Shown: in pieces, positions 1-64,000 of the stretch
How positions within the stretch are numbered: position 1 is the first letter of the stretch
Layout of the letters: the number at the start of each line of letters is the position of its first letter
Source of the DNA: an uncultured Pelagibacteraceae bacterium
GTDB taxonomy: Bacteria; Pseudomonadota; Alphaproteobacteria; Pelagibacterales; Pelagibacteraceae
Direction of reading: 5' to 3'
Assembly (NCBI GenBank): GCA_902565385.1
Contig: CACFEW010000003.1
Location: forward strand, 1 to 64,000
DNA length: 64,000 nucleotides
Translations under genes and position numbers: made by a program
Notes under the pieces: model-generated
Seen by the model: only the letters and a program-made list of their open reading frames with translations
The model's database searches: none
Told to the model about the DNA's origin: nothing

Positions 1-50
1 TTTGGATTTACTCTAACAAATTTCAGAATCCGTGCCAAGAAATTTTTTCA

Positions 51-1097
51 TTGGAGCATGAGTGCAGCATTGTGATAGCATTTATCATGAAAAAAAAAAT
101 TCCAAATATTTTGTCTAACCAAAGACATGTAGTTTCAAACTTTCTTGATAGAAATGAAGGTCTAATCATAGGAGATACTGAAGATGTTTTGGATATTAAA
201 AATCAATATTTAATTGAGACCTATAAGCTTTTAAATATTCATAAGCAGATTGAAAAACTTAATTTAGCATATGGAACTGTGTCTGCAGATACTGGTGATG
301 GGTATGATGATTTCCACTACTATCCTTTTATAGAAATTAAAAAAAAGGGCTCTGGATTAAATGATATATTAAAGAAAAATAATCATCTTCCATGTGGTTT
401 TTTTTGTATTCATGATTGGGCCACTATCAATAGACGATCTTTTGATTTTTATAGCTATTATCACCATTATACTAATAAAAAATATTTTGTTAAATCCATT
501 GAAGTAAAGAGTGGAAGTATTAGCATTTTTCCTCTTTCTAACAATCTAAAAAGTAATCCATTCCGTAGTATTAGTCATTATGATCCTCACCATTTAAATT
601 TACTTTCATTAGGAAAAAATAAAAAAAAAGTTATAGATAGGATTAAAAAATTTGCAGAAAATTCATCAATTAAATTTAAAATTAAAGGATTATATAAATT
701 TAAAGATGGAGACCACAAAAAATATAACATTGCTAATAACGCTTATTTTAAATACCCAGCAGCATACTATTCTTTCATGGATTTTGTTCAAGATTTGAAA
801 AAATTAGGAGCAAAAGTAGAATTTTTTGATCCATATTATAAATCTTTCGATGACTGTGATAAAGATGAATTAAAATCATTTCAAAAAGAATTAAATTCAT
901 TAAAAAAACAAAAAAATAAAAAGAAAGGATCAGGTGACTTGATTAAATGCCAAGTGGAAAATGGTATTTATAACGTTTATCATACTGAAATTAGAGGTGA
1001 AGATGAGGAATATAACGGTCAAAGCTACCCACAGTATTCAACAGCTGTATTGGTATTAACAAACAAATTTAAATTAATGGAAACAAAGATTGTTTAA
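51..1097 (+). CDS. hypothetical protein (start more likely 87)
   Basis: Long ORF, first of four closely spaced + strand ORFs; no recognisable family. Confidence 0.7.
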   Translation: MEHECSIVIAFIMKKKIPNILSNQRHVVSNFLDRNEGLIIGDTEDVLDIKNQYLIETYKLLNIHKQIEKLNLAYGTVSADTGDGYDDFHYYPFIEIKKKGSGLNDILKKNNHLPCGFFCIHDWATINRRSFDFYSYYHHYTNKKYFVKSIEVKSGSISIFPLSNNLKSNPFRSISHYDPHHLNLLSLGKNKKKVIDRIKKFAENSSIKFKIKGLYKFKDGDHKKYNIANNAYFKYPAAYYSFMDFVQDLKKLGAKVEFFDPYYKSFDDCDKDELKSFQKELNSLKKQKNKKKGSGDLIKCQVENGIYNVYHTEIRGEDEEYNGQSYPQYSTAVLVLTNKFKLMETKIV

Positions 1098-1135
1098 TTT
1101 CATCAGGTGTATTGGTAATAAATAAAGAAATTTAA

Positions 1136-2071
1136 ATGAAATCTCACAACAAAAAACTTCAATGGCATACAAACGTTCATATTTATGGACTGTCTTTAGC
1201 AATTGGCGATGCTCATTTCTTAATAGATAAAATAAAAGCTGGAGATGCTTATACAGAATATTTTTATAATATTGATGGTGAAAGGGAAGGTGAGCCCGAG
1301 GGTTTTGTAAATGAAGTTGATAATATAATAGGAAAGACAGTTAGTTGTTTCACACTTAATAATGGGGGATTAGGCTGGTATCCAGTGTTCGACTCTTACG
1401 CTAAAGGTAAAGAGTATTTAGAAATTGATGGATATTATATTGATCATGGTGGAGCAACTACTACTCCATATTTTCAAAGACCTGAGTGTTTTTTTGAAAA
1501 GGAACACATTAAAGTTATTAACAACTTGATTGAAAAATCATTAGAAAACAAACCATTATTTACTTTAAGTTTTCCATCGAAAAAAATCTTATTTATGGAA
1601 ACAAAAGACCAGGTTCAATTTTATACTGAAAAAGAAATCAAGGTAGATTACTCAAAACCTACAAACAAGGTATTTGATCAATTGCTTGATATTTATAATA
1701 ATGAAAATTTAGGTTTCATTAATGCAGATATTCCAACCAGTGAATATTGTTATGATTTTCATATCGACAATTTAAGTTCAGATAAATTTGAAGTTTATAA
1801 AGTCGAAAGTTTGGTAAAGGAAGTTGATTGGTATGCAGCTTATTATGCAAAATACCATACTAATTCAAAAGATATTTATAAAAGAAAAAAAACTTCCGAA
1901 GAGCAACGTAAATGGATTGAAGAATGGAGATCACAACAACCTTTGGCTAAGGAGATGAAAGAAATTTTAGAACTTTCTAATTATGATCCTGATGCACCTG
2001 AAATTGAAAGTTTCAAAACGAATGTAGATCTATATGGTTTTCTACATGGGTATTATTTAAAAGCAGTGTAA
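1136..2071 (+). CDS. hypothetical protein
   Basis: 311-aa ORF, 38 bp after the previous ORF; no recognised motif. Confidence 0.75.
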   Translation: MKSHNKKLQWHTNVHIYGLSLAIGDAHFLIDKIKAGDAYTEYFYNIDGEREGEPEGFVNEVDNIIGKTVSCFTLNNGGLGWYPVFDSYAKGKEYLEIDGYYIDHGGATTTPYFQRPECFFEKEHIKVINNLIEKSLENKPLFTLSFPSKKILFMETKDQVQFYTEKEIKVDYSKPTNKVFDQLLDIYNNENLGFINADIPTSEYCYDFHIDNLSSDKFEVYKVESLVKEVDWYAAYYAKYHTNSKDIYKRKKTSEEQRKWIEEWRSQQPLAKEMKEILELSNYDPDAPEIESFKTNVDLYGFLHGYYLKAV

Positions 2072-2079
2072 ACTTAAGT

Positions 2080-3447
2080 ATGAAGAAAATTGATTACATT
2101 TATAAAAACTTTGATGTCATCGCTTTTTCAAAAAACTTAAAGAAAATAAAAAAGAGTGAATGCTCTGAATTAAGTGACTTCTTAACAAGCATTGTTCTTA
2201 TGAGCACTAGAGATATTTCACAAATTAAAAAAGAAATTAATTATCACCAGTTTACCAAATCAAAACTAGATAGTGAAATAACTGAAAGGTGGGGCAACTA
2301 CTACACCTTATTTTCAAAGAATTGTGTGAACTTTTTAAAGAAGTTTGGAAATAATTATTCTGAAAAAGATATTGTGAAATACTTTTTTGAGCAAAAAAAT
2401 TTACTTAATATGGATTTTTCAAATAGTTATGAAGAGTGGAAAAATCTATTTGGTATTCATGTAAATACAGGAGAGTTTTTTAGAAAATTCAAAAAACACT
2501 TTAAAATTATCTATTATGGGCATCTAAGTTATATGGCTGAGGACAGGCATAGAGATAGTCCTTATGAGGATATCTTTTGTCTTCATGTTCCGCAAAATAA
2601 AAAGTTTTATCTATTTTTTTATGGTTATGAGGAAGATGGAAATGATAGTTCAGGAGTTGCTAAAATTTATAACAAAAAACCAACTAAAGATCAGATAGAG
2701 AAAGACATAAAAACATCAAATATTTTTAGATATGCAGATCTTGCAGAGAAATATAACTGGAGGAAAATTATTCAAAGTTCTGGCATTATAAAATTTGATA
2801 AAGAGTATAATCGTATTTACTCTGACGGGTTTAAGTTTGAACACAAGGAAGAACCTTGTTTTTCAAATGAAAGTGATTATTTCAACTTTCATAATTCAAA
2901 AGGTGAATTGGCTATCGCAAGAAGCATGGCAATTTTAAATCCTGAAAAATACTTTAAGAAACACTTTAAAGACTGGAAGCAAGTAGCTGATACGTTAGGA
3001 GCTAGCAAAGGTGGATATCATGCCACCAAGAGAAAAGCTAAAATAGAAACTAACAAATTCTTTAAATTTGTGATGAGTGAAAAACTTAATTACAGAAATA
3101 ATATTAAATTTATTGAGGAAATTATTTACTCCTATGACGATCTTGAAGGGTTTCTAAAGTATGTGCCTTTAAAGATACAAGAAAGTAAAGAGCTAAAAGA
3201 AGAGATAAGAATTCTCAGAATGTTTAGAAGCAATAACAAGAAGTTTATAATTGAAGTGTTTAATAAGAATGAAGATAAACTAGAAAACTTAGCTAAAAAT
3301 TATATGCCAACCACTATTTTTGATGATCCAAAACTAATGTTTGAGTTGATAAAACTAGATCCAAATTTTAGTGCTGATATTGGAGAGAAGCTTAAAAAGA
3401 ATAAATTGTTTATGTCAAAGGTCAATAAGCACTTAGATAATTTATAA
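2080..3447 (+). CDS. hypothetical protein sharing a GEFFxKxKxHFKII domain with the MORN protein at 5156-6385; C-terminus weakly resembles DUF4116-type repeats
   Basis: 455-aa ORF; 'NTGEFFRKFKKHFKIIYYGHLSYMAEDRHRDSPYEDIFCLHVPQNKKFYLF' aligns by eye with 'FSGEFFLKLKPHFKIISCYDCIMYEETLWNDAFVLYCSKDKKYRL'. Confidence 0.75.
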   Translation: MKKIDYIYKNFDVIAFSKNLKKIKKSECSELSDFLTSIVLMSTRDISQIKKEINYHQFTKSKLDSEITERWGNYYTLFSKNCVNFLKKFGNNYSEKDIVKYFFEQKNLLNMDFSNSYEEWKNLFGIHVNTGEFFRKFKKHFKIIYYGHLSYMAEDRHRDSPYEDIFCLHVPQNKKFYLFFYGYEEDGNDSSGVAKIYNKKPTKDQIEKDIKTSNIFRYADLAEKYNWRKIIQSSGIIKFDKEYNRIYSDGFKFEHKEEPCFSNESDYFNFHNSKGELAIARSMAILNPEKYFKKHFKDWKQVADTLGASKGGYHATKRKAKIETNKFFKFVMSEKLNYRNNIKFIEEIIYSYDDLEGFLKYVPLKIQESKELKEEIRILRMFRSNNKKFIIEVFNKNEDKLENLAKNYMPTTIFDDPKLMFELIKLDPNFSADIGEKLKKNKLFMSKVNKHLDNL

Positions 3448-3452
3448 TAATA

Positions 3453-4046
3453 ATGAAAAATAAAATATTAAATATTTCTACAAGATTCAGAAATGATGTT
3501 AATAGAGCAAAGATAAAGAAAGCTGACATTGTAAAAATTAAAGATCAGTATCCCACTCCTATTCATGGTGATTATTTCTATTCAGAGACCTCAGCACTAA
3601 AATTAGATAGAATGATTATTACAGGAAAATATCTCGCAGTAGCAGAAAAGAATATTTTTAAAGAAAAGCATAAAATTCTTAAGTCTCTAGACAAAATAGA
3701 TCTAGAAAACTTTCAAATTACTTTATGGAGTATGAATATTTCATCTTTAAAAAAAATGAGAAAATATTGCAAAATTCCGGGTAGTCAAAAAAATTTTGGA
3801 ATTTTAGGCATTTCTTACGAAAAGGTAAAATCCAAAGAACGTATTGCAGATGATTTTCATATCGACTTTGATGTTATGCTTGAACCCTCAGAATTTAAAA
3901 AAATTACTTATAAGTTGTTAAATAAAAAAAAGAATTTTGAGTATAATTTCTTATTTAAAGTTAAATCTAATGTAGATTATCCTCCAGAAAATATGGTTTA
4001 TGGTAATGCGATCTTGGATTTCAAGATAGCTAAACATCAATCTTAG
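3453..4046 (+). CDS. hypothetical protein
   Basis: 197-aa ORF 5 bp after the previous ORF; no recognised motif. Confidence 0.7.
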   Translation: MKNKILNISTRFRNDVNRAKIKKADIVKIKDQYPTPIHGDYFYSETSALKLDRMIITGKYLAVAEKNIFKEKHKILKSLDKIDLENFQITLWSMNISSLKKMRKYCKIPGSQKNFGILGISYEKVKSKERIADDFHIDFDVMLEPSEFKKITYKLLNKKKNFEYNFLFKVKSNVDYPPENMVYGNAILDFKIAKHQS

Positions 4047-4203
4047 TAACTTGTGCAGGGGCCATGGGGGTACTGGGTATAGGATATATGTCCTTATGCT
4101 CAGAATATTTGATTAACTGTTAACCACTTATATTCTATTAAATGTCACTTTATTTATTTGAAATCTTGGTTAACAGAGCAATGAATTAATACAAAAATTT
4201 ATT

Positions 4204-4905
4204 TTACCTTAAGTTACCAAATAGAATACTTAAATCCTGTGTATCTAAAAATTTAAGTATTTTTTTATGTGTATTGGAGACAAATGAATCTGGTCCACGC
4301 ATTTGATCAGAATTATAATCTATATCGTGTTTAAAATTTCCTTTTTCATCAAGCAAAACTCCATTCTCTATATTTAATAAATAATTAAAAGCTTCATCAA
4401 TACTATCTTTGTCTTTTTTAGGAACTTTATACCTAAGTTGGCTATATAATTTTCTGGGATCTTTAATAAATCCTCCCTCATATTCCATTTCAATATGCTC
4501 CCATTCTAAATCTCTAGGTCTTTGAATATGAGTTATGAAATTATAACCTTCACCTTTAGAAGTGACTAACACTTTAAATCTTCTGTCATAAAAGCTTTCA
4601 ATAGTAGGTAATCCAATATGAATACTCAGAGGATCGTATTCATCTTTATTTAGCATCGCTAATTTAATTTTAGTAATCTTACTTTTTGTACTTACACCTT
4701 TTGTTTTATTGCAGACAATAACAGAGTAATAAGCTTTACCTTTGTTATTAATAAGTGGTGTGTTCTCATCTTTCAATATTAGAAAACTAAGTATTTCTCT
4801 TTCTCCTCTTGGATATTTAAATACTTTAGAATTTGTAAATATTGCCAGATATTCCCCAGGGGGGCAATTAGTGTGAGCTGTAAACCTATATATTTCTTGT
4901 TTCAT
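4204..4905 (-). CDS. hypothetical protein
   Basis: 233-aa ORF, convergent with the 51-4046 block. Confidence 0.7.
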   Translation of the reverse strand: MKQEIYRFTAHTNCPPGEYLAIFTNSKVFKYPRGEREILSFLILKDENTPLINNKGKAYYSVIVCNKTKGVSTKSKITKIKLAMLNKDEYDPLSIHIGLPTIESFYDRRFKVLVTSKGEGYNFITHIQRPRDLEWEHIEMEYEGGFIKDPRKLYSQLRYKVPKKDKDSIDEAFNYLLNIENGVLLDEKGNFKHDIDYNSDQMRGPDSFVSNTHKKILKFLDTQDLSILFGNLR

Positions 4906-5000
4906 TTAACATTCTATTAGTCTTTGAAAATTATTAATCAATAGAACATAAGTTGTACGACATTGGTTATTAGCAAGTTTTATTAGTATTTTTGATTAAA

Positions 5001-5017
5001 TGAGTCAGTATGACTCA
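5001..5017. promoter_or_regulatory. palindrome TGAGTCA-GTA-TGACTCA upstream of the 4905 start
   Basis: Perfect 7-bp arms. Confidence 0.4.
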
Positions 5018-5155
5018 AGTTAGTTAGTTAGTCTTATAATGAGGTAATATGTTAATATGGCAATATGGTAGTTCTGTTAACTACAAGTAATCAAAATATT
5101 TTAATCTAAACTTTGTAGGATAAGCTTTTTATTCTTCTTAAATGCTTTGTATAAA

Positions 5156-6385
5156 TTATTTTATTAATTTACCCTGTTTAAAAGTTCCTTCTATTACTTT
5201 TCCCATGGCATCAATAAACTTACCTCTTCCATGGAACACATCATTTTTAAAACCACCCTCATATGTCGTACCATTTGGATTAATATAATATCCTGTGCCA
5301 TCTTTTTTATCTTCTTTAAATTCTCCTGAATATTTTTCACCACTGGGCTGTGTTAATGTTCCTTTTCCATTCATCTTACCGTTCTTCCAATCACCTTTGT
5401 ATCTCAAACCATCTACCCAAATATATTCTCCAACCCCATCAAACAAATCGTATTTAAATTCACCTTTATAAATATCTCCACTTTTATATTTGATTGTTCC
5501 ATATCCATGTTTTTTTCCTAATTGATATTTTCCCGAATAAACTTCTGTGACCTCATTTGTAACTTTCTCAACATGATCTAAGACTAAAGCTTCCTTATGA
5601 TATGATTGATAATAACTTGCAGGTAAAATTAAGCTTTTTACAGGTTTGTAATATGGAGGATTTTTAGCTTTGAAAAAATCATCATCAATATGTTTGTTTT
5701 TAAACATAAAGTCATATTCTTTTTCAACATATCTGTCTAAAATTTTCATATAATATTCGTGTTTATTAGAAATTTTTTTGTAATTTTTTTCAGTAATAGT
5801 ATCTAGAATAAAAACTGTATCATGCATATTTGATTTTTTTTCAGTATTAATTAATCTATATTTTTTATCTTTAGAGCAATAGAGAACAAATGCATCATTC
5901 CACAAAGTTTCTTCATACATTATGCAGTCGTAACAACTTATGATTTTAAAATGGGGTTTAAGTTTTAGAAAAAATTCTCCACTAAAAATTAATGGAGCTA
6001 AATAATTTTTAAAATGCTCCTCTTCATCATTAATTTCATTATACCCTTTTACACATTTAGTTATTTTTTCTGCTAAGTCGTAGACTAGCTCTGGTTTCCA
6101 ATTATTTAAAATACTTAAAAGTTTATTGATATTTAAGTTTTTAAAAAAATGAGTAATTTTTCTTTTGTTTTTAGTTTTTTTATTTTCAACTACTTCTATA
6201 TCTTTGTTAACTTTCACTTTCTTCATAAGGTATTTACAAATCTGACATTTTTGTTTACCAGTTAAAATCTTTGGAATTTTGAGTAATTTAAAATTATTAT
6301 CACAATGTTTAGTTTCACATCTTACATGTGCATAAATTGTTTTATTGTTTAAATTTTTTTTCATTTTTTTTGAATCATAATTCAC
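5156..6385 (-). CDS. MORN-repeat protein with N-terminal Cys motif (possible zinc ribbon)
   Basis: N-term 'CETKHCDN...CQICKY'; C-term about five MORN-like units (YKGEFKYDLFDGVGEYIWVDGLRYKGDWKNGKMNGKGTLTQPSGEKYSGEFKEDKKDGTGYYINPNGTTYEGGF). Confidence 0.85.
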   Translation of the reverse strand: MNYDSKKMKKNLNNKTIYAHVRCETKHCDNNFKLLKIPKILTGKQKCQICKYLMKKVKVNKDIEVVENKKTKNKRKITHFFKNLNINKLLSILNNWKPELVYDLAEKITKCVKGYNEINDEEEHFKNYLAPLIFSGEFFLKLKPHFKIISCYDCIMYEETLWNDAFVLYCSKDKKYRLINTEKKSNMHDTVFILDTITEKNYKKISNKHEYYMKILDRYVEKEYDFMFKNKHIDDDFFKAKNPPYYKPVKSLILPASYYQSYHKEALVLDHVEKVTNEVTEVYSGKYQLGKKHGYGTIKYKSGDIYKGEFKYDLFDGVGEYIWVDGLRYKGDWKNGKMNGKGTLTQPSGEKYSGEFKEDKKDGTGYYINPNGTTYEGGFKNDVFHGRGKFIDAMGKVIEGTFKQGKLIK

Positions 6386-6812
6386 TTAACCACCTAGGCC
6401 AAGATCTTGAATTGATATTTCTTTTAAGTTTAAATTCTTTAATAATTATTCTCATTATTTCTGATTTTTTGTAACCTTCTGAATATAGTTCTTTTGCTCT
6501 TTTAATTTTATCGTTCTTTAGCCTCTGGACTTGAGGATCATATTGAACTAGGTTCGATTTATCTCCACCAACATTTCCAATTAATCTTTTATTTCCTTTC
6601 ATTCCTTTTGCTCTTTTTTTCTCAAGTATTCCAGTAAGCTTCTTTCTATCCCTTAATGCTTGCTCAGCCTTAAGTTTATTAGGAAAAATTTGAAGCCCTC
6701 TAAATTCTTTAGGTATATTGCTGTTAGGTGTTTGTGGTGTTGAGAATAATATTTTGTATTGACCATTTAAATTATTTTTATCTACTGGTCTAATTTTATT
6801 ATGGTTACTCAT
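6375..6812 (-). CDS. hypothetical protein, possible C-terminal HTH
   Basis: Overlaps the downstream MORN ORF by 11 bp; 'IKRAKELYSEGYKKSEIMRIIIKEF' is HTH-like. Confidence 0.65.
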   Translation of the reverse strand: MSNHNKIRPVDKNNLNGQYKILFSTPQTPNSNIPKEFRGLQIFPNKLKAEQALRDRKKLTGILEKKRAKGMKGNKRLIGNVGGDKSNLVQYDPQVQRLKNDKIKRAKELYSEGYKKSEIMRIIIKEFKLKRNINSRSWPRWLSEL

Positions 6813-6815
6813 TTA

Positions 6816-7310
6816 TTATTCTGCCCAAAATTTTTTAAATGCATCAATTTTTTCTTGGTTTATATTGTGAAAGACCCAAACCATAGTATTGTATTGATTT
6901 AAAACTCTATCATACGAAATCTTTGATTTTTCAAGGCATTTAATAAATTGAAGTCCTTTTTTTCTTCGGCCCTCAGGTTTATGAATTCCAGCACCACCAG
7001 TATTTTTATCATAGCTAGATATTGGTGTCGTGCCTCTTTTAAGAAGCAAACTTATATAGTGTTTAGATCCAAGCCCAGTCATCTTTCCGAACTCATCTGT
7101 GCTTATTTGGCCTTTACCTAAAATATATTCTCTTGGTTCTCTCTTGTAATTTCCTGAGCCAATAAATTGTTTTTCTTTTATTTTTAACAGCTCTGTTTTT
7201 GTTGAGGCTTTGAAAATTTTACCAGTAGAGGTTTGTTTCCAACACCATAAATTTTCACTTGAATTAAAATAAAAACTATTTTTATCGTAGATCCTTAACT
7301 TTTTAATCAT
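6816..7310 (-). CDS. hypothetical protein
   Basis: 164-aa ORF whose start overlaps the stop of the nuclease-helicase gene by 1 bp. Confidence 0.7.
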   Translation of the reverse strand: MIKKLRIYDKNSFYFNSSENLWCWKQTSTGKIFKASTKTELLKIKEKQFIGSGNYKREPREYILGKGQISTDEFGKMTGLGSKHYISLLLKRGTTPISSYDKNTGGAGIHKPEGRRKKGLQFIKCLEKSKISYDRVLNQYNTMVWVFHNINQEKIDAFKKFWAE

Positions 7311-10300
7311 TACACTTTAATCTCAAATAATAATAGTTTACAAAAATTATTCATTAATCTCATCTCATGAATTGTGTTAGCTGAAGCCAATAAAAGGTTA
7401 GGATTAAATAAAATTATAGCAACATTCTGAGCTCTTGAAATTGCAACATTTAATCTATTTCTATTGAAGAAAAAATCTTTATGACGAGGCAAGTTTTCAG
7501 CATCAGAACTTGTCATAGAAATAAAAACAATTTTGGCTTCTTGACCTTGAAATAAATCTATTGTTCCAACTCTAGTATCCTCTGAATATTTTTTTAATAA
7601 TTTTTGCTTAATGTTGTTTGTTTGAACGTTAAAAGGTGCCACCACCATAATATTGTTTATATCCAATTTGTTTTTGCCTTTTTCATCCTCAAAATTTTTT
7701 CCTATAATTTTAGAATAATAATTATGAATTATATCAGCTTCTTCATCAGATCTTTGAGAGTTTCCAAAATGATCAGTTGGAACAAAGAAAATACCCTCAT
7801 CTTTAATATTATTTAATCCAAGTTTAACAGATCTAGATTGAGTTACTTCATGTGGAATTAATCTAGAGTCATAAAAACTTTCTGAAATATATTTGCAAAT
7901 TTCTTTATTTAATCTTCGTGTTTCTCTTAAAAATATTCCTTGTTCAGGAGGAATAGTATCTCGATCTTCTAAAATATAATCTAAAGAACTAAGTTTAGCA
8001 TAACCATCATGAGTTCCTCTAATTGGTTGTGATAATTGCATTTGATCTCCAATTAATACTAAATTCTTAGAAGATGTTGCCATAGCTATAGTATTTGCTA
8101 ATGAAACTTGACCCGCTTCATCAATAAATAAATAATCTAATTTTTGATTCATTCTGATATTTGAAAAAAACCATGCCGTGCCACCAAATAATAAAAAATC
8201 TTTAGTGTCTATTGGTTTATCTTTAATTATATCAATAATAAATTCACCATTAAAAAGATTTGTGCTGCTACTTTTTTTCATTCCCTTAAATTTAAATTTT
8301 TCAGCTTTAGCTTGTCTCTCTATTTCTGATAATAAATTTTTTATAGCTTCATGGGAGTTACTAGATACGCCAACTTTTTTATCGTCCTTCATAAGTTCTA
8401 TAATTATTTTAGCACTATTATAAGTTTTGCCAGTTCCTGGAGGCCCTTGAATACTTAGACAACTATTCTTCATTTGTTTAACAACCTTTATAGACTCGTC
8501 TGTAATATTTTTATTTTCATCAATTAGTTTTTCTCCTGATTTAATTTTACTTAGATCTGGGTTACCCCTATTTAGAAGATCAAGAACACATTTGTAGCTT
8601 GCACCTTTTAAATTAATATAATTTTCAACAAACCTATTAAGTGCTTGTTCAAGAACCGCTATTTGAGCTGGTCCTCTTCTGCTTAAGGAAAGAACACTAG
8701 GCATTTCTCCTAAGGTCTGATATTTTTTTTCAGTCAATTTAATTTTTACGATATTTTTATTTGGAGAGTCTTCAGTAATTTCGATTATAGAACCAAGGGA
8801 TAGATTTTGATGTGCATTGTATACTGTAGAGTCTTTTTTTAATTTATAATCTTGGTCGTTAAACTGATAAGTAAAAACATATCCTTTCTCAACTTTTTCT
8901 GGTTTGTCAGACTGTAAAAAACAATTTCCGATACACTCAGGATCTTCTTCTAGCTCATCATGAGTTTTATCCATTCGATCAAATGTTTCCCACCACTCAG
9001 GTTTTATTTCTCTTCGATGAAAACCAACAAGATTTTTTATAGTTTCTGTTAATGGATTTTTTGCTATTTCTTTTTTCTCTAGAGATTTTTTAAGTTCAAC
9101 TTCAATTTTCTCCCAATCTTTTTTTTCTGTAGATTTCTTTTCTGTTTCCTCATTTATTGAAAACCAATCAATGCTTTCGGGTTTATTTTGGACTAAAAAT
9201 TCTCTTAGATGAAATGTCGATTCACAGTCATCTTTGTTATATTCGATAATATCTTCTTTTGTTTTTTTATCTTTTGAGGACAACCAAAAATCATACAGTT
9301 TGACACTATCCTCAGCTTTTTTAACATCAGCTGTTCTTTTAAATCCATACAATACTTCTTCAATAGATTTTAATGACATATCTTTTTCTGTTGTTCTAAC
9401 GGATTGGTTTACAATTAAAAAAAGATCAACAAATTTTTCCCCTCGTAAAAGGGAGTCAACAAAATTGCTTCCCTCTGGAAAATCAGAGGAGAATAGGGAA
9501 GCAAGTTGTCTTAAAGATCGTTTTTCATAAGAATTATAATGATAGAGATGAGCTTTTGGGTATTGTTTAAAGTGGCTTTTAAAAAAATTGATTAACTCAA
9601 TAAAGTTCTCTTGTTCATACTTTTTTTTAAAATCTTTAGCCCAGAAATATTTGAACTCCATACCTTTTGGACCTTTAAAATAAACTCCATGCAGATACTC
9701 AAATCCTCTTCCATCTTCTTGCGGGTATCCTTCAATATCAAAAAATAAATCTCCATCATCTGGTTTTGGTAATTTGTAAAATCCCTTACCTTTGTCAGGG
9801 TCTAAAATTATATATTTACTTTTACCAGTTTCTCTTTTCTCCTCCTGAAGCTGGGCTTGACATATTCTGTCTATAAGAGCTTGTTTGTTAATTTTAACTT
9901 TAATTTTTTCAGGATTAGCAGATGCTAGTTTTTTAACCGTATTGATACCAATTTTTTTTAGTTTTTCAATTTGCGATCTATTTATCTTAGCTACTTGATT
10001 TATATAATTATCTTCAGTCCAAATCTTTTCACATTCATCTGTATAATCACAAAAATTACAATGAGAACATTTTTCAGGATAAACTTTTTCTTCGACAATA
10101 TTTTTTAAAAATTTATCAAAATTTTTTTTTGTATAATGATAAAAGTCTATAAATTCTTTTATCTTATATTGGTGAGTTATATCAGCACCGTCTATTAAAT
10201 ACATTCTTTCAGGTAATATTCCTTGAATTGAGCTTAAGATATAGGAGTAAGCGGTAATTTGATAAATGTGTCTTGGTTTAGGTTTTCTAGTTATTTTCGT

Positions 10301-10696
10301 ATCGTATACTTCATAACTAAAATCTCCAAGATCAGATGCGGTTTCAACTTTAATTAAAAAATCAGCTTCTCCCCTAAAATCTCCGTCAATTAAATATGCA
10401 TGATAGATAAGATCATAACCCTTTTTTACTGCTTCTAAAGTTTTTTTATATCTCTCTTCTTCTGTTAAATCTTGCTTGATAGAAATATTTTTTTTGTAAT
10501 ACTTTTTTAAAAGATCAAAGTGTTTCTTTTCATGTTTAATACCAAATTCTTTCCATATCTTTTGATCAATACTCTCCTCATTTCTTTTGATTTCTTTGTA
10601 AAGAAACTTGATTTCATTTTTAATTAAATATTTGCAACTTACAAAATTATTAAGATCACTTGGAGATGTCAAAAATTTCTTATTTTTGATTTTCAT
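7310..10696 (-). CDS. RecB/Cas4-like nuclease fused to SF1 (Dna2/Upf1-like) helicase, TM0106-like family
   Basis: N-term 'SPSDLNNFVSCKYLIKNEI', Cys cluster 'CSHCNFCDYTDEC', HhH-like segment; Walker A 'GPPGTGKT', Walker B 'FIDEAGQ', C-term 'VGTIDLFQGQEAKIVFIS...RLNVAISRA'. Confidence 0.9.
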   Translation of the reverse strand: MKIKNKKFLTSPSDLNNFVSCKYLIKNEIKFLYKEIKRNEESIDQKIWKEFGIKHEKKHFDLLKKYYKKNISIKQDLTEEERYKKTLEAVKKGYDLIYHAYLIDGDFRGEADFLIKVETASDLGDFSYEVYDTKITRKPKPRHIYQITAYSYILSSIQGILPERMYLIDGADITHQYKIKEFIDFYHYTKKNFDKFLKNIVEEKVYPEKCSHCNFCDYTDECEKIWTEDNYINQVAKINRSQIEKLKKIGINTVKKLASANPEKIKVKINKQALIDRICQAQLQEEKRETGKSKYIILDPDKGKGFYKLPKPDDGDLFFDIEGYPQEDGRGFEYLHGVYFKGPKGMEFKYFWAKDFKKKYEQENFIELINFFKSHFKQYPKAHLYHYNSYEKRSLRQLASLFSSDFPEGSNFVDSLLRGEKFVDLFLIVNQSVRTTEKDMSLKSIEEVLYGFKRTADVKKAEDSVKLYDFWLSSKDKKTKEDIIEYNKDDCESTFHLREFLVQNKPESIDWFSINEETEKKSTEKKDWEKIEVELKKSLEKKEIAKNPLTETIKNLVGFHRREIKPEWWETFDRMDKTHDELEEDPECIGNCFLQSDKPEKVEKGYVFTYQFNDQDYKLKKDSTVYNAHQNLSLGSIIEITEDSPNKNIVKIKLTEKKYQTLGEMPSVLSLSRRGPAQIAVLEQALNRFVENYINLKGASYKCVLDLLNRGNPDLSKIKSGEKLIDENKNITDESIKVVKQMKNSCLSIQGPPGTGKTYNSAKIIIELMKDDKKVGVSSNSHEAIKNLLSEIERQAKAEKFKFKGMKKSSSTNLFNGEFIIDIIKDKPIDTKDFLLFGGTAWFFSNIRMNQKLDYLFIDEAGQVSLANTIAMATSSKNLVLIGDQMQLSQPIRGTHDGYAKLSSLDYILEDRDTIPPEQGIFLRETRRLNKEICKYISESFYDSRLIPHEVTQSRSVKLGLNNIKDEGIFFVPTDHFGNSQRSDEEADIIHNYYSKIIGKNFEDEKGKNKLDINNIMVVAPFNVQTNNIKQKLLKKYSEDTRVGTIDLFQGQEAKIVFISMTSSDAENLPRHKDFFFNRNRLNVAISRAQNVAIILFNPNLLLASANTIHEMRLMNNFCKLLLFEIKV

Positions 10697-10967
10697 TTCT
10701 TTTTAGTTCATTATTTAGAACTTTAATCTCAATTTCATTTTTTTTATAGTCATGAACAATTCTTAAATATCTGTAAAGTCTAAGTAAATTATAGGGAATA
10801 TAATAAAAATTAACAATTAACTTTAGTAATGGTTTTGATTTATAATATTCCTCATTAGCTTTTTCTGAAATACTTTTATTTGCTAAGTATACTTCAATAT
10901 TTTGTTTCCATTCTAAACAATAATTAAGTCTATCCCTAATAGTGTTTTTTAATTGATATCTCATATT
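10680..10967 (-). CDS. hypothetical protein (track ORF to 10994; start probably 'ATGAGATATC', overlapping the upstream stop)
   Basis: ORF overlaps the nuclease-helicase start by 17 bp; internal ATG forms an ATGA-type overlap with the upstream 53-aa ORF. Confidence 0.6.
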   Translation of the reverse strand, partial: NMRYQLKNTIRDRLNYCLEWKQNIEVYLANKSISEKANEEYYKSKPLLKLIVNFYYIPYNLLRLYRYLRIVHDYKKNEIEIKVLNNELKRNENQK

Positions 10968-11122
10968 AAGTATTCTGCTATTTGTCTGTAACATTCAGGC
11001 CTTACAGATGATTTTCCAATTATTTTAACTTGGCCGTTTTTAAAGCAATATATCCAATAATAGTGCTGTTTGTTCTCTTCATCAAAAATTTCTTCTATTC
11101 GAATTTCAGTAATTTTATCCAT
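10961..11122 (-). CDS. small 53-aa protein, not in the supplied ORF track
   Basis: Manual translation: MDKITEIRIEEIFDEENKQHYYWIYCFKNGQVKIIGKSSVRPECYRQIAEYLI*; ATGA overlap with the next gene. Confidence 0.6.
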   Translation of the reverse strand: MDKITEIRIEEIFDEENKQHYYWIYCFKNGQVKIIGKSSVRPECYRQIAEYLI

Positions 11123-11149
11123 TAATTCTTGTGGGGTTTTGTTGATTTG

Positions 11150-11204
11150 ACCATGATGCTAGAGAAAGGAGACATACTAGAAAGATGAAAGCTAGCATCA
11201 TGGT
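11150..11204. repeat. perfect 13-bp inverted repeat (ACCATGATGCTAG ... CTAGCATCATGGT), 29-nt loop
   Basis: Read directly: arms 11150-11162 and 11192-11204. Confidence 0.9.
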
Positions 11205-11218
11205 ATTAATGATCATGC

Positions 11219-11252
11219 TTGACAATATATGTAGTTTACTATAAATTGTCAA
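11219..11252 (+). promoter_or_regulatory. palindromic promoter region (TTGACAAT-N18-ATTGTCAA)
   Basis: TTGACA -35-like box inside one arm, TATAAA-like -10 next to the other; upstream of the likely start at 11271. Confidence 0.4.
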
Positions 11253-11270
11253 TAGGTAAACAACATAATA

Positions 11271-12607
11271 TGAAAAAAAGCCATAAAATATATGATGAAT
11301 ATAGTACAGACCTAGAAATCAACGATTCTAGTCCATTGTATAAATCTTGGAATGATAAATGGTTGAGTTATTTAAGGAATTTAAATGGACTTTATGAAAA
11401 CCAACCCCTTACAGAAATAAAATTTAATATTGTAGAGCACTATACTGAGGATGGTCTTGAGAAAGGGGATTTTGACCCATCTACCAATAAAATTATTAGT
11501 AATGAAAAAAATTACAAGGTTATTGATTTATTTGGTGAAGATTACAAACAACTTTTTCTAGAATTTATGAACCTAAATCTAAGCGTTTCTAGTATTGAAA
11601 GCTTTATCAACAAATATGGAACACTTGGCTCTCCAATAGTACAGAGAAAATATTCAGAACAAGGCGAAGATGAGCATAAAAATAACAATATTATTCAGGG
11701 AGAATTAATACAGTGTTGGTATGTAGAAATTAAAAACCTTCAATCATTACTTAAAAATTATCAATATTATCTTAAAAAGGATTTTAAGAAATTAAACGAA
11801 AAATTTAAAATTATTCAAAAGAATGAAACATATTATTGGAGTTTTAAAGAAACAGAAAATTTCGATGAACAATTTCCACTGGTAATTAATTTTTTTTCTA
11901 AAAACTACAATTATCCAGTAACAATTAATAATGAAATAATACAAATTGATAGTGATAATGTTGATCAAATATTTACTGAATATTCTATTGAAGTAATTAA
12001 AAAGTTTTATTCTGAGAGAACTAGAGCTTATATAGATTTAAGTAATAGTTGGTTTAATACAAAATTTGAGCCAAAAGGATTAATAGGTTTTATATGGCAT
12101 CAAGCTATAAAGTTAATTGAGGATAAAAACCAAATCAAAAATTGTAAATATTGTAGTAAAGAATTTGTAATAGGACAGGGTGAGGCAAGAAAAAATAAAG
12201 AGTTTTGCACTAGATCTCATGCAGTCTTGAGCAAAAGAGAAGATAATTTTTCAAATAATATTTCTAAAATTTTTATCAAAAAAGGATATGAAATTAAACA
12301 TCTGGAAAGAGATAGCATGTTTGATTTTGTAGTACTTAAAAATAAAAAGAAGGTTTCAGGAATTAATATTAGCCTATCAGAAAGCTTAGATAGCAAAAGT
12401 AAGAAATGGAATTTCTTGATTCAGAAAAAAATTAAAGAGCCTATGTTGTCAGAGAATTTACAATCTGCATATTTGATTAATAAAAACTTGGATTGTTTTT
12501 TATTTAATAAAAATAATAATCAATTTAAAAAATTAAAATCACCTATGGAATATGATTCTTTAATTAAATTTATAAAAAGTAATGAAAAAGAAACTAAGAA
12601 CAAATAA
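11271..12607 (+). CDS. hypothetical protein with zinc-ribbon/CGNR-like motif
   Basis: 'NCKYCSKEFVIGQGEARKNKEFCTRSHAVLSKRED'; ATG at 11271 preferred over the TTG at 11219. Confidence 0.7.
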
Positions 12608-12833
12608 AAAGCTAATTAATCTTTTAAGACAAGAAACTCCTAAACAGCGTCAAAAGTTTCTTAATGAAGTAGACCATGTATTGTGTGAGGTTTTTGGCCT
12701 TGAATACAAGGATTTACCTTGGAGAAATCTTAATGCTTGCGATAAGGATTGGGATAAATACGTAGGAGATGTAAGGCTAGCTATATCAAAAACCCTTGTA
12801 GAATTTAATAAAAGGAACAGGGTATTACATTAA
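12582..12833 (+). CDS. small hypothetical protein
   Basis: 83-aa ORF overlapping the upstream gene by 26 bp. Confidence 0.5.
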   Translation: MKKKLRTNKKLINLLRQETPKQRQKFLNEVDHVLCEVFGLEYKDLPWRNLNACDKDWDKYVGDVRLAISKTLVEFNKRNRVLH

Positions 12834-12884
12834 AAAATTAAAATATTTCAACTTTTTTAAAGAAAATCATTTTAATTATGAAAT

Positions 12885-12961
<77 letters not shown>

Positions 12962-12995
12962 ATAAATCTTTTTACAAGATAAATTTTTTATATTT

Positions 12996-15524
12996 TTAAG
13001 GTTCTCGTATTTCAACATAGAATTTTAATAAATTAAAAAAATTTGATAAATCGCTGTGATAACTATCACCAAATAAAATTTTTGACCACAATATATCGAG
13101 TTCAGAAACAGAAATGTTATTCATATCTATAGGTTTTATGGAACCATTTTTGAATAGTCTTGTTATATCGTCTTTAAACTTTTGATTAACGAAGTTAAAA
13201 TCTGGAATTATGAATTTTTCTTTAATATAGTTAATTTCTGTCTTTCTAACTCCCCTCTCGTTATTTGATAATTCTTCAAGTTGAAGTTGTCCATATAAAC
13301 TTAGAAACCAAGAGGCTATTAATTTATTATCATTTAAATTTTTTGATTTTAATAGAATAAAATTTGTGGATATTACAGCTTCTTCCTCGATAATAGAAAT
13401 TTTTCCATGCCTTCTGGTTGCTCTAGGGATTAATATTGTACCTTTTTCATAAACTCTTGAACTTTTAAGAATTTTGATTATTTCATCAAAAGTTTTAGAT
13501 TTTTTATATTGAACATTTTTTGTTGATTTATTAAATAAATTTTTAAAGTTTATGAAAATATTTTTCAATTTTTTTTGATCTTTTATAGTAAAATTATTTC
13601 TTGGATTGATAGCTAAATAATCAAAACTTTCTTTATTTATCATAGTTGGTATCATTTCAGAATTTTTTATACCAAGCATAAATTTTTCAGATGGCAATGA
13701 AAGTATTTCTTTTCCCAACTTATTATTTTTATTTGGAAAAATTAAATCACTACCACCAGTATTTCCAGCATTTCCTCTTGGAAGAAAATTACAAGAAAAA
13801 TCAATTTTATTAAATTTACATTTTGATTTAGTTATTAATTTGTAAAAACTTTCATTATTAAAATATTCTTTCCAACCTAAATAATTATTTTTAATTAATT
13901 CTTTTTTTTCAATCTCGCTTATTGAATAATTTTCATTTGAAGAATTATTTTTAAGATCTTTTTCTAGTTTAATATAATCTAAATTTTCTAAATCATTATT
14001 AATTTCAATAAATTTAACTTTGTTTTTTTTTGATTTTTTGTTTCCTATTAACAATAAAGTATTTTTTGCAACATCAGAAAATATATTCTTATGAGGATAA
14101 TTTACTACGTACTCCAAACCAAAATTATTAATTAAATATTCTCTAAACTTTATAGTTTCTTTGGAAAGGCTTGCTAGATATCTTGCAGGAAAAACAAAAA
14201 TAAAATTAGTAGATTTATTAGAAAATGACACACACTGCTCTAAATGTAAGCATTCAACCCCCAATTGACCAATAGACAATTTAGAATTTTCTCTAGTTTC
14301 ATTAAAAATTTTTTTTGCTAACATTTCTTTTTCTTCTGAATTTTCTTTATTAGCGCCTCTCTTGAATGGAGGGTTACAAATTATAATTTTTACTTTGTTA
14401 AAATCATTTTTTTTTAAATCAGTTATATTTTTGTTAGTAATTTTTGCAGAGTTTCCATTACTTTCTAAATTTATAAAATTTAATCTTAAAGTTAGACAAT
14501 CAATAAAATGTTCATCAATTTCATTTGCCCAAAATTGATTATTGGAAATATTTTTATGAAAATTATTTAAATTTATAAATAAATTCCCAATCCCTGCGCT
14601 TGGATCAAATATTAAGTCCTCTTTATTCAATTGTTTTTCTAATATATTTTTTGAAAAGAATGCTACTAAATTTGACAACTCATCATCTGTCGAAGTTATT
14701 ATTCCTTGTTGAGCTTTTTCATAATTTTGATGAACTATGGATTGAATTATAAAACCTAGATCTGAACCATCTTTAAATGATTTGCCTGCTTCAATACCAT
14801 TATCAAATATTTTGAAATCCTTTTTATAATTAATTTTTTTGTTAATTGCTTCAAAACCATTACTAATTAAGATTTTTTCAATTGTATTCTTATTTCTTGA
14901 AATTTTTTTTCCTAAAATTGATCCAACAATATACCCAGATAGTGCTTCAGAAATAATTTCATCCCATAGTTTTTTATTATTATAATTTTTTTGTAATTTC
15001 TTCTCTAATTCTGATAACCCAAACTTCCATTCAGTAATATTTTTGTCAAAAACAAGATTGATAATTGATTTAAGTTCTGTTTCTAATTTTTTTGTAAAAT
15101 TATTAAAACTTTCTTTAGAAAATTCAGCTACTTTAATTGGACTAGGTTTTATCAATTGATGAATTACGGTATCTCGCTTATCAGAATATCTGTACAAATT
15201 TATAATTTCTAAATTTGTTAGAATATAAAATGGTTTTTCCATTTCGTTTTTGAGAGTTTCGGCATAACCCTTGACTTGTTCATTAAAAGCATAATTGAAT
15301 ACGGCAGATCTTGTTCTCTTAATTTCACAAATAAGAACACTTTTTTTATTTTTTTTGTTTTGAAATATATAATCTGGAATTGTACCATTATTTATTTTTC
15401 GATGATGAACCAGTTCATAATTCTCAAAAAAAAATTTATTGTCTAAAAAAATTGGTTTAAATGAAAATTCAAATACTGGATGAAAAACTTTTACCTCATC
15501 ATCAGTGTATTTCGGTAGTTTCAT
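12996..15524 (-). CDS. type IIG-like restriction-modification enzyme (N-terminal PD-(D/E)XK nuclease, N6-adenine MTase, C-terminal specificity region)
   Basis: 'IPDYIFQNKKNKKSVLICEIKR' nuclease motif; 'DPSAGIGNLF' and 'NPPF' MTase motifs. Confidence 0.85.
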   Translation of the reverse strand: MKLPKYTDDEVKVFHPVFEFSFKPIFLDNKFFFENYELVHHRKINNGTIPDYIFQNKKNKKSVLICEIKRTRSAVFNYAFNEQVKGYAETLKNEMEKPFYILTNLEIINLYRYSDKRDTVIHQLIKPSPIKVAEFSKESFNNFTKKLETELKSIINLVFDKNITEWKFGLSELEKKLQKNYNNKKLWDEIISEALSGYIVGSILGKKISRNKNTIEKILISNGFEAINKKINYKKDFKIFDNGIEAGKSFKDGSDLGFIIQSIVHQNYEKAQQGIITSTDDELSNLVAFFSKNILEKQLNKEDLIFDPSAGIGNLFINLNNFHKNISNNQFWANEIDEHFIDCLTLRLNFINLESNGNSAKITNKNITDLKKNDFNKVKIIICNPPFKRGANKENSEEKEMLAKKIFNETRENSKLSIGQLGVECLHLEQCVSFSNKSTNFIFVFPARYLASLSKETIKFREYLINNFGLEYVVNYPHKNIFSDVAKNTLLLIGNKKSKKNKVKFIEINNDLENLDYIKLEKDLKNNSSNENYSISEIEKKELIKNNYLGWKEYFNNESFYKLITKSKCKFNKIDFSCNFLPRGNAGNTGGSDLIFPNKNNKLGKEILSLPSEKFMLGIKNSEMIPTMINKESFDYLAINPRNNFTIKDQKKLKNIFINFKNLFNKSTKNVQYKKSKTFDEIIKILKSSRVYEKGTILIPRATRRHGKISIIEEEAVISTNFILLKSKNLNDNKLIASWFLSLYGQLQLEELSNNERGVRKTEINYIKEKFIIPDFNFVNQKFKDDITRLFKNGSIKPIDMNNISVSELDILWSKILFGDSYHSDLSNFFNLLKFYVEIREP

Positions 15525-16818
15525 TTACAATTGGTGTTTCGATAATTTTGTTTAATATTTTTTCATTATTTCTATTAACAATAATTTTTTTATTCAGTCT
15601 TTTCAATTTAGATTTATTAAGCAAAGACCAGTCAGGCAACTTAATTTCAGCTAATTCATAACGTTGAATTTTAAATAAACCAGATCCTTGATTCCTAGAG
15701 CTATTTATCACTTTAGACTTAAAAATTTTTGAATTTAAAATTATTATCATTGCATTAATTGATAAATGTTTTGGTTTGAGAATATAAAAATTATCTGAAA
15801 CGCATAAGTTTTGATAGTTTTCAAAGAATTCTATATTATCTCTAAAAAAATAGTTAAAGATAATTGGACCCTTCTTTAGATTGTGATTAAAGGATTTTAA
15901 ATTTTTTTTATGAATTTGTTTATATCTTTCTGAAAGATTTTTTTTCAATATATTTGGTATTATTTCCTCAGAACTAAATATGTAAGCATAACTTGGAGTT
16001 ATTAATTTATTATCTTTATTTATATTTGCAGATTTGAGTATAATTTTTTTTGATAAATGAAAATATCTGTCATTTTTAGTTGCTTGAAAAGTTTTTTTTG
16101 AAATTAAACCCAAGCCTCTCTTTATATCTACTAAATTTGATAAGTCGGTAAATCCATTAATTTTACTATCGATTAAATTTTTTTTGTTTAATTTTTCTTT
16201 TTTTAAAATAATTATTTTTGCATCAATTAAAACATTTTTAAAAGGAGTTTTTAATTTAATAACTTTTAAAATTCTGCAATTATTTTTTATTAATTGCATT
16301 AATTTTTTTCCATATTTAGTTTGATCAATAATGTCATCGACAATTAAAGTACAAATGCCCCCATCTTTTAAATCCTGGATTACTTTAAGCAAGAAATAAA
16401 CATAAAGATTACTTTTTTGATCTATTTTTGTTGAATATTGTTTTTCAAATGAAATGATTAATTTCTTTTTAAATTTTTTAGAAATAATTTCATGTCTAAC
16501 ATATGGTGGATTTAAAATTATAAAATCAAATTTTAATTTGGATTTACTTAATAAATAATCTGAATTCTTTAAACTCTTAAAATCAATTTTATTTTTAAAT
16601 TTTGAAATTACTTTGTTATAAAATTTCGTTTCTATCTCGTGACCATATAGTTTAAATTTAATTTTTTTTATCTTAAGCAATGACTCAAAAAAAACACCTT
16701 CACCAAAACAAGGATCTAAAATTTCAATTCTTTTTTTTTTTATAAATTTAATTGAATTTTTCACCATTAGATCTGCTATCTTTTTTGGTGTAAAAAATTG
16801 TCCTTCAGATTTATTCAT
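15502..16818 (-). CDS. N6-adenine DNA methyltransferase (TaqI/Eco57I-like)
   Basis: 'GQFFTPKKIADLMV', 'EILDPCFGEGVF', 'FIILNPPYVRHE'. Confidence 0.9.
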   Translation of the reverse strand: MNKSEGQFFTPKKIADLMVKNSIKFIKKKRIEILDPCFGEGVFFESLLKIKKIKFKLYGHEIETKFYNKVISKFKNKIDFKSLKNSDYLLSKSKLKFDFIILNPPYVRHEIISKKFKKKLIISFEKQYSTKIDQKSNLYVYFLLKVIQDLKDGGICTLIVDDIIDQTKYGKKLMQLIKNNCRILKVIKLKTPFKNVLIDAKIIILKKEKLNKKNLIDSKINGFTDLSNLVDIKRGLGLISKKTFQATKNDRYFHLSKKIILKSANINKDNKLITPSYAYIFSSEEIIPNILKKNLSERYKQIHKKNLKSFNHNLKKGPIIFNYFFRDNIEFFENYQNLCVSDNFYILKPKHLSINAMIIILNSKIFKSKVINSSRNQGSGLFKIQRYELAEIKLPDWSLLNKSKLKRLNKKIIVNRNNEKILNKIIETPIVNETTEIH

Positions 16819-17957
16819 TTTCTAAAAATTGATTTAACACTGTGAGCAAGAAATATACTTAGAAGTGGGGGAACTGCATTCCCAATTTGTTTACATAAAC
16901 TTCTAATGCTAGAGAATTCTGGTGTAAAATAATCTGGAAAGGATTGAATTCTTAAAGCCTCTCTTGGTGTAATAAGTCTTTTTTGACTATAGTGGTAGTT
17001 GGTTCCTACATTTGGTCTATTGAAATAAGTATTTATTGTTGCAGAAAACTTTTTTGGATCCAGTCTCCCATATGTTGTAGTTCTTCCTCCAGTTTTTTTT
17101 ATTCGCATTACTCTCGGTGAAGCTACACTATCAGGAATTTGTTTATAATTTCCACCTGGCTTTATATATTTTATATATTCTTTATCCAAAGGCGACATTC
17201 GTAATTCAAAATGACATGTGATATTATTAGAATTGTTACCATCTCTTAAATATTTTTGATAAAATGTTTTTGGCTTATACTTATATTTAGCCTTATTACC
17301 TTTTAAAACTGGAACTGGAAGATCATCTAATGCTGAAAAAATATTTGTTTTATCAATTTCAATTTCTAATCCAAGATCTGATATTTCAGTATCAAGATTT
17401 AACTTAAGGTATGAGACGATTTTATTTATACTTGGTGTTATTGGTTCGGATAAATTTTTTTTCCAGGCAATTAAAATTTGTCTTTTCCTTGTTTGGGGAA
17501 TTAAATAATTTGTACAGTCAAATTCTTTTATTATTGCGTTAAAACCAAGTTTAGTAATATAATTTACTATATATTCAGTCAGTTTTTTTTTTCCTATATA
17601 TGAATTTTTTATACCTGGAACGTTTTCAAATAAAATAACACTTGGTTTAATAAATTTTATTGTTTTAATAAAGTTAAAAATTTCTTTGCCTCTAGGATCA
17701 TCTTTTTTTCTTTTACCTAAAAGAGAAAATGATTGACAAGGAGGACCTCCTATTAAAACGTCAGATTTAGGTAGTATATTTATAAAATCTTTAATATCTC
17801 CACAGGTGGCTTTCTTTTTTATTAAGTTTTCAAATGATTTGCAGCTGTCTCTATCAATATCATTTGCAAAGATTGTTTCAAAACCTAATCTATTAAAACC
17901 GTAATCAAGTCCACCACAACCGCTATATAAACTTGTAACTGTTAATTTTTTGCTCAT
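16815..17957 (-). CDS. dcm: C5-cytosine DNA methyltransferase
   Basis: 'SLYSGCGGLDYGF', 'GGPPCQSFS', 'FENVPG', 'QIGNAVPP' motifs. Confidence 0.95.
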   Translation of the reverse strand: MSKKLTVTSLYSGCGGLDYGFNRLGFETIFANDIDRDSCKSFENLIKKKATCGDIKDFINILPKSDVLIGGPPCQSFSLLGKRKKDDPRGKEIFNFIKTIKFIKPSVILFENVPGIKNSYIGKKKLTEYIVNYITKLGFNAIIKEFDCTNYLIPQTRKRQILIAWKKNLSEPITPSINKIVSYLKLNLDTEISDLGLEIEIDKTNIFSALDDLPVPVLKGNKAKYKYKPKTFYQKYLRDGNNSNNITCHFELRMSPLDKEYIKYIKPGGNYKQIPDSVASPRVMRIKKTGGRTTTYGRLDPKKFSATINTYFNRPNVGTNYHYSQKRLITPREALRIQSFPDYFTPEFSSIRSLCKQIGNAVPPLLSIFLAHSVKSIFRK

Positions 17958-18001
17958 TTCTAATTATAAATTTTTATTTATTATTAATTATTACTATATT
18001 C

Positions 18002-18016
18002 GAGTCACGTTGACTC
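18002..18016. promoter_or_regulatory. palindrome GAGTCA-CGT-TGACTC upstream of the MTase operon
   Basis: Same 6-bp arms and 3-bp spacer as the palindrome at 5002-5016. Confidence 0.4.
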
Positions 18017-18973
18017 ACCCAACTCATTCATTCTTTTACTAACATCTAATAGCTTTAAATTATTATATGTTTTTAGTAGCATCTTAGGATCTGAATGTCC
18101 TGAAATATACATAGTTTCAGCTACAGATAATTTTTTATCTTTCATAAAGTTTGTTAAGGCTTGTCTTCTTAAGTCATGAAATTTTGCATCCTTTATATTG
18201 TAGAATTTACATAAATTACGAAACTGTTTACTTACGGCCATTCCAGATAATCCAAAAGGTAATTTAGTACTTTTCAATAAATCCAATGCTTTTTTAGTTA
18301 AGGGTATCGTTCTTGGTTTAGTTTTAGCTATAGGAATAAACAAGCTTTGATCAATTAAATGATCCTCTTTTATTCTTAGTATTTCACCTTGTCTCATACC
18401 TGTTTCCAATGCAATTTGAATTATAGTTTTAAGTTTTTCAGAAGTTTTATTTCCGTAAATTAAAAGTTTTAGTTCTTTATCTGTAAATCTTCTGTCTCTA
18501 GGCTCAGGTAGCTTTGGCTTTCTAATATCTAAAACTGGGTTATCTATCTTAAAACCCCATTCTTTTCTTGCTATAGAGAATAGGTGAGAGATGACTGCTA
18601 ATCGTCTTTTAACAGAGGAAGGTTGTAAATATTTTAAGGCTCTGTCTCTATATTGTGCAATAATACTATTATTAATCAGGTTTAGTTTAAGATTAATAAA
18701 ATGTTCTTTTAGAAGATATTTAATTAATTTGTTCTCCATACCTTTAGATCTCTTATGGATAGTAATTTCATCTCTATATCTAATTAAACAATCTTTAAAT
18801 AAGGGATAGTTAATTTTTAAAATATCAATTTCTTCCCTAAAGTATTTAAGCTCTATATTTTTAGCCCAAATTTGAGCATCCTTCTTTACTATAAAAGTTT
18901 TAGTAGTTGTCGGATGTCCTTTTATTCTAATTACACACTGCCATTTACCAAGTCTTTTTCTAAAGTACGCCAT
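18005..18973 (-). CDS. tyrosine recombinase/phage integrase
   Basis: 'ALETGMRQGEILRI', 'FHDLRRQALT', 'SGHSDPKMLLKTYNNL' (R...HxxR...H...Y). Confidence 0.95.
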   Translation of the reverse strand: MAYFRKRLGKWQCVIRIKGHPTTTKTFIVKKDAQIWAKNIELKYFREEIDILKINYPLFKDCLIRYRDEITIHKRSKGMENKLIKYLLKEHFINLKLNLINNSIIAQYRDRALKYLQPSSVKRRLAVISHLFSIARKEWGFKIDNPVLDIRKPKLPEPRDRRFTDKELKLLIYGNKTSEKLKTIIQIALETGMRQGEILRIKEDHLIDQSLFIPIAKTKPRTIPLTKKALDLLKSTKLPFGLSGMAVSKQFRNLCKFYNIKDAKFHDLRRQALTNFMKDKKLSVAETMYISGHSDPKMLLKTYNNLKLLDVSKRMNELGEST

Positions 18974-19069
18974 ATCATTCCTCCAATTTTGAGTACGAGA
19001 GTGAGTACTTGTGATTACTTAGTTAAATTAATTATTGTTTACCTGTGAAAATTGGGGTGGTGCAGTACA

Positions 19070-19117
19070 CTCATAATGTATTGGTCCCAGGTTCGAGTCC
19101 TGGCGGGCCCACCAAAT
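19070..19117 (+). repeat. att-like tRNA-Met(CAT) 3' fragment, copy 1
   Basis: CTCATAATGTATTGGTCCCAGGTTCGAGTCCTGGCGGGCCCACCAAAT; identical to 21693-21740. Confidence 0.9.
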
Positions 19118-19263
19118 CTAGGAAAATCAACGTTTAGAAATTTTGATTTTTTGAAATTTTGTCAAAAAACCCTCTAAAAATTTTTTCATTGTATACCAAA
19201 TTGAGTCCAATCCTTTTTAGCAATGTACTGGTCACCTTAAAATTGATTTGTTATCATATATAT

Positions 19264-19596
19264 ATGGGGAAAAAGGCCAAATGTTATAAATGTAAAAAAA
19301 CTGTAAGTTTACAGATGCCTATTGAGAGAGATTTAGAAGATAGACTAGATATATTCGAATGTATTAAATGTGGAACCAATTTTAAATTAAACGTTCGTCA
19401 GTATCTAAAAAATATTAATAAAAAAAATTTTGTCATAAGTACTTTTTCATCAAAACGTAAATTTTTACAAGAAGACGATTGGGTATTACAACAGGAAACT
19501 GGAAGTCAAAAATTTTTTGCAAAGTATTGGTGGGTAATTGTAATAATTACAGCTATACTGGTAATTTGGGATGATATAAGACACGGTAGAATGTAA
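19264..19596 (+). CDS. small membrane protein with N-terminal zinc-ribbon (CxxC...CxxC)
   Basis: 'CYKCKKTV...FECIKCGTNFKL' plus C-terminal TM 'WWVIVIITAILVIW'; ATG at 19264. Confidence 0.65.
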   Translation: MGKKAKCYKCKKTVSLQMPIERDLEDRLDIFECIKCGTNFKLNVRQYLKNINKKNFVISTFSSKRKFLQEDDWVLQQETGSQKFFAKYWWVIVIITAILVIWDDIRHGRM

Positions 19597-19784
19597 TGGA
19601 AACTTGGCAGATAGTATTAGCAATAATTATAGTTAGTTTATCAATCGTAATGCCAATTTATTATTCATATAAAAAGAAGAAATTAGCTCAGCAACTAAAA
19701 GAGGGCAGAGAGGTTACCGAAAGAGAAAAGATCAGAGTTTATGTAGATAACATTAACCAGAGATTTAGAGATAAACATAAGTGA
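19596..19784 (+). CDS. small single-TM protein
   Basis: N-terminal TM then charged tail; start overlaps the upstream stop. Confidence 0.55.
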   Translation: METWQIVLAIIIVSLSIVMPIYYSYKKKKLAQQLKEGREVTEREKIRVYVDNINQRFRDKHK

Positions 19785-19972
19785 AAATAAGCAAAAAAGA
19801 TTTAAGGGGAACGTATCCTAAATGGATCATGGTTGTATGGTCCATAATTTGTTTAATAGGAGCAGTTTTTGTTTGGCAATATTCTGCAATAGTTTCAGTT
19901 TTGTTGTTAATTGCAAGTTGGACTTTTTTATCATATCTTTGGGGGGCAAAAATTTGGGGTAAATTAAAATGA
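19781..19972 (+). CDS. small two-TM protein
   Basis: GTGA overlap with the previous gene; two hydrophobic segments. Confidence 0.5.
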   Translation: MKISKKDLRGTYPKWIMVVWSIICLIGAVFVWQYSAIVSVLLLIASWTFLSYLWGAKIWGKLK

Positions 19973-20400
19973 AAACAAAAAAAACAAAAAAAACAAAAAA
20001 AAAACAACCTCAAAGTAATCATTTTAAAAAAATTTCTAATAAAACATTTTCTGATTGAATGCAGCATTTGATCGATAATTTTGATATTGAATGGCTCGAT
20101 AGTCATACAAATCGTGAAGTAATGATTTTACCAATGGGTCTACAAACTTATTTTGCTGACTATCTGCAAGAATTAGGAACATATGTAAGAATGAATGGAA
20201 TTGATTTAACAACTGTTTCTTGCAAGAAAATGCACGGGGAAATCTCAAATTTTACTAAAACTGAATATAAAAATTTCTCTAAAAGCAAAAAAGACATAGA
20301 CACAATTTTTTTTGCATACTCTTATTCATTGGCCACTTTATGCTTAACTGATAGAACTGTTAGAAAATTAGTTGGGGTAAAAAAAGGTTTTTTTGGTTAA
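19969..20400 (+). pseudogene. gene interrupted by in-frame TGA (20056-20058) or Lys-rich leader plus downstream ORF
   Basis: ATG at 19969 encodes MKTKKTKKTKKKQPQSNHFKKISNKTFSD, then TGA, then in-frame MQHLIDNFDIEW... to 20400. Confidence 0.5.
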
Positions 20401-20813
20401 TAATCATTCAAAAAAACAATACTACTAATTATTTTTTCATATTCATAAGCTTTTTTCTTCCCGCTTAAATAGTCTTCATTTTTTAAATTTTCCTCATTAT
20501 GAATAAGACAACATTTACGCCATAAATCAAAAGCTTCTTTTCTTGTTACACCCCAGGTTCTATGAAAACGTTCATGAACAAGATTTGCGAGTTCATTAGA
20601 AAAATTTTCATCTCCAACAAACTTATCTAACCCGGTAGTATGTATATAAATTACTATTACAAAATAAAAAAAGCTTTGTGCTTCAAGATTTTTTTCTTTT
20701 AATTTTTTTACTATTTTAGGAAACTCCTTTTCGACTATTTTAACATCCAGATCATAAATTATTGAAACATGTTTGGTTAAATCTTTAAAGTATTTATAAG
20801 GGTTGTTGGGCAT
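20397..20813 (-). CDS. hypothetical protein
   Basis: 138-aa ORF. Confidence 0.6.
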   Translation of the reverse strand: MPNNPYKYFKDLTKHVSIIYDLDVKIVEKEFPKIVKKLKEKNLEAQSFFYFVIVIYIHTTGLDKFVGDENFSNELANLVHERFHRTWGVTRKEAFDLWRKCCLIHNEENLKNEDYLSGKKKAYEYEKIISSIVFLNDY

Positions 20814-20822
20814 TATCTAAAT

Positions 20823-21398
20823 CTAACCAGTTTTAATATCTTCGGAACCATAACATATTGACTGTGCTTCTGTGATTTTCTCAGGTAGTCCATCTAGTTT
20901 CCAGTTGTTATCTTTTATATCAAAGTATTCATCTGGATCAAAACCTTGATTACCAACTAACGTAATTCCAAAAAAATTGTCATGATTATACCATGCCATC
21001 ATTGAGTTAATCATTTTCTCTATATCTTTAAGTCCTGGTGCTTGCATCAAAACTAAGTTCATATAGTTAAACATTGGCTGAACCATAATAACCTCAACCT
21101 CAAGATCTTCCTCATGTCCGTTAATTTTAATAGGAATTAATTTATTTTGTAAATTTTTGATATTTTCATTTTCTTTTTTGGTTGAAAAAGAAAAAACAAT
21201 GTTCATTCTCGCACAATCATTTTTTCTAATAATTAAACTTAATTTATCACCCCATATAACTTCACCAGGTTTAGTTGTTACTATAAATTCATCGGAAGTT
21301 ATTACATTCCAATCATCTTCATTTGCTTGAGCCTGATAAGCAATTATTAATAAAAATAAAAATAGATGTAATGAAATAAAGACAATAAAACGCTTCAT
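20823..21398 (-). CDS. hypothetical secreted protein
   Basis: Signal-peptide-like N-terminus 'MKRFIVFISLHLFLFLLIIAYQAQA'. Confidence 0.65.
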   Translation of the reverse strand: MKRFIVFISLHLFLFLLIIAYQAQANEDDWNVITSDEFIVTTKPGEVIWGDKLSLIIRKNDCARMNIVFSFSTKKENENIKNLQNKLIPIKINGHEEDLEVEVIMVQPMFNYMNLVLMQAPGLKDIEKMINSMMAWYNHDNFFGITLVGNQGFDPDEYFDIKDNNWKLDGLPEKITEAQSICYGSEDIKTG

Positions 21399-21692
21399 GG
21401 TTTTGGCTCCTTTTTTGTGGTTAATAATTTGTAATTGGTAATGGTTTCACTCCTCTTCTTATCAAGAGGTTTACGAAGGAAGGAAAATAATGAAAAAAAA
21501 CATAAACGTGAGAAAAGGAATGAAATCCAACGCATGATTCTATTAAAATCAAGTCTTGTTGTTTTTATTTGGACTCAAATTTGTTTAAAAAAAGAAATTT
21601 TTCTAAATGATTGTATACCAAATTGTGTAAACGAATTTACACTTTAGTAATAAGTCAATCATTTGAATGTTAATTTTAGTTCTCTAAGATCT

Positions 21693-21740
21693 CTCATAAT
21701 GTATTGGTCCCAGGTTCGAGTCCTGGCGGGCCCACCAAAT
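21693..21740 (+). repeat. att-like tRNA-Met(CAT) 3' fragment, copy 2
   Basis: 48-bp identity to 19070-19117; no tRNA 5' half upstream. Confidence 0.9.
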
Positions 21741-21757
21741 TGACTTAGACAAAAAAT

Positions 21758-22345
21758 TTAATTATTAGAAAATTCCTCTAAAACTTCAAATAAAGCATCA
21801 ATGTTGCCATCGTTAGAGCTTAAAACTGAAGCGAATTCTTCCTTTTGAGTCCTTGCTAGACTAAGACCCTCAATTATTAAATCTCTTATAAGAGGGTTAT
21901 TCGGATCTTTTGTATAAATTCTCCAATCAATATTTATCTCAGGCCTTTCATTGGTGGCTTTTAGTAAACTATTTACAATAGTGTAATTGTCATTAAGTTT
22001 CTCTTTGTTAGTTACGTCAATTTCTGGGTTAGTGTACTCTGCTAATCTGCTAGAGAAACTTTTTAAAAAATATTCTTCAAATAATTTAGCATATTTTCTT
22101 TTTTCCTCTTCATTTAGACTTTTTCTTTTTGAACCAAGCGTATAAAAACCAATACCTTTTATATCGACTGTTTCCTTAGCAATTAATTTTAATTTTTGTA
22201 TTTTTTCATCTTTAGAAATATTTTCACCAAGTAATTTTGAAGCTCTATTTACTGTAGACTGAACGAAAATATCTGGTTCGATTGAGAGTGAGATTGATGA
22301 AATCGTGAAGAAAAAAATTAAAAATGTTAAAAATTTCAGTTTCAT
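21758..22345 (-). CDS. mlaC: phospholipid-binding protein MlaC
   Basis: Signal peptide and MlaC-like architecture, adjacent to mlaA. Confidence 0.8.
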   Translation of the reverse strand: MKLKFLTFLIFFFTISSISLSIEPDIFVQSTVNRASKLLGENISKDEKIQKLKLIAKETVDIKGIGFYTLGSKRKSLNEEEKRKYAKLFEEYFLKSFSSRLAEYTNPEIDVTNKEKLNDNYTIVNSLLKATNERPEINIDWRIYTKDPNNPLIRDLIIEGLSLARTQKEEFASVLSSNDGNIDALFEVLEEFSNN

Positions 22346-22360
22346 TATTTATGAATGAAA

Positions 22361-23149
22361 TTACTGTGTCTCTATTTCTTCCCAATCACTATCATCTTGA
22401 GTTTCAATAATTTTTGTACTGTTCAAGATTCTTTGCTGCCTATCCTGTAAGTAAAGACTTTTCACAGAAGCATAAAAGTCTAGTGAATTTTTTTCTAAGT
22501 TTTCAATTGAGTCAAAATTCTTCGCTCTAAAATCTACACCAGCAGTTACTTTCGATGCATAATAATCTACATCCTTAAAATAATTTGTGTCATTTCTTAC
22601 AGTTACATTATACCAAGCATCACCACCTACAAAATTTGTTATAGATGCAATGGTATCTCTAGCAGTGCTAGGTCCTAAAACTGGTAGCACTAAGTAACAT
22701 CCAGGACCAATACCATGAGAAGCTAAACTTTGCCCATAATCTTCTTTAACATATTCACTGAAACCTAAGTATGTTGCAACATCAATTAATCCTAAAATAC
22801 CAACTGTTGTATTAATTAAAAATCTTCCAGCATTAATACCAGCTAGAGCAAACTCACCTTGAAGAACATTATTTGGTATAGTTACTAAATTAGATAAATT
22901 GTTGAGTGAGTTACTTACACCAGTTTTAACTGGTGATGGTAAGACTCTGTAAACACTTGAAACTGGCTTGAAGATGATTTTATCTAAACCTTGATTAAGT
23001 GCAAATGATGCTTTATTAAAAGTCTCAGAGCAATCCTTGATTTCTGATGGCTCATTTTTTTTTAAAATAAGCTCTCCATCAGAACCTGAGTGAGCATTCA
23101 CAACTAACGTAAAAGTTGTAATTAAAATAACTATAATTTTTCTCATCAT
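22361..23149 (-). CDS. mlaA: MlaA/VacJ family lipoprotein
   Basis: 'FNKASFALNQGLDKIIFKPVSSVYRVLPSPVKTGVSNSLNNLSNLVTIPNNVLQG'. Confidence 0.9.
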   Translation of the reverse strand: MMRKIIVILITTFTLVVNAHSGSDGELILKKNEPSEIKDCSETFNKASFALNQGLDKIIFKPVSSVYRVLPSPVKTGVSNSLNNLSNLVTIPNNVLQGEFALAGINAGRFLINTTVGILGLIDVATYLGFSEYVKEDYGQSLASHGIGPGCYLVLPVLGPSTARDTIASITNFVGGDAWYNVTVRNDTNYFKDVDYYASKVTAGVDFRAKNFDSIENLEKNSLDFYASVKSLYLQDRQQRILNSTKIIETQDDSDWEEIETQ

Positions 23150-23214
23150 CTACTGATCTGTATAATACAATGTTAAATAAATTAAAATAAGAATAAATCA
23201 TTTTTATAGCTCAA

Positions 23215-23946
23215 ATGTGGCCTAAAATATCAACAAATTATTCACCCAACTTTAATGCAATTAAAAGAATAAAAAAAAATATTAAATTTATAATTATTCA
23301 CTATACCGGTATGGAATATGAATCATCTGCGTTGAATAGACTTTGTGATATCAAGACAAAAGTTAGTGCGCATTATTTTATAAAAAAAAATGGTTCAATT
23401 ATAAATCTTGTGCCTCCAATATATGAAGCTTGGCATGCGGGAAAGTCCAGCTGGAAAGGTTTAAAATCTCTTAATAAGTACTCTATAGGTGTTGAAATAC
23501 AAAATTCTGGCCATGATAATAAATATGAAAATTTTACTCAAAAACAAATTATCTCAACTAAAAAATTATTAAAATATTTAATGAATAAATATAAAGTTAA
23601 ATCAAAAAATGTTTTAGGACATTCTGATATTGCTCCAGATCGTAAAAAAGATCCTGGAGAAAAGTTTCCATGGAAAGAGTTAGCAAAATCTAGATTGTCC
23701 CAGTGGCATAATTTGAATGAAAACAAACTCAAACGAAAAAGATTAATACTACTAAATTTTGTTGAAGAAAGTAATTTTATGACAAATTTGAGTAAGATTG
23801 GTTATTTTAAAACTTTAAAACAAAAGAAAAACATAAAAAAAAGAAATATTATTAAGGCTTTTCAACGACATTTCAGGCAAAATTTAATAAATGGAATTTC
23901 TGACCAAGAATGCTTAATGATTAGCAAAGATTTACTAAAATCTTAA
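23215..23946 (+). CDS. N-acetylmuramoyl-L-alanine amidase (Amidase_2)
   Basis: 'FIIIHYTGM', 'SAHYFI', 'GVEIQNSG', 'GHSDIAPDRKKDPGEKFPW'. Confidence 0.9.
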   Translation: MWPKISTNYSPNFNAIKRIKKNIKFIIIHYTGMEYESSALNRLCDIKTKVSAHYFIKKNGSIINLVPPIYEAWHAGKSSWKGLKSLNKYSIGVEIQNSGHDNKYENFTQKQIISTKKLLKYLMNKYKVKSKNVLGHSDIAPDRKKDPGEKFPWKELAKSRLSQWHNLNENKLKRKRLILLNFVEESNFMTNLSKIGYFKTLKQKKNIKKRNIIKAFQRHFRQNLINGISDQECLMISKDLLKS

Positions 23947-23987
23947 CAATTGTTGTTGAAAAAAATTTATTTAATTATAAATTGTTA

Positions 23988-24343
23988 CCGCCAGATAAAT
24001 GACTTATCGCTTTAAGCAATTAAAGAGGAAAGTCCGGGCTCCGCAAGGATACAGTGCCAGGTAATACCTGGCGGGGGCAACCCTAGGGATAGTGCCACAG
24101 AAAATAAACCGCCATAACATGGCAAGGGTGAAAAGGTGTGGTAAGAGCACACCGGTTCTATTGGTAACAATGAACGCTGGAAAACCCCACTGGGAGCAAG
24201 ACTAAGTAGAGGTGATACTGTTGAAAAACTAAAAGCAATTCTTGGCTAGTCACCTGGGTTAGTCGCTTGAGTTTGGAAGTGATTTCAAACCTAGAGAAAT
24301 GATAGGTTTAAATGACAGAACCCGGCTTATAGTTTATCTGGCA
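23988..24343 (+). ncRNA. rnpB: RNase P RNA (bacterial class A)
   Basis: 'GAGGAAAGTCCGGGCTCC', 'ACAGTGCCAGGTAATACCTGGCGGGGGCAACCC', 'GACAGAACCCGGCTTA', terminal P1 pairing CCAGATAAA/TTTATCTGG. Confidence 0.95.
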
Positions 24344-24422
24344 AATTTTCTTCATTTAAACAATCGACAATTTATAAAATAAATTAGCTTAAATTGCTTA
24401 TTTAAACCCTAAATTGTATGTA

Positions 24423-24451
24423 TTGACACCTAGCCTAAAAACCCATAATAT
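24423..24451 (+). promoter_or_regulatory. mraZ promoter (TTGACA-N17-TAATAT)
   Basis: Sigma70-type boxes with 17-bp spacing upstream of mraZ. Confidence 0.65.
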
Positions 24452-24465
24452 CCCATGTATTCCCA
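24441..24465 (-). promoter_or_regulatory. MraZ operator: three TGGGN repeats with 5-nt spacing (TGGGA-N5-TGGGA-N5-TGGGT)
   Basis: Read on minus strand; overlaps the -10 box. Confidence 0.7.
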
Positions 24466-24494
24466 TTAAAGGGGGATAAAGGAATATATGGTTT

Positions 24495-24938
24495 ATGTTT
24501 TTATCAACCTACGAAAACAAATTAGACAAAAAAGGAAGGGTGTCAGTGCCGGCGAGCTTTAGATCTTATTTATCTAATTTAGGATACAATGGAGTTATTT
24601 GTTATCCATCATTTAACAATCAATCAATAGAAGCATGGCCCCAAGATAGAGTTGAGAAAATTTCAAATTCAATAGACACCTTAAATCCTTTTGAAGAAAA
24701 AAGAGATTTTTTTGCAACTTCAATATTATCAGAAAGCATAAATTTACAATTTGACAGCGAGGGAAGAATTTCACTTACGCCAAAATTATTAAAACATGCA
24801 AAAATTAAAAATAGCATGGTGTTTGTTGGTCAAGGCAAAACCTTTCAGATATGGGAACCAACAATTTTTGAAAAATTTAAGGTCACTGCAAGAAAAAAAG
24901 CAAATTTAAATCGTGCAAGTCTTAAATGGGAGCATTAA
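24495..24938 (+). CDS. mraZ: transcriptional regulator MraZ
   Basis: '[25 protein letters not shown]', second '[21 protein letters not shown]'. Confidence 0.95.
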
Positions 24939-24963
24939 CTTAAAAATAACGGGGGATAACGAA

Positions 24964-26430
24964 ATGACAATTAACTTTAAAACGCCAGAGATAAAAGAAT
25001 TACAACCTAGACTTTTAGTAATGGGAGTTGGTGGTGCAGGTGGAAATGCAATAAATGAAATGATTGAAAATGGAATGCAAGGAGTGGAATTCATTGCAGT
25101 TAATACTGATGCACAAGATCTAAAACATAGTAAAGCAAAATCAAAAATACAAATTGGTTTAAATTTAACTAAAGGTTTAGGGGCAGGTGCAAAAATTGAC
25201 ATAGGACAAGCTGCAGCCGATGAGTCTTTAAATGATATCGTTAATGTTTTACAAGGTGCAAATATGGTTTTTATAGCCGCTGGAATGGGCGGTGGAACAG
25301 GGACTGGTGCTGCACACGTAATTGCAAGAGCCGCTAAAGAATTAAATATTTTAACTGTTGGAGTAGTGACATTACCGTTTTTATATGAAGGCCCGTCAAG
25401 AATGAGAAGAGCTCAGATTGGTCTTGAGGAGTTAAGAAAACATGTTGATACTATTATTGTAATTCCCAATCAAAATTTATTTAAAATAGCGAATGAACAA
25501 ACTACTTTTGAAGAATCATTTAATCTTTCAAATAATGTTTTAATGCATGGTGTACAAAGTGTTACTGATTTAATGGTAAGACCAGGAATCATTAATTTAG
25601 ATTTTGCTGATGTTGAAACAGTTATGGCCTCGATGGGTAAAGCCATGATGGGAACAGGTGAAGCTGAAGGTGAGGGTAGATCCATGAAAGCTACAGAAAT
25701 GGCAATCAGCAATCCTTTAATTGATGACTATACTCTTAAGGGCGCAAAGGGATTACTTGTCAATATTACAGGTGGTAAAGACCTTAAATTATTTGAAGTT
25801 GATGAAGTAGTTAACAAAATAAGATCTGAGGTTGAGGCTGATGCCGAAGTAATTATAGGTGCAATTACTGACCCGTCTCTTGAAGGTAAAATAAGAGTAT
25901 CAATTGTTGCCACTGCTTTAGATGGACAACAACCAGAAACAAAATCAGTTATAAACATGGTACACAGGATTCAAAATAGAAATCCTGGATATTCTGATTT
26001 TTCAAATTTAGGATCTAATACTTCTTTTAATTTTTCAACTAGTACTCCTATTTCAAGTGGTGCTAATGCTTTAAAATTAGAGAATGAAATATCAACTGAA
26101 AATGTTAGTGAAACCGTTTCAACAGAGAATATTAATCAAATTAATGATCAATATCATGAGGAATTATTAAAGAACCAACAAGTTGAAAGTTTAGTTGAAA
26201 ACACTAAAGAAGATGAGGAAAGTTCTTTTACTAGAGAAGCTGTCGATGAATCACCTCAAGAAGATGAAATAAAAGATGATTTAAAGGAGTTTGGTGTGGA
26301 TAGGAATGCACCAGACTTATTTAGTTCTCAAGAAGAAACATCTTCAACAGAAAATCTTTTGTCCAAAGAAAATGAGGACCAAGAAGACGACTTAGAGATA
26401 CCAGCATTTTTAAGAAGACAAAAAAATTAA
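24964..26430 (+). CDS. ftsZ: cell division protein FtsZ
   Basis: '[12 protein letters not shown]', '[13 protein letters not shown]'; C-terminal peptide '[10 protein letters not shown]'; ATG at 24964. Confidence 0.98.
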
Positions 26431-26448
26431 TGGTCTTCGTAAAAATAA

Positions 26449-27459
26449 ATGGAAGCCACCATAGTACAGGATAAAACAAAACATTATCCAGTACTGCTAA
26501 AAGAAATTATTAGCATTATTACCCCTCAATATGGTGGCACATTTATCGACTGTACCTTTGGTCAAGGCGGTTACACTCGAGAAATTCTTAAGAACAAAAA
26601 CAACAAAGTTATTGGGTTTGATAGAGATTCTGAAAGTTTAAAAATTGCAAAAGAAATTGAAAAAAAATTTCCAGGAAGATTTAGCTTTAAAAATTTAAAT
26701 TTTAGTAAATTAGGAAATTTAAAACTCAAAGATGAAAACGTTCGAGGTGTATTATTTGATCTAGGTTATTCATTTACACAGATTAAAGATCCAAAAAAAG
26801 GATTGTCTTTTAATTCTAGAGGATCGTTGGATATGAGGATGGGTTTAAACGAATTTTCAGCTAAAGAAGCAATAAATAAATTAGATGGAAAAAGTCTTAT
26901 TAAAATTTTTAAATTTTTTGGTGACGAAAGAGATTCAAAACTAATCGTTAAGAATATTCTTAAAGATAGATTGTTAAAAGAAATAGATACCCCTCATTTA
27001 GTAAAAATTATTGAAAAATCAAAAAAAGGAAATAATAAAAAAATTCACCCTGCAACTAAAGTTTTTCAGGCATTAAGAATTTTTGTTAACAAGGAAATAA
27101 GTGAGCTAATTTATGGAATGATACATGCAGCTAAAGTTTTAAAAAAGGATGGTCTTTTGGTTATCGTAACTTTTCATTCTTTAGAAGATAAAATTGTAAA
27201 ATATTTCTTTAGAAGTCTTTCAGAACATAAAAGTGTATCTAGATACCAACCTGATAAAATACACGAGGAAATCTTATTTAAATTACATCAAAAAAAGCCA
27301 ATAGTGCCATCGACTCTAGAGCTTAAAGAAAACCCTCCTTCTAGGTCTGCAAAATTAAGGTGCTTAATAAAAAAGGAAAATATTTACGATTTTAAAACTG
27401 ATATTTTAGACAAATTTAAAGATTTAATTGAAATTGAAAATCTTGGACATAACTTATGA
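26449..27459 (+). CDS. rsmH: 16S rRNA m4C1402 methyltransferase RsmH
   Basis: '[10 protein letters not shown]', '[14 protein letters not shown]', '[10 protein letters not shown]'. Confidence 0.97.
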
Positions 27460-27767
27460 AAAAAATACTAACTATTGGTTTAATTTTTTCACTTATTGTA
27501 ATTACCTCTTTTATAAAAAATTCTACAAAGAAAATTGATGAAGAATTGTTCAGTTTAAAAGAGAATATATCAGATTTAAATTTAGAATTAGATAATGTGA
27601 AACTTGAATTTGATTATTTAAGCTCTCCAGAAAAACTGATTAGTTATCAAAATCTTTATTTTGAAAATAAATTAACCCAAAAGAGTATAAATGAAATTGG
27701 AATTATTGGCTTCACGAGAGAAAAAATTCTTACAAACGATGTCAAAATTATAGATAGCGAAAAATAA
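27456..27767 (+). CDS. ftsL: cell division protein FtsL
   Basis: Short TM + coiled-coil protein between rsmH and ftsI. Confidence 0.8.
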
Positions 27768-27771
27768 TATT

Positions 27772-29442
27772 ATGAAGTTTATTCTCCAAGAAAACAAAGA
27801 AGAATTTGAATTTAAAAGTGACAAAAAAAACTTTGATATTAAGTTTAATAGAGTTGCATTTATTTTTTTTATTTTTTTTCTAATTTCTTTAATTTATTGT
27901 ATTCATCTTACTCATCTGGGATCAAGAGATTTAAATTCTAATATTTCAAAGAATTATGGCTCTTTTAAAAAAATTCAGAGAGCAAATATCTTAGATCGAA
28001 ACAATCATTTTTTAGCAAAAACTGTTAATTCTATTGATATTGGAATAAATCCAGTTGAAGCGATAGATAAAAAAAAATTGTTACTTAATCTAAAATACAT
28101 TTTTCCTGATAAAGATTTTGAATTAATTAATTCAAAACTTTCAAAAGATAAATTTTTTTGGTTTGAAAAAAAAATTTCAGAGGAGAACTATGAGAAAATT
28201 ATGATGTTGGGTGATAAATCAATAAAACCACATGAAAATCTTATAAGAGTTTATCCACAAAAAAATTTATTTAGTCATATAATAGGACAAATAGATGATG
28301 ATAACCTGGGGATTTCTGGGTTAGAGAAATCATTAGATGCAGATTTAAAAAAAAACGATAAATCTATTCAACTTACTGTCGATAAAGATATTCAGTTCCT
28401 GATAAGAGAAGAGTTAATAAGGTTTAATAAAATATTTAAAACTAAAGGTAGTGCCTCAATTTTAATGGATATTAATAATGGTGAGATATTATCGATTATT
28501 TCGCTGCCTGATTTTGACCCTAATCAAAGAGAAAATATTACAGATGTGAATTATATTAATAGAGCAACTAAAGGTGTTTATGAATTAGGTTCTGTTTTTA
28601 AAACTTTTACCCTGGCAGCAGCCTTAAATGAAAAGATAATAGAGCCAAATACTGAATTTAAAAATTTAGAAAAAAATATTACTTGTGGAAAAAATAAAAT
28701 AAGTGAATATGACAAAAAAATTCCCTCCAACTTAACTGCTGAAGAAATATTAATCCGCTCAGGCAACATAGGTTCAGTAAGAATCGGCCAAGCAATTGGG
28801 ATTGAAAAATATAAAAAATTTTTAAATGATCTTAACTTAATTAACTCAATACAATTTGACATAGAGGAAATGGGTAAACCAATACCCTTTAATTGGGGAA
28901 AGTGTAAGCTTGCAACAACTTCATATGGACATGGAATAACTACTACAATTTTACAATTAACTAGCGCTTACTCTACTATTGCTAACGGTGGTTTTAGGAT
29001 CAATCCAACTCTTATAAAAAAAGAAAAATATATTAAAGGAGAAAGAATTTTAGAGGAAAATGTTTCATTAAATCTTGTTTCAATATTAAGAAAAATTGTA
29101 ACTACAAAAGAAGGTACAGCAACTCTAGCTAATGTAGAAGGTTATGAGGTTGCAGGGAAAACTGGTACCGCAGAAAAAATTTTAGAGGGTGGATATTCCC
29201 GAAAAAAAATTAATACTTTTGCTTCAGTGTTTCCAGCCTCAAATCCCAAGTATAGCTTAGTTGTGATGTTGGATGAGCCTAAAACAAATAGTGAGTACGT
29301 TTATAATTATAGAGATGGATCAGGAATAAAATACAAAGGAACTCCTTTTAATACTGCGGGTTGGACTTCAGTTGAAGTTGTTGGTCAAATTATAGAAAAG
29401 ATTGGGCCTATTTTAGCCACAAAATACGCGCAAATTAATTAA
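27772..29442 (+). CDS. ftsI: peptidoglycan transpeptidase FtsI/PBP3
   Basis: 'GSVFKTFTLAAAL' SxxK, 'KTGTAEK'. Confidence 0.95.
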   Translation: MKFILQENKEEFEFKSDKKNFDIKFNRVAFIFFIFFLISLIYCIHLTHLGSRDLNSNISKNYGSFKKIQRANILDRNNHFLAKTVNSIDIGINPVEAIDKKKLLLNLKYIFPDKDFELINSKLSKDKFFWFEKKISEENYEKIMMLGDKSIKPHENLIRVYPQKNLFSHIIGQIDDDNLGISGLEKSLDADLKKNDKSIQLTVDKDIQFLIREELIRFNKIFKTKGSASILMDINNGEILSIISLPDFDPNQRENITDVNYINRATKGVYELGSVFKTFTLAAALNEKIIEPNTEFKNLEKNITCGKNKISEYDKKIPSNLTAEEILIRSGNIGSVRIGQAIGIEKYKKFLNDLNLINSIQFDIEEMGKPIPFNWGKCKLATTSYGHGITTTILQLTSAYSTIANGGFRINPTLIKKEKYIKGERILEENVSLNLVSILRKIVTTKEGTATLANVEGYEVAGKTGTAEKILEGGYSRKKINTFASVFPASNPKYSLVVMLDEPKTNSEYVYNYRDGSGIKYKGTPFNTAGWTSVEVVGQIIEKIGPILATKYAQIN

Positions 29443-29444
29443 CA

Positions 29445-32288
29445 ATGTTATTAGGCAATTATTTTAACAATATAGATAATAGTAAAAAAAAAATTTTTTT
29501 CTCAGGGATTTCATTCAATTCAAAAGATATTAAAAAAGATAATATTTTTTTTGCTATAAAAGGGAATAATTTTGATGGAAATAAATTCATTTCTATTGCA
29601 ATAAAAAAAGGCTCTAAAATTATTATAAGCGAGAGAAGAATAACAAATCCCCAAAAGGATATTTTATTCATTCATACAAAAAATATAAGAAAACTTTTAG
29701 CAGAAATCGCTTTTAAAATTTATAAGAATAAACCAAATAATTTAATTGCTGTAACTGGAACAAATGGAAAATCATCTGTTTCAGATTTTTATTTTCAATT
29801 GTTAAAACTTAATAAAATAAAAGTCGCCTCAATCGGAACATTAGGTGTAAAATCGAAAAATATAAGACGAAATTTACAAAATACTACGATAGACCCAATT
29901 CGAATGGGACAAATATTATCTAAATTAAAATCTCAAAAAATTAATAATGTAATTATGGAAGCATCCAGCCACGGTCTAACTCAACATAGGTTGGATGGTC
30001 TAAAGTTTTCATCTGGTATTTTCACAAATTTATCTCAAGATCACCTAGATTATCATAAAAATTTTAAAGAATATTTTAAAGCAAAACTGTACCTCTTTGA
30101 AAATTTGATAGGAAAGAAAGGAAATGTAATAACAGATGAAACATTACCAGAATTTAAAAGAATAAAAAAAATCGCAATTTCTAGAAAATTGAAATTGCAG
30201 GTTTTAAATAATAGCAAAAATCAATTTCAAATTTTATCTCATAGTTATAGAGGTGAGAAACAAATATTAAAAATTAGATACTATAATCTAACAAGAAAAA
30301 TAAATTTAAATCTTATCGGAAAAATACAATTAAAAAATATTTTAATGGCGATTATTGCAGCAAAAAATAGCAATATAAGTTTAATCAAGATTCTAAATGT
30401 TTTATCACAACTTAAGCCAATAGATGGAAGATTTGAAAAAATAGGTAAAATCAAAAATAGGTCTAAAGTAATACTTGATTATGCACACACACCAGATGCA
30501 CTAAGAATATGTCTTTCAAACCTTAAAGAGCAATTTCCAAATAAAAAAATAATTTTACTCTTTGGTTGTGGTGGAAATAGAGATCAAAATAAAAGATTTA
30601 AAATGGGAAAGATTGCATGTGATTATTCTAACGAAATTTATTTAACAGATGATAATCCTAGATTTGAAGATCCAAGAAAAATAAGAGATGATATTAAAAA
30701 GGGTATTCAAGACACTTCGATAAAAGAAATTCCTGATAGAAAAAAAGCTATTTCTGAGGCCATAAAAAATTTAAATACAGGTGATATTTTGTTGGTTGCT
30801 GGAAAAGGTCATGAGAAAACTCAAGATTTTGGTAAAAAGAAAATTTATTTTTCAGACAAAAAAATTATTTTAGATTGTATTAAACTTAAGAATACAAACT
30901 TATCAAAAAACTTTAAGATAAATATTATTAAAGAATTATCGAAAATCAAAAATAAAATTCCTTTAGTAAAAGCAGATAAAGCAAGAATTAACTCCAAAGA
31001 GGTAAATAAGAATGATATCTTTTTTGCTATTAAAGGAAAAAAAAATGATGGAAATGAATATATTGGAGAGGCATTTAAAAATAAAGCATCATTAGTTGTA
31101 GTAAATAAAGTTCAAAATAAATTTAATAGCAAACGTCAGATAAAAGTAAGAAATACATTAAAATTTATGACTGAAATTTCAAAAATATTTAGACAAAATA
31201 TCGATACAAATATTATAGCTATTACAGGAAGTTGTGGAAAAACTACTCTCAAAGAATTATTGGGCAATGTGTTAGGAAAGATTTCTAGTGTTAGTATTTC
31301 TCCAAAATCATATAACAATAAATTTGGAGTTCCATTAAGTTTACTTAATTTAAAACATAGTGATGAATTTGGAGTTTTAGAGGTTGGTATGGATAAAAAA
31401 GGGGAAATAGATAATTTAACAAATATTATAAAACCGAATGTTGGCTTGATAACTAACATAAATTATGCACATGCAAAAAATTTCAAAAATATCAAACAAA
31501 TTGCTTTAGCTAAAGCAGAGATAATTAAAAATATATTACCCAATGGTTTTGTTGTCTTGAATGCTGATGATAGTTTTTTCAAATTACATAAAAAAATTGC
31601 TGAAAATAATAATATTAATGTGATTTCTTTTGGGATTAAAACTAAAAAAGCAAATGTTAAGTTGTTTGATATTAAAAAAGTTAAAAAGGCATTTAAAATT
31701 AAAGTTAAACTTAATGATAAGTTTAAATATTTTATAATTTCTAATAATTTTCAAAGTAATATTTATAATATCTTAAGCGCTTTAAGTGTAATAAGTATTT
31801 ACAAAGATGTGCTTAAACTTAATGAAAAAATTTTCTTAGATTTTAGAAGTCCAGCAGGAAGAGGAGATCATTCTATAATAAAGATAGGTAACAAAAAAAT
31901 AAACTTAATTGATGAAAGTTATAATTCTAATCCTCTATCTTTAAAATCAGCCTTAAAAAATTATGACAATATAGATACAAAAAAATATCGTAAATATCTT
32001 TTGCTTGGAGATATGATGGAACTTGGTTCACATTCAAAAAAACTTCACCAATCAATAGTTCCTTTAATAAACGAGACAAATATTGATAAAGTATTTGTTA
32101 TGGGAAAAATGGTAAGAGAAATATTCGATAATATTGTGAAAGTAAAAAGAGGAAGAATTTTAGAAAATAAATCAGGAATTTTTGAATTAATTAAGAAAGA
32201 TTTCAATAATAATGATTATTTAATGATTAAAGCCTCAAATGCGACAGGTTTTAACAGTATAGTAAATAACTTGAAGGGTTTAAATTAA
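29445..32288 (+). CDS. murE-murF: bifunctional MurE-MurF fusion
   Basis: MurE half 'GTNGKSSVSDF', 'DNPRFEDP'; MurF half 'ITGSCGKTTLKELLG' and C-terminal 'DESYNSNPLSLKSAL'; one uninterrupted 947-aa ORF. Confidence 0.95.
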   Translation: MLLGNYFNNIDNSKKKIFFSGISFNSKDIKKDNIFFAIKGNNFDGNKFISIAIKKGSKIIISERRITNPQKDILFIHTKNIRKLLAEIAFKIYKNKPNNLIAVTGTNGKSSVSDFYFQLLKLNKIKVASIGTLGVKSKNIRRNLQNTTIDPIRMGQILSKLKSQKINNVIMEASSHGLTQHRLDGLKFSSGIFTNLSQDHLDYHKNFKEYFKAKLYLFENLIGKKGNVITDETLPEFKRIKKIAISRKLKLQVLNNSKNQFQILSHSYRGEKQILKIRYYNLTRKINLNLIGKIQLKNILMAIIAAKNSNISLIKILNVLSQLKPIDGRFEKIGKIKNRSKVILDYAHTPDALRICLSNLKEQFPNKKIILLFGCGGNRDQNKRFKMGKIACDYSNEIYLTDDNPRFEDPRKIRDDIKKGIQDTSIKEIPDRKKAISEAIKNLNTGDILLVAGKGHEKTQDFGKKKIYFSDKKIILDCIKLKNTNLSKNFKINIIKELSKIKNKIPLVKADKARINSKEVNKNDIFFAIKGKKNDGNEYIGEAFKNKASLVVVNKVQNKFNSKRQIKVRNTLKFMTEISKIFRQNIDTNIIAITGSCGKTTLKELLGNVLGKISSVSISPKSYNNKFGVPLSLLNLKHSDEFGVLEVGMDKKGEIDNLTNIIKPNVGLITNINYAHAKNFKNIKQIALAKAEIIKNILPNGFVVLNADDSFFKLHKKIAENNNINVISFGIKTKKANVKLFDIKKVKKAFKIKVKLNDKFKYFIISNNFQSNIYNILSALSVISIYKDVLKLNEKIFLDFRSPAGRGDHSIIKIGNKKINLIDESYNSNPLSLKSALKNYDNIDTKKYRKYLLLGDMMELGSHSKKLHQSIVPLINETNIDKVFVMGKMVREIFDNIVKVKRGRILENKSGIFELIKKDFNNNDYLMIKASNATGFNSIVNNLKGLN

Positions 32289-33374
32289 ATGCTTTATCAA
32301 TTTTTACTAAATTTTGTTGATAGTTTAAGTTTTTTAAATGTATTTAAATATCTAACATTTAGGACTGGTTTATCTTTTTTTACGTCATTAATTATTGTTT
32401 TAATTATTGGAGGAACTTTTATAAAATTTTTTTCAAAACAAAAAATTTTAAATCCTATCCGTAATGATGGTCCAGAAGATCATATAGTTAAGAAAATAGG
32501 AACTCCGACTATGGGTGGAGTAATTATTTTGATTGGTTTGTTAATATCAGTACTATTCTGGGCTGATTTATCGAATTTAAATGTTTTATTTTGTTTATAT
32601 ATCGCAATTTCTTTTGGTCTGCTTGGGGCATTCGATGATTATAAAAAAATAAAGCACAGTAACTCTTCAGGTATCTCATCAAAGTTAAAATTAACCTTTC
32701 AAATAATACTAGCAATAGTTGGTGTTAGTTTTTATGTTTACTTTAATGACTATCAAGATTTAACTAATCTATATTTTCCTTTTTTTAAAAACCTCATCAT
32801 TAATCTCGGATGGTTTTTTATACCTTTTTCAATATTTGTAATTATTGGTTCATCGAATGCTGTAAATCTCACTGATGGATTAGATGGGTTAGCAACAGTG
32901 CCTGTTATACTTGTTGCAGCTTGTTTTGCATTTATAAGTTATGTTACAGGAAACATTGTATTCTCAACTTATTTACAAATTCCTTACATAGAGGGAACTG
33001 GGGAAGTTTCAATTTTTTGTGGAGCAATCATTGGCTCTTGCTTAGGCTTTTTATGGTTCAACGCACCTCCAGCAAAAATTTTTATGGGAGATACTGGATC
33101 TTTGTCTTTGGGTGGCTCTCTAGGAGCAGTTGGTATAATAACAAAACATGAAATAGTTTTAGCAATTACTGGAGGTTTATTTGTTCTTGAAGCAGTTTCA
33201 GTGATTGTGCAAGTAATATCATTTAAACTTACTGGTAAAAGAGTTTTTAAAATGGCACCAATCCATCATCATTTTGAGAAGAAAGGTTGGCCTGAATCAA
33301 CAGTTGTAATTAGATTTTGGATAATTTCTATCATTTTATCAATGATAGGACTTGCTACATTAAAATTAAGATAA
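32289..33374 (+). CDS. mraY: phospho-MurNAc-pentapeptide transferase MraY
   Basis: 'GTPTMGGVIIL', 'NLTDGLDGLA', 'MAPIHHHFE'. Confidence 0.97.
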   Translation: MLYQFLLNFVDSLSFLNVFKYLTFRTGLSFFTSLIIVLIIGGTFIKFFSKQKILNPIRNDGPEDHIVKKIGTPTMGGVIILIGLLISVLFWADLSNLNVLFCLYIAISFGLLGAFDDYKKIKHSNSSGISSKLKLTFQIILAIVGVSFYVYFNDYQDLTNLYFPFFKNLIINLGWFFIPFSIFVIIGSSNAVNLTDGLDGLATVPVILVAACFAFISYVTGNIVFSTYLQIPYIEGTGEVSIFCGAIIGSCLGFLWFNAPPAKIFMGDTGSLSLGGSLGAVGIITKHEIVLAITGGLFVLEAVSVIVQVISFKLTGKRVFKMAPIHHHFEKKGWPESTVVIRFWIISIILSMIGLATLKLR

Positions 33375-34684
33375 TGAGTGATAATTCACAAATTTTCTTT
33401 AATAAAAAAATTTTAATTTATGGATTAGGAAAAAGTGGACTTTCGTCATTCAATTTTTTAAGAAATAAAAATGATGTTTATTTATTTGATGATAACCCAA
33501 ATCTTAAAATAAATAAGTCGATTAAAAAAAAAACTCTCGATTTTAAAAAATTATTAAAAACCAAATTTGATATAATTATATTAAGCCCAGGAATTGATAT
33601 AAAAAAATGTAAGTTAAAAAATTTACTTAGAAAAAAAAATAAGAATATCTATACAGATCTAGATGTTTTTTACTCATTTTATAAAAATGTCTCATTAACA
33701 ATAACTGGCACAAACGGGAAGTCCACCACATGCAAACTTCTATATGACATCTTAAAAGATCAAAAAAAAGACGTAAGATTAGCAGGGAATATTGGTACAC
33801 CAATACTATCTATAAATAAGATCTCAAAAAAAACAATTTTCGTTATTGAGGCTTCATCCTACCAATTAGAATATAGTAAAATTTTTTCATCAAAATTTGC
33901 TGCTATCCTTAATATTGCGCCAGATCATTTGGAGAGACATGGTAATTTAAAAAATTATATAGAGGCAAAATTTAAAATTTTTAATAATCGAAAAAGAGGA
34001 GCAATTGGATTTGTAAATAAAAATGATCATTTAATTCAAAAAAGAATTAAAACAATAAAGCCTAAATTAAAACTGGTAAATGTAGATACAAAATTGAACA
34101 ATCTAATTTTGAAAAAAGTTAGAAACAAATATTTTTTATCGAGATCAAATCAAGCTAATCTCTCATTTGTTTTAGAAATGATAAAAAAATTTAATGTAAA
34201 ACCAAATAAATTATTAGAAAGCGTAAATAAATTTAAAGGATTGAATTATAGGCAGAAAATTATTTATAACAAAAATAAATTAATCATCATTAATGATTCT
34301 AAATCAACAAGTTATTCTTCTTCAAAAGAATTACTAGAAATGTACAAGAATATTCATTGGTTAATTGGTGGTATTCCAAAAAAAAATGACAAAATATCGT
34401 TATCAAAAAAATACTTTAGAAATATTAAGATTTATGTCTTTGGTAAAAACTTTAAAAAATTTTCAAAAGATTTAAAGAAAAATGCGGAACTTAAAAGTTT
34501 TAAAAATTTAAATCTTGCAGTATCAGCAATTTTTAAGAATATTCATAAAAAGAAACACTCAAATAATACAATCTTATTTAGTCCAGCCTCTGCATCATTT
34601 GATAGTTTTAAAAATTTTGAGGAAAGAGGATCATATTTTAATAAGTTGATAAAAAGATATATTAATGAAAGAAAAATTATTTAG
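33374..34684 (+). CDS. murD: UDP-MurNAc-Ala-D-Glu ligase MurD
   Basis: 'GLGKSGLSS', 'TGTNGKSTTCKLL', 'NIAPDHLERHG'; ATG at 33374 overlaps mraY stop. Confidence 0.95.
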   Translation: MSDNSQIFFNKKILIYGLGKSGLSSFNFLRNKNDVYLFDDNPNLKINKSIKKKTLDFKKLLKTKFDIIILSPGIDIKKCKLKNLLRKKNKNIYTDLDVFYSFYKNVSLTITGTNGKSTTCKLLYDILKDQKKDVRLAGNIGTPILSINKISKKTIFVIEASSYQLEYSKIFSSKFAAILNIAPDHLERHGNLKNYIEAKFKIFNNRKRGAIGFVNKNDHLIQKRIKTIKPKLKLVNVDTKLNNLILKKVRNKYFLSRSNQANLSFVLEMIKKFNVKPNKLLESVNKFKGLNYRQKIIYNKNKLIIINDSKSTSYSSSKELLEMYKNIHWLIGGIPKKNDKISLSKKYFRNIKIYVFGKNFKKFSKDLKKNAELKSFKNLNLAVSAIFKNIHKKKHSNNTILFSPASASFDSFKNFEERGSYFNKLIKRYINERKII

Positions 34685-35792
34685 TTATATTTCTTTTTAT
34701 CAATGGTGGAAAAGTATTGATAAACCTATTCTATCATTGATCTTAATTTTATTTTTGGCGGGTTTATTCTTCTCATTAGTATCAACTTCCCTAATTGCAT
34801 CTGATAAATTAGATACGAATACTTATTTCTTTTTTTTTAAACATACAGTTTTTGTTTTTTTTGGCTTTTTTTTAATTTTTATTTTATCTTTTATACCTGA
34901 AAAAGAAATTTATAGAATTTCACTTATATTTTTCTGTTTATCATTAGTTTTGTTGTTCCTGGTTCCTATAATTGGAGTAGAGATCAAGGGTTCCAAGAGA
35001 TGGATTGATTTGTTGGTATTGCCAAGAATACAACCTATTGAGTTTGTAAAGCCTTTTTTAATAGTGATAATGAGTATGATAATTTGCTCTCAAAAATATA
35101 CTAATTTTAATTTGAAATACTTCTTATCTTTTTTGTTAACTATATTGATATCGAGTCTTTTGATACTTCAACCAGATATTGGTCAAACTCTTTTAATCGG
35201 TTTTAGTTGGTTAGTTTTGATTTTTATTTCTGGTATTAGTATATTTTTTTTGAGCTTAGTTTTTTTTATCTCTCTAGCCACGATAGCATCTATCATTAGT
35301 TACCTTCCACAATTTAAATACATAAAAGATAGATTATTTTCTTTTTTTAATCCTGAAATGGGCACTCATAACTTTCAATCAGACAAAGCATTAGAAGCTA
35401 TAATAAGTGGAGGTTTTTTTGGAAAAGGTATTGGAGAGGGAACATTAAAAAACAGAGTTCCTGAAGCTCATACAGATTACATTATTTCGGTAATTTCGGA
35501 AGAGTTTGGAGTAATCTTCATAATGTTAATTTTATTAACCTACCTAGTATTAATATTTTCAGTTCTGAAAAAAGTTTACAAAGAAAATGACAAAAAGATC
35601 AAACTAATCCTAACCGGATCTATTAGCTTAATACTCATGCAAGCTATGATTCACATAGGAGTAAATATTAGATTATTCCCAACTACAGGAATGACTTTAC
35701 CATTTTTAAGTTATGGGGGTTCATCGATTATAAGTATTTCTATAATGTCTGGTATAATTTTGAATTTAACAAAAAGAAAAGTAACTGAATGA
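34665..35792 (+). CDS. ftsW: SEDS glycosyltransferase FtsW
   Basis: 'GSKRWIDL', 'PEAHTDYIISVISEEFG', 'PFLSYGGSS'. Confidence 0.95.
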   Translation: MKEKLFSYISFYQWWKSIDKPILSLILILFLAGLFFSLVSTSLIASDKLDTNTYFFFFKHTVFVFFGFFLIFILSFIPEKEIYRISLIFFCLSLVLLFLVPIIGVEIKGSKRWIDLLVLPRIQPIEFVKPFLIVIMSMIICSQKYTNFNLKYFLSFLLTILISSLLILQPDIGQTLLIGFSWLVLIFISGISIFFLSLVFFISLATIASIISYLPQFKYIKDRLFSFFNPEMGTHNFQSDKALEAIISGGFFGKGIGEGTLKNRVPEAHTDYIISVISEEFGVIFIMLILLTYLVLIFSVLKKVYKENDKKIKLILTGSISLILMQAMIHIGVNIRLFPTTGMTLPFLSYGGSSIISISIMSGIILNLTKRKVTE

Positions 35793-36853
35793 AAAATATA
35801 TTAATTTCAACAGGAGGAACAGGGGGACATGTAGTGCCAGCAAAAATTCTAAGTGAACATTTGCATTCAAATTTTAATGTTTTTATTTCTACTGACTCAA
35901 GAGGGCTGAAATATCTAGATGATAAAAAAAATGATATTATTTTGATAAATACTCCTAAATTAAATCTAAATATATTTTTTATATTTAAAATATTTCAAGT
36001 AATTTATTTGGTGATTAAAACAGTTTTATTATTAAAAAAAAATAAGATTAATGTCGTTTTTTCAACAGGAGGATATATGTCATTACCTGTTTGTTTTGGT
36101 GCAAAATTATTAGGAATAAAGATATACCTACTTGAACCCAATATTGTTTTAGGTAAAGCAAACAGACTTTTTTTAGGTTTTTGTAAAAAAATTTTTACTT
36201 ATACAGAAAGCTTAAAAAACTTTCCTGAAAAACTTAAACACAAAATTCAAATAATAACTCCACTAGTTAAAAAAAATTTTTATGAGAAAAGAGAAATTAA
36301 AACAGAAAATAAAGCATTCTGTCTTTTGGTTGTTGGTGGCAGTCAAGGAGCAAAGATTTTTGACAAAGTGGTAAAAAATGTAATCGTTAATTTGTCGAAA
36401 AAAAATAAAATTAAAATCATTCAACAAACCCATAAAAGTAATACTGATCAATTAAGAAGTATTTATGATGAGGCTAAAATTGAAAATACTATTTTTGATT
36501 TTGAGGAAAATTTGGCAGATTTGATAAATCAATCAGACCTATGTATTACCCGTGCTGGTGCATCTACGTTAGCAGAATTATCAATCATGAATAAACCGTT
36601 TCTAACAATCCCTTTAGTTTCAGCAAAAGATAATCATCAATTTGAAAACGCAAATTTTTATCAAAATTTAGGTTGCTGCTGGATTATGAATCAAAAAGAC
36701 TTTAATGACGTTAATTTAGAAAAATTTTTAAATCATATAATTATGAATAAGTCTGAATATAATATAAAAAAAAATAACTTAGAAAAACATAATTCCCAAA
36801 ACTCATGGAATAATATAAATCAAAAAATATTGGAAATTATAAATGAAAATTGA
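35789..36853 (+). CDS. murG: GlcNAc transferase MurG
   Basis: 'STGGTGGHVVPA', 'TRAGASTLAEL'. Confidence 0.95.
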   Translation: MKNILISTGGTGGHVVPAKILSEHLHSNFNVFISTDSRGLKYLDDKKNDIILINTPKLNLNIFFIFKIFQVIYLVIKTVLLLKKNKINVVFSTGGYMSLPVCFGAKLLGIKIYLLEPNIVLGKANRLFLGFCKKIFTYTESLKNFPEKLKHKIQIITPLVKKNFYEKREIKTENKAFCLLVVGGSQGAKIFDKVVKNVIVNLSKKNKIKIIQQTHKSNTDQLRSIYDEAKIENTIFDFEENLADLINQSDLCITRAGASTLAELSIMNKPFLTIPLVSAKDNHQFENANFYQNLGCCWIMNQKDFNDVNLEKFLNHIIMNKSEYNIKKNNLEKHNSQNSWNNINQKILEIINEN

Positions 36854-38237
36854 GTTAGCTAAAAAAGAGATTATCCATTTTATAGGCATTGGTGGAATAG
36901 GTATGAGTGGTCTTGCATTGATTATGAAGGCGAAAGGTTTTCAAATTCAAGGTAGCGATATTAATAAGAACAAAAATATCGAAAAATTAAAAAAACAGGG
37001 TGTTAGAATTTTTATTGGTCAAAAAAAACAAAATATAAAAGATGTTACAATTGTAGTGACTTCCTCTGCGATAAAAAAAAGTAATCCAGAATTACTAGAA
37101 GCTAAAAGAAAAAAATTACCAGTAATTAAAAGAGGGAAGATGTTAGCAAATCTTGTTTCTTTAATGAAAAATATTGTCGTAGTTGGATCTCACGGCAAAA
37201 CAACAACAACATCTTTAGTAAGTTCTATTTTTGAAAATACAAAGTTAGATCCTACAATAATCAATGGAGGCATAATAAATTCGATAAAGAGCACTGCAAA
37301 ATTAGGTAAGAGTGACTGGTCTATATTAGAGGCAGATGAGTCAGATGGAAGTTTTATTCATATTTCTCCAACATACTCAATTATTACAAACATAGACAGA
37401 GAACACATGGATTTTTATAAATCAATGAAGGATTTAAAAAATCATTTTCTACACTTTATAAAAAAAGTTCCATCATTTGGAAAAACTTTTATTTGTATTG
37501 ATGATAAAATTAACAATGAATTAAGTAAAGATATTAAAAATAAAAATTTTTTTACATATGGAATCAAGTCTAATGCTAATTTTCTTATCAAAAATATAAT
37601 TCAAAACAAACTTTTCTCAAAATTTGATTTATCTATAAATTTACCAAATAAAAAAAGAACAATCTTAAAAAACTTTCAGATCCCATTATTAGGTGTTCAT
37701 AATATAAGAAACTCTACAGCAGCAATTGCAGTTGCTCTTACTATAGGAATTCCAGTTTCTAATATTAAAAAAGGTCTGAAAAACTTTAAAGGTGTCCAGC
37801 GTAGATTTAATAAGATATTCACATTTAACGGAGTTGATTTTTATGATGATTATGCACATCATCCTACTGAGATAAAATCTGTTTTAGAGGGAGTAAAAAA
37901 AGTTTTTGATAAGTGTGAAAAAGTCTGTGTTTTTCAACCACATAGAATATCAAGATTAAAAGATTTAAGAAATGAATTTACTCACTGTTTCAGAGATGCA
38001 GACACAATTATATTATGTCCCATTTTTACAGCGGGAGAAAAAATTAAATTAGGTTTTCATTATAATGATTTTGCAAAAGAAATAATTAAAAATTCAAAAG
38101 TAAAACTATTTATGATTAAAAATAATATTGAATTAGCAAAATTTCTCAAACAAAATATTTATGGAAATAAAATCGTCATAGGAATGGGTGCTGGTACAAT
38201 CTCAAATTGGATGAAAAAATTACCTGAATTAATGTAA
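36843..38237 (+). CDS. murC: UDP-MurNAc-Ala ligase MurC
   Basis: 'HFIGIGGIGMSGLA', 'GSHGKTTTTSL', 'DDYAHHPTEI'. Confidence 0.97.
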   Translation: MKIELAKKEIIHFIGIGGIGMSGLALIMKAKGFQIQGSDINKNKNIEKLKKQGVRIFIGQKKQNIKDVTIVVTSSAIKKSNPELLEAKRKKLPVIKRGKMLANLVSLMKNIVVVGSHGKTTTTSLVSSIFENTKLDPTIINGGIINSIKSTAKLGKSDWSILEADESDGSFIHISPTYSIITNIDREHMDFYKSMKDLKNHFLHFIKKVPSFGKTFICIDDKINNELSKDIKNKNFFTYGIKSNANFLIKNIIQNKLFSKFDLSINLPNKKRTILKNFQIPLLGVHNIRNSTAAIAVALTIGIPVSNIKKGLKNFKGVQRRFNKIFTFNGVDFYDDYAHHPTEIKSVLEGVKKVFDKCEKVCVFQPHRISRLKDLRNEFTHCFRDADTIILCPIFTAGEKIKLGFHYNDFAKEIIKNSKVKLFMIKNNIELAKFLKQNIYGNKIVIGMGAGTISNWMKKLPELM

Positions 38238-39145
38238 TGCAGATACATCAACTTAAAGATTTGTTAAAAGACTTTGATAAAAATGTAATTTACGATCAAG
38301 ATTTAAAAAAAAAAAGTTGGTTTAATATTGGAGGAAAGTCCAAAGTTTTTTATAAGGCGGAAAATTTAAAAGATTTAGTTAAATTTCTCAAATTACTCGA
38401 TAATAAGGAAAAAATCTTTATCATTGGCGCAGGATCAAACACCTTAATCTCAGATAATATTTTTGATGGAGTCGTAATAAAGCTTAGTAAAAATTTTAAT
38501 AGAATATCTTTATTAAGAGACGACGTAATAATTTCTGGAAGTGGCGTTTTAGATAATAGCCTATCTAGTTTTGCTGCTGAAAATAATTTGAGTGGATTTG
38601 AGTTTTTATCATGTATTCCAGGATCTATTGGTGGGGGAATTAAGATGAACGCTGGATGTTTTGGAAAGGAATTTAAAGATATTCTTCTTTCAATTCAAGC
38701 TATAGATCAAAAAGGGAATTTAGTAACAATTCCATCAAAAGAAATAAATTTTGATTATAGAAAAAATGATTTATCTGACGATCTGATTTTTTTAAGTGCT
38801 TCTTTCAAAGGAGTCAAAAGCACTTTCAACAAAGTAAATAGTGAAGTAATAAAAATGAAATCTTTAAAAGAAAAAAATCAACCAATGAGAATTAAAACTG
38901 GTGGAAGCACTTTTAAAAATCCAATAAATCAAACGAATAAAAAAGTTTGGGAGTTGATAAGAGAATCAGTTTCTATTGATACTAAGTTTGGTGATGCACA
39001 TATCTCAGAAAAACATTCAAACTTTTTTGTAAATAAGGGTAATGCAACGTTCAATGATATGAAAAAATTAATTGATTTTGTTTCTAAAAAAGTTCTAGAA
39101 AAAACTGGTATAAAATTAGATAAAGAAATTAAAATATTAGAATAA
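38237..39145 (+). CDS. murB: UDP-MurNAc dehydrogenase MurB
   Basis: 'SWFNIGG', 'GAGSNTLI', 'GSTFKNP', 'HSNFFVN'. Confidence 0.95.
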   Translation: MQIHQLKDLLKDFDKNVIYDQDLKKKSWFNIGGKSKVFYKAENLKDLVKFLKLLDNKEKIFIIGAGSNTLISDNIFDGVVIKLSKNFNRISLLRDDVIISGSGVLDNSLSSFAAENNLSGFEFLSCIPGSIGGGIKMNAGCFGKEFKDILLSIQAIDQKGNLVTIPSKEINFDYRKNDLSDDLIFLSASFKGVKSTFNKVNSEVIKMKSLKEKNQPMRIKTGGSTFKNPINQTNKKVWELIRESVSIDTKFGDAHISEKHSNFFVNKGNATFNDMKKLIDFVSKKVLEKTGIKLDKEIKILE

Positions 39146-39146
39146 A

Positions 39147-40061
39147 TTGAAAAAAAAAATTTTGATAATCTCAGGTGGTATTTCTAAGGAAAGAATTATC
39201 AGCTTGGAGACAGGAAGACAGGTTGCTAAAGAACTAAAAAAAAATAATTATAAAGTAAAAATATGCGAGCCAGACAAAGATTTAATATCTGTAACAAAAA
39301 GTTTCAAACCTCACTTCATTTTTAATGCTCTACATGGGCAGTTTGGAGAAGATGGATATATACAAACAATCCTTGAGACAATAGGTATACCTTATACCCA
39401 TTCAGGTGTGATTGCCTCTGCCAAGGCAATGGATAAAGAAATTTCCAAAAAAATTTTTATTAAAAATAAAATTTTAACACCTAAATATTTAATTTTTACT
39501 TTTAATAAAACTAATAAAGAACTTATAAGTTTAGTAAAAAAAAAGTTGAACTTTCCTGTTGTAATAAAACCAATTAATGAAGGTTCTAGTGTAAATGTTT
39601 ATATTTGTACCAAGAATAATTTATCGAGAAAGATAAAATTATTAAAAGATTATAAAAAAATATTGATAGAACAATTTATTCCCGGGAGAGAAATACAATC
39701 AGCTATAATTGGAAAGAAAAAGCTCGGAGCAATTGAACTTAAGCCGAAAAGAAAATTTTATGATTACCAGGCAAAATACAATTCTAATGCTAAAACAGAG
39801 CATATAATTCCGGTAGACCTGCCAAAGAAAAAATATAAAGCTCTTATGGACATTACTTTTAAAGCACATAATTTGATGGGATGTAGAGGTGTTACTAGAT
39901 CAGACTTTAAATATTTTAAAGGAAAATTTTATCTTTTAGAAATTAATACTCAACCTGGAATGACAAAACTATCTTTAGTTCCAGAGATATCAGCTTATAT
40001 TGGAATTAATTTCTTAAATTTAATTAAATTAATTTTAAAAGATGCATCTATTAATAAGTAA
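39147..40061 (+). CDS. ddl: D-Ala-D-Ala ligase
   Basis: 'GGISKERIISLETG', 'HGQFGEDGYIQ', 'EINTQPGMT'. Confidence 0.95.
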   Translation: MKKKILIISGGISKERIISLETGRQVAKELKKNNYKVKICEPDKDLISVTKSFKPHFIFNALHGQFGEDGYIQTILETIGIPYTHSGVIASAKAMDKEISKKIFIKNKILTPKYLIFTFNKTNKELISLVKKKLNFPVVIKPINEGSSVNVYICTKNNLSRKIKLLKDYKKILIEQFIPGREIQSAIIGKKKLGAIELKPKRKFYDYQAKYNSNAKTEHIIPVDLPKKKYKALMDITFKAHNLMGCRGVTRSDFKYFKGKFYLLEINTQPGMTKLSLVPEISAYIGINFLNLIKLILKDASINK

Positions 40062-40716
40062 AAAAATTGTAGTTTACTTTTTAATGTTTTGTTTTCTTGT
40101 ATCAATAAATAATATTTCATTCATGAATGTTAGTTTTCCAAAAATTAGCGAGGTAGAGATAAATGGTTTAAACCCAGATGAAAGAAAAAAAATTGAAGAT
40201 ATTATTTATGATTCTAATTTTAAAAATATTTTTTATTTAGATAAAGAATATTTAAAAAGAAAGATCAATTCAATTAATATTATTGAACAATTTGAAATAT
40301 TTAAAAATTATCCATCAACTTTAAAAATCTTTATAGAAAAAACAGAAATACTTGCACAAACAAAAAAAAATGGTTTTGATTATTTGATTGGATCAAATGG
40401 AAAGTTAATTGAAAATAAAGATTTCATATTAGAACTACCTTTTATATTTGGTGATTTAGACATTTCAGAGTTTCTTAAGTTAAAAAGTAAAATTGATAGC
40501 TCACTTTTTGAATTTAGTGAAATTTCGAACTTATATATATATAAATCAAAGAGGTGGGATATTGAAACTCTAAATGGAAATTTAATAAAACTTCCAAAAA
40601 ATAACATTGAGGAAATATTAAATTTGTATGTTCGAATGTCTAATGAAAAAAGAATTAATAAAAAAACAATTGTCGACTTTCGCCAAAAAAATCAAATCAT
40701 ATTAAATGAAAAGTAG
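40042..40716 (+). CDS. ftsQ: FtsQ/DivIB (POTRA domain)
   Basis: Position and topology: N-terminal TM then POTRA-like 'VSFPKISEVEINGLN'. Confidence 0.8.
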   Translation: MHLLISKKIVVYFLMFCFLVSINNISFMNVSFPKISEVEINGLNPDERKKIEDIIYDSNFKNIFYLDKEYLKRKINSINIIEQFEIFKNYPSTLKIFIEKTEILAQTKKNGFDYLIGSNGKLIENKDFILELPFIFGDLDISEFLKLKSKIDSSLFEFSEISNLYIYKSKRWDIETLNGNLIKLPKNNIEEILNLYVRMSNEKRINKKTIVDFRQKNQIILNEK

Positions 40717-41407
40717 TTCTGTTAATAAAACATTCATTTTCGTAAGTTCAAATAAATTTATAATTATATCACTTGGTGAAGCAAATAAAATTAATTATAA
40801 AAAAGAAACTATTTTTAAAAATCAAAATACAAAATTTGATCTGGATCTATTCAGTGAATTTTTAAATGAAAACATTTTTAAAATTGAAAAAGAATTGGGT
40901 GAATTCATTAAAATTATCTATTTAATAATCGAAAATGAGGAAATTTTTTCAGTTGATTTTTCAATAAAAAATAAAATTAATGATACGCCTCTAAATGCAA
41001 AAATAATTAATAATCTGTTAATAGAAGCAAAGAATTATTGCGAAGAAACTTTAAAAAAATCAGAAGTTATTCATATGAAAATTGATCAATTTAATATTGA
41101 TAATGAACAATATAATTTTTTACCTGATAAAGATACCTGTAAGAGTTTATCTTTGGATCTAAGTTTTATATGTATACCCAATAATGTATTGAACAATTTT
41201 GAAAAAGTATTAAACAAATTCCAGATATCTATTTATAGGACAATTAGTTATCAGTACCTTTATAGCTTTTTAAACATTGACAGCAATAATTTAGAATTAG
41301 TTGTGCAAAAAATTCTGACCGGTTTTAACGAAAATGAAGTGATTTTAATGAAAAAAAAACCTAAGAATCCTGGTTTTTTTGAGAAATTTTTCAATTTTTT
41401 CAATTAA
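40706..41407 (+). CDS. truncated/divergent FtsA-like protein
   Basis: ftsA position after ftsQ; region 'SEVIHMKIDQFNIDNEQYNFLPDKDTCKSLSLDLSFICIPNNVLNNFEKVLNKF' resembles the FtsA SHS2 segment; C-terminal 'GFFEKFFNFFN' amphipathic; only 233 aa. Confidence 0.6.
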   Translation: MKSSSVNKTFIFVSSNKFIIISLGEANKINYKKETIFKNQNTKFDLDLFSEFLNENIFKIEKELGEFIKIIYLIIENEEIFSVDFSIKNKINDTPLNAKIINNLLIEAKNYCEETLKKSEVIHMKIDQFNIDNEQYNFLPDKDTCKSLSLDLSFICIPNNVLNNFEKVLNKFQISIYRTISYQYLYSFLNIDSNNLELVVQKILTGFNENEVILMKKKPKNPGFFEKFFNFFN

Positions 41408-41470
41408 TTTGTATTTTCTCGTAATATTTGTTGTTTTTAATTTAATGAGACTCAGGATTAATAGTAAGGC

Positions 41471-42391
41471 GTGTCTTTATTAAACCAAAAAACAATTAAA
41501 AAAAAAGTCTCCTTTAGCGGGATAGGTCTTCACAGTGGTAAGATAGTTAAGATTTGTATTAAACCTTCTGAGCCAGATACTGGAATTGTTTTCAAAAGAG
41601 TAGATTTAAAAGAAAATAATATTATTTATCCAAATTTCATGAACGTGAGTAATACAGCTCTTTGTACAACTATAAGCAATAGTTATGGCGCAAAAGTTTC
41701 AACAATTGAACATTTAATGGGAGCATTATTCGGACTTGGAATTGATAATGCTTTGGTAGAAATCGATAATGAGGAAGTTCCAATTTTAGATGGATCAGCC
41801 AAGTTGTTTATAAATGAAATTTTATCAGTAGGTTTAGAATCAAGTAATAAACCTATTAAGATCATAAAAATAAACAGAAAAGTAGAATTTAAAAATGATA
41901 ATAAGTTTATTACAATCGAACCTTCAAAGTTAAGTCTAGATATAGATTTTCAACTTAAGTACCAAAATCAAACTATTGGTAGCCAAAGAAATAAGATTAA
42001 CGTTTATGAGGATAATCTTGAAGAAATTTTTAATTCAAGAACATTTTGTTTATACGAGGATATTGAAGCAATTAAGAAAAATGGTCTAGCAAAAGGTGGA
42101 AGTTTAGAAAATGCGATAGTTGTTAAAGGAGAAAATATTTTAAATCCAGATGGTTTAAGAAATACGAAAGAATTTGTAAATCATAAAATTTTAGATTGTA
42201 TTGGTGATCTTTTTACCAGCGGATACAGAATGATAGCAAGTGTAAACTGTTCTCAGGGAGGTCACTTCATGACAAATAGTTTATTACGAAAAGTATTTGA
42301 AAATAAAGAAAATTTTTCAATTATTGAAATTCAAGAGAGAACACTACCTCATACATTAATTAACAGAAGCTTATTTAGATCAATCGCTTGA
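41471..42391 (+). CDS. lpxC: UDP-3-O-acyl-GlcNAc deacetylase LpxC
   Basis: 'SFSGIGLHSGK', 'STIEHLMGAL', 'HKILDCIGDL'; GTG start. Confidence 0.97.
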   Translation: MSLLNQKTIKKKVSFSGIGLHSGKIVKICIKPSEPDTGIVFKRVDLKENNIIYPNFMNVSNTALCTTISNSYGAKVSTIEHLMGALFGLGIDNALVEIDNEEVPILDGSAKLFINEILSVGLESSNKPIKIIKINRKVEFKNDNKFITIEPSKLSLDIDFQLKYQNQTIGSQRNKINVYEDNLEEIFNSRTFCLYEDIEAIKKNGLAKGGSLENAIVVKGENILNPDGLRNTKEFVNHKILDCIGDLFTSGYRMIASVNCSQGGHFMTNSLLRKVFENKENFSIIEIQERTLPHTLINRSLFRSIA

Positions 42392-42439
42392 TTAAATAAT
42401 CATCTTTAAAATTTTTTTCTTAGTATATATAATTGTAAT

Positions 42440-43273
42440 ATGTCTAAATTTAAAATTAGATTAATTTTCATCCTCATTTTACTTTTAAATTCCTGCAGTA
42501 AAAATGTAGAAGAAGTCAAATTAATTAAAGAAACTAGTCAAAATGAAGAAATGATTACTGCTTATCAAAAAGGCATGAGTTATATGGAGACAGGTGATTA
42601 TTTTGCAGCAAGTAAAAAATTCTTAGAGGTAGAAATTTTATTACCCCAATCTCAATGGGCACCAAAATCAGTTTTAATGGCATCATATTCTTACTATCTT
42701 CAAAATTATTATTCTTTAGCAATAGAAAACCTCAAAAGATATTTCAAAACTTATCCACAAGATAAGAATATGGCCTACGCACATTATCTTTTAGCAATGT
42801 GTTATTATGAAACTATTGAAGGTGAAAAAAAAGATTTGGCACCTTTAATCGCATCCAAAAAAGAATTAATTTTTGTTGTCGAAAATTACCCTGAAACTGA
42901 TTATGCTTATGATGCAAGATATAAGATTGATTTAATCAATGATATATTAGCCGCTAAAGAAGTTTATATTGGAAGACATTATATAAAAAAAAAAAAATGG
43001 ATACCGGCTCTTAATAGATTCAAAAACGTGCTTAAAAATTATGAAACTACAGATCATGTAGAGGAAGCAATTCATAGATTGGTGGAAATATATTATATAT
43101 TAGGCATGGAGGAAGAGTCTCTAAAATATGCATCATTGTTGGGCTATAATTATAATTCAGGAGAATGGTACAAAGAAACTTATAAAATTTTTAATAAAGA
43201 ATATAAAGTATCACTTCCAAATAAAAAAAAGAAAAAAAGTAAAATCCTAAGTAAAATAAAAAGTCTTTTTTAA
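42440..43273 (+). CDS. bamD: outer membrane assembly lipoprotein BamD
   Basis: Lipobox 'LLNSC' and tetratricopeptide-like repeats. Confidence 0.9.
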   Translation: MSKFKIRLIFILILLLNSCSKNVEEVKLIKETSQNEEMITAYQKGMSYMETGDYFAASKKFLEVEILLPQSQWAPKSVLMASYSYYLQNYYSLAIENLKRYFKTYPQDKNMAYAHYLLAMCYYETIEGEKKDLAPLIASKKELIFVVENYPETDYAYDARYKIDLINDILAAKEVYIGRHYIKKKKWIPALNRFKNVLKNYETTDHVEEAIHRLVEIYYILGMEEESLKYASLLGYNYNSGEWYKETYKIFNKEYKVSLPNKKKKKSKILSKIKSLF

Positions 43274-46984
<3,711 letters not shown>

Positions 46985-46988
<4 letters not shown>

Positions 46989-49021
46989 TTAATTCTCTTT
47001 TGATATCTAATCCAACCAGGACTTCTCTGAGAATTATCATCTAATTCAAGATCTTGATTAAACTCAAATTCATCAAATGATCCATCATTTTCATCAAAAA
47101 AAGAATTTTTTTCTAAGTTATTTTCTGGAAGTTCATCAATAAATCTTGATGCCATACTATCTATCCAATCTCCTTGATAAAATCTATTCATAGAAAAAGA
47201 AATAATCACATTTTTTTTTGCCCTGGTAATGCCAACATAAGCCAGTCTTCTCTCTTCCTCCAAACCATTGTGTCCCTTTTCTTCTATTGATTTTTGATGA
47301 GGAAATAATCCTTCTTCCCACCCGGGCAAAAAAACTATATCAAACTCTAATCCCTTTGCAGCATGCATTGTCATCATATTTATTTTTTCACCTTCCCAAT
47401 CTTGATCAATTGATGTCGCAAGTGACACATGATCTAAAAAACTCTCTAGGTTATCAAATTCTTTCATAGCGCTTAATAATTCTTTTATATTTTCTAAGCG
47501 ATTTTCGTTCTCAAGATCCTTTTTATTTTTAAGCATTGCAGAGTAACCTGATTCATCTAAGAGAATTTGTAACAATTTAACATGATTAAATTTCTTAATT
47601 TTGAGGTCGTTTCTCCACTTAGAAATTAAATCTAAAAATAAGTTTAGACCTAATTTTGCTTTAGGTTTTATAAGATTTTTATCCATCATTTTTCTTGCTG
47701 AATTTTCTAGACTTATTTTATTTTTTTTTGAATATTCATGGATAGTTTTTAAAGTACTATCACCAATAGCTCTTTTAGGATTATTAACTATTCTTTCAAA
47801 TGCTAAATCGTCTTTCTCTTGATGAATTAATCTTAAGTATGCAACACAATCTTTTATTTCAGCTCTCTCGTAAAATTTTATTCCGCCGATTATTCGATAA
47901 GGTAAGCCTATTTTTAAAAATCGTTCCTCAAATTCTCTTGTTTGAAAAATTGCTCTCACCAAAATTGCAATATTGTTAAGTGAAAATTTTTTCTTGAATT
48001 TTTCTATTTCATCTGAAATTCCTATTGCCTCATCTTTTCCATTTTTAAAACAATTTAACTTAATAAGGTCACCTTCAGACATTGAGGATTTTAATGTCTT
48101 ACCTACTCTATTTTGGTTATTAGAAATTAATTTAGAAGCAACAGATAATATATTTTTTGATGATCTATAATTTTGTTCTAATCTAATCACTTTTGTATTT
48201 TTATAGATTTTATCAAAGTCTAAAAAATTTTTAATTTCAGCACCTCTCCAACTATAAATTGATTGATCATCATCGCCTACACAACATATATTCTTATTTT
48301 TCTCTGCTAATAAATCTAACCATTTGCTTTGAATAAAATTTGTATCTTGATATTCATCAACAAGTATATATTTAAAATTTTTAGAATAGATTTGCCTTAT
48401 ATCATTATTTTTTTCTAAAATTTTTACTGAATGTAAAATTAAATCTCCAAAATCACAGGCATTTAGCTCAGTAAGTTTTTGTTGGTAAATTTTATAAACT
48501 GGTAAAATTATTTTTTCATAAATGTCTTTATGATTTATTTTTACTTCATGTGGGTACATCCCCTTATTTTTCCATTTATCTATATTTGCAATAACGAATC
48601 TAGGTGAAATTTGTTTAATATCAATATTCTCACTTTTGCAAATATTTTTGATAAGTCTGATTTGATCATCAGTGTCAATAATTGTGAAATTATAATTTAA
48701 GCCAACTGCTGATGCATGTTTTCTTAATAATTTTGCACAAATTGAATGAAATGTACCTAACCAAGACAAACCAGTTGCTGATGATCCAAGAATTTTACTT
48801 ACTCTGTTTTCCATTTCCTTTGCAGCTTTATTTGTGAAAGTAACTGCAAGTATCTGATTTGGGAAAGCTTTCTTATTTTTAATTATATGGGCGATTCTGC
48901 TTGTTAAAACCTTAGTTTTTCCTGAACCCGCACCTGCAACAATTAATAATGGCCCTTCTAAAGATAATACAGCCTGCTTTTGCGCTTCATTTAAATTTTT
49001 TAGATAATCGGAGTTTACCAT
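46985..49021 (-). CDS. uvrD: ATP-dependent helicase UvrD/PcrA
   Basis: 'VAGAGSGKTKVL', 'VDEYQDTN', 'GDDDQSIYSWRGA', 'TMHAAKGLEF'. Confidence 0.97.
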
Positions 49022-49053
49022 TCAAATAATTCAATTATAAGTTTCAACAATTT

Positions 49054-50637
49054 ATGTTTATTTTTAATTTTTATAAAAAAAAATTTAGAAAATTATTATT
49101 ATCAATAAATAAAATTTTAGATAGTTTTTTTAATGAGTTAGCAAGATCAAAAAGCCAAAAAAATAAGCGTGAACCTATTAAAAAAAAACTCATTTATTTA
49201 GAGCATAAGATTGAAAATTTTTTTAATAAATTTAAAGAATTAAAAAAATACAATCAGAACAAGAAAAAATTAAGTTTTTTCAGGGATAAAGTAGTCTTAT
49301 CAATCACAATAATATTTTTGTTATTTGTGAGTTATTTCTCTTTGCCTGTTTTTTATAATAAAGACGAAACGAGAGATTTCTTAAAAAATCAAATTTTAAA
49401 TATTTATGGAATTGAGATTAGATTTAATGAAAAAGTAAGTTATGGTTTATTACCAAAACCTTTTTTTTACACAAAAAATTTAGATATTATTCATCAAGAT
49501 AAAATTTTAGGAACTTCTGAATATTCTAAATTCTATATTTCTTTGAATAATTTTTTTTCTTTCAAAAAATTGAATATTAAAGATGTGATATTTGAAGATA
49601 CAGAGTTTAATATTAATGCAAATAACATAAATTTTTTTAAAAAAACTTTAAATAAATCAAAGCAACTGGATGAGTTTTTTCTTAAGAAAACAAAATTTTT
49701 TTATAAAGATGAAAATGATGAATTATTGTTTTTATCAAAAGCAGATAACTTAAAATTTTTTTATGATGATAAAAACAATTTACAAAAAGTTAAGTCATCT
49801 TTTGAAATCTTTAATATTCCTTTTAAGCTACATATTTTCGACAATAAAGAAAATAATGAAAGAAGTTTAGAACTAATTTCAAAAAAAATAAGATTAGATA
49901 TAAATAGTTCCTTTAAATATATAGATAAAAAAATTAATGGATTTTTAGATATAGATTTATTTAATAAGAGCAACTCATTTACTTACATAATTGATAATGA
50001 TAAACTCAACTTTTTATCAGAAGATGAGAAATTTGGTGGAGTTATTAATTTTAAACCATTTTATTTTTCAACAAACCTAAATTTTGATTATATAAGCCAA
50101 AAAAAGATATTCCAGAGTGAGTCCTTAATTCTCGATGTACTTGACTCGGAGTTATTAAGTAATCCAAATTTAAGTTCAATCATAAATGTGAAAGTAAATA
50201 AAATTGATAAATTTGAGTATCTGACCGATCTTGTTTTGGAAATTCAATTAAATAATGGCAAAATTTTAATGAGTAATTTCTACGCTAAATGGAACAAATC
50301 AGTATTAATAAAATCAGACGATATTGAGTTTGCAAATAATAAAAATGAAAAAAAATTGATTGGTGAAATTTTATTTGATTTTAATGATGTAGAAAAATTT
50401 TTTAGATATTTTCAAATAAAAAGAAATTACAGAAATGTCTTTAGCGAAATAAGAGCGGATTTTGTCTATGATTTTAATCAGGATAAATTAACCTTTAATA
50501 ATCTTAAAATAGATAATAAATCTAATCAAGTTCTTGAAACGTTTTTAGAAGACTATGATAAGAAAAACAAAAATTTATTTAATAAAGTAACTTTCAGAAA
50601 TTTTGTAAAAGAATTTTTTCAAGTTTATGCTGGGTAA
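49054..50637 (+). CDS. AsmA-like membrane-anchored protein
   Basis: TM near residue 85 followed by AsmA-type '[27 protein letters not shown]'. Confidence 0.5.
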
Positions 50638-52013
50638 ATCATTTTTTTTGGATTTACAATTTTATCATATTCTTTCTCACTGATTAATTTTGATTTTAAA
50701 GCCTCATGCTTTAAAGTAGTTTTGTTCTTAAGAGCTAACTTTGCTATTTTGGCCGAGTTATCATATCCAATGTGTGGAGCGAGCGCAGTTACTAACATTA
50801 AAGAGTTATCCAAATACTCTTTAATTTTCATTTTATCTGCCCTTAATCCCCTGACACAGTAAAGTGTGAAGTTTTTAATACTATCGGCTAGTAAATTGAT
50901 GGATTGCAAAATATTATGAGCGATTAACGGCTTAAAAACATTTAGCTCAAAATGTCCATGTGAACCAGCCATTGTTATTCCATTATGATTTCCAATTACT
51001 TTTACACAAACCATTGTAACTGCCTCAGATTGGGTTGGATTTACTTTACCAGGCATAATCGATGATCCTGGTTCATTAGCTGGTAAAATCAATTCACCAT
51101 ACCCTGCTCTTGGCCCAGAACCCAAAAACCTAATATCATTTGCAATTTTCATTAAACTTACAGCTGTAGTATTTAGTGTACCAGAAAAATTAACAATTTC
51201 ATCATGTGCTGCAAGAGCAGCAAATTTATTTTTTGTTGGTTTAAATGGTAGCTTAGTTATCTTTTTTATTTCATTTATAATTTTTTTATCAAAATTTTTT
51301 TTACTATTAATTCCAGTTCCAACAGCTGTTCCACCTTGAGCAAGAAAATAAATTTCATTTAAAGCGTTCTTTACTCTTTTAATACAGTCCTCAATTTGAG
51401 ATTGGTAACCAGAAAATTCTTGACCTAAAGAAAGCGGAGTTGCATCTTGCAGGTGTGTTCTTCCAACTTTAATTATATTTCTAAATTGTAAAACTTTTTT
51501 TTTTAGTTCTTTATTTAATAATATTAAAGAGGGTAATAATTTATTTTTTGTCTCCATTGCTATGGCAATGTGCATTGAAGTTGGAAAAACATCATTAGTT
51601 GATTGTGACTTATTTACATGATCATTCGGATGAACAGGCTTTTTTGAACCTTTTTTGCCACCTAGTTTTTCTATTGCTCTGTTAGCTATAACTTCATTTA
51701 CATTCATATTTGTTTGGGTACCAGATCCAGTTTGCCAAACTTTTAATGGAAAGTGGTTATCAAGTTTTCCTGAAATAATTTCATCTGATGCAGTGATTAT
51801 TGCATTTGTAATCTTAGGGGAAATCTGTTTTTCTTTTTGATGAACTCTCGCAGCAGCTTTTTTAATAATTGCTATAGATTTAATTAATATTGGCCTAACT
51901 AAAAAATCTCCTATATCAAAATATTTTTTTGATCTTTGAGTTGAAGCACCCCAATACTTATCATCGGGTACATTAATTGATCCAATACTGTCGTATTCTT
52001 TACGATATTTCAT
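50625..52013 (-). CDS. fumC: class II fumarate hydratase
   Basis: '[13 protein letters not shown]', '[16 protein letters not shown]', '[15 protein letters not shown]'. Confidence 0.97.
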
Positions 52014-52066
52014 TGATAATTAAAGATTATTTATATAATAAAAATCAGTTAACTAATAGGAGCAAA

Positions 52067-52435
52067 ATGACAAATTTTGAAAAAGTAGGTACTTTTATGA
52101 AAACTTTTGGTCAAGAGGTTAAATCAAAACCTTCATTAAGCACTGATAAGATAAATAATCTTAGATTGAGTCTTATAAAAGAAGAATTAGATGAATTAAA
52201 AGATGCAATTCATAAAAAAGATTTAGTTGAGGTAGCTGATGCTTTAACTGATATTTTATATGTAACTTACGGAGCAGGCCACGCTTTCGGTATAAATCTT
52301 GACAGATGTTTTGACGAAGTTCAAAACTCTAACATGAGTAAGTTAGATAATGATGGTAAACCAATTTATAATGAAAATGGTAAAGTTATGAAAGGACCAA
52401 ATTATTTCAAGCCAAACTTAAGTAAGTTTGTTTAA
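52067..52435 (+). CDS. MazG-like / phosphoribosyl-ATP pyrophosphohydrolase-type nucleotide hydrolase
   Basis: 'LIKEELDELKDAIHKKDLVEVADALTDILYVTYG'; ATG at 52067. Confidence 0.85.
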   Translation: MTNFEKVGTFMKTFGQEVKSKPSLSTDKINNLRLSLIKEELDELKDAIHKKDLVEVADALTDILYVTYGAGHAFGINLDRCFDEVQNSNMSKLDNDGKPIYNENGKVMKGPNYFKPNLSKFV

Positions 52436-52446
52436 AATTTTATAAT

Positions 52447-53466
52447 ATGAAAAAAATGTTAATCTATTCGCTAATCTTTATTTTTTTCTTTGAAATTACT
52501 TCAATAATATTTACTAAGTATAAATTATTTATATTTAATGAAATACCCAAATATTCATTTAAAGAAACAAATTTATTTGATTGGGAAGAAAAAGATGAGA
52601 ATGGAATTAATTGGCACAAAAAAAACTATAAATCAAGTCATTCAAGTAGATGTTTTGATGTAAGTTATGAGTTTAATAATGTTGGCGCTAGAGACGTAAA
52701 TGATTATTTTACTAATGATGCGAAAAAATCGATTATATTAATTGGAGATAGTTTTGCTAAAGGATATGGAGTTGATTTAGATAATACTTTTGCAAAGATT
52801 GTAGAAAAAAGAATTGGAAAAAAAGTTTTAAATTTTGGTTTTTCTGGATCTGACCCAAAAACACAAGTTGAAAAATTTATTAATGATGGATCTAATCAAA
52901 ATTTTGATGAACTGATTTATTTCTTTCTTCCAACCAACGATTACTCATCTAATCCTAAAAAAGAAGAAAAAATTGATTATAGTGAAAAGAATTTTTTTTC
53001 AGGGATTGACTTGATGAAAATTAAATACGGTATAGCAAATTTTTTAGCCCGTTTTACATATTCTTATAATTTTTTGAGATCCACGGCATATCTTTTAGAT
53101 ATTAATTTTGACAATAATTATAAAAATCTATCCTACTTTTATAAAAATCATGAAAATATTGACTATACCTTCAATTATATTGATAAAATTTTAAGTTATA
53201 AAGATGTAAAATCTTACATTGTTATCATCCCTATAATTCATGATATAAATATTTATCAAAAATATAAAGTTAACTATAAAAATCTTTATTGGTACAAAGA
53301 GATTAATAAATTAGCAGATATTAACAATTCAAAAATTATTGATCTAATGGATTTTGTTGATTTTAATATAAAGTCTAAATATTTTCATTCATGTGATGGA
53401 CATTGGAATAATTATGGTAACGAATTTGCTGCAATTTCTTTTTTAAAAATTTATAGAGAGGACTGA
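52447..53466 (+). CDS. SGNH/GDSL-hydrolase-like protein
   Basis: N-terminal TM, 'IILIGDSFAKGYGVD', C-terminal 'DGHWNNYGNEFAA'. Confidence 0.75.
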   Translation: MKKMLIYSLIFIFFFEITSIIFTKYKLFIFNEIPKYSFKETNLFDWEEKDENGINWHKKNYKSSHSSRCFDVSYEFNNVGARDVNDYFTNDAKKSIILIGDSFAKGYGVDLDNTFAKIVEKRIGKKVLNFGFSGSDPKTQVEKFINDGSNQNFDELIYFFLPTNDYSSNPKKEEKIDYSEKNFFSGIDLMKIKYGIANFLARFTYSYNFLRSTAYLLDINFDNNYKNLSYFYKNHENIDYTFNYIDKILSYKDVKSYIVIIPIIHDINIYQKYKVNYKNLYWYKEINKLADINNSKIIDLMDFVDFNIKSKYFHSCDGHWNNYGNEFAAISFLKIYRED

Positions 53467-53470
53467 TATA

Positions 53471-53513
53471 TCACTCAAATTTTTTCTCCATAGAAGAGAA
53501 AAAAAAACGAGTG
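53471..53513 (+). terminator. hairpin (TCACTC-aaa-TTTTTTCTC ... GAGAAAAAA-aac-GAGTGA)
   Basis: Inverted repeat just after the SGNH gene. Confidence 0.6.
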
Positions 53514-53544
53514 ACCTGAAAAAGACTTTTGTTTTATTTTTTTG

Positions 53545-53558
53545 AGGGGCGTTCTGTT
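53545..53558 (+). repeat. 14-bp direct repeat AGGGGCGTTCTGTT, distal copy
   Basis: Identical to 55192-55205 inside the tmRNA gene. Confidence 0.85.
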
Positions 53559-53605
53559 TCTCGTCCCTTGATTAATAATATACAGAATATAACACTTTTT
53601 CAAAA

Positions 53606-53672
53606 ACTTCGTGTAAAACTTCGTGTAGTGTTTTGCTCATTTTGCCGATTTCTTGACTTTCAACTTCGTGTA
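53606..53672 (+). repeat. three ACTTCGTGTA repeats (53606, 53618, 53663)
   Basis: Read directly. Confidence 0.9.
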
Positions 53673-53696
53673 TTTCTATAATGCACAGATTAAATA

Positions 53697-54203
53697 ATGA
53701 AGTCATCAAATAAAAACATAAGTAACAAAAATGCCAGAGGTAGTGCGGCACAATTCTATGTTGCAGGAGAACTTTGTAGAAGAGACTTAGTTGCTGTAGT
53801 TACAATGGGTAATACTCCTAATACAGATGTTTTGTGTAGTAATGTAGAAGGCACCAAGTTTGTTCATATACAAGTTAAAACATTTCCACCTGGAAACAGA
53901 AAAGTAACAGTTGGAATGAAAGCGGAAAAAGACTTTGGTAAAAATTTTATTTGGGTTTTAGCAGGAATACCACCAAAAGGAGACAAAAGTGATTTTGTTT
54001 ATTATGTTGTTCCATCAAGTGAGGTGTCTAAAAATGTTAAAAGAATGCACTTAGAATATATCTCTCAACCAGGTAAAAAAGGTCAACAAAGAAAAGATTC
54101 TAGTATGAGAGTTATTTTCATTCCACCTTTTAAAGATCCATCCGGATGGTCTATTGAGAAATACAAAAATAGATGGGATTTAATTGAAGACTTGCTAAGA
54201 TAA
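53697..54203 (+). CDS. PD-(D/E)XK-nuclease-like protein
   Basis: 'AAQFYVAGELCRRDLVAVVTMGNTPNTDVLCSNVEGTKFVHIQVKTF' (E...D...QxK). Confidence 0.6.
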   Translation: MKSSNKNISNKNARGSAAQFYVAGELCRRDLVAVVTMGNTPNTDVLCSNVEGTKFVHIQVKTFPPGNRKVTVGMKAEKDFGKNFIWVLAGIPPKGDKSDFVYYVVPSSEVSKNVKRMHLEYISQPGKKGQQRKDSSMRVIFIPPFKDPSGWSIEKYKNRWDLIEDLLR

Positions 54204-54226
54204 TAAATAGACAATTGGAATTGATT

Positions 54227-55051
54227 ATGAAAGTAATTATCTTATATCTGTTTAAAGTATTAATTCTTATTTTTTTACACTCTAATTCACTTGCTGAGAT
54301 AAAATATAAAACTTATAAGGAATTGCCTTGTAAATTTAATAACGCAGAAGTTGGAAACTCTGCATATCCAAGAGATGAAATTGATAAGACATATAAAAAA
54401 AAATTTAATAGATGTGTTGATAAAAGATATGGTTTTAAACCTTTGTTTTATCCTAAAGATGGAACATCGATTAGTGTAAAGTATAAAACCCCAATATTTG
54501 CAGTCACAGATTTTGAGTTTGTTTTTGGTAGAGACTATGGAGCACAATATAGATGTCATGTAAAAAAAGGAACCAAAGGTTTTAATAAAAAAATGGCAGG
54601 ATCCATGAAGATTAAAGTTCCGGACCCTTATAATCCTGATGTCATGAGAAAATGTCAAAAACCTTATGATGGAATAGAATTAATTTTTAAGGATTTAAAA
54701 TCTGGAGATCATATTAGATATTATCATTTATCTTCAACACCAGTTGTTCCTGGTTTTGGTGTTGGTAAGTGCAAACTACCTTTAATGAAAGATAGAACTT
54801 TAAATCATACAAGAAGTTATTTTTTTTGTGGTGGTGTATCTAAAGAAAAATTTAAAAAAGGAGAAATTATAGGATATTCAGGTTCCGCAGGAAATAAAGA
54901 ACATTTTGGTTTTAATATTAAAAGAGATGGTAAATGGTTGATTGCACCCGAGGATCAGTCAGTTTGGGAGAGTTTACCTACAGAGTCAGAATTCTATTTA
55001 TTGCCAGTTATGAGCAAAAAATATTTAAAAAAAATTGGTGTTTTAAATTAA
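54227..55051 (+). CDS. secreted M23-like (degenerate) peptidase-fold protein
   Basis: Signal peptide; 'GDHIRYYHLSS...KKGEIIGYSGSAGNKEHFGFNI' with second HxH histidine replaced. Confidence 0.5.
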   Translation: MKVIILYLFKVLILIFLHSNSLAEIKYKTYKELPCKFNNAEVGNSAYPRDEIDKTYKKKFNRCVDKRYGFKPLFYPKDGTSISVKYKTPIFAVTDFEFVFGRDYGAQYRCHVKKGTKGFNKKMAGSMKIKVPDPYNPDVMRKCQKPYDGIELIFKDLKSGDHIRYYHLSSTPVVPGFGVGKCKLPLMKDRTLNHTRSYFFCGGVSKEKFKKGEIIGYSGSAGNKEHFGFNIKRDGKWLIAPEDQSVWESLPTESEFYLLPVMSKKYLKKIGVLN

Positions 55052-55112
55052 TTCTTTTAAAAAAATGTTATACGCGCAAATGCGACTATAACGGTTCGGA
55101 ACTAGACTTCAA

Positions 55113-55143
55113 ACTTCGTGTAAACTTCGTGTAAAACTTCGTG
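55113..55143 (+). repeat. three ACTTCGTG(TA) repeats (55113, 55124, 55136)
   Basis: Read directly; third copy diverges at the last two bases. Confidence 0.9.
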
Positions 55144-55149
55144 CTGTTC

Positions 55150-55430
55150 CTAATTTGATATTTCAATTGGATTAAGGGTTTCCGTTGGTAAAGGGGCGTT
55201 CTGTTGCCAGGTGCCCCAGACCCCGTTTACTTAATTAACAATGTTAATTAAGCAGCAAGTGCGTAACTTTCGTTAGCAATTATAAAATAGTCCTTTGCGG
55301 AGGTACAATTCCGGACGAAAGAATAGCTTTTAGTCACTCGTCGAATCTAGTTCACCCCCATAAGTTGTAAATGGTGGAGGTGGTGGGTACTGCCCCCACG
55401 TCCGCAATGGTTATTACGAAATTCGTTTAT
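55150..55430 (-). ncRNA. ssrA: permuted two-piece tmRNA (alphaproteobacterial type); outer ends approximate
   Basis: Acceptor piece ends CACCTCCACCA (CCA at 55372), 12-nt IVS, coding piece starts GGGGGTGAACTAGATTCGACG at 55359; tag frame 55277-55248 = ANESYALAA*. Confidence 0.93.
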
Positions 55431-55493
55431 CGTCATAGTTGGAAATCCAACTTTATTAATATAAAAGGAAATGCAAGAGATTCAATAACATTC

Positions 55494-56441
55494 ATGAAAT
55501 TAACTAAAGAACAAATAGAAGATATAAAAAATCAACAATCACAAAGTAATTCAACAAAACGAGTAACTTCACCCGAATTAGAGAAAATTCTCTATGAGGC
55601 TCTCCCTGCTCTTGACCATGGTTTTGTAAGAGTTGTTGACTATATGGGAGATGATACTTCAATTGTTCAATCAGCTAGAGTTTCTTATGGTAAAGGAACT
55701 AAGCAAGTTTCTACAGATGCTGGTTTAATAAAATATTTAATGCGCCATTGGCATAGTACTCCCTTCGAGATGTGTGAAATTAAATATCATATCAAGCTGC
55801 CAATCTTCATTGCTCGTCAATGGATTAGACATAGAACTGCAAATGTGAATGAATATTCCGCAAGATATTCAATTTTAGACAAAGAATTTTATTTGCCATC
55901 TAAAGAAAATCTTGCAGCTCAATCAACTTCTAATAGGCAAGGGAGAGGAGATGTTCTTGAAGGTGAGCAGGCAGATGAGGTTTTGGAGCTTTTAAAGAAG
56001 GATGCAGAGAGAACATATAATAATTATGAAACAATGCTCAACGAAAAATACGATGGATCTACTATTGATAAAAATAAAAAGGGTTTAGCTAGAGAACTTG
56101 CAAGAATGAACCTAACATTAAATACTTATACTCAATGGTATTGGAAAACAGATTTATTAAATCTTATGAATTTCTTGAGATTAAGAGCAGATCACCATGC
56201 ACAATATGAAATAAGGGTTTATGCAGATATTATGTTAGACACATTAAAAAAATGGGTTCCAATAACTTACGAAGCTTTTATGGATTATAGAGTTGGAGGA
56301 ACTGAAGTTTCAGCAAAGGGAAAAATTATTATTCAAAAGCTTATAAAAGGTGAAGACGTAAATGTTGAAAGTTCTGAATTATCAAAAAGGGAGTGGAATG
56401 AGTTGATGTCAGCTTTTGATTTAACTGATAAGATGATTTAA
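55494..56441 (+). CDS. thyX: flavin-dependent thymidylate synthase ThyX
   Basis: '[15 protein letters not shown]'; start set at 55494 because the upstream extension lies in/next to tmRNA. Confidence 0.95.
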
Positions 56442-56470
56442 ATATTTTTTAAAAATTTATTTAATTTAAA

Positions 56471-58357
56471 TTGACTTATAAGCCTGAAATTGACAGTTTA
56501 AGAGCTATATCAGTATTAGCAATTCTAGTTTATCACGCTAAAATTTACTTTTTCAATTCATTATTATTCCCGGGTGGTTACTATGGTGTAGACATTTTTT
56601 TTGTTATTTCGGGTTATTTGATCACAGCTATAATAATTAGAGAGAAAGTAAATAATAATAAATTTTCATTTAAAAATTTTTATTTTAGAAGAGCTCGTAG
56701 AATTTTTCCTGCTTTAATATTAGTATTAATAATTTCATTACCTTTAGCTTGGTATTCATTGATGCCATATTCTTTAATTGAATATTCAAAGTCGATAATT
56801 TATTCAATTATTTTTGTATCTAATTTTTTTTTTTATTTTACCGGACTTGAATACGGAGCTGTAAGTGGTTTATTAAAACCCTTATTGCATACTTGGTCTT
56901 TATCAGTAGAGGAACAGTTTTATCTTTTTTTTCCAATAATTTTAATTGTATTAATAAATTATTTTAAAAACAAAATATTTGTTCCTATATTTTTTATAGT
57001 AATTTTAAGTTTAATATTTGCACAATCACTTTTTATATTTAATCAAAACTTAAATTTTTATTTATTACCAAGTAGAATTTGGGAATTATTATTTGGTTCA
57101 TTACTTTTTTTATATCAAAAAAATAATATTTTAAAAATCAGTAATTTAAAAAGTGATTTTTTTTGCATAATTGGAATTATTTTAATTTTTATCTCATTTA
57201 ATTATTTTTATGAAGTTGATCCTAGCCCAAATATTAAAACCATTATCCCAATTTTTGGTGCAGCGTTAATAATCATTTTTGCAAAGAAAGATGCAACTAT
57301 TACTAAGATATTAACTAATAAGATTATTTTAAGTGTAGGATTAATCTCATATTCATTATATTTATTTCATTATCCCATTTTCGCTTTTGTAAGGAACGTC
57401 AGATTAGCAGATAGTTCTTTTGATTATTTTTTAGTCGCAATAGTGATTTTTATTCTCTCAACACTTTCATATAACTTTATTGAAAAACCTTTTAGAGATA
57501 AAGAAAAGATTCCTGATAATATTTTTCTCTATGTTATTACTTTTTTAATTTCAGTTTTGATACTTTTGTCGATAATGATAATCAAAAACAATGGTTTTCA
57601 AAAACGATTTCCATCTCTAAACTCATTTAGTACTGATTACGAAATGTATTTAAAAAAAGATAGAGATCTCAAATACAAGTTAGGAAATCCGAAATTTGAA
57701 AAAATGAATAAAAAAAATGTTTTAATTATAGGAAATTCTCATGGAAGAGATACTTTTAACGCTCTTTATTTAAATAAAGAACTTTTTACTAATTACCAGT
57801 TTTCAATATTAGATACACAAATTAGTTGTTTGGAAAATATTTTTTACACATTAAAGATATGTGATAAAAAATTGAGCGATTCTCAAAAAAATATTTTAAA
57901 TGAATCTGAAATCATATTATTGAGTACTTCATTTAAAACTACTGATATTGACAAATTAGAAAAAATAATTGAAAGCATATTAAAAAATAAAAAAAGGGTT
58001 ATCTTACTTAATCAAAAACCGCACTTTTATTTTTACAATAACTTTTCTTTAGTTGATGAATTTTTTTTAAAATTTAATAGGCTTCCAAACGAAGAGGAGA
58101 AAATCATTATGGAAAAAAAATACTTTGACTCAATCTCTCAGGAAACTAGAAAAATAAATACAAGTTTAAAAAGCATTGCACAAAATAAAGAAATCAAATT
58201 ATTTAATAAAGTAGAATTATTTTGCAATGAATTAAAGAGAAGATGCAAGTATTTAACTGATGACAATTACAAATTATTTTATGATCATAGTCATTATACT
58301 ATTGAAGGATCCAAATATATTGGTAAAAAAATTTATGAGCTTCAATGGTTCAGATAA
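56471..58357 (+). CDS. acyltransferase 3 (OafA-like) with C-terminal SGNH domain
   Basis: 'EIDSLRAISVLAILVYHA', 'GYYGVDIFFVISGYLIT', 'SLSVEEQFYLFFP'; 'VLIIGNSHGRD'. Likely TTG start. Confidence 0.9.
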   Translation: MTYKPEIDSLRAISVLAILVYHAKIYFFNSLLFPGGYYGVDIFFVISGYLITAIIIREKVNNNKFSFKNFYFRRARRIFPALILVLIISLPLAWYSLMPYSLIEYSKSIIYSIIFVSNFFFYFTGLEYGAVSGLLKPLLHTWSLSVEEQFYLFFPIILIVLINYFKNKIFVPIFFIVILSLIFAQSLFIFNQNLNFYLLPSRIWELLFGSLLFLYQKNNILKISNLKSDFFCIIGIILIFISFNYFYEVDPSPNIKTIIPIFGAALIIIFAKKDATITKILTNKIILSVGLISYSLYLFHYPIFAFVRNVRLADSSFDYFLVAIVIFILSTLSYNFIEKPFRDKEKIPDNIFLYVITFLISVLILLSIMIIKNNGFQKRFPSLNSFSTDYEMYLKKDRDLKYKLGNPKFEKMNKKNVLIIGNSHGRDTFNALYLNKELFTNYQFSILDTQISCLENIFYTLKICDKKLSDSQKNILNESEIILLSTSFKTTDIDKLEKIIESILKNKKRVILLNQKPHFYFYNNFSLVDEFFLKFNRLPNEEEKIIMEKKYFDSISQETRKINTSLKSIAQNKEIKLFNKVELFCNELKRRCKYLTDDNYKLFYDHSHYTIEGSKYIGKKIYELQWFR

Positions 58358-59172
58358 AGTGCTTTTATCTCATTAGCAAATTTTAAGTATATCTTAGAAA
58401 TTTCATGTTCAGGATTAGCTTCAACTAATGGTATTCCATTATCGCTAGTTTTGCCAATATCAGGATTAATCGGTATTTCTCCTAAAAATTTTTTTTGAAA
58501 TTTTTCAGCTGTTTTTTTAACTCCACCCTCACCAAAAATTTTATATTTTTTTCCATCATCTCCTATAAAAAAACTCATATTATCAACTAAACCTAAAATT
58601 TTAACACCAAGTTTATCAAACATTTTTATTCCTCTTATAACATCCAAAAGAGCTACCTCTTGAGGTGTACTTACAATTATTGCACCATCCATTACTATTT
58701 CTTGGGAAAATGTTAGCTGGGTATCGCCAGTGCCTGGTGGCAAATCGACGATGATAAAATCTAAATCTTTCCAATTTACTTTTTGTGTGAAAGTCCTAAT
58801 CGCACTTGTTACCATTGGTCCTCGCCAAATCATAGGTGTTTGTTGATCAGCTAAGAAACCTATGGACATACACTGAATATCGTACTTATTAATAGGTTCT
58901 AATTTTTGTCCATCACTTTTTGGTTTCTCGTCAATTCCCAACATTTTTGGAATAGAGGGGCCATAAATATCTGCATCTAATAAACCAACTTTACATCCAA
59001 CTTTTTTCAAAGCCAAAGCCAAGTTTGTTGCAAAGGTGGATTTTCCTACACCTCCTTTTGCGCTTGAAATTGCAATGGTAAACTTTGTGCCCTTAATTGG
59101 ATTTTTCTCAGGCAATTTTCCACTCATTTTAGCTCTCATTGCGTCACTTAATTCTGGTTTTTCCTTTGGCAC
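58342..59172 (-). CDS. mrp: Mrp/ApbC Fe-S carrier P-loop ATPase
   Basis: 'SSAKGGVGKSTFATNLALAL', 'DADIYGPSIP', 'DLPPGTGD'. Confidence 0.95.
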   Translation of the reverse strand: MPKEKPELSDAMRAKMSGKLPEKNPIKGTKFTIAISSAKGGVGKSTFATNLALALKKVGCKVGLLDADIYGPSIPKMLGIDEKPKSDGQKLEPINKYDIQCMSIGFLADQQTPMIWRGPMVTSAIRTFTQKVNWKDLDFIIVDLPPGTGDTQLTFSQEIVMDGAIIVSTPQEVALLDVIRGIKMFDKLGVKILGLVDNMSFFIGDDGKKYKIFGEGGVKKTAEKFQKKFLGEIPINPDIGKTSDNGIPLVEANPEHEISKIYLKFANEIKALYLNH

Positions 59173-59223
59173 AAAGACATCTTAACTTGTTTTTCAATAT
59201 AAAGACATTATATAGATTGCCAT

Positions 59224-60339
59224 ATGTCAGATAATTTCAAACAAAGTGGTGGTAGTCCTTGGGGCACACCTCCAGGCGGAAGTAGTGGTGGAAGCGGTAA
59301 CGGCTCTGGCCGAGGCCCGACACCTCCAGACGTAGATAAAATTATTAGAGAGTTCCAAGAAAAAATTAAGAAATTTTTACCTGGCGGAAGTTCTTCAGGA
59401 GGAAAGCAAGCAATTTTAGTTTTGATTATTTTAGGTTTTGTCTGGTTGGCAAGTGGACTTTATAGAGTATTACCAGATGAGCAGGGTGTAGTTTTAAGAT
59501 TTGGTAAATTTGTAAAAACAACCCAACCCGGATTAAATTATCATATACCGTTTCCAGTTGAATCTGTACTAACTCCAAAAGTCACAAAAGTTAATAGAAT
59601 TGATATTGGTTTTAGATCTGAAAGAGACAGTGGATTTACCTCTCAGGGTGGAGTGGCTGATGTTCCACAAGAAAGCTTAATGTTAACCGGAGATGAAAAT
59701 ATAGTAAATATCGATTTTTCTGTTTTTTGGGTAATTAAAGATGCAGGTAATTTTTTATTTAAAATACAAGATCCAGAAGGAACAGTTAAAGCAGCTGCAG
59801 AGACAGCAATGAGAGAAGTAATTGCAAGATCTGATATTCAACCTATTTTAACTGAGGGTAGATCAGTCATAGAGACAGACACGCAAGAAATCATCCAAAA
59901 GATTTTAGATGAATACACTAGTGGTATTCAAATCACACAAGTTCAAACACAAAAAGCTGATCCACCAGATCAAGTAATTGATGCATTTAGAGATGTACAG
60001 GCTGCAAGAGCTGACATGGAAAGATCAAAAAACGAGGCTGAAGCTTATGCAAATGATGTTATCCCAAGAGCCCGAGGGGAAGCAGAAAAAATTTTACAAG
60101 CTGCCGAGGCTTATAAAAAAGAAGTCGTAGCAAAAGCTGAGGGTGAAGCAAGCAGATTTTTAGCAATTTATAATGAATATAAAAATGCCAAATCTGTAAC
60201 ACAAGAAAGAATGTATTTAGAAACTATGGAAAAAGTTTTAGCCGATATAGATAAAGTTATTATTGAAAAAAATGCAGGTTCGGGTGTAGTGCCATACTTA
60301 CCATTACCTGAGTTGCAAAAAAAGAAAGTGACAAACTAA
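59224..60339 (+). CDS. hflK: HflK membrane protease regulator
   Basis: Gly-rich N-terminus, SPFH domain, precedes hflC. Confidence 0.95.
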   Translation: MSDNFKQSGGSPWGTPPGGSSGGSGNGSGRGPTPPDVDKIIREFQEKIKKFLPGGSSSGGKQAILVLIILGFVWLASGLYRVLPDEQGVVLRFGKFVKTTQPGLNYHIPFPVESVLTPKVTKVNRIDIGFRSERDSGFTSQGGVADVPQESLMLTGDENIVNIDFSVFWVIKDAGNFLFKIQDPEGTVKAAAETAMREVIARSDIQPILTEGRSVIETDTQEIIQKILDEYTSGIQITQVQTQKADPPDQVIDAFRDVQAARADMERSKNEAEAYANDVIPRARGEAEKILQAAEAYKKEVVAKAEGEASRFLAIYNEYKNAKSVTQERMYLETMEKVLADIDKVIIEKNAGSGVVPYLPLPELQKKKVTN

Positions 60340-60340
60340 T

Positions 60341-61210
60341 ATGAACGCTGGGAAAATTACCACTGGAATTATTGTTGTTTTAGCAGCGATTGCATTCTTT
60401 TCAATTTTTATTGTTAAAGAGGTTAATCAGGCAATTGTTCTACAATTTGGTGATCCCAAAAGAATAATTTTAAAACCTGGATTAAACTTTAAACTACCTT
60501 TTATTCAAAACGTTGTCTTTTTAGATAAAAGAATACTAAATTTAGATACGCCACCAGAGGAAGTTATTGCATCTGATCAAAAAAGATTGATAGTTGATGC
60601 ATTTGCTAGATTTCAAATAGTTGATCCTCTTAAGTTTTATATTTCAGTTGGAAATGAAAGGGTTGCTAGATCAAGACTGGCTACAATTATCAATTCAAGA
60701 ATTAGGAACGTTCTTGGACAACAAGAACTTCAAACTCTTCTTTCAGAAGATAGAACAAAACAAATGGCTTTAATTCAAGAAGGCGTAAATAATGAGGCAG
60801 AAAATTTTGGAATAAAAATAGTAGACGTTAGAATTAAAAGAGCAGATCTTCCCCAAGCTAACAGTGATGCAATTTTTAGAAGGATGCAGACAGAAAGAGA
60901 GAGAGAAGCAAAAGAATTTAGAGCAAGAGGAGCTGAAATGGCCGTCACCATCACATCGACTGCTGACAAAGAAGTAACTGTAATTTTAGCTGAGGCTCAA
61001 AAGAAATCAGAAATTATGAAAGGTGAAGGAGATGGTAAAAGAAATAATATTTTTGCTGCCGCGTTTGGACAAGATCCAGAATTCTTTGCATTTTATAGAG
61101 CTATGCAGGCTTATGAAAAAGCTTTAATAGGTGGAGAAACATCTCTAATTTTATCTCCAGATAGTGAATTCTTTAAATTTTTTGGAAATATAAAACCTCA
61201 AACAGAGTAA
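60341..61210 (+). CDS. hflC: HflC membrane protease regulator
   Basis: SPFH domain 'VNQAIVLQFGDPKRIILKPGLNFKLPF'. Confidence 0.95.
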   Translation: MNAGKITTGIIVVLAAIAFFSIFIVKEVNQAIVLQFGDPKRIILKPGLNFKLPFIQNVVFLDKRILNLDTPPEEVIASDQKRLIVDAFARFQIVDPLKFYISVGNERVARSRLATIINSRIRNVLGQQELQTLLSEDRTKQMALIQEGVNNEAENFGIKIVDVRIKRADLPQANSDAIFRRMQTEREREAKEFRARGAEMAVTITSTADKEVTVILAEAQKKSEIMKGEGDGKRNNIFAAAFGQDPEFFAFYRAMQAYEKALIGGETSLILSPDSEFFKFFGNIKPQTE

Positions 61211-61216
61211 AATTTA

Positions 61217-61402
61217 ATGAAAGAATTGATCATAGCATTTGGTCTATTCTTATTCATTGAAGGTATTTTATATGCCTTATTTCCATCAAAAATGAGGAAT
61301 ATGTTAAAAAAGCTTGAGTTAATTAAAGATGGTCAATTACGTACTGGTGGATTAATTTTTGCTTTAATAGGATTTATAATTATTTATTACGCAAAAAGTT
61401 AA
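61217..61402 (+). CDS. DUF2065-like small membrane protein
   Basis: 61 aa, two TM; located between hflC and degP. Confidence 0.75.
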   Translation: MKELIIAFGLFLFIEGILYALFPSKMRNMLKKLELIKDGQLRTGGLIFALIGFIIIYYAKS

Positions 61403-61403
61403 A

Positions 61404-62816
61404 ATGATGAAAATAAAAGCCATATTTCTCTCTTTAATATTAATATTAAATTTTTCATCAGTATCAAATTCTCAAAATGTTCCTAATTCATTTGCAGATT
61501 TAGCTGAAAAATTAATGCCTTCAGTAGTGAATATTTCAACAACCCAAACTGTTGTCGAGAGAAGCAATCCCTTCCCAAATTTTCAATTTCCACCTGGATC
61601 ACCATTCGGTGATATGTTTAAAGAATTTGGAACTCCACAAGAAAGACAATCTTCAGCTTTAGGTTCTGGGTTTATTATAGATAAAGAGGGAATAGTGGTA
61701 ACTAATAATCACGTAATTGAAGGTGCAGAGGACATTGTTGTGCAGGTAAACGGAGAAAAAAAATTTAAAGCGAAAGTTATTGGTGCTGATCCACTTTCAG
61801 ATATTGCAGTTTTAAAAATTGAGTCAAAAGAAAAATTTTTACCTGTAAGATTTGGTGACTCTGATAAAGCAAGAATAGGTGATTGGGTTATAGCTATTGG
61901 AAATCCATTTGGGTTAGGTGGCACCGTAACCTCAGGAATAATTTCTGCAAGAAATCGATCAATTGGATTATCAAGATATGAAGACTATATTCAAACAGAT
62001 GCATCTATAAACTCTGGTAATTCAGGAGGTCCTTTGTTTGATATGAATGGTGATGTGATCGGAATTAATACTGCAATTCTTGGAAGAAGTGGAAATGTTG
62101 GGATAGGTTTTTCAATACCATCTAATAGTGCAAAAATTGTAATTGATCAATTAATTGAATTTGGGGAGACAAAAAGAGGATGGCTTGGAGTAAGAATTCA
62201 AGATGTAACAAAAGAAATTGCAGAAGTTGAAAAATTAGATGAACCAAGAGGAGCGCTAGTAGCAAGTGTTGCACCTAATAGTCCATCTGAAAAAGCCGGA
62301 GTTAAAAGTGGAGATATTATTTTGGAATTCAATGGTGAAAAAATAAATCAAATGAAAGAACTCCCAATAATCGTTGCAAGAACGGAAGTTGGAAAAAAAG
62401 TGAAAGTAAAAATTTGGAGAAATAAAAAAGAAATTGTCAAAACTATTACACTTGGAAGATTAGAGACATCTGAGGATTTTAAAATTTCAGAAAAAAAAGA
62501 GGAAACACCAAAAGAAACTTTAGTTGAAAACCTTAAAATTAAAGTTAGAAAACTTTCTGATCAGGATATTAAATCTAGAAATTTACCAAACCAAACAAGT
62601 GGATTAGTTATCACAAGTATTGAAAAAGATAGTCCTTTAGTTGGCTCTATAGAGGTGAATAGTATTATTTTAGAAGCGCAGAAGAAGAAAATACGATCAG
62701 TTGAGGACTTAAATCAATCTCTTAAACAAGTTCTTAATAGTAATCAAAAGACTATTTTACTTGTAATCTATAATAGTCAAAATCAAAAAAGATATATAGG
62801 TGTTAAATTAGATTAG
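61404..62816 (+). CDS. degP: DegP/HtrA-type periplasmic serine protease (trypsin + PDZ)
   Basis: 'VVTNNHVIEGA', 'SDIAVLKI', 'TDASINSGNSGGPLF'. Confidence 0.96.
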   Translation: MMKIKAIFLSLILILNFSSVSNSQNVPNSFADLAEKLMPSVVNISTTQTVVERSNPFPNFQFPPGSPFGDMFKEFGTPQERQSSALGSGFIIDKEGIVVTNNHVIEGAEDIVVQVNGEKKFKAKVIGADPLSDIAVLKIESKEKFLPVRFGDSDKARIGDWVIAIGNPFGLGGTVTSGIISARNRSIGLSRYEDYIQTDASINSGNSGGPLFDMNGDVIGINTAILGRSGNVGIGFSIPSNSAKIVIDQLIEFGETKRGWLGVRIQDVTKEIAEVEKLDEPRGALVASVAPNSPSEKAGVKSGDIILEFNGEKINQMKELPIIVARTEVGKKVKVKIWRNKKEIVKTITLGRLETSEDFKISEKKEETPKETLVENLKIKVRKLSDQDIKSRNLPNQTSGLVITSIEKDSPLVGSIEVNSIILEAQKKKIRSVEDLNQSLKQVLNSNQKTILLVIYNSQNQKRYIGVKLD

Positions 62817-62819
62817 TTT

Positions 62820-63728
62820 ATGGATTTTAAATCCAAAATTATTTTAATTTATGGACCTACCGCTTCTGGAAAATCTAAATTTGCAATTAAATTAGCTAAA
62901 AAGATTAAAGGCCAAATTATAAATGCTGATAGTATGCAAGTTTATAAAGAATTAAAGATTTTGACAGCAAGACCATTTAAACAAGACCAGCAAAAAATAA
63001 AACATCATTTATATGGATTTCAAAGTGGCAAAAAAAACTTCTCTACTGGTGATTGGCTTAAATTAGTTAACTATAAAATTTTATACTGTAAAAAAATGAA
63101 AAAAACCCCAATACTAGTTGGAGGCACTGGCCTATATTTCAAAGCTCTGACAGATGGCTTGGTAAATATTCCAAAAATTCCTAGCAATTTCAGAAATGAA
63201 ATAAGAAATTTACATAAGAGAATAGGACAAAAAAAATTTTTTTTAAAACTATTAAAAATAGATCCTTTGGTCAAAGATCGAGTTAACTACTTAGATGTAC
63301 AAAGATCTATAAGAGCATATGAAATTAAATCATTTACAAAAAAATCTATGATCGATTGGTTTAAAAATACAAAGTCAAATTATGATCATAATGACTTTTT
63401 TAAAATCTGTATTGATTTTCCAAGGAAAGATCTAATTGAGAGAATAAATAAGAGGACTGAGAATATGATTAAATCAGGTGCAATTTTAGAAGTTAAAAAG
63501 TTTATCAAATTGAGAGTTCCAAAAAATAAAAGCCTTAGTAAAGCAATTGGAATTAGTGAGATTAAGCAATATCTCCAAAAAAAAATCCAAACGGAACAAT
63601 TAATAGAGAAAATATCAATAAAGACTAGGCAATATGCCAAAAGACAGAGCACCTGGGCTCGCGGAAATATGAAAGATTGGATTAAAGTTAATCCTGAAGG
63701 TTTGTATAAGCTCTTAAAAAAAATTTAG
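62820..63728 (+). CDS. miaA: tRNA dimethylallyltransferase MiaA
   Basis: 'YGPTASGKSKFAI', 'NADSMQVYKEL', 'VGGTGLYFKAL'. Confidence 0.96.
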   Translation: MDFKSKIILIYGPTASGKSKFAIKLAKKIKGQIINADSMQVYKELKILTARPFKQDQQKIKHHLYGFQSGKKNFSTGDWLKLVNYKILYCKKMKKTPILVGGTGLYFKALTDGLVNIPKIPSNFRNEIRNLHKRIGQKKFFLKLLKIDPLVKDRVNYLDVQRSIRAYEIKSFTKKSMIDWFKNTKSNYDHNDFFKICIDFPRKDLIERINKRTENMIKSGAILEVKKFIKLRVPKNKSLSKAIGISEIKQYLQKKIQTEQLIEKISIKTRQYAKRQSTWARGNMKDWIKVNPEGLYKLLKKI

Positions 63729-63781
63729 ATATTCTCTACTTAGCCTTGACCAATTAGCACAACTTCAGCTAGATTGCTTGA

Positions 63782-64000
63782 ATGTCTAAATTATATACCG
63801 GTGCAGAAATTGTATTTAAATGTCTTGAAGATCAGGAGGTTGAATATATTTTTGGTTATCCAGGTGGTGCAGTCTTGCCAATTTATGATGAACTTAAAAA
63901 TCATTCATCGATAAAGCATATACTTGTAAGACATGAGCAAGGAGCAGGTCACGCTGCAGAGGGATATGCAAGATCATCAGGCAAACCTGGAGTAGTTTTA
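63782..64000 (+). CDS. ilvB: acetolactate synthase large subunit (5' part, runs off window)
   Basis: '[38 protein letters not shown]...[23 protein letters not shown]'. Confidence 0.93.

What the first reader, a model, noticed from the sequence alone, without database searches (positions are those of the whole stretch)
5156..11122. Six-gene coupled operon around a Cas4/RecB-like nuclease-SF1 helicase fusion with a MORN-repeat protein: candidate undescribed defence/DNA-processing system
Seen: on the minus strand, 53 aa > ~95 aa > 1128-aa nuclease-helicase > 164 aa > 145 aa > 409-aa MORN protein, every junction overlapping or separated by at most 3 bp. Known: Cas4/RecB-like nucleases with a Cys cluster and SF1 helicases are recurrent parts of anti-phage systems. 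Inference: the five partners are orphan-like, and strict coupling plus an island location suggest one functional unit. A MORN protein as a partner of a nuclease-helicase is unusual.
Basis: partly seen in the sequence, partly recalled or inferred. Interest (0 to 1): 0.78.

Follow-up and report, generated by a model that had tools for sequence, protein, structure and literature searches.

The report
SAR11 nuclease-helicase operon, AddAB-slot relative
In an ocean SAR11 bacterium, a mobile DNA island next to restriction-modification genes carries a Dna2-like DNA-shredding enzyme with small partner proteins; relatives of these proteins sit, in other SAR11 genomes, in the exact chromosomal place where related bacteria keep their main DNA-break enzyme AddAB, which SAR11 lacks.

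Summary
The six coupled genes are real, plus an overlooked 28-aa leader ORF. They are not one conserved six-gene system. The conserved core, in four SAR11 genomes, is (28 aa)-53 aa-94 aa-nuclease/helicase. The 164/145-aa pair recurs behind the same 94-aa family with a small PD-(D/E)XK nuclease instead of the nuclease-helicase; MORN is optional. The 94-aa family marks exchangeable nuclease modules: 53 of 59 copies lie within four genes of ExoI, RmuC/DUF2130, PD-(D/E)XK or the nuclease-helicase. These modules use two SAR11 sites: a tRNA-Val/tRNA-Met island site (this window, with integrase, att repeats, R-M genes) and the slot upstream of trxA-folC-accD-trpAB, which holds addBA in other alphaproteobacteria. 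AddA is absent from 62/62 SAR11 genomes tested, present in about 53/56 other alphaproteobacteria. The enzyme belongs to the known, uncharacterised TM0106 (TIGR03491) family, whose relatives elsewhere sit in defence neighbourhoods. Best reading: a DNA-end-dependent helicase-nuclease that destroys cut foreign DNA, from a pool that also fills the AddAB position. No experiment supports this yet. New variant of a known kind.

The parts
11115..11201 (-). 28-aa hydrophobic leader ORF (MMLAFIFLVCLLSLASWSNQQNPTRING); its stop overlaps the start of the 53-aa gene
   Evidence: conserved in L007, L008, L037 with an in-frame 3-nt indel
10961..11122 (-). F53: 53-aa small protein, SAR11 family found in 25 of the mapped loci, often beside F95
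10680..10964 (-). F95: 94-aa protein, modelled as one long helix; recurrent partner of nucleases in SAR11
   Evidence: 58/357 genomes; 53/59 copies within 4 genes of a nuclease family; model
7310..10696 (-). NH: 1128-aa TM0106-family RecB/Cas4-like nuclease (Fe-S cysteines) + RNase_H_2 (DEDD exonuclease-like) + SF1B Upf1/Dna2-like helicase
6816..7310 (-). F164: 164-aa accessory protein, recurs with F145 in other F95 modules
6375..6812 (-). F145: 145-aa accessory protein, weak C-terminal HTH-like match
5156..6385 (-). MORN-repeat protein with orphan Cys-containing N-terminus, optional
11219..11252 (.). inverted repeat TTGACAA-N20-TTGTCAA in the divergent promoter region, candidate operator/promoter
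   Evidence: arms invariant in four homologous regions
11219..12607 (+). F462: divergent gene (445 aa from the ATG at 11270), conserved beside the operon in L007, L008, L037
12582..12833 (+). F83: small protein behind F462; relatives precede F53/F95 in other modules
12996..15524 (-). BpuSI-like type IIG restriction-modification enzyme on the same island
15502..16818 (-). N6-adenine methyltransferase
16815..17957 (-). C5-cytosine methyltransferase
18005..18973 (-). tyrosine integrase of the island
   Evidence: 93% identical copy in L037
19070..19117 (+). att copy: 48-nt 3' part of tRNA-Met(CAT)
21693..21740 (+). second identical 48-nt att copy, beside mlaC

Best explanation
The operon is an island-borne member of a SAR11 pool of exchangeable DNA-end nuclease modules. 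Its effector, the 1128-aa nuclease-helicase, most likely loads on free DNA ends (for example phage or plasmid DNA cut by the neighbouring restriction enzymes), unwinds them with its 5'-3' SF1B motor and degrades the strands with its Fe-S RecB/Cas4-type nuclease and its DEDD-type exonuclease domain: a single-chain functional counterpart of AddAB/RecBCD or Dna2. The 53- and 94-aa proteins (and the 28-aa peptide) are SAR11-specific small partners that regulate, tether or load whichever nuclease occupies the module. The 164/145-aa pair is an optional, probably DNA-binding accessory and MORN a passenger. In other SAR11 genomes the same protein families occupy the former addBA position beside trxA. 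SHOWN: domain content, intact catalytic residues, neighbourhood statistics, absence of AddA, synteny of the slot, island features. INFERRED: end-dependence, DNA degradation, the role of the small proteins, the defence role.
For: Domains and residues: nuclease, RNase_H_2 and helicase detected; nuclease, DEDD and Walker residues conserved wherever alignable in 29 homologues; helicase nearest to Upf1/IGHMBP2/Dna2 among solved structures. Small-partner link: F95 within 4 genes of a nuclease family in 53/59 cases, same strand in 52; F53-F95 directly before NH in W, L007, L008, L037, whose NH belong to one supported clade. Slot: AddA over cut-off in 0/62 SAR11 vs 43/56 other alphaproteobacteria, about 10 more below cut-off; addB-addA-trxA>folC<accD<trpA<trpB<trpF<pyrF<ihfB<rpsA in L110 vs RmuC-PD(D/E)XK-ExoI-trxA>folC<... 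in SAR11 and NH/F95/RmuC/ExoI variants there. SAR11 reported to lack RecBCD and RecF (PMC12374537). Defence: integrase, att repeats, R-M genes on the island; the tRNA-Val/tRNA-Met site nearly empty in complete genomes; C5-methyltransferase in 8/13 island NH loci vs 0/11 slot loci, Fisher p=0.002; plasmid homologues near WYL regulators, ubiquitin-like cassettes, restriction endonucleases, HEPN, TIR, Abi or RmuC genes.
Against: No activity has been shown for any member. The own genome already has an ExoI-PD(D/E)XK-trxA slot (L121), so the island copy is an extra, and repair versus defence cannot be separated by genomics. The island/slot contrast in methyltransferases may only reflect that islands collect R-M genes. 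Slot loci within a genus are orthologous, so the 53/59 count is not 53 independent events. No usable fold for F164; F95 gives only a helix.
Confidence: 0.6

Rival explanations
1. Stand-alone anti-phage system: the nuclease-helicase is an effector kept inactive by F53/F95 and released by infection, independent of restriction cuts.
For: Small tightly coupled upstream genes and a conserved promoter repeat; defence neighbourhoods of distant NH homologues; island hotspot.
Against: The same small proteins accompany quite different nucleases, including those in the AddAB slot, which fits a general nuclease partner better; distant homologues lack them in the plasmid maps; no sensor domain identified.
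Confidence: 0.2
2. Host DNA repair: the operon is a recombination/end-resection gene set that happens to ride on an island, compensating for the loss of AddAB.
For: Same families in the addAB slot; AddA absent; Dna2-like architecture.
Against: The own genome keeps ExoI and PD-(D/E)XK in the slot (L121), so the island copy is not needed there; NH found in only 18 of 357 genomes; island copies travel with R-M genes.
Confidence: 0.15
3. The six-gene operon is one dedicated, undescribed defence system.
For: Strict coupling; F164-F145-MORN also follow F95 in L048, though with a different nuclease.
Against: Only this one genome has the six-gene set; close relatives at 82-87% identity (L007, L037) lack 164/145/MORN behind or near the nuclease-helicase (L037 ends inside the gene).
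Confidence: 0.05

Closest known systems
TM0106 family RecB-like putative nuclease (TIGR03491), long form with SF1 helicase
   Same: Full-length match; 33-36% identity over 99% of the protein to plasmid-borne proteins of about 1110-1150 aa carrying this name
   Different: No function assigned in the annotation; SAR11 members of the window's clade travel with F53/F95, which are not annotated near the plasmid members examined
AddAB / RecBCD helicase-nucleases
   Same: Fe-S RecB-family nuclease plus SF1 helicase; related gene sets occupy the addBA chromosomal slot in SAR11
   Different: Single chain, SF1B (Upf1/Dna2-type) not SF1A (UvrD-type) motor, extra DEDD domain, no AddA match
Eukaryotic Dna2
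   Same: Cas4/RecB-like nuclease N-terminal to an SF1B helicase; helicase matches Dna2 structures
   Different: Has an RNase_H_2 domain between nuclease and helicase; bacterial operon context
UvrD-Cas4 fusion proteins (PMC5704561)
   Same: Cas4-like nuclease-helicase fusion, reported in contexts with Dcm/Vsr or type III R-M genes
   Different: Different helicase (UvrD, SF1A) and nuclease family (pfam12705)
Shield (RmuC-domain defence system, PMC10270631)
   Same: RmuC nucleases, shown there to act in phage defence, recur beside F95 in SAR11
   Different: No RmuC in the window operon

Membership tests
TIGR03491 (TM0106 family) | score above the curated cut-off | tested here: met
   251 bits vs cut-off 97.45
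AddAB | AddA (TIGR02784) match above cut-off | tested here: not met
   no AddA model among the matches of the protein; no genome of 62 SAR11 over cut-off
AddAB | ATP-dependent dsDNA end resection | not testable with these tools
   needs biochemistry
Dna2-like nuclease-helicase | RecB-like nuclease with Fe-S cysteines and SF1B helicase in one chain | tested here: met
   orthology to Dna2 not claimed
UvrD-Cas4 fusion | UvrD-like SF1A helicase fused to a pfam12705 nuclease | tested here: not met
   helicase matches AAA_11/AAA_12 and IGHMBP2 models, nuclease matches TIGR03491
Mokosh | full-length MkoA or MkoC match | tested here: not met
   only helicase stretches 840-1091 and 918-1112 are the best matches
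Any PADLOC-DB 2.0.0 system | operon proteins matching the models of one system | tested here: not met
   five of six proteins have no match at all
Shield | ShdA RmuC-domain core protein | tested here: not met
   no RmuC match in the operon

The most novel reading that the evidence does not exclude
SAR11 replaced AddAB by a swappable set of single nucleases and nuclease-helicases run by dedicated small adaptor proteins (F53/F95), the same set serving double-strand-break end processing from the old addAB slot and phage-DNA destruction from tRNA islands; the window operon is a mobile copy.
Probability: 0.35. Interest if true: 0.8.

Novelty: new variant of a known kind. Interest (0 to 1): 0.6.

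Why it matters
SAR11 are reported to lack RecBCD and RecF yet to recombine heavily (PMC12374537). A locus in the addBA position filled by exchangeable nucleases with recurrent small partners gives concrete candidates for how they process DNA ends and destroy phage DNA. It would also help give a function to the widespread TM0106 nuclease-helicase family.

Tried and rejected
Phage origin of the small proteins: no match for F164, F145 or F95 in 50,697 phage records, nor for F164, F53, F145 or F95 in IMG/VR by pattern scan (the F95 alignment itself could not be scanned). Named systems via PADLOC: none. Fold of F164: single-sequence model with pLDDT 38, discarded, no fold search made. Homology of F95, F164 and F145 to solved structures: none credible. 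Strict six-gene system: rejected by neighbourhoods. MORN as key partner: rejected, common in SAR11. Literature searches for TM0106 nuclease-helicases and for MORN repeats in phage defence found nothing.

Full report
Observation. The window is a Pelagibacter (SAR11) contig: its nearest named relatives are Pelagibacter genomes. The six minus-strand genes exist as described, with junctions of -4, -17, -1, +3 and -11 bp. A seventh, 28-aa hydrophobic ORF overlaps the start of the 53-aa gene and is conserved in three relatives with an in-frame 3-nt indel. An inverted repeat TTGACAA-N20-TTGTCAA lies in the divergent intergenic region, its arms invariant in the four sequences compared.

The large protein. 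It passes the TM0106 model (TIGR03491, 251 bits, cut-off 97) and carries RNase_H_2 and SF1 helicase domains. Its helicase is closest to Upf1, IGHMBP2 and Dna2 among solved structures. In an alignment of 29 homologues the RecB-type residues, the DEDD-type residues and the Walker and motif VI residues are kept wherever the sequence can be aligned, with a few single exceptions outside the nuclease centres. The window protein has cysteines C21, C210, C213, C216 and C222, as expected for a Cas4/AddB/Dna2-type Fe-S site (assignment from general knowledge); two of them are replaced in the L040/L041 branch. It can be expected to work as an ATP-driven nuclease-helicase, but I found no report of a tested member.

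Is it a six-gene system? No. Among 357 genomes of the family, 18 carry the nuclease-helicase; only the window's has 164-145-MORN behind it. The 53-aa and 94-aa genes, however, directly precede it in L007, L008 and L037, and the 94-aa gene also in L045 and L057. The 94-aa family (F95) was found in 58 of 357 genomes (the weakest few matches are doubtful). In the mapped loci 53 of 59 F95 genes lie within four genes of ExoI, RmuC, DUF2130, a PD-(D/E)XK nuclease or the nuclease-helicase, 52 on the same strand. F145 and F164 recur in such modules with a small PD-(D/E)XK nuclease in place of the nuclease-helicase (L042, L048; F145 alone in L049; L043 with ExoI and another PD-(D/E)XK; F164 alone near a DISARM-like DrmA in L044). 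So the nuclease position is exchangeable and the small proteins are the more constant part. Many of the 59 cases are orthologous, so they are not independent events.

Two genomic sites. (a) In most SAR11 genomes examined, RmuC, PD-(D/E)XK and ExoI, or variants with the nuclease-helicase, a 529-aa GHKL-like protein, WGR, F95, F53 and DUF2130, stand directly upstream of trxA, followed by folC, accD, trpA, trpB, trpF, pyrF, ihfB and rpsA on the other strand. The window's own genome has ExoI and PD-(D/E)XK there (L121). In another alphaproteobacterium (L110) the same flank carries AddB and AddA, both confirmed by their NCBIfam equivalog models; addA-trxA adjacency is seen in several more (L106, L107, L111, L114, L115, L117, L119). 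AddA reaches its cut-off in 0 of 62 SAR11 genomes and in 43 of 56 other alphaproteobacteria, with about ten more long matches below it. A 2025 study also reports that SAR11 lack RecBCD and RecF (PMC12374537). Two further AddA-negative alphaproteobacteria also have an ExoI relative beside trxA (L134, L135). (b) The window's operon lies on an island with a tyrosine integrase and two identical 48-nt copies of the 3' part of tRNA-Met(CAT), next to mlaC. In complete SAR11 genomes this site is tRNA-Val - tRNA-Met - mlaC with almost nothing between the tRNAs (L173, L174, L177), whereas other genomes carry F95 modules or C5-methyltransferases there (L178, L048-L050, L175). The left end of the window's island lies beyond the contig.

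Defence or repair? The island has a BpuSI-like type IIG enzyme, an N6-methyltransferase and a C5-methyltransferase. C5-methyltransferase genes accompany 8 of 13 island nuclease-helicase loci and 0 of 11 slot loci (Fisher p = 0.002), although islands collect R-M genes in general. Plasmid-borne homologues (33-36% identity, full length) lie near WYL regulators, ubiquitin-like conjugation cassettes, RmuC, HEPN, TIR and Abi genes, or directly before an AAA ATPase and a restriction endonuclease. These are typical contexts of defence genes. Against a purely defensive reading stands the use of the same families in the addAB slot. I therefore favour a DNA-end-dependent helicase-nuclease that removes cut foreign DNA, from a pool that also serves end processing.

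Not resolved. The biochemical role of F53 and F95, the folds of F164 and F145, whether MORN matters, and whether defence or repair dominates.

Noticed in passing
12885-12961 (-): A complete initiator tRNA-fMet gene on the island, identical over 77/77 nt to a second copy on another contig of the same genome (G000:C2); the nine other SAR11 genomes with a match show one copy each.
   Followed up: partly
11150-11204: 13-bp inverted repeat ACCATGATGCTAG...CTAGCATCATGGT over the 28-aa ORF; the RNA strand folds with z = -5.2, left arm only partly kept in L008 and L037.
   Followed up: partly
19118-21692: 2.6-kb segment between the two att copies, with small ORFs of unknown function: a tandem or remnant element.
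   Followed up: no
L044 2652-7984: DISARM-like DrmA with adjacent MZB-type ORFs (possibly a split DrmB) in a SAR11 genome, close to an F164 relative.
   Followed up: no
L038 11537-13126 and homologues: 529-aa protein with a GHKL-ATPase-like N-terminus (read by eye) and a HELSH metalloprotease-like motif near the C-terminus, no Pfam match, recurrent in the addAB slot with WGR and RmuC.
   Followed up: no
L184, L185, L186 (plasmids of Aminobacter and Rhizobium): TM0106 nuclease-helicase followed directly by a ~1080-aa AAA ATPase (all three) and a restriction endonuclease (L184, L186), divergent WYL regulator in two: possibly a distinct system; other plasmid homologues sit with ubiquitin-like cassettes (L153, L155).
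   Followed up: partly
L124 4152-5588 and 2324-3421: SAR11 slot ExoI matches the PADLOC model RTasSbcB and an L038 RmuC matches RTasRmuC (both reverse-transcriptase-associated DRT components), without any reverse transcriptase seen in the slot.
   Followed up: no
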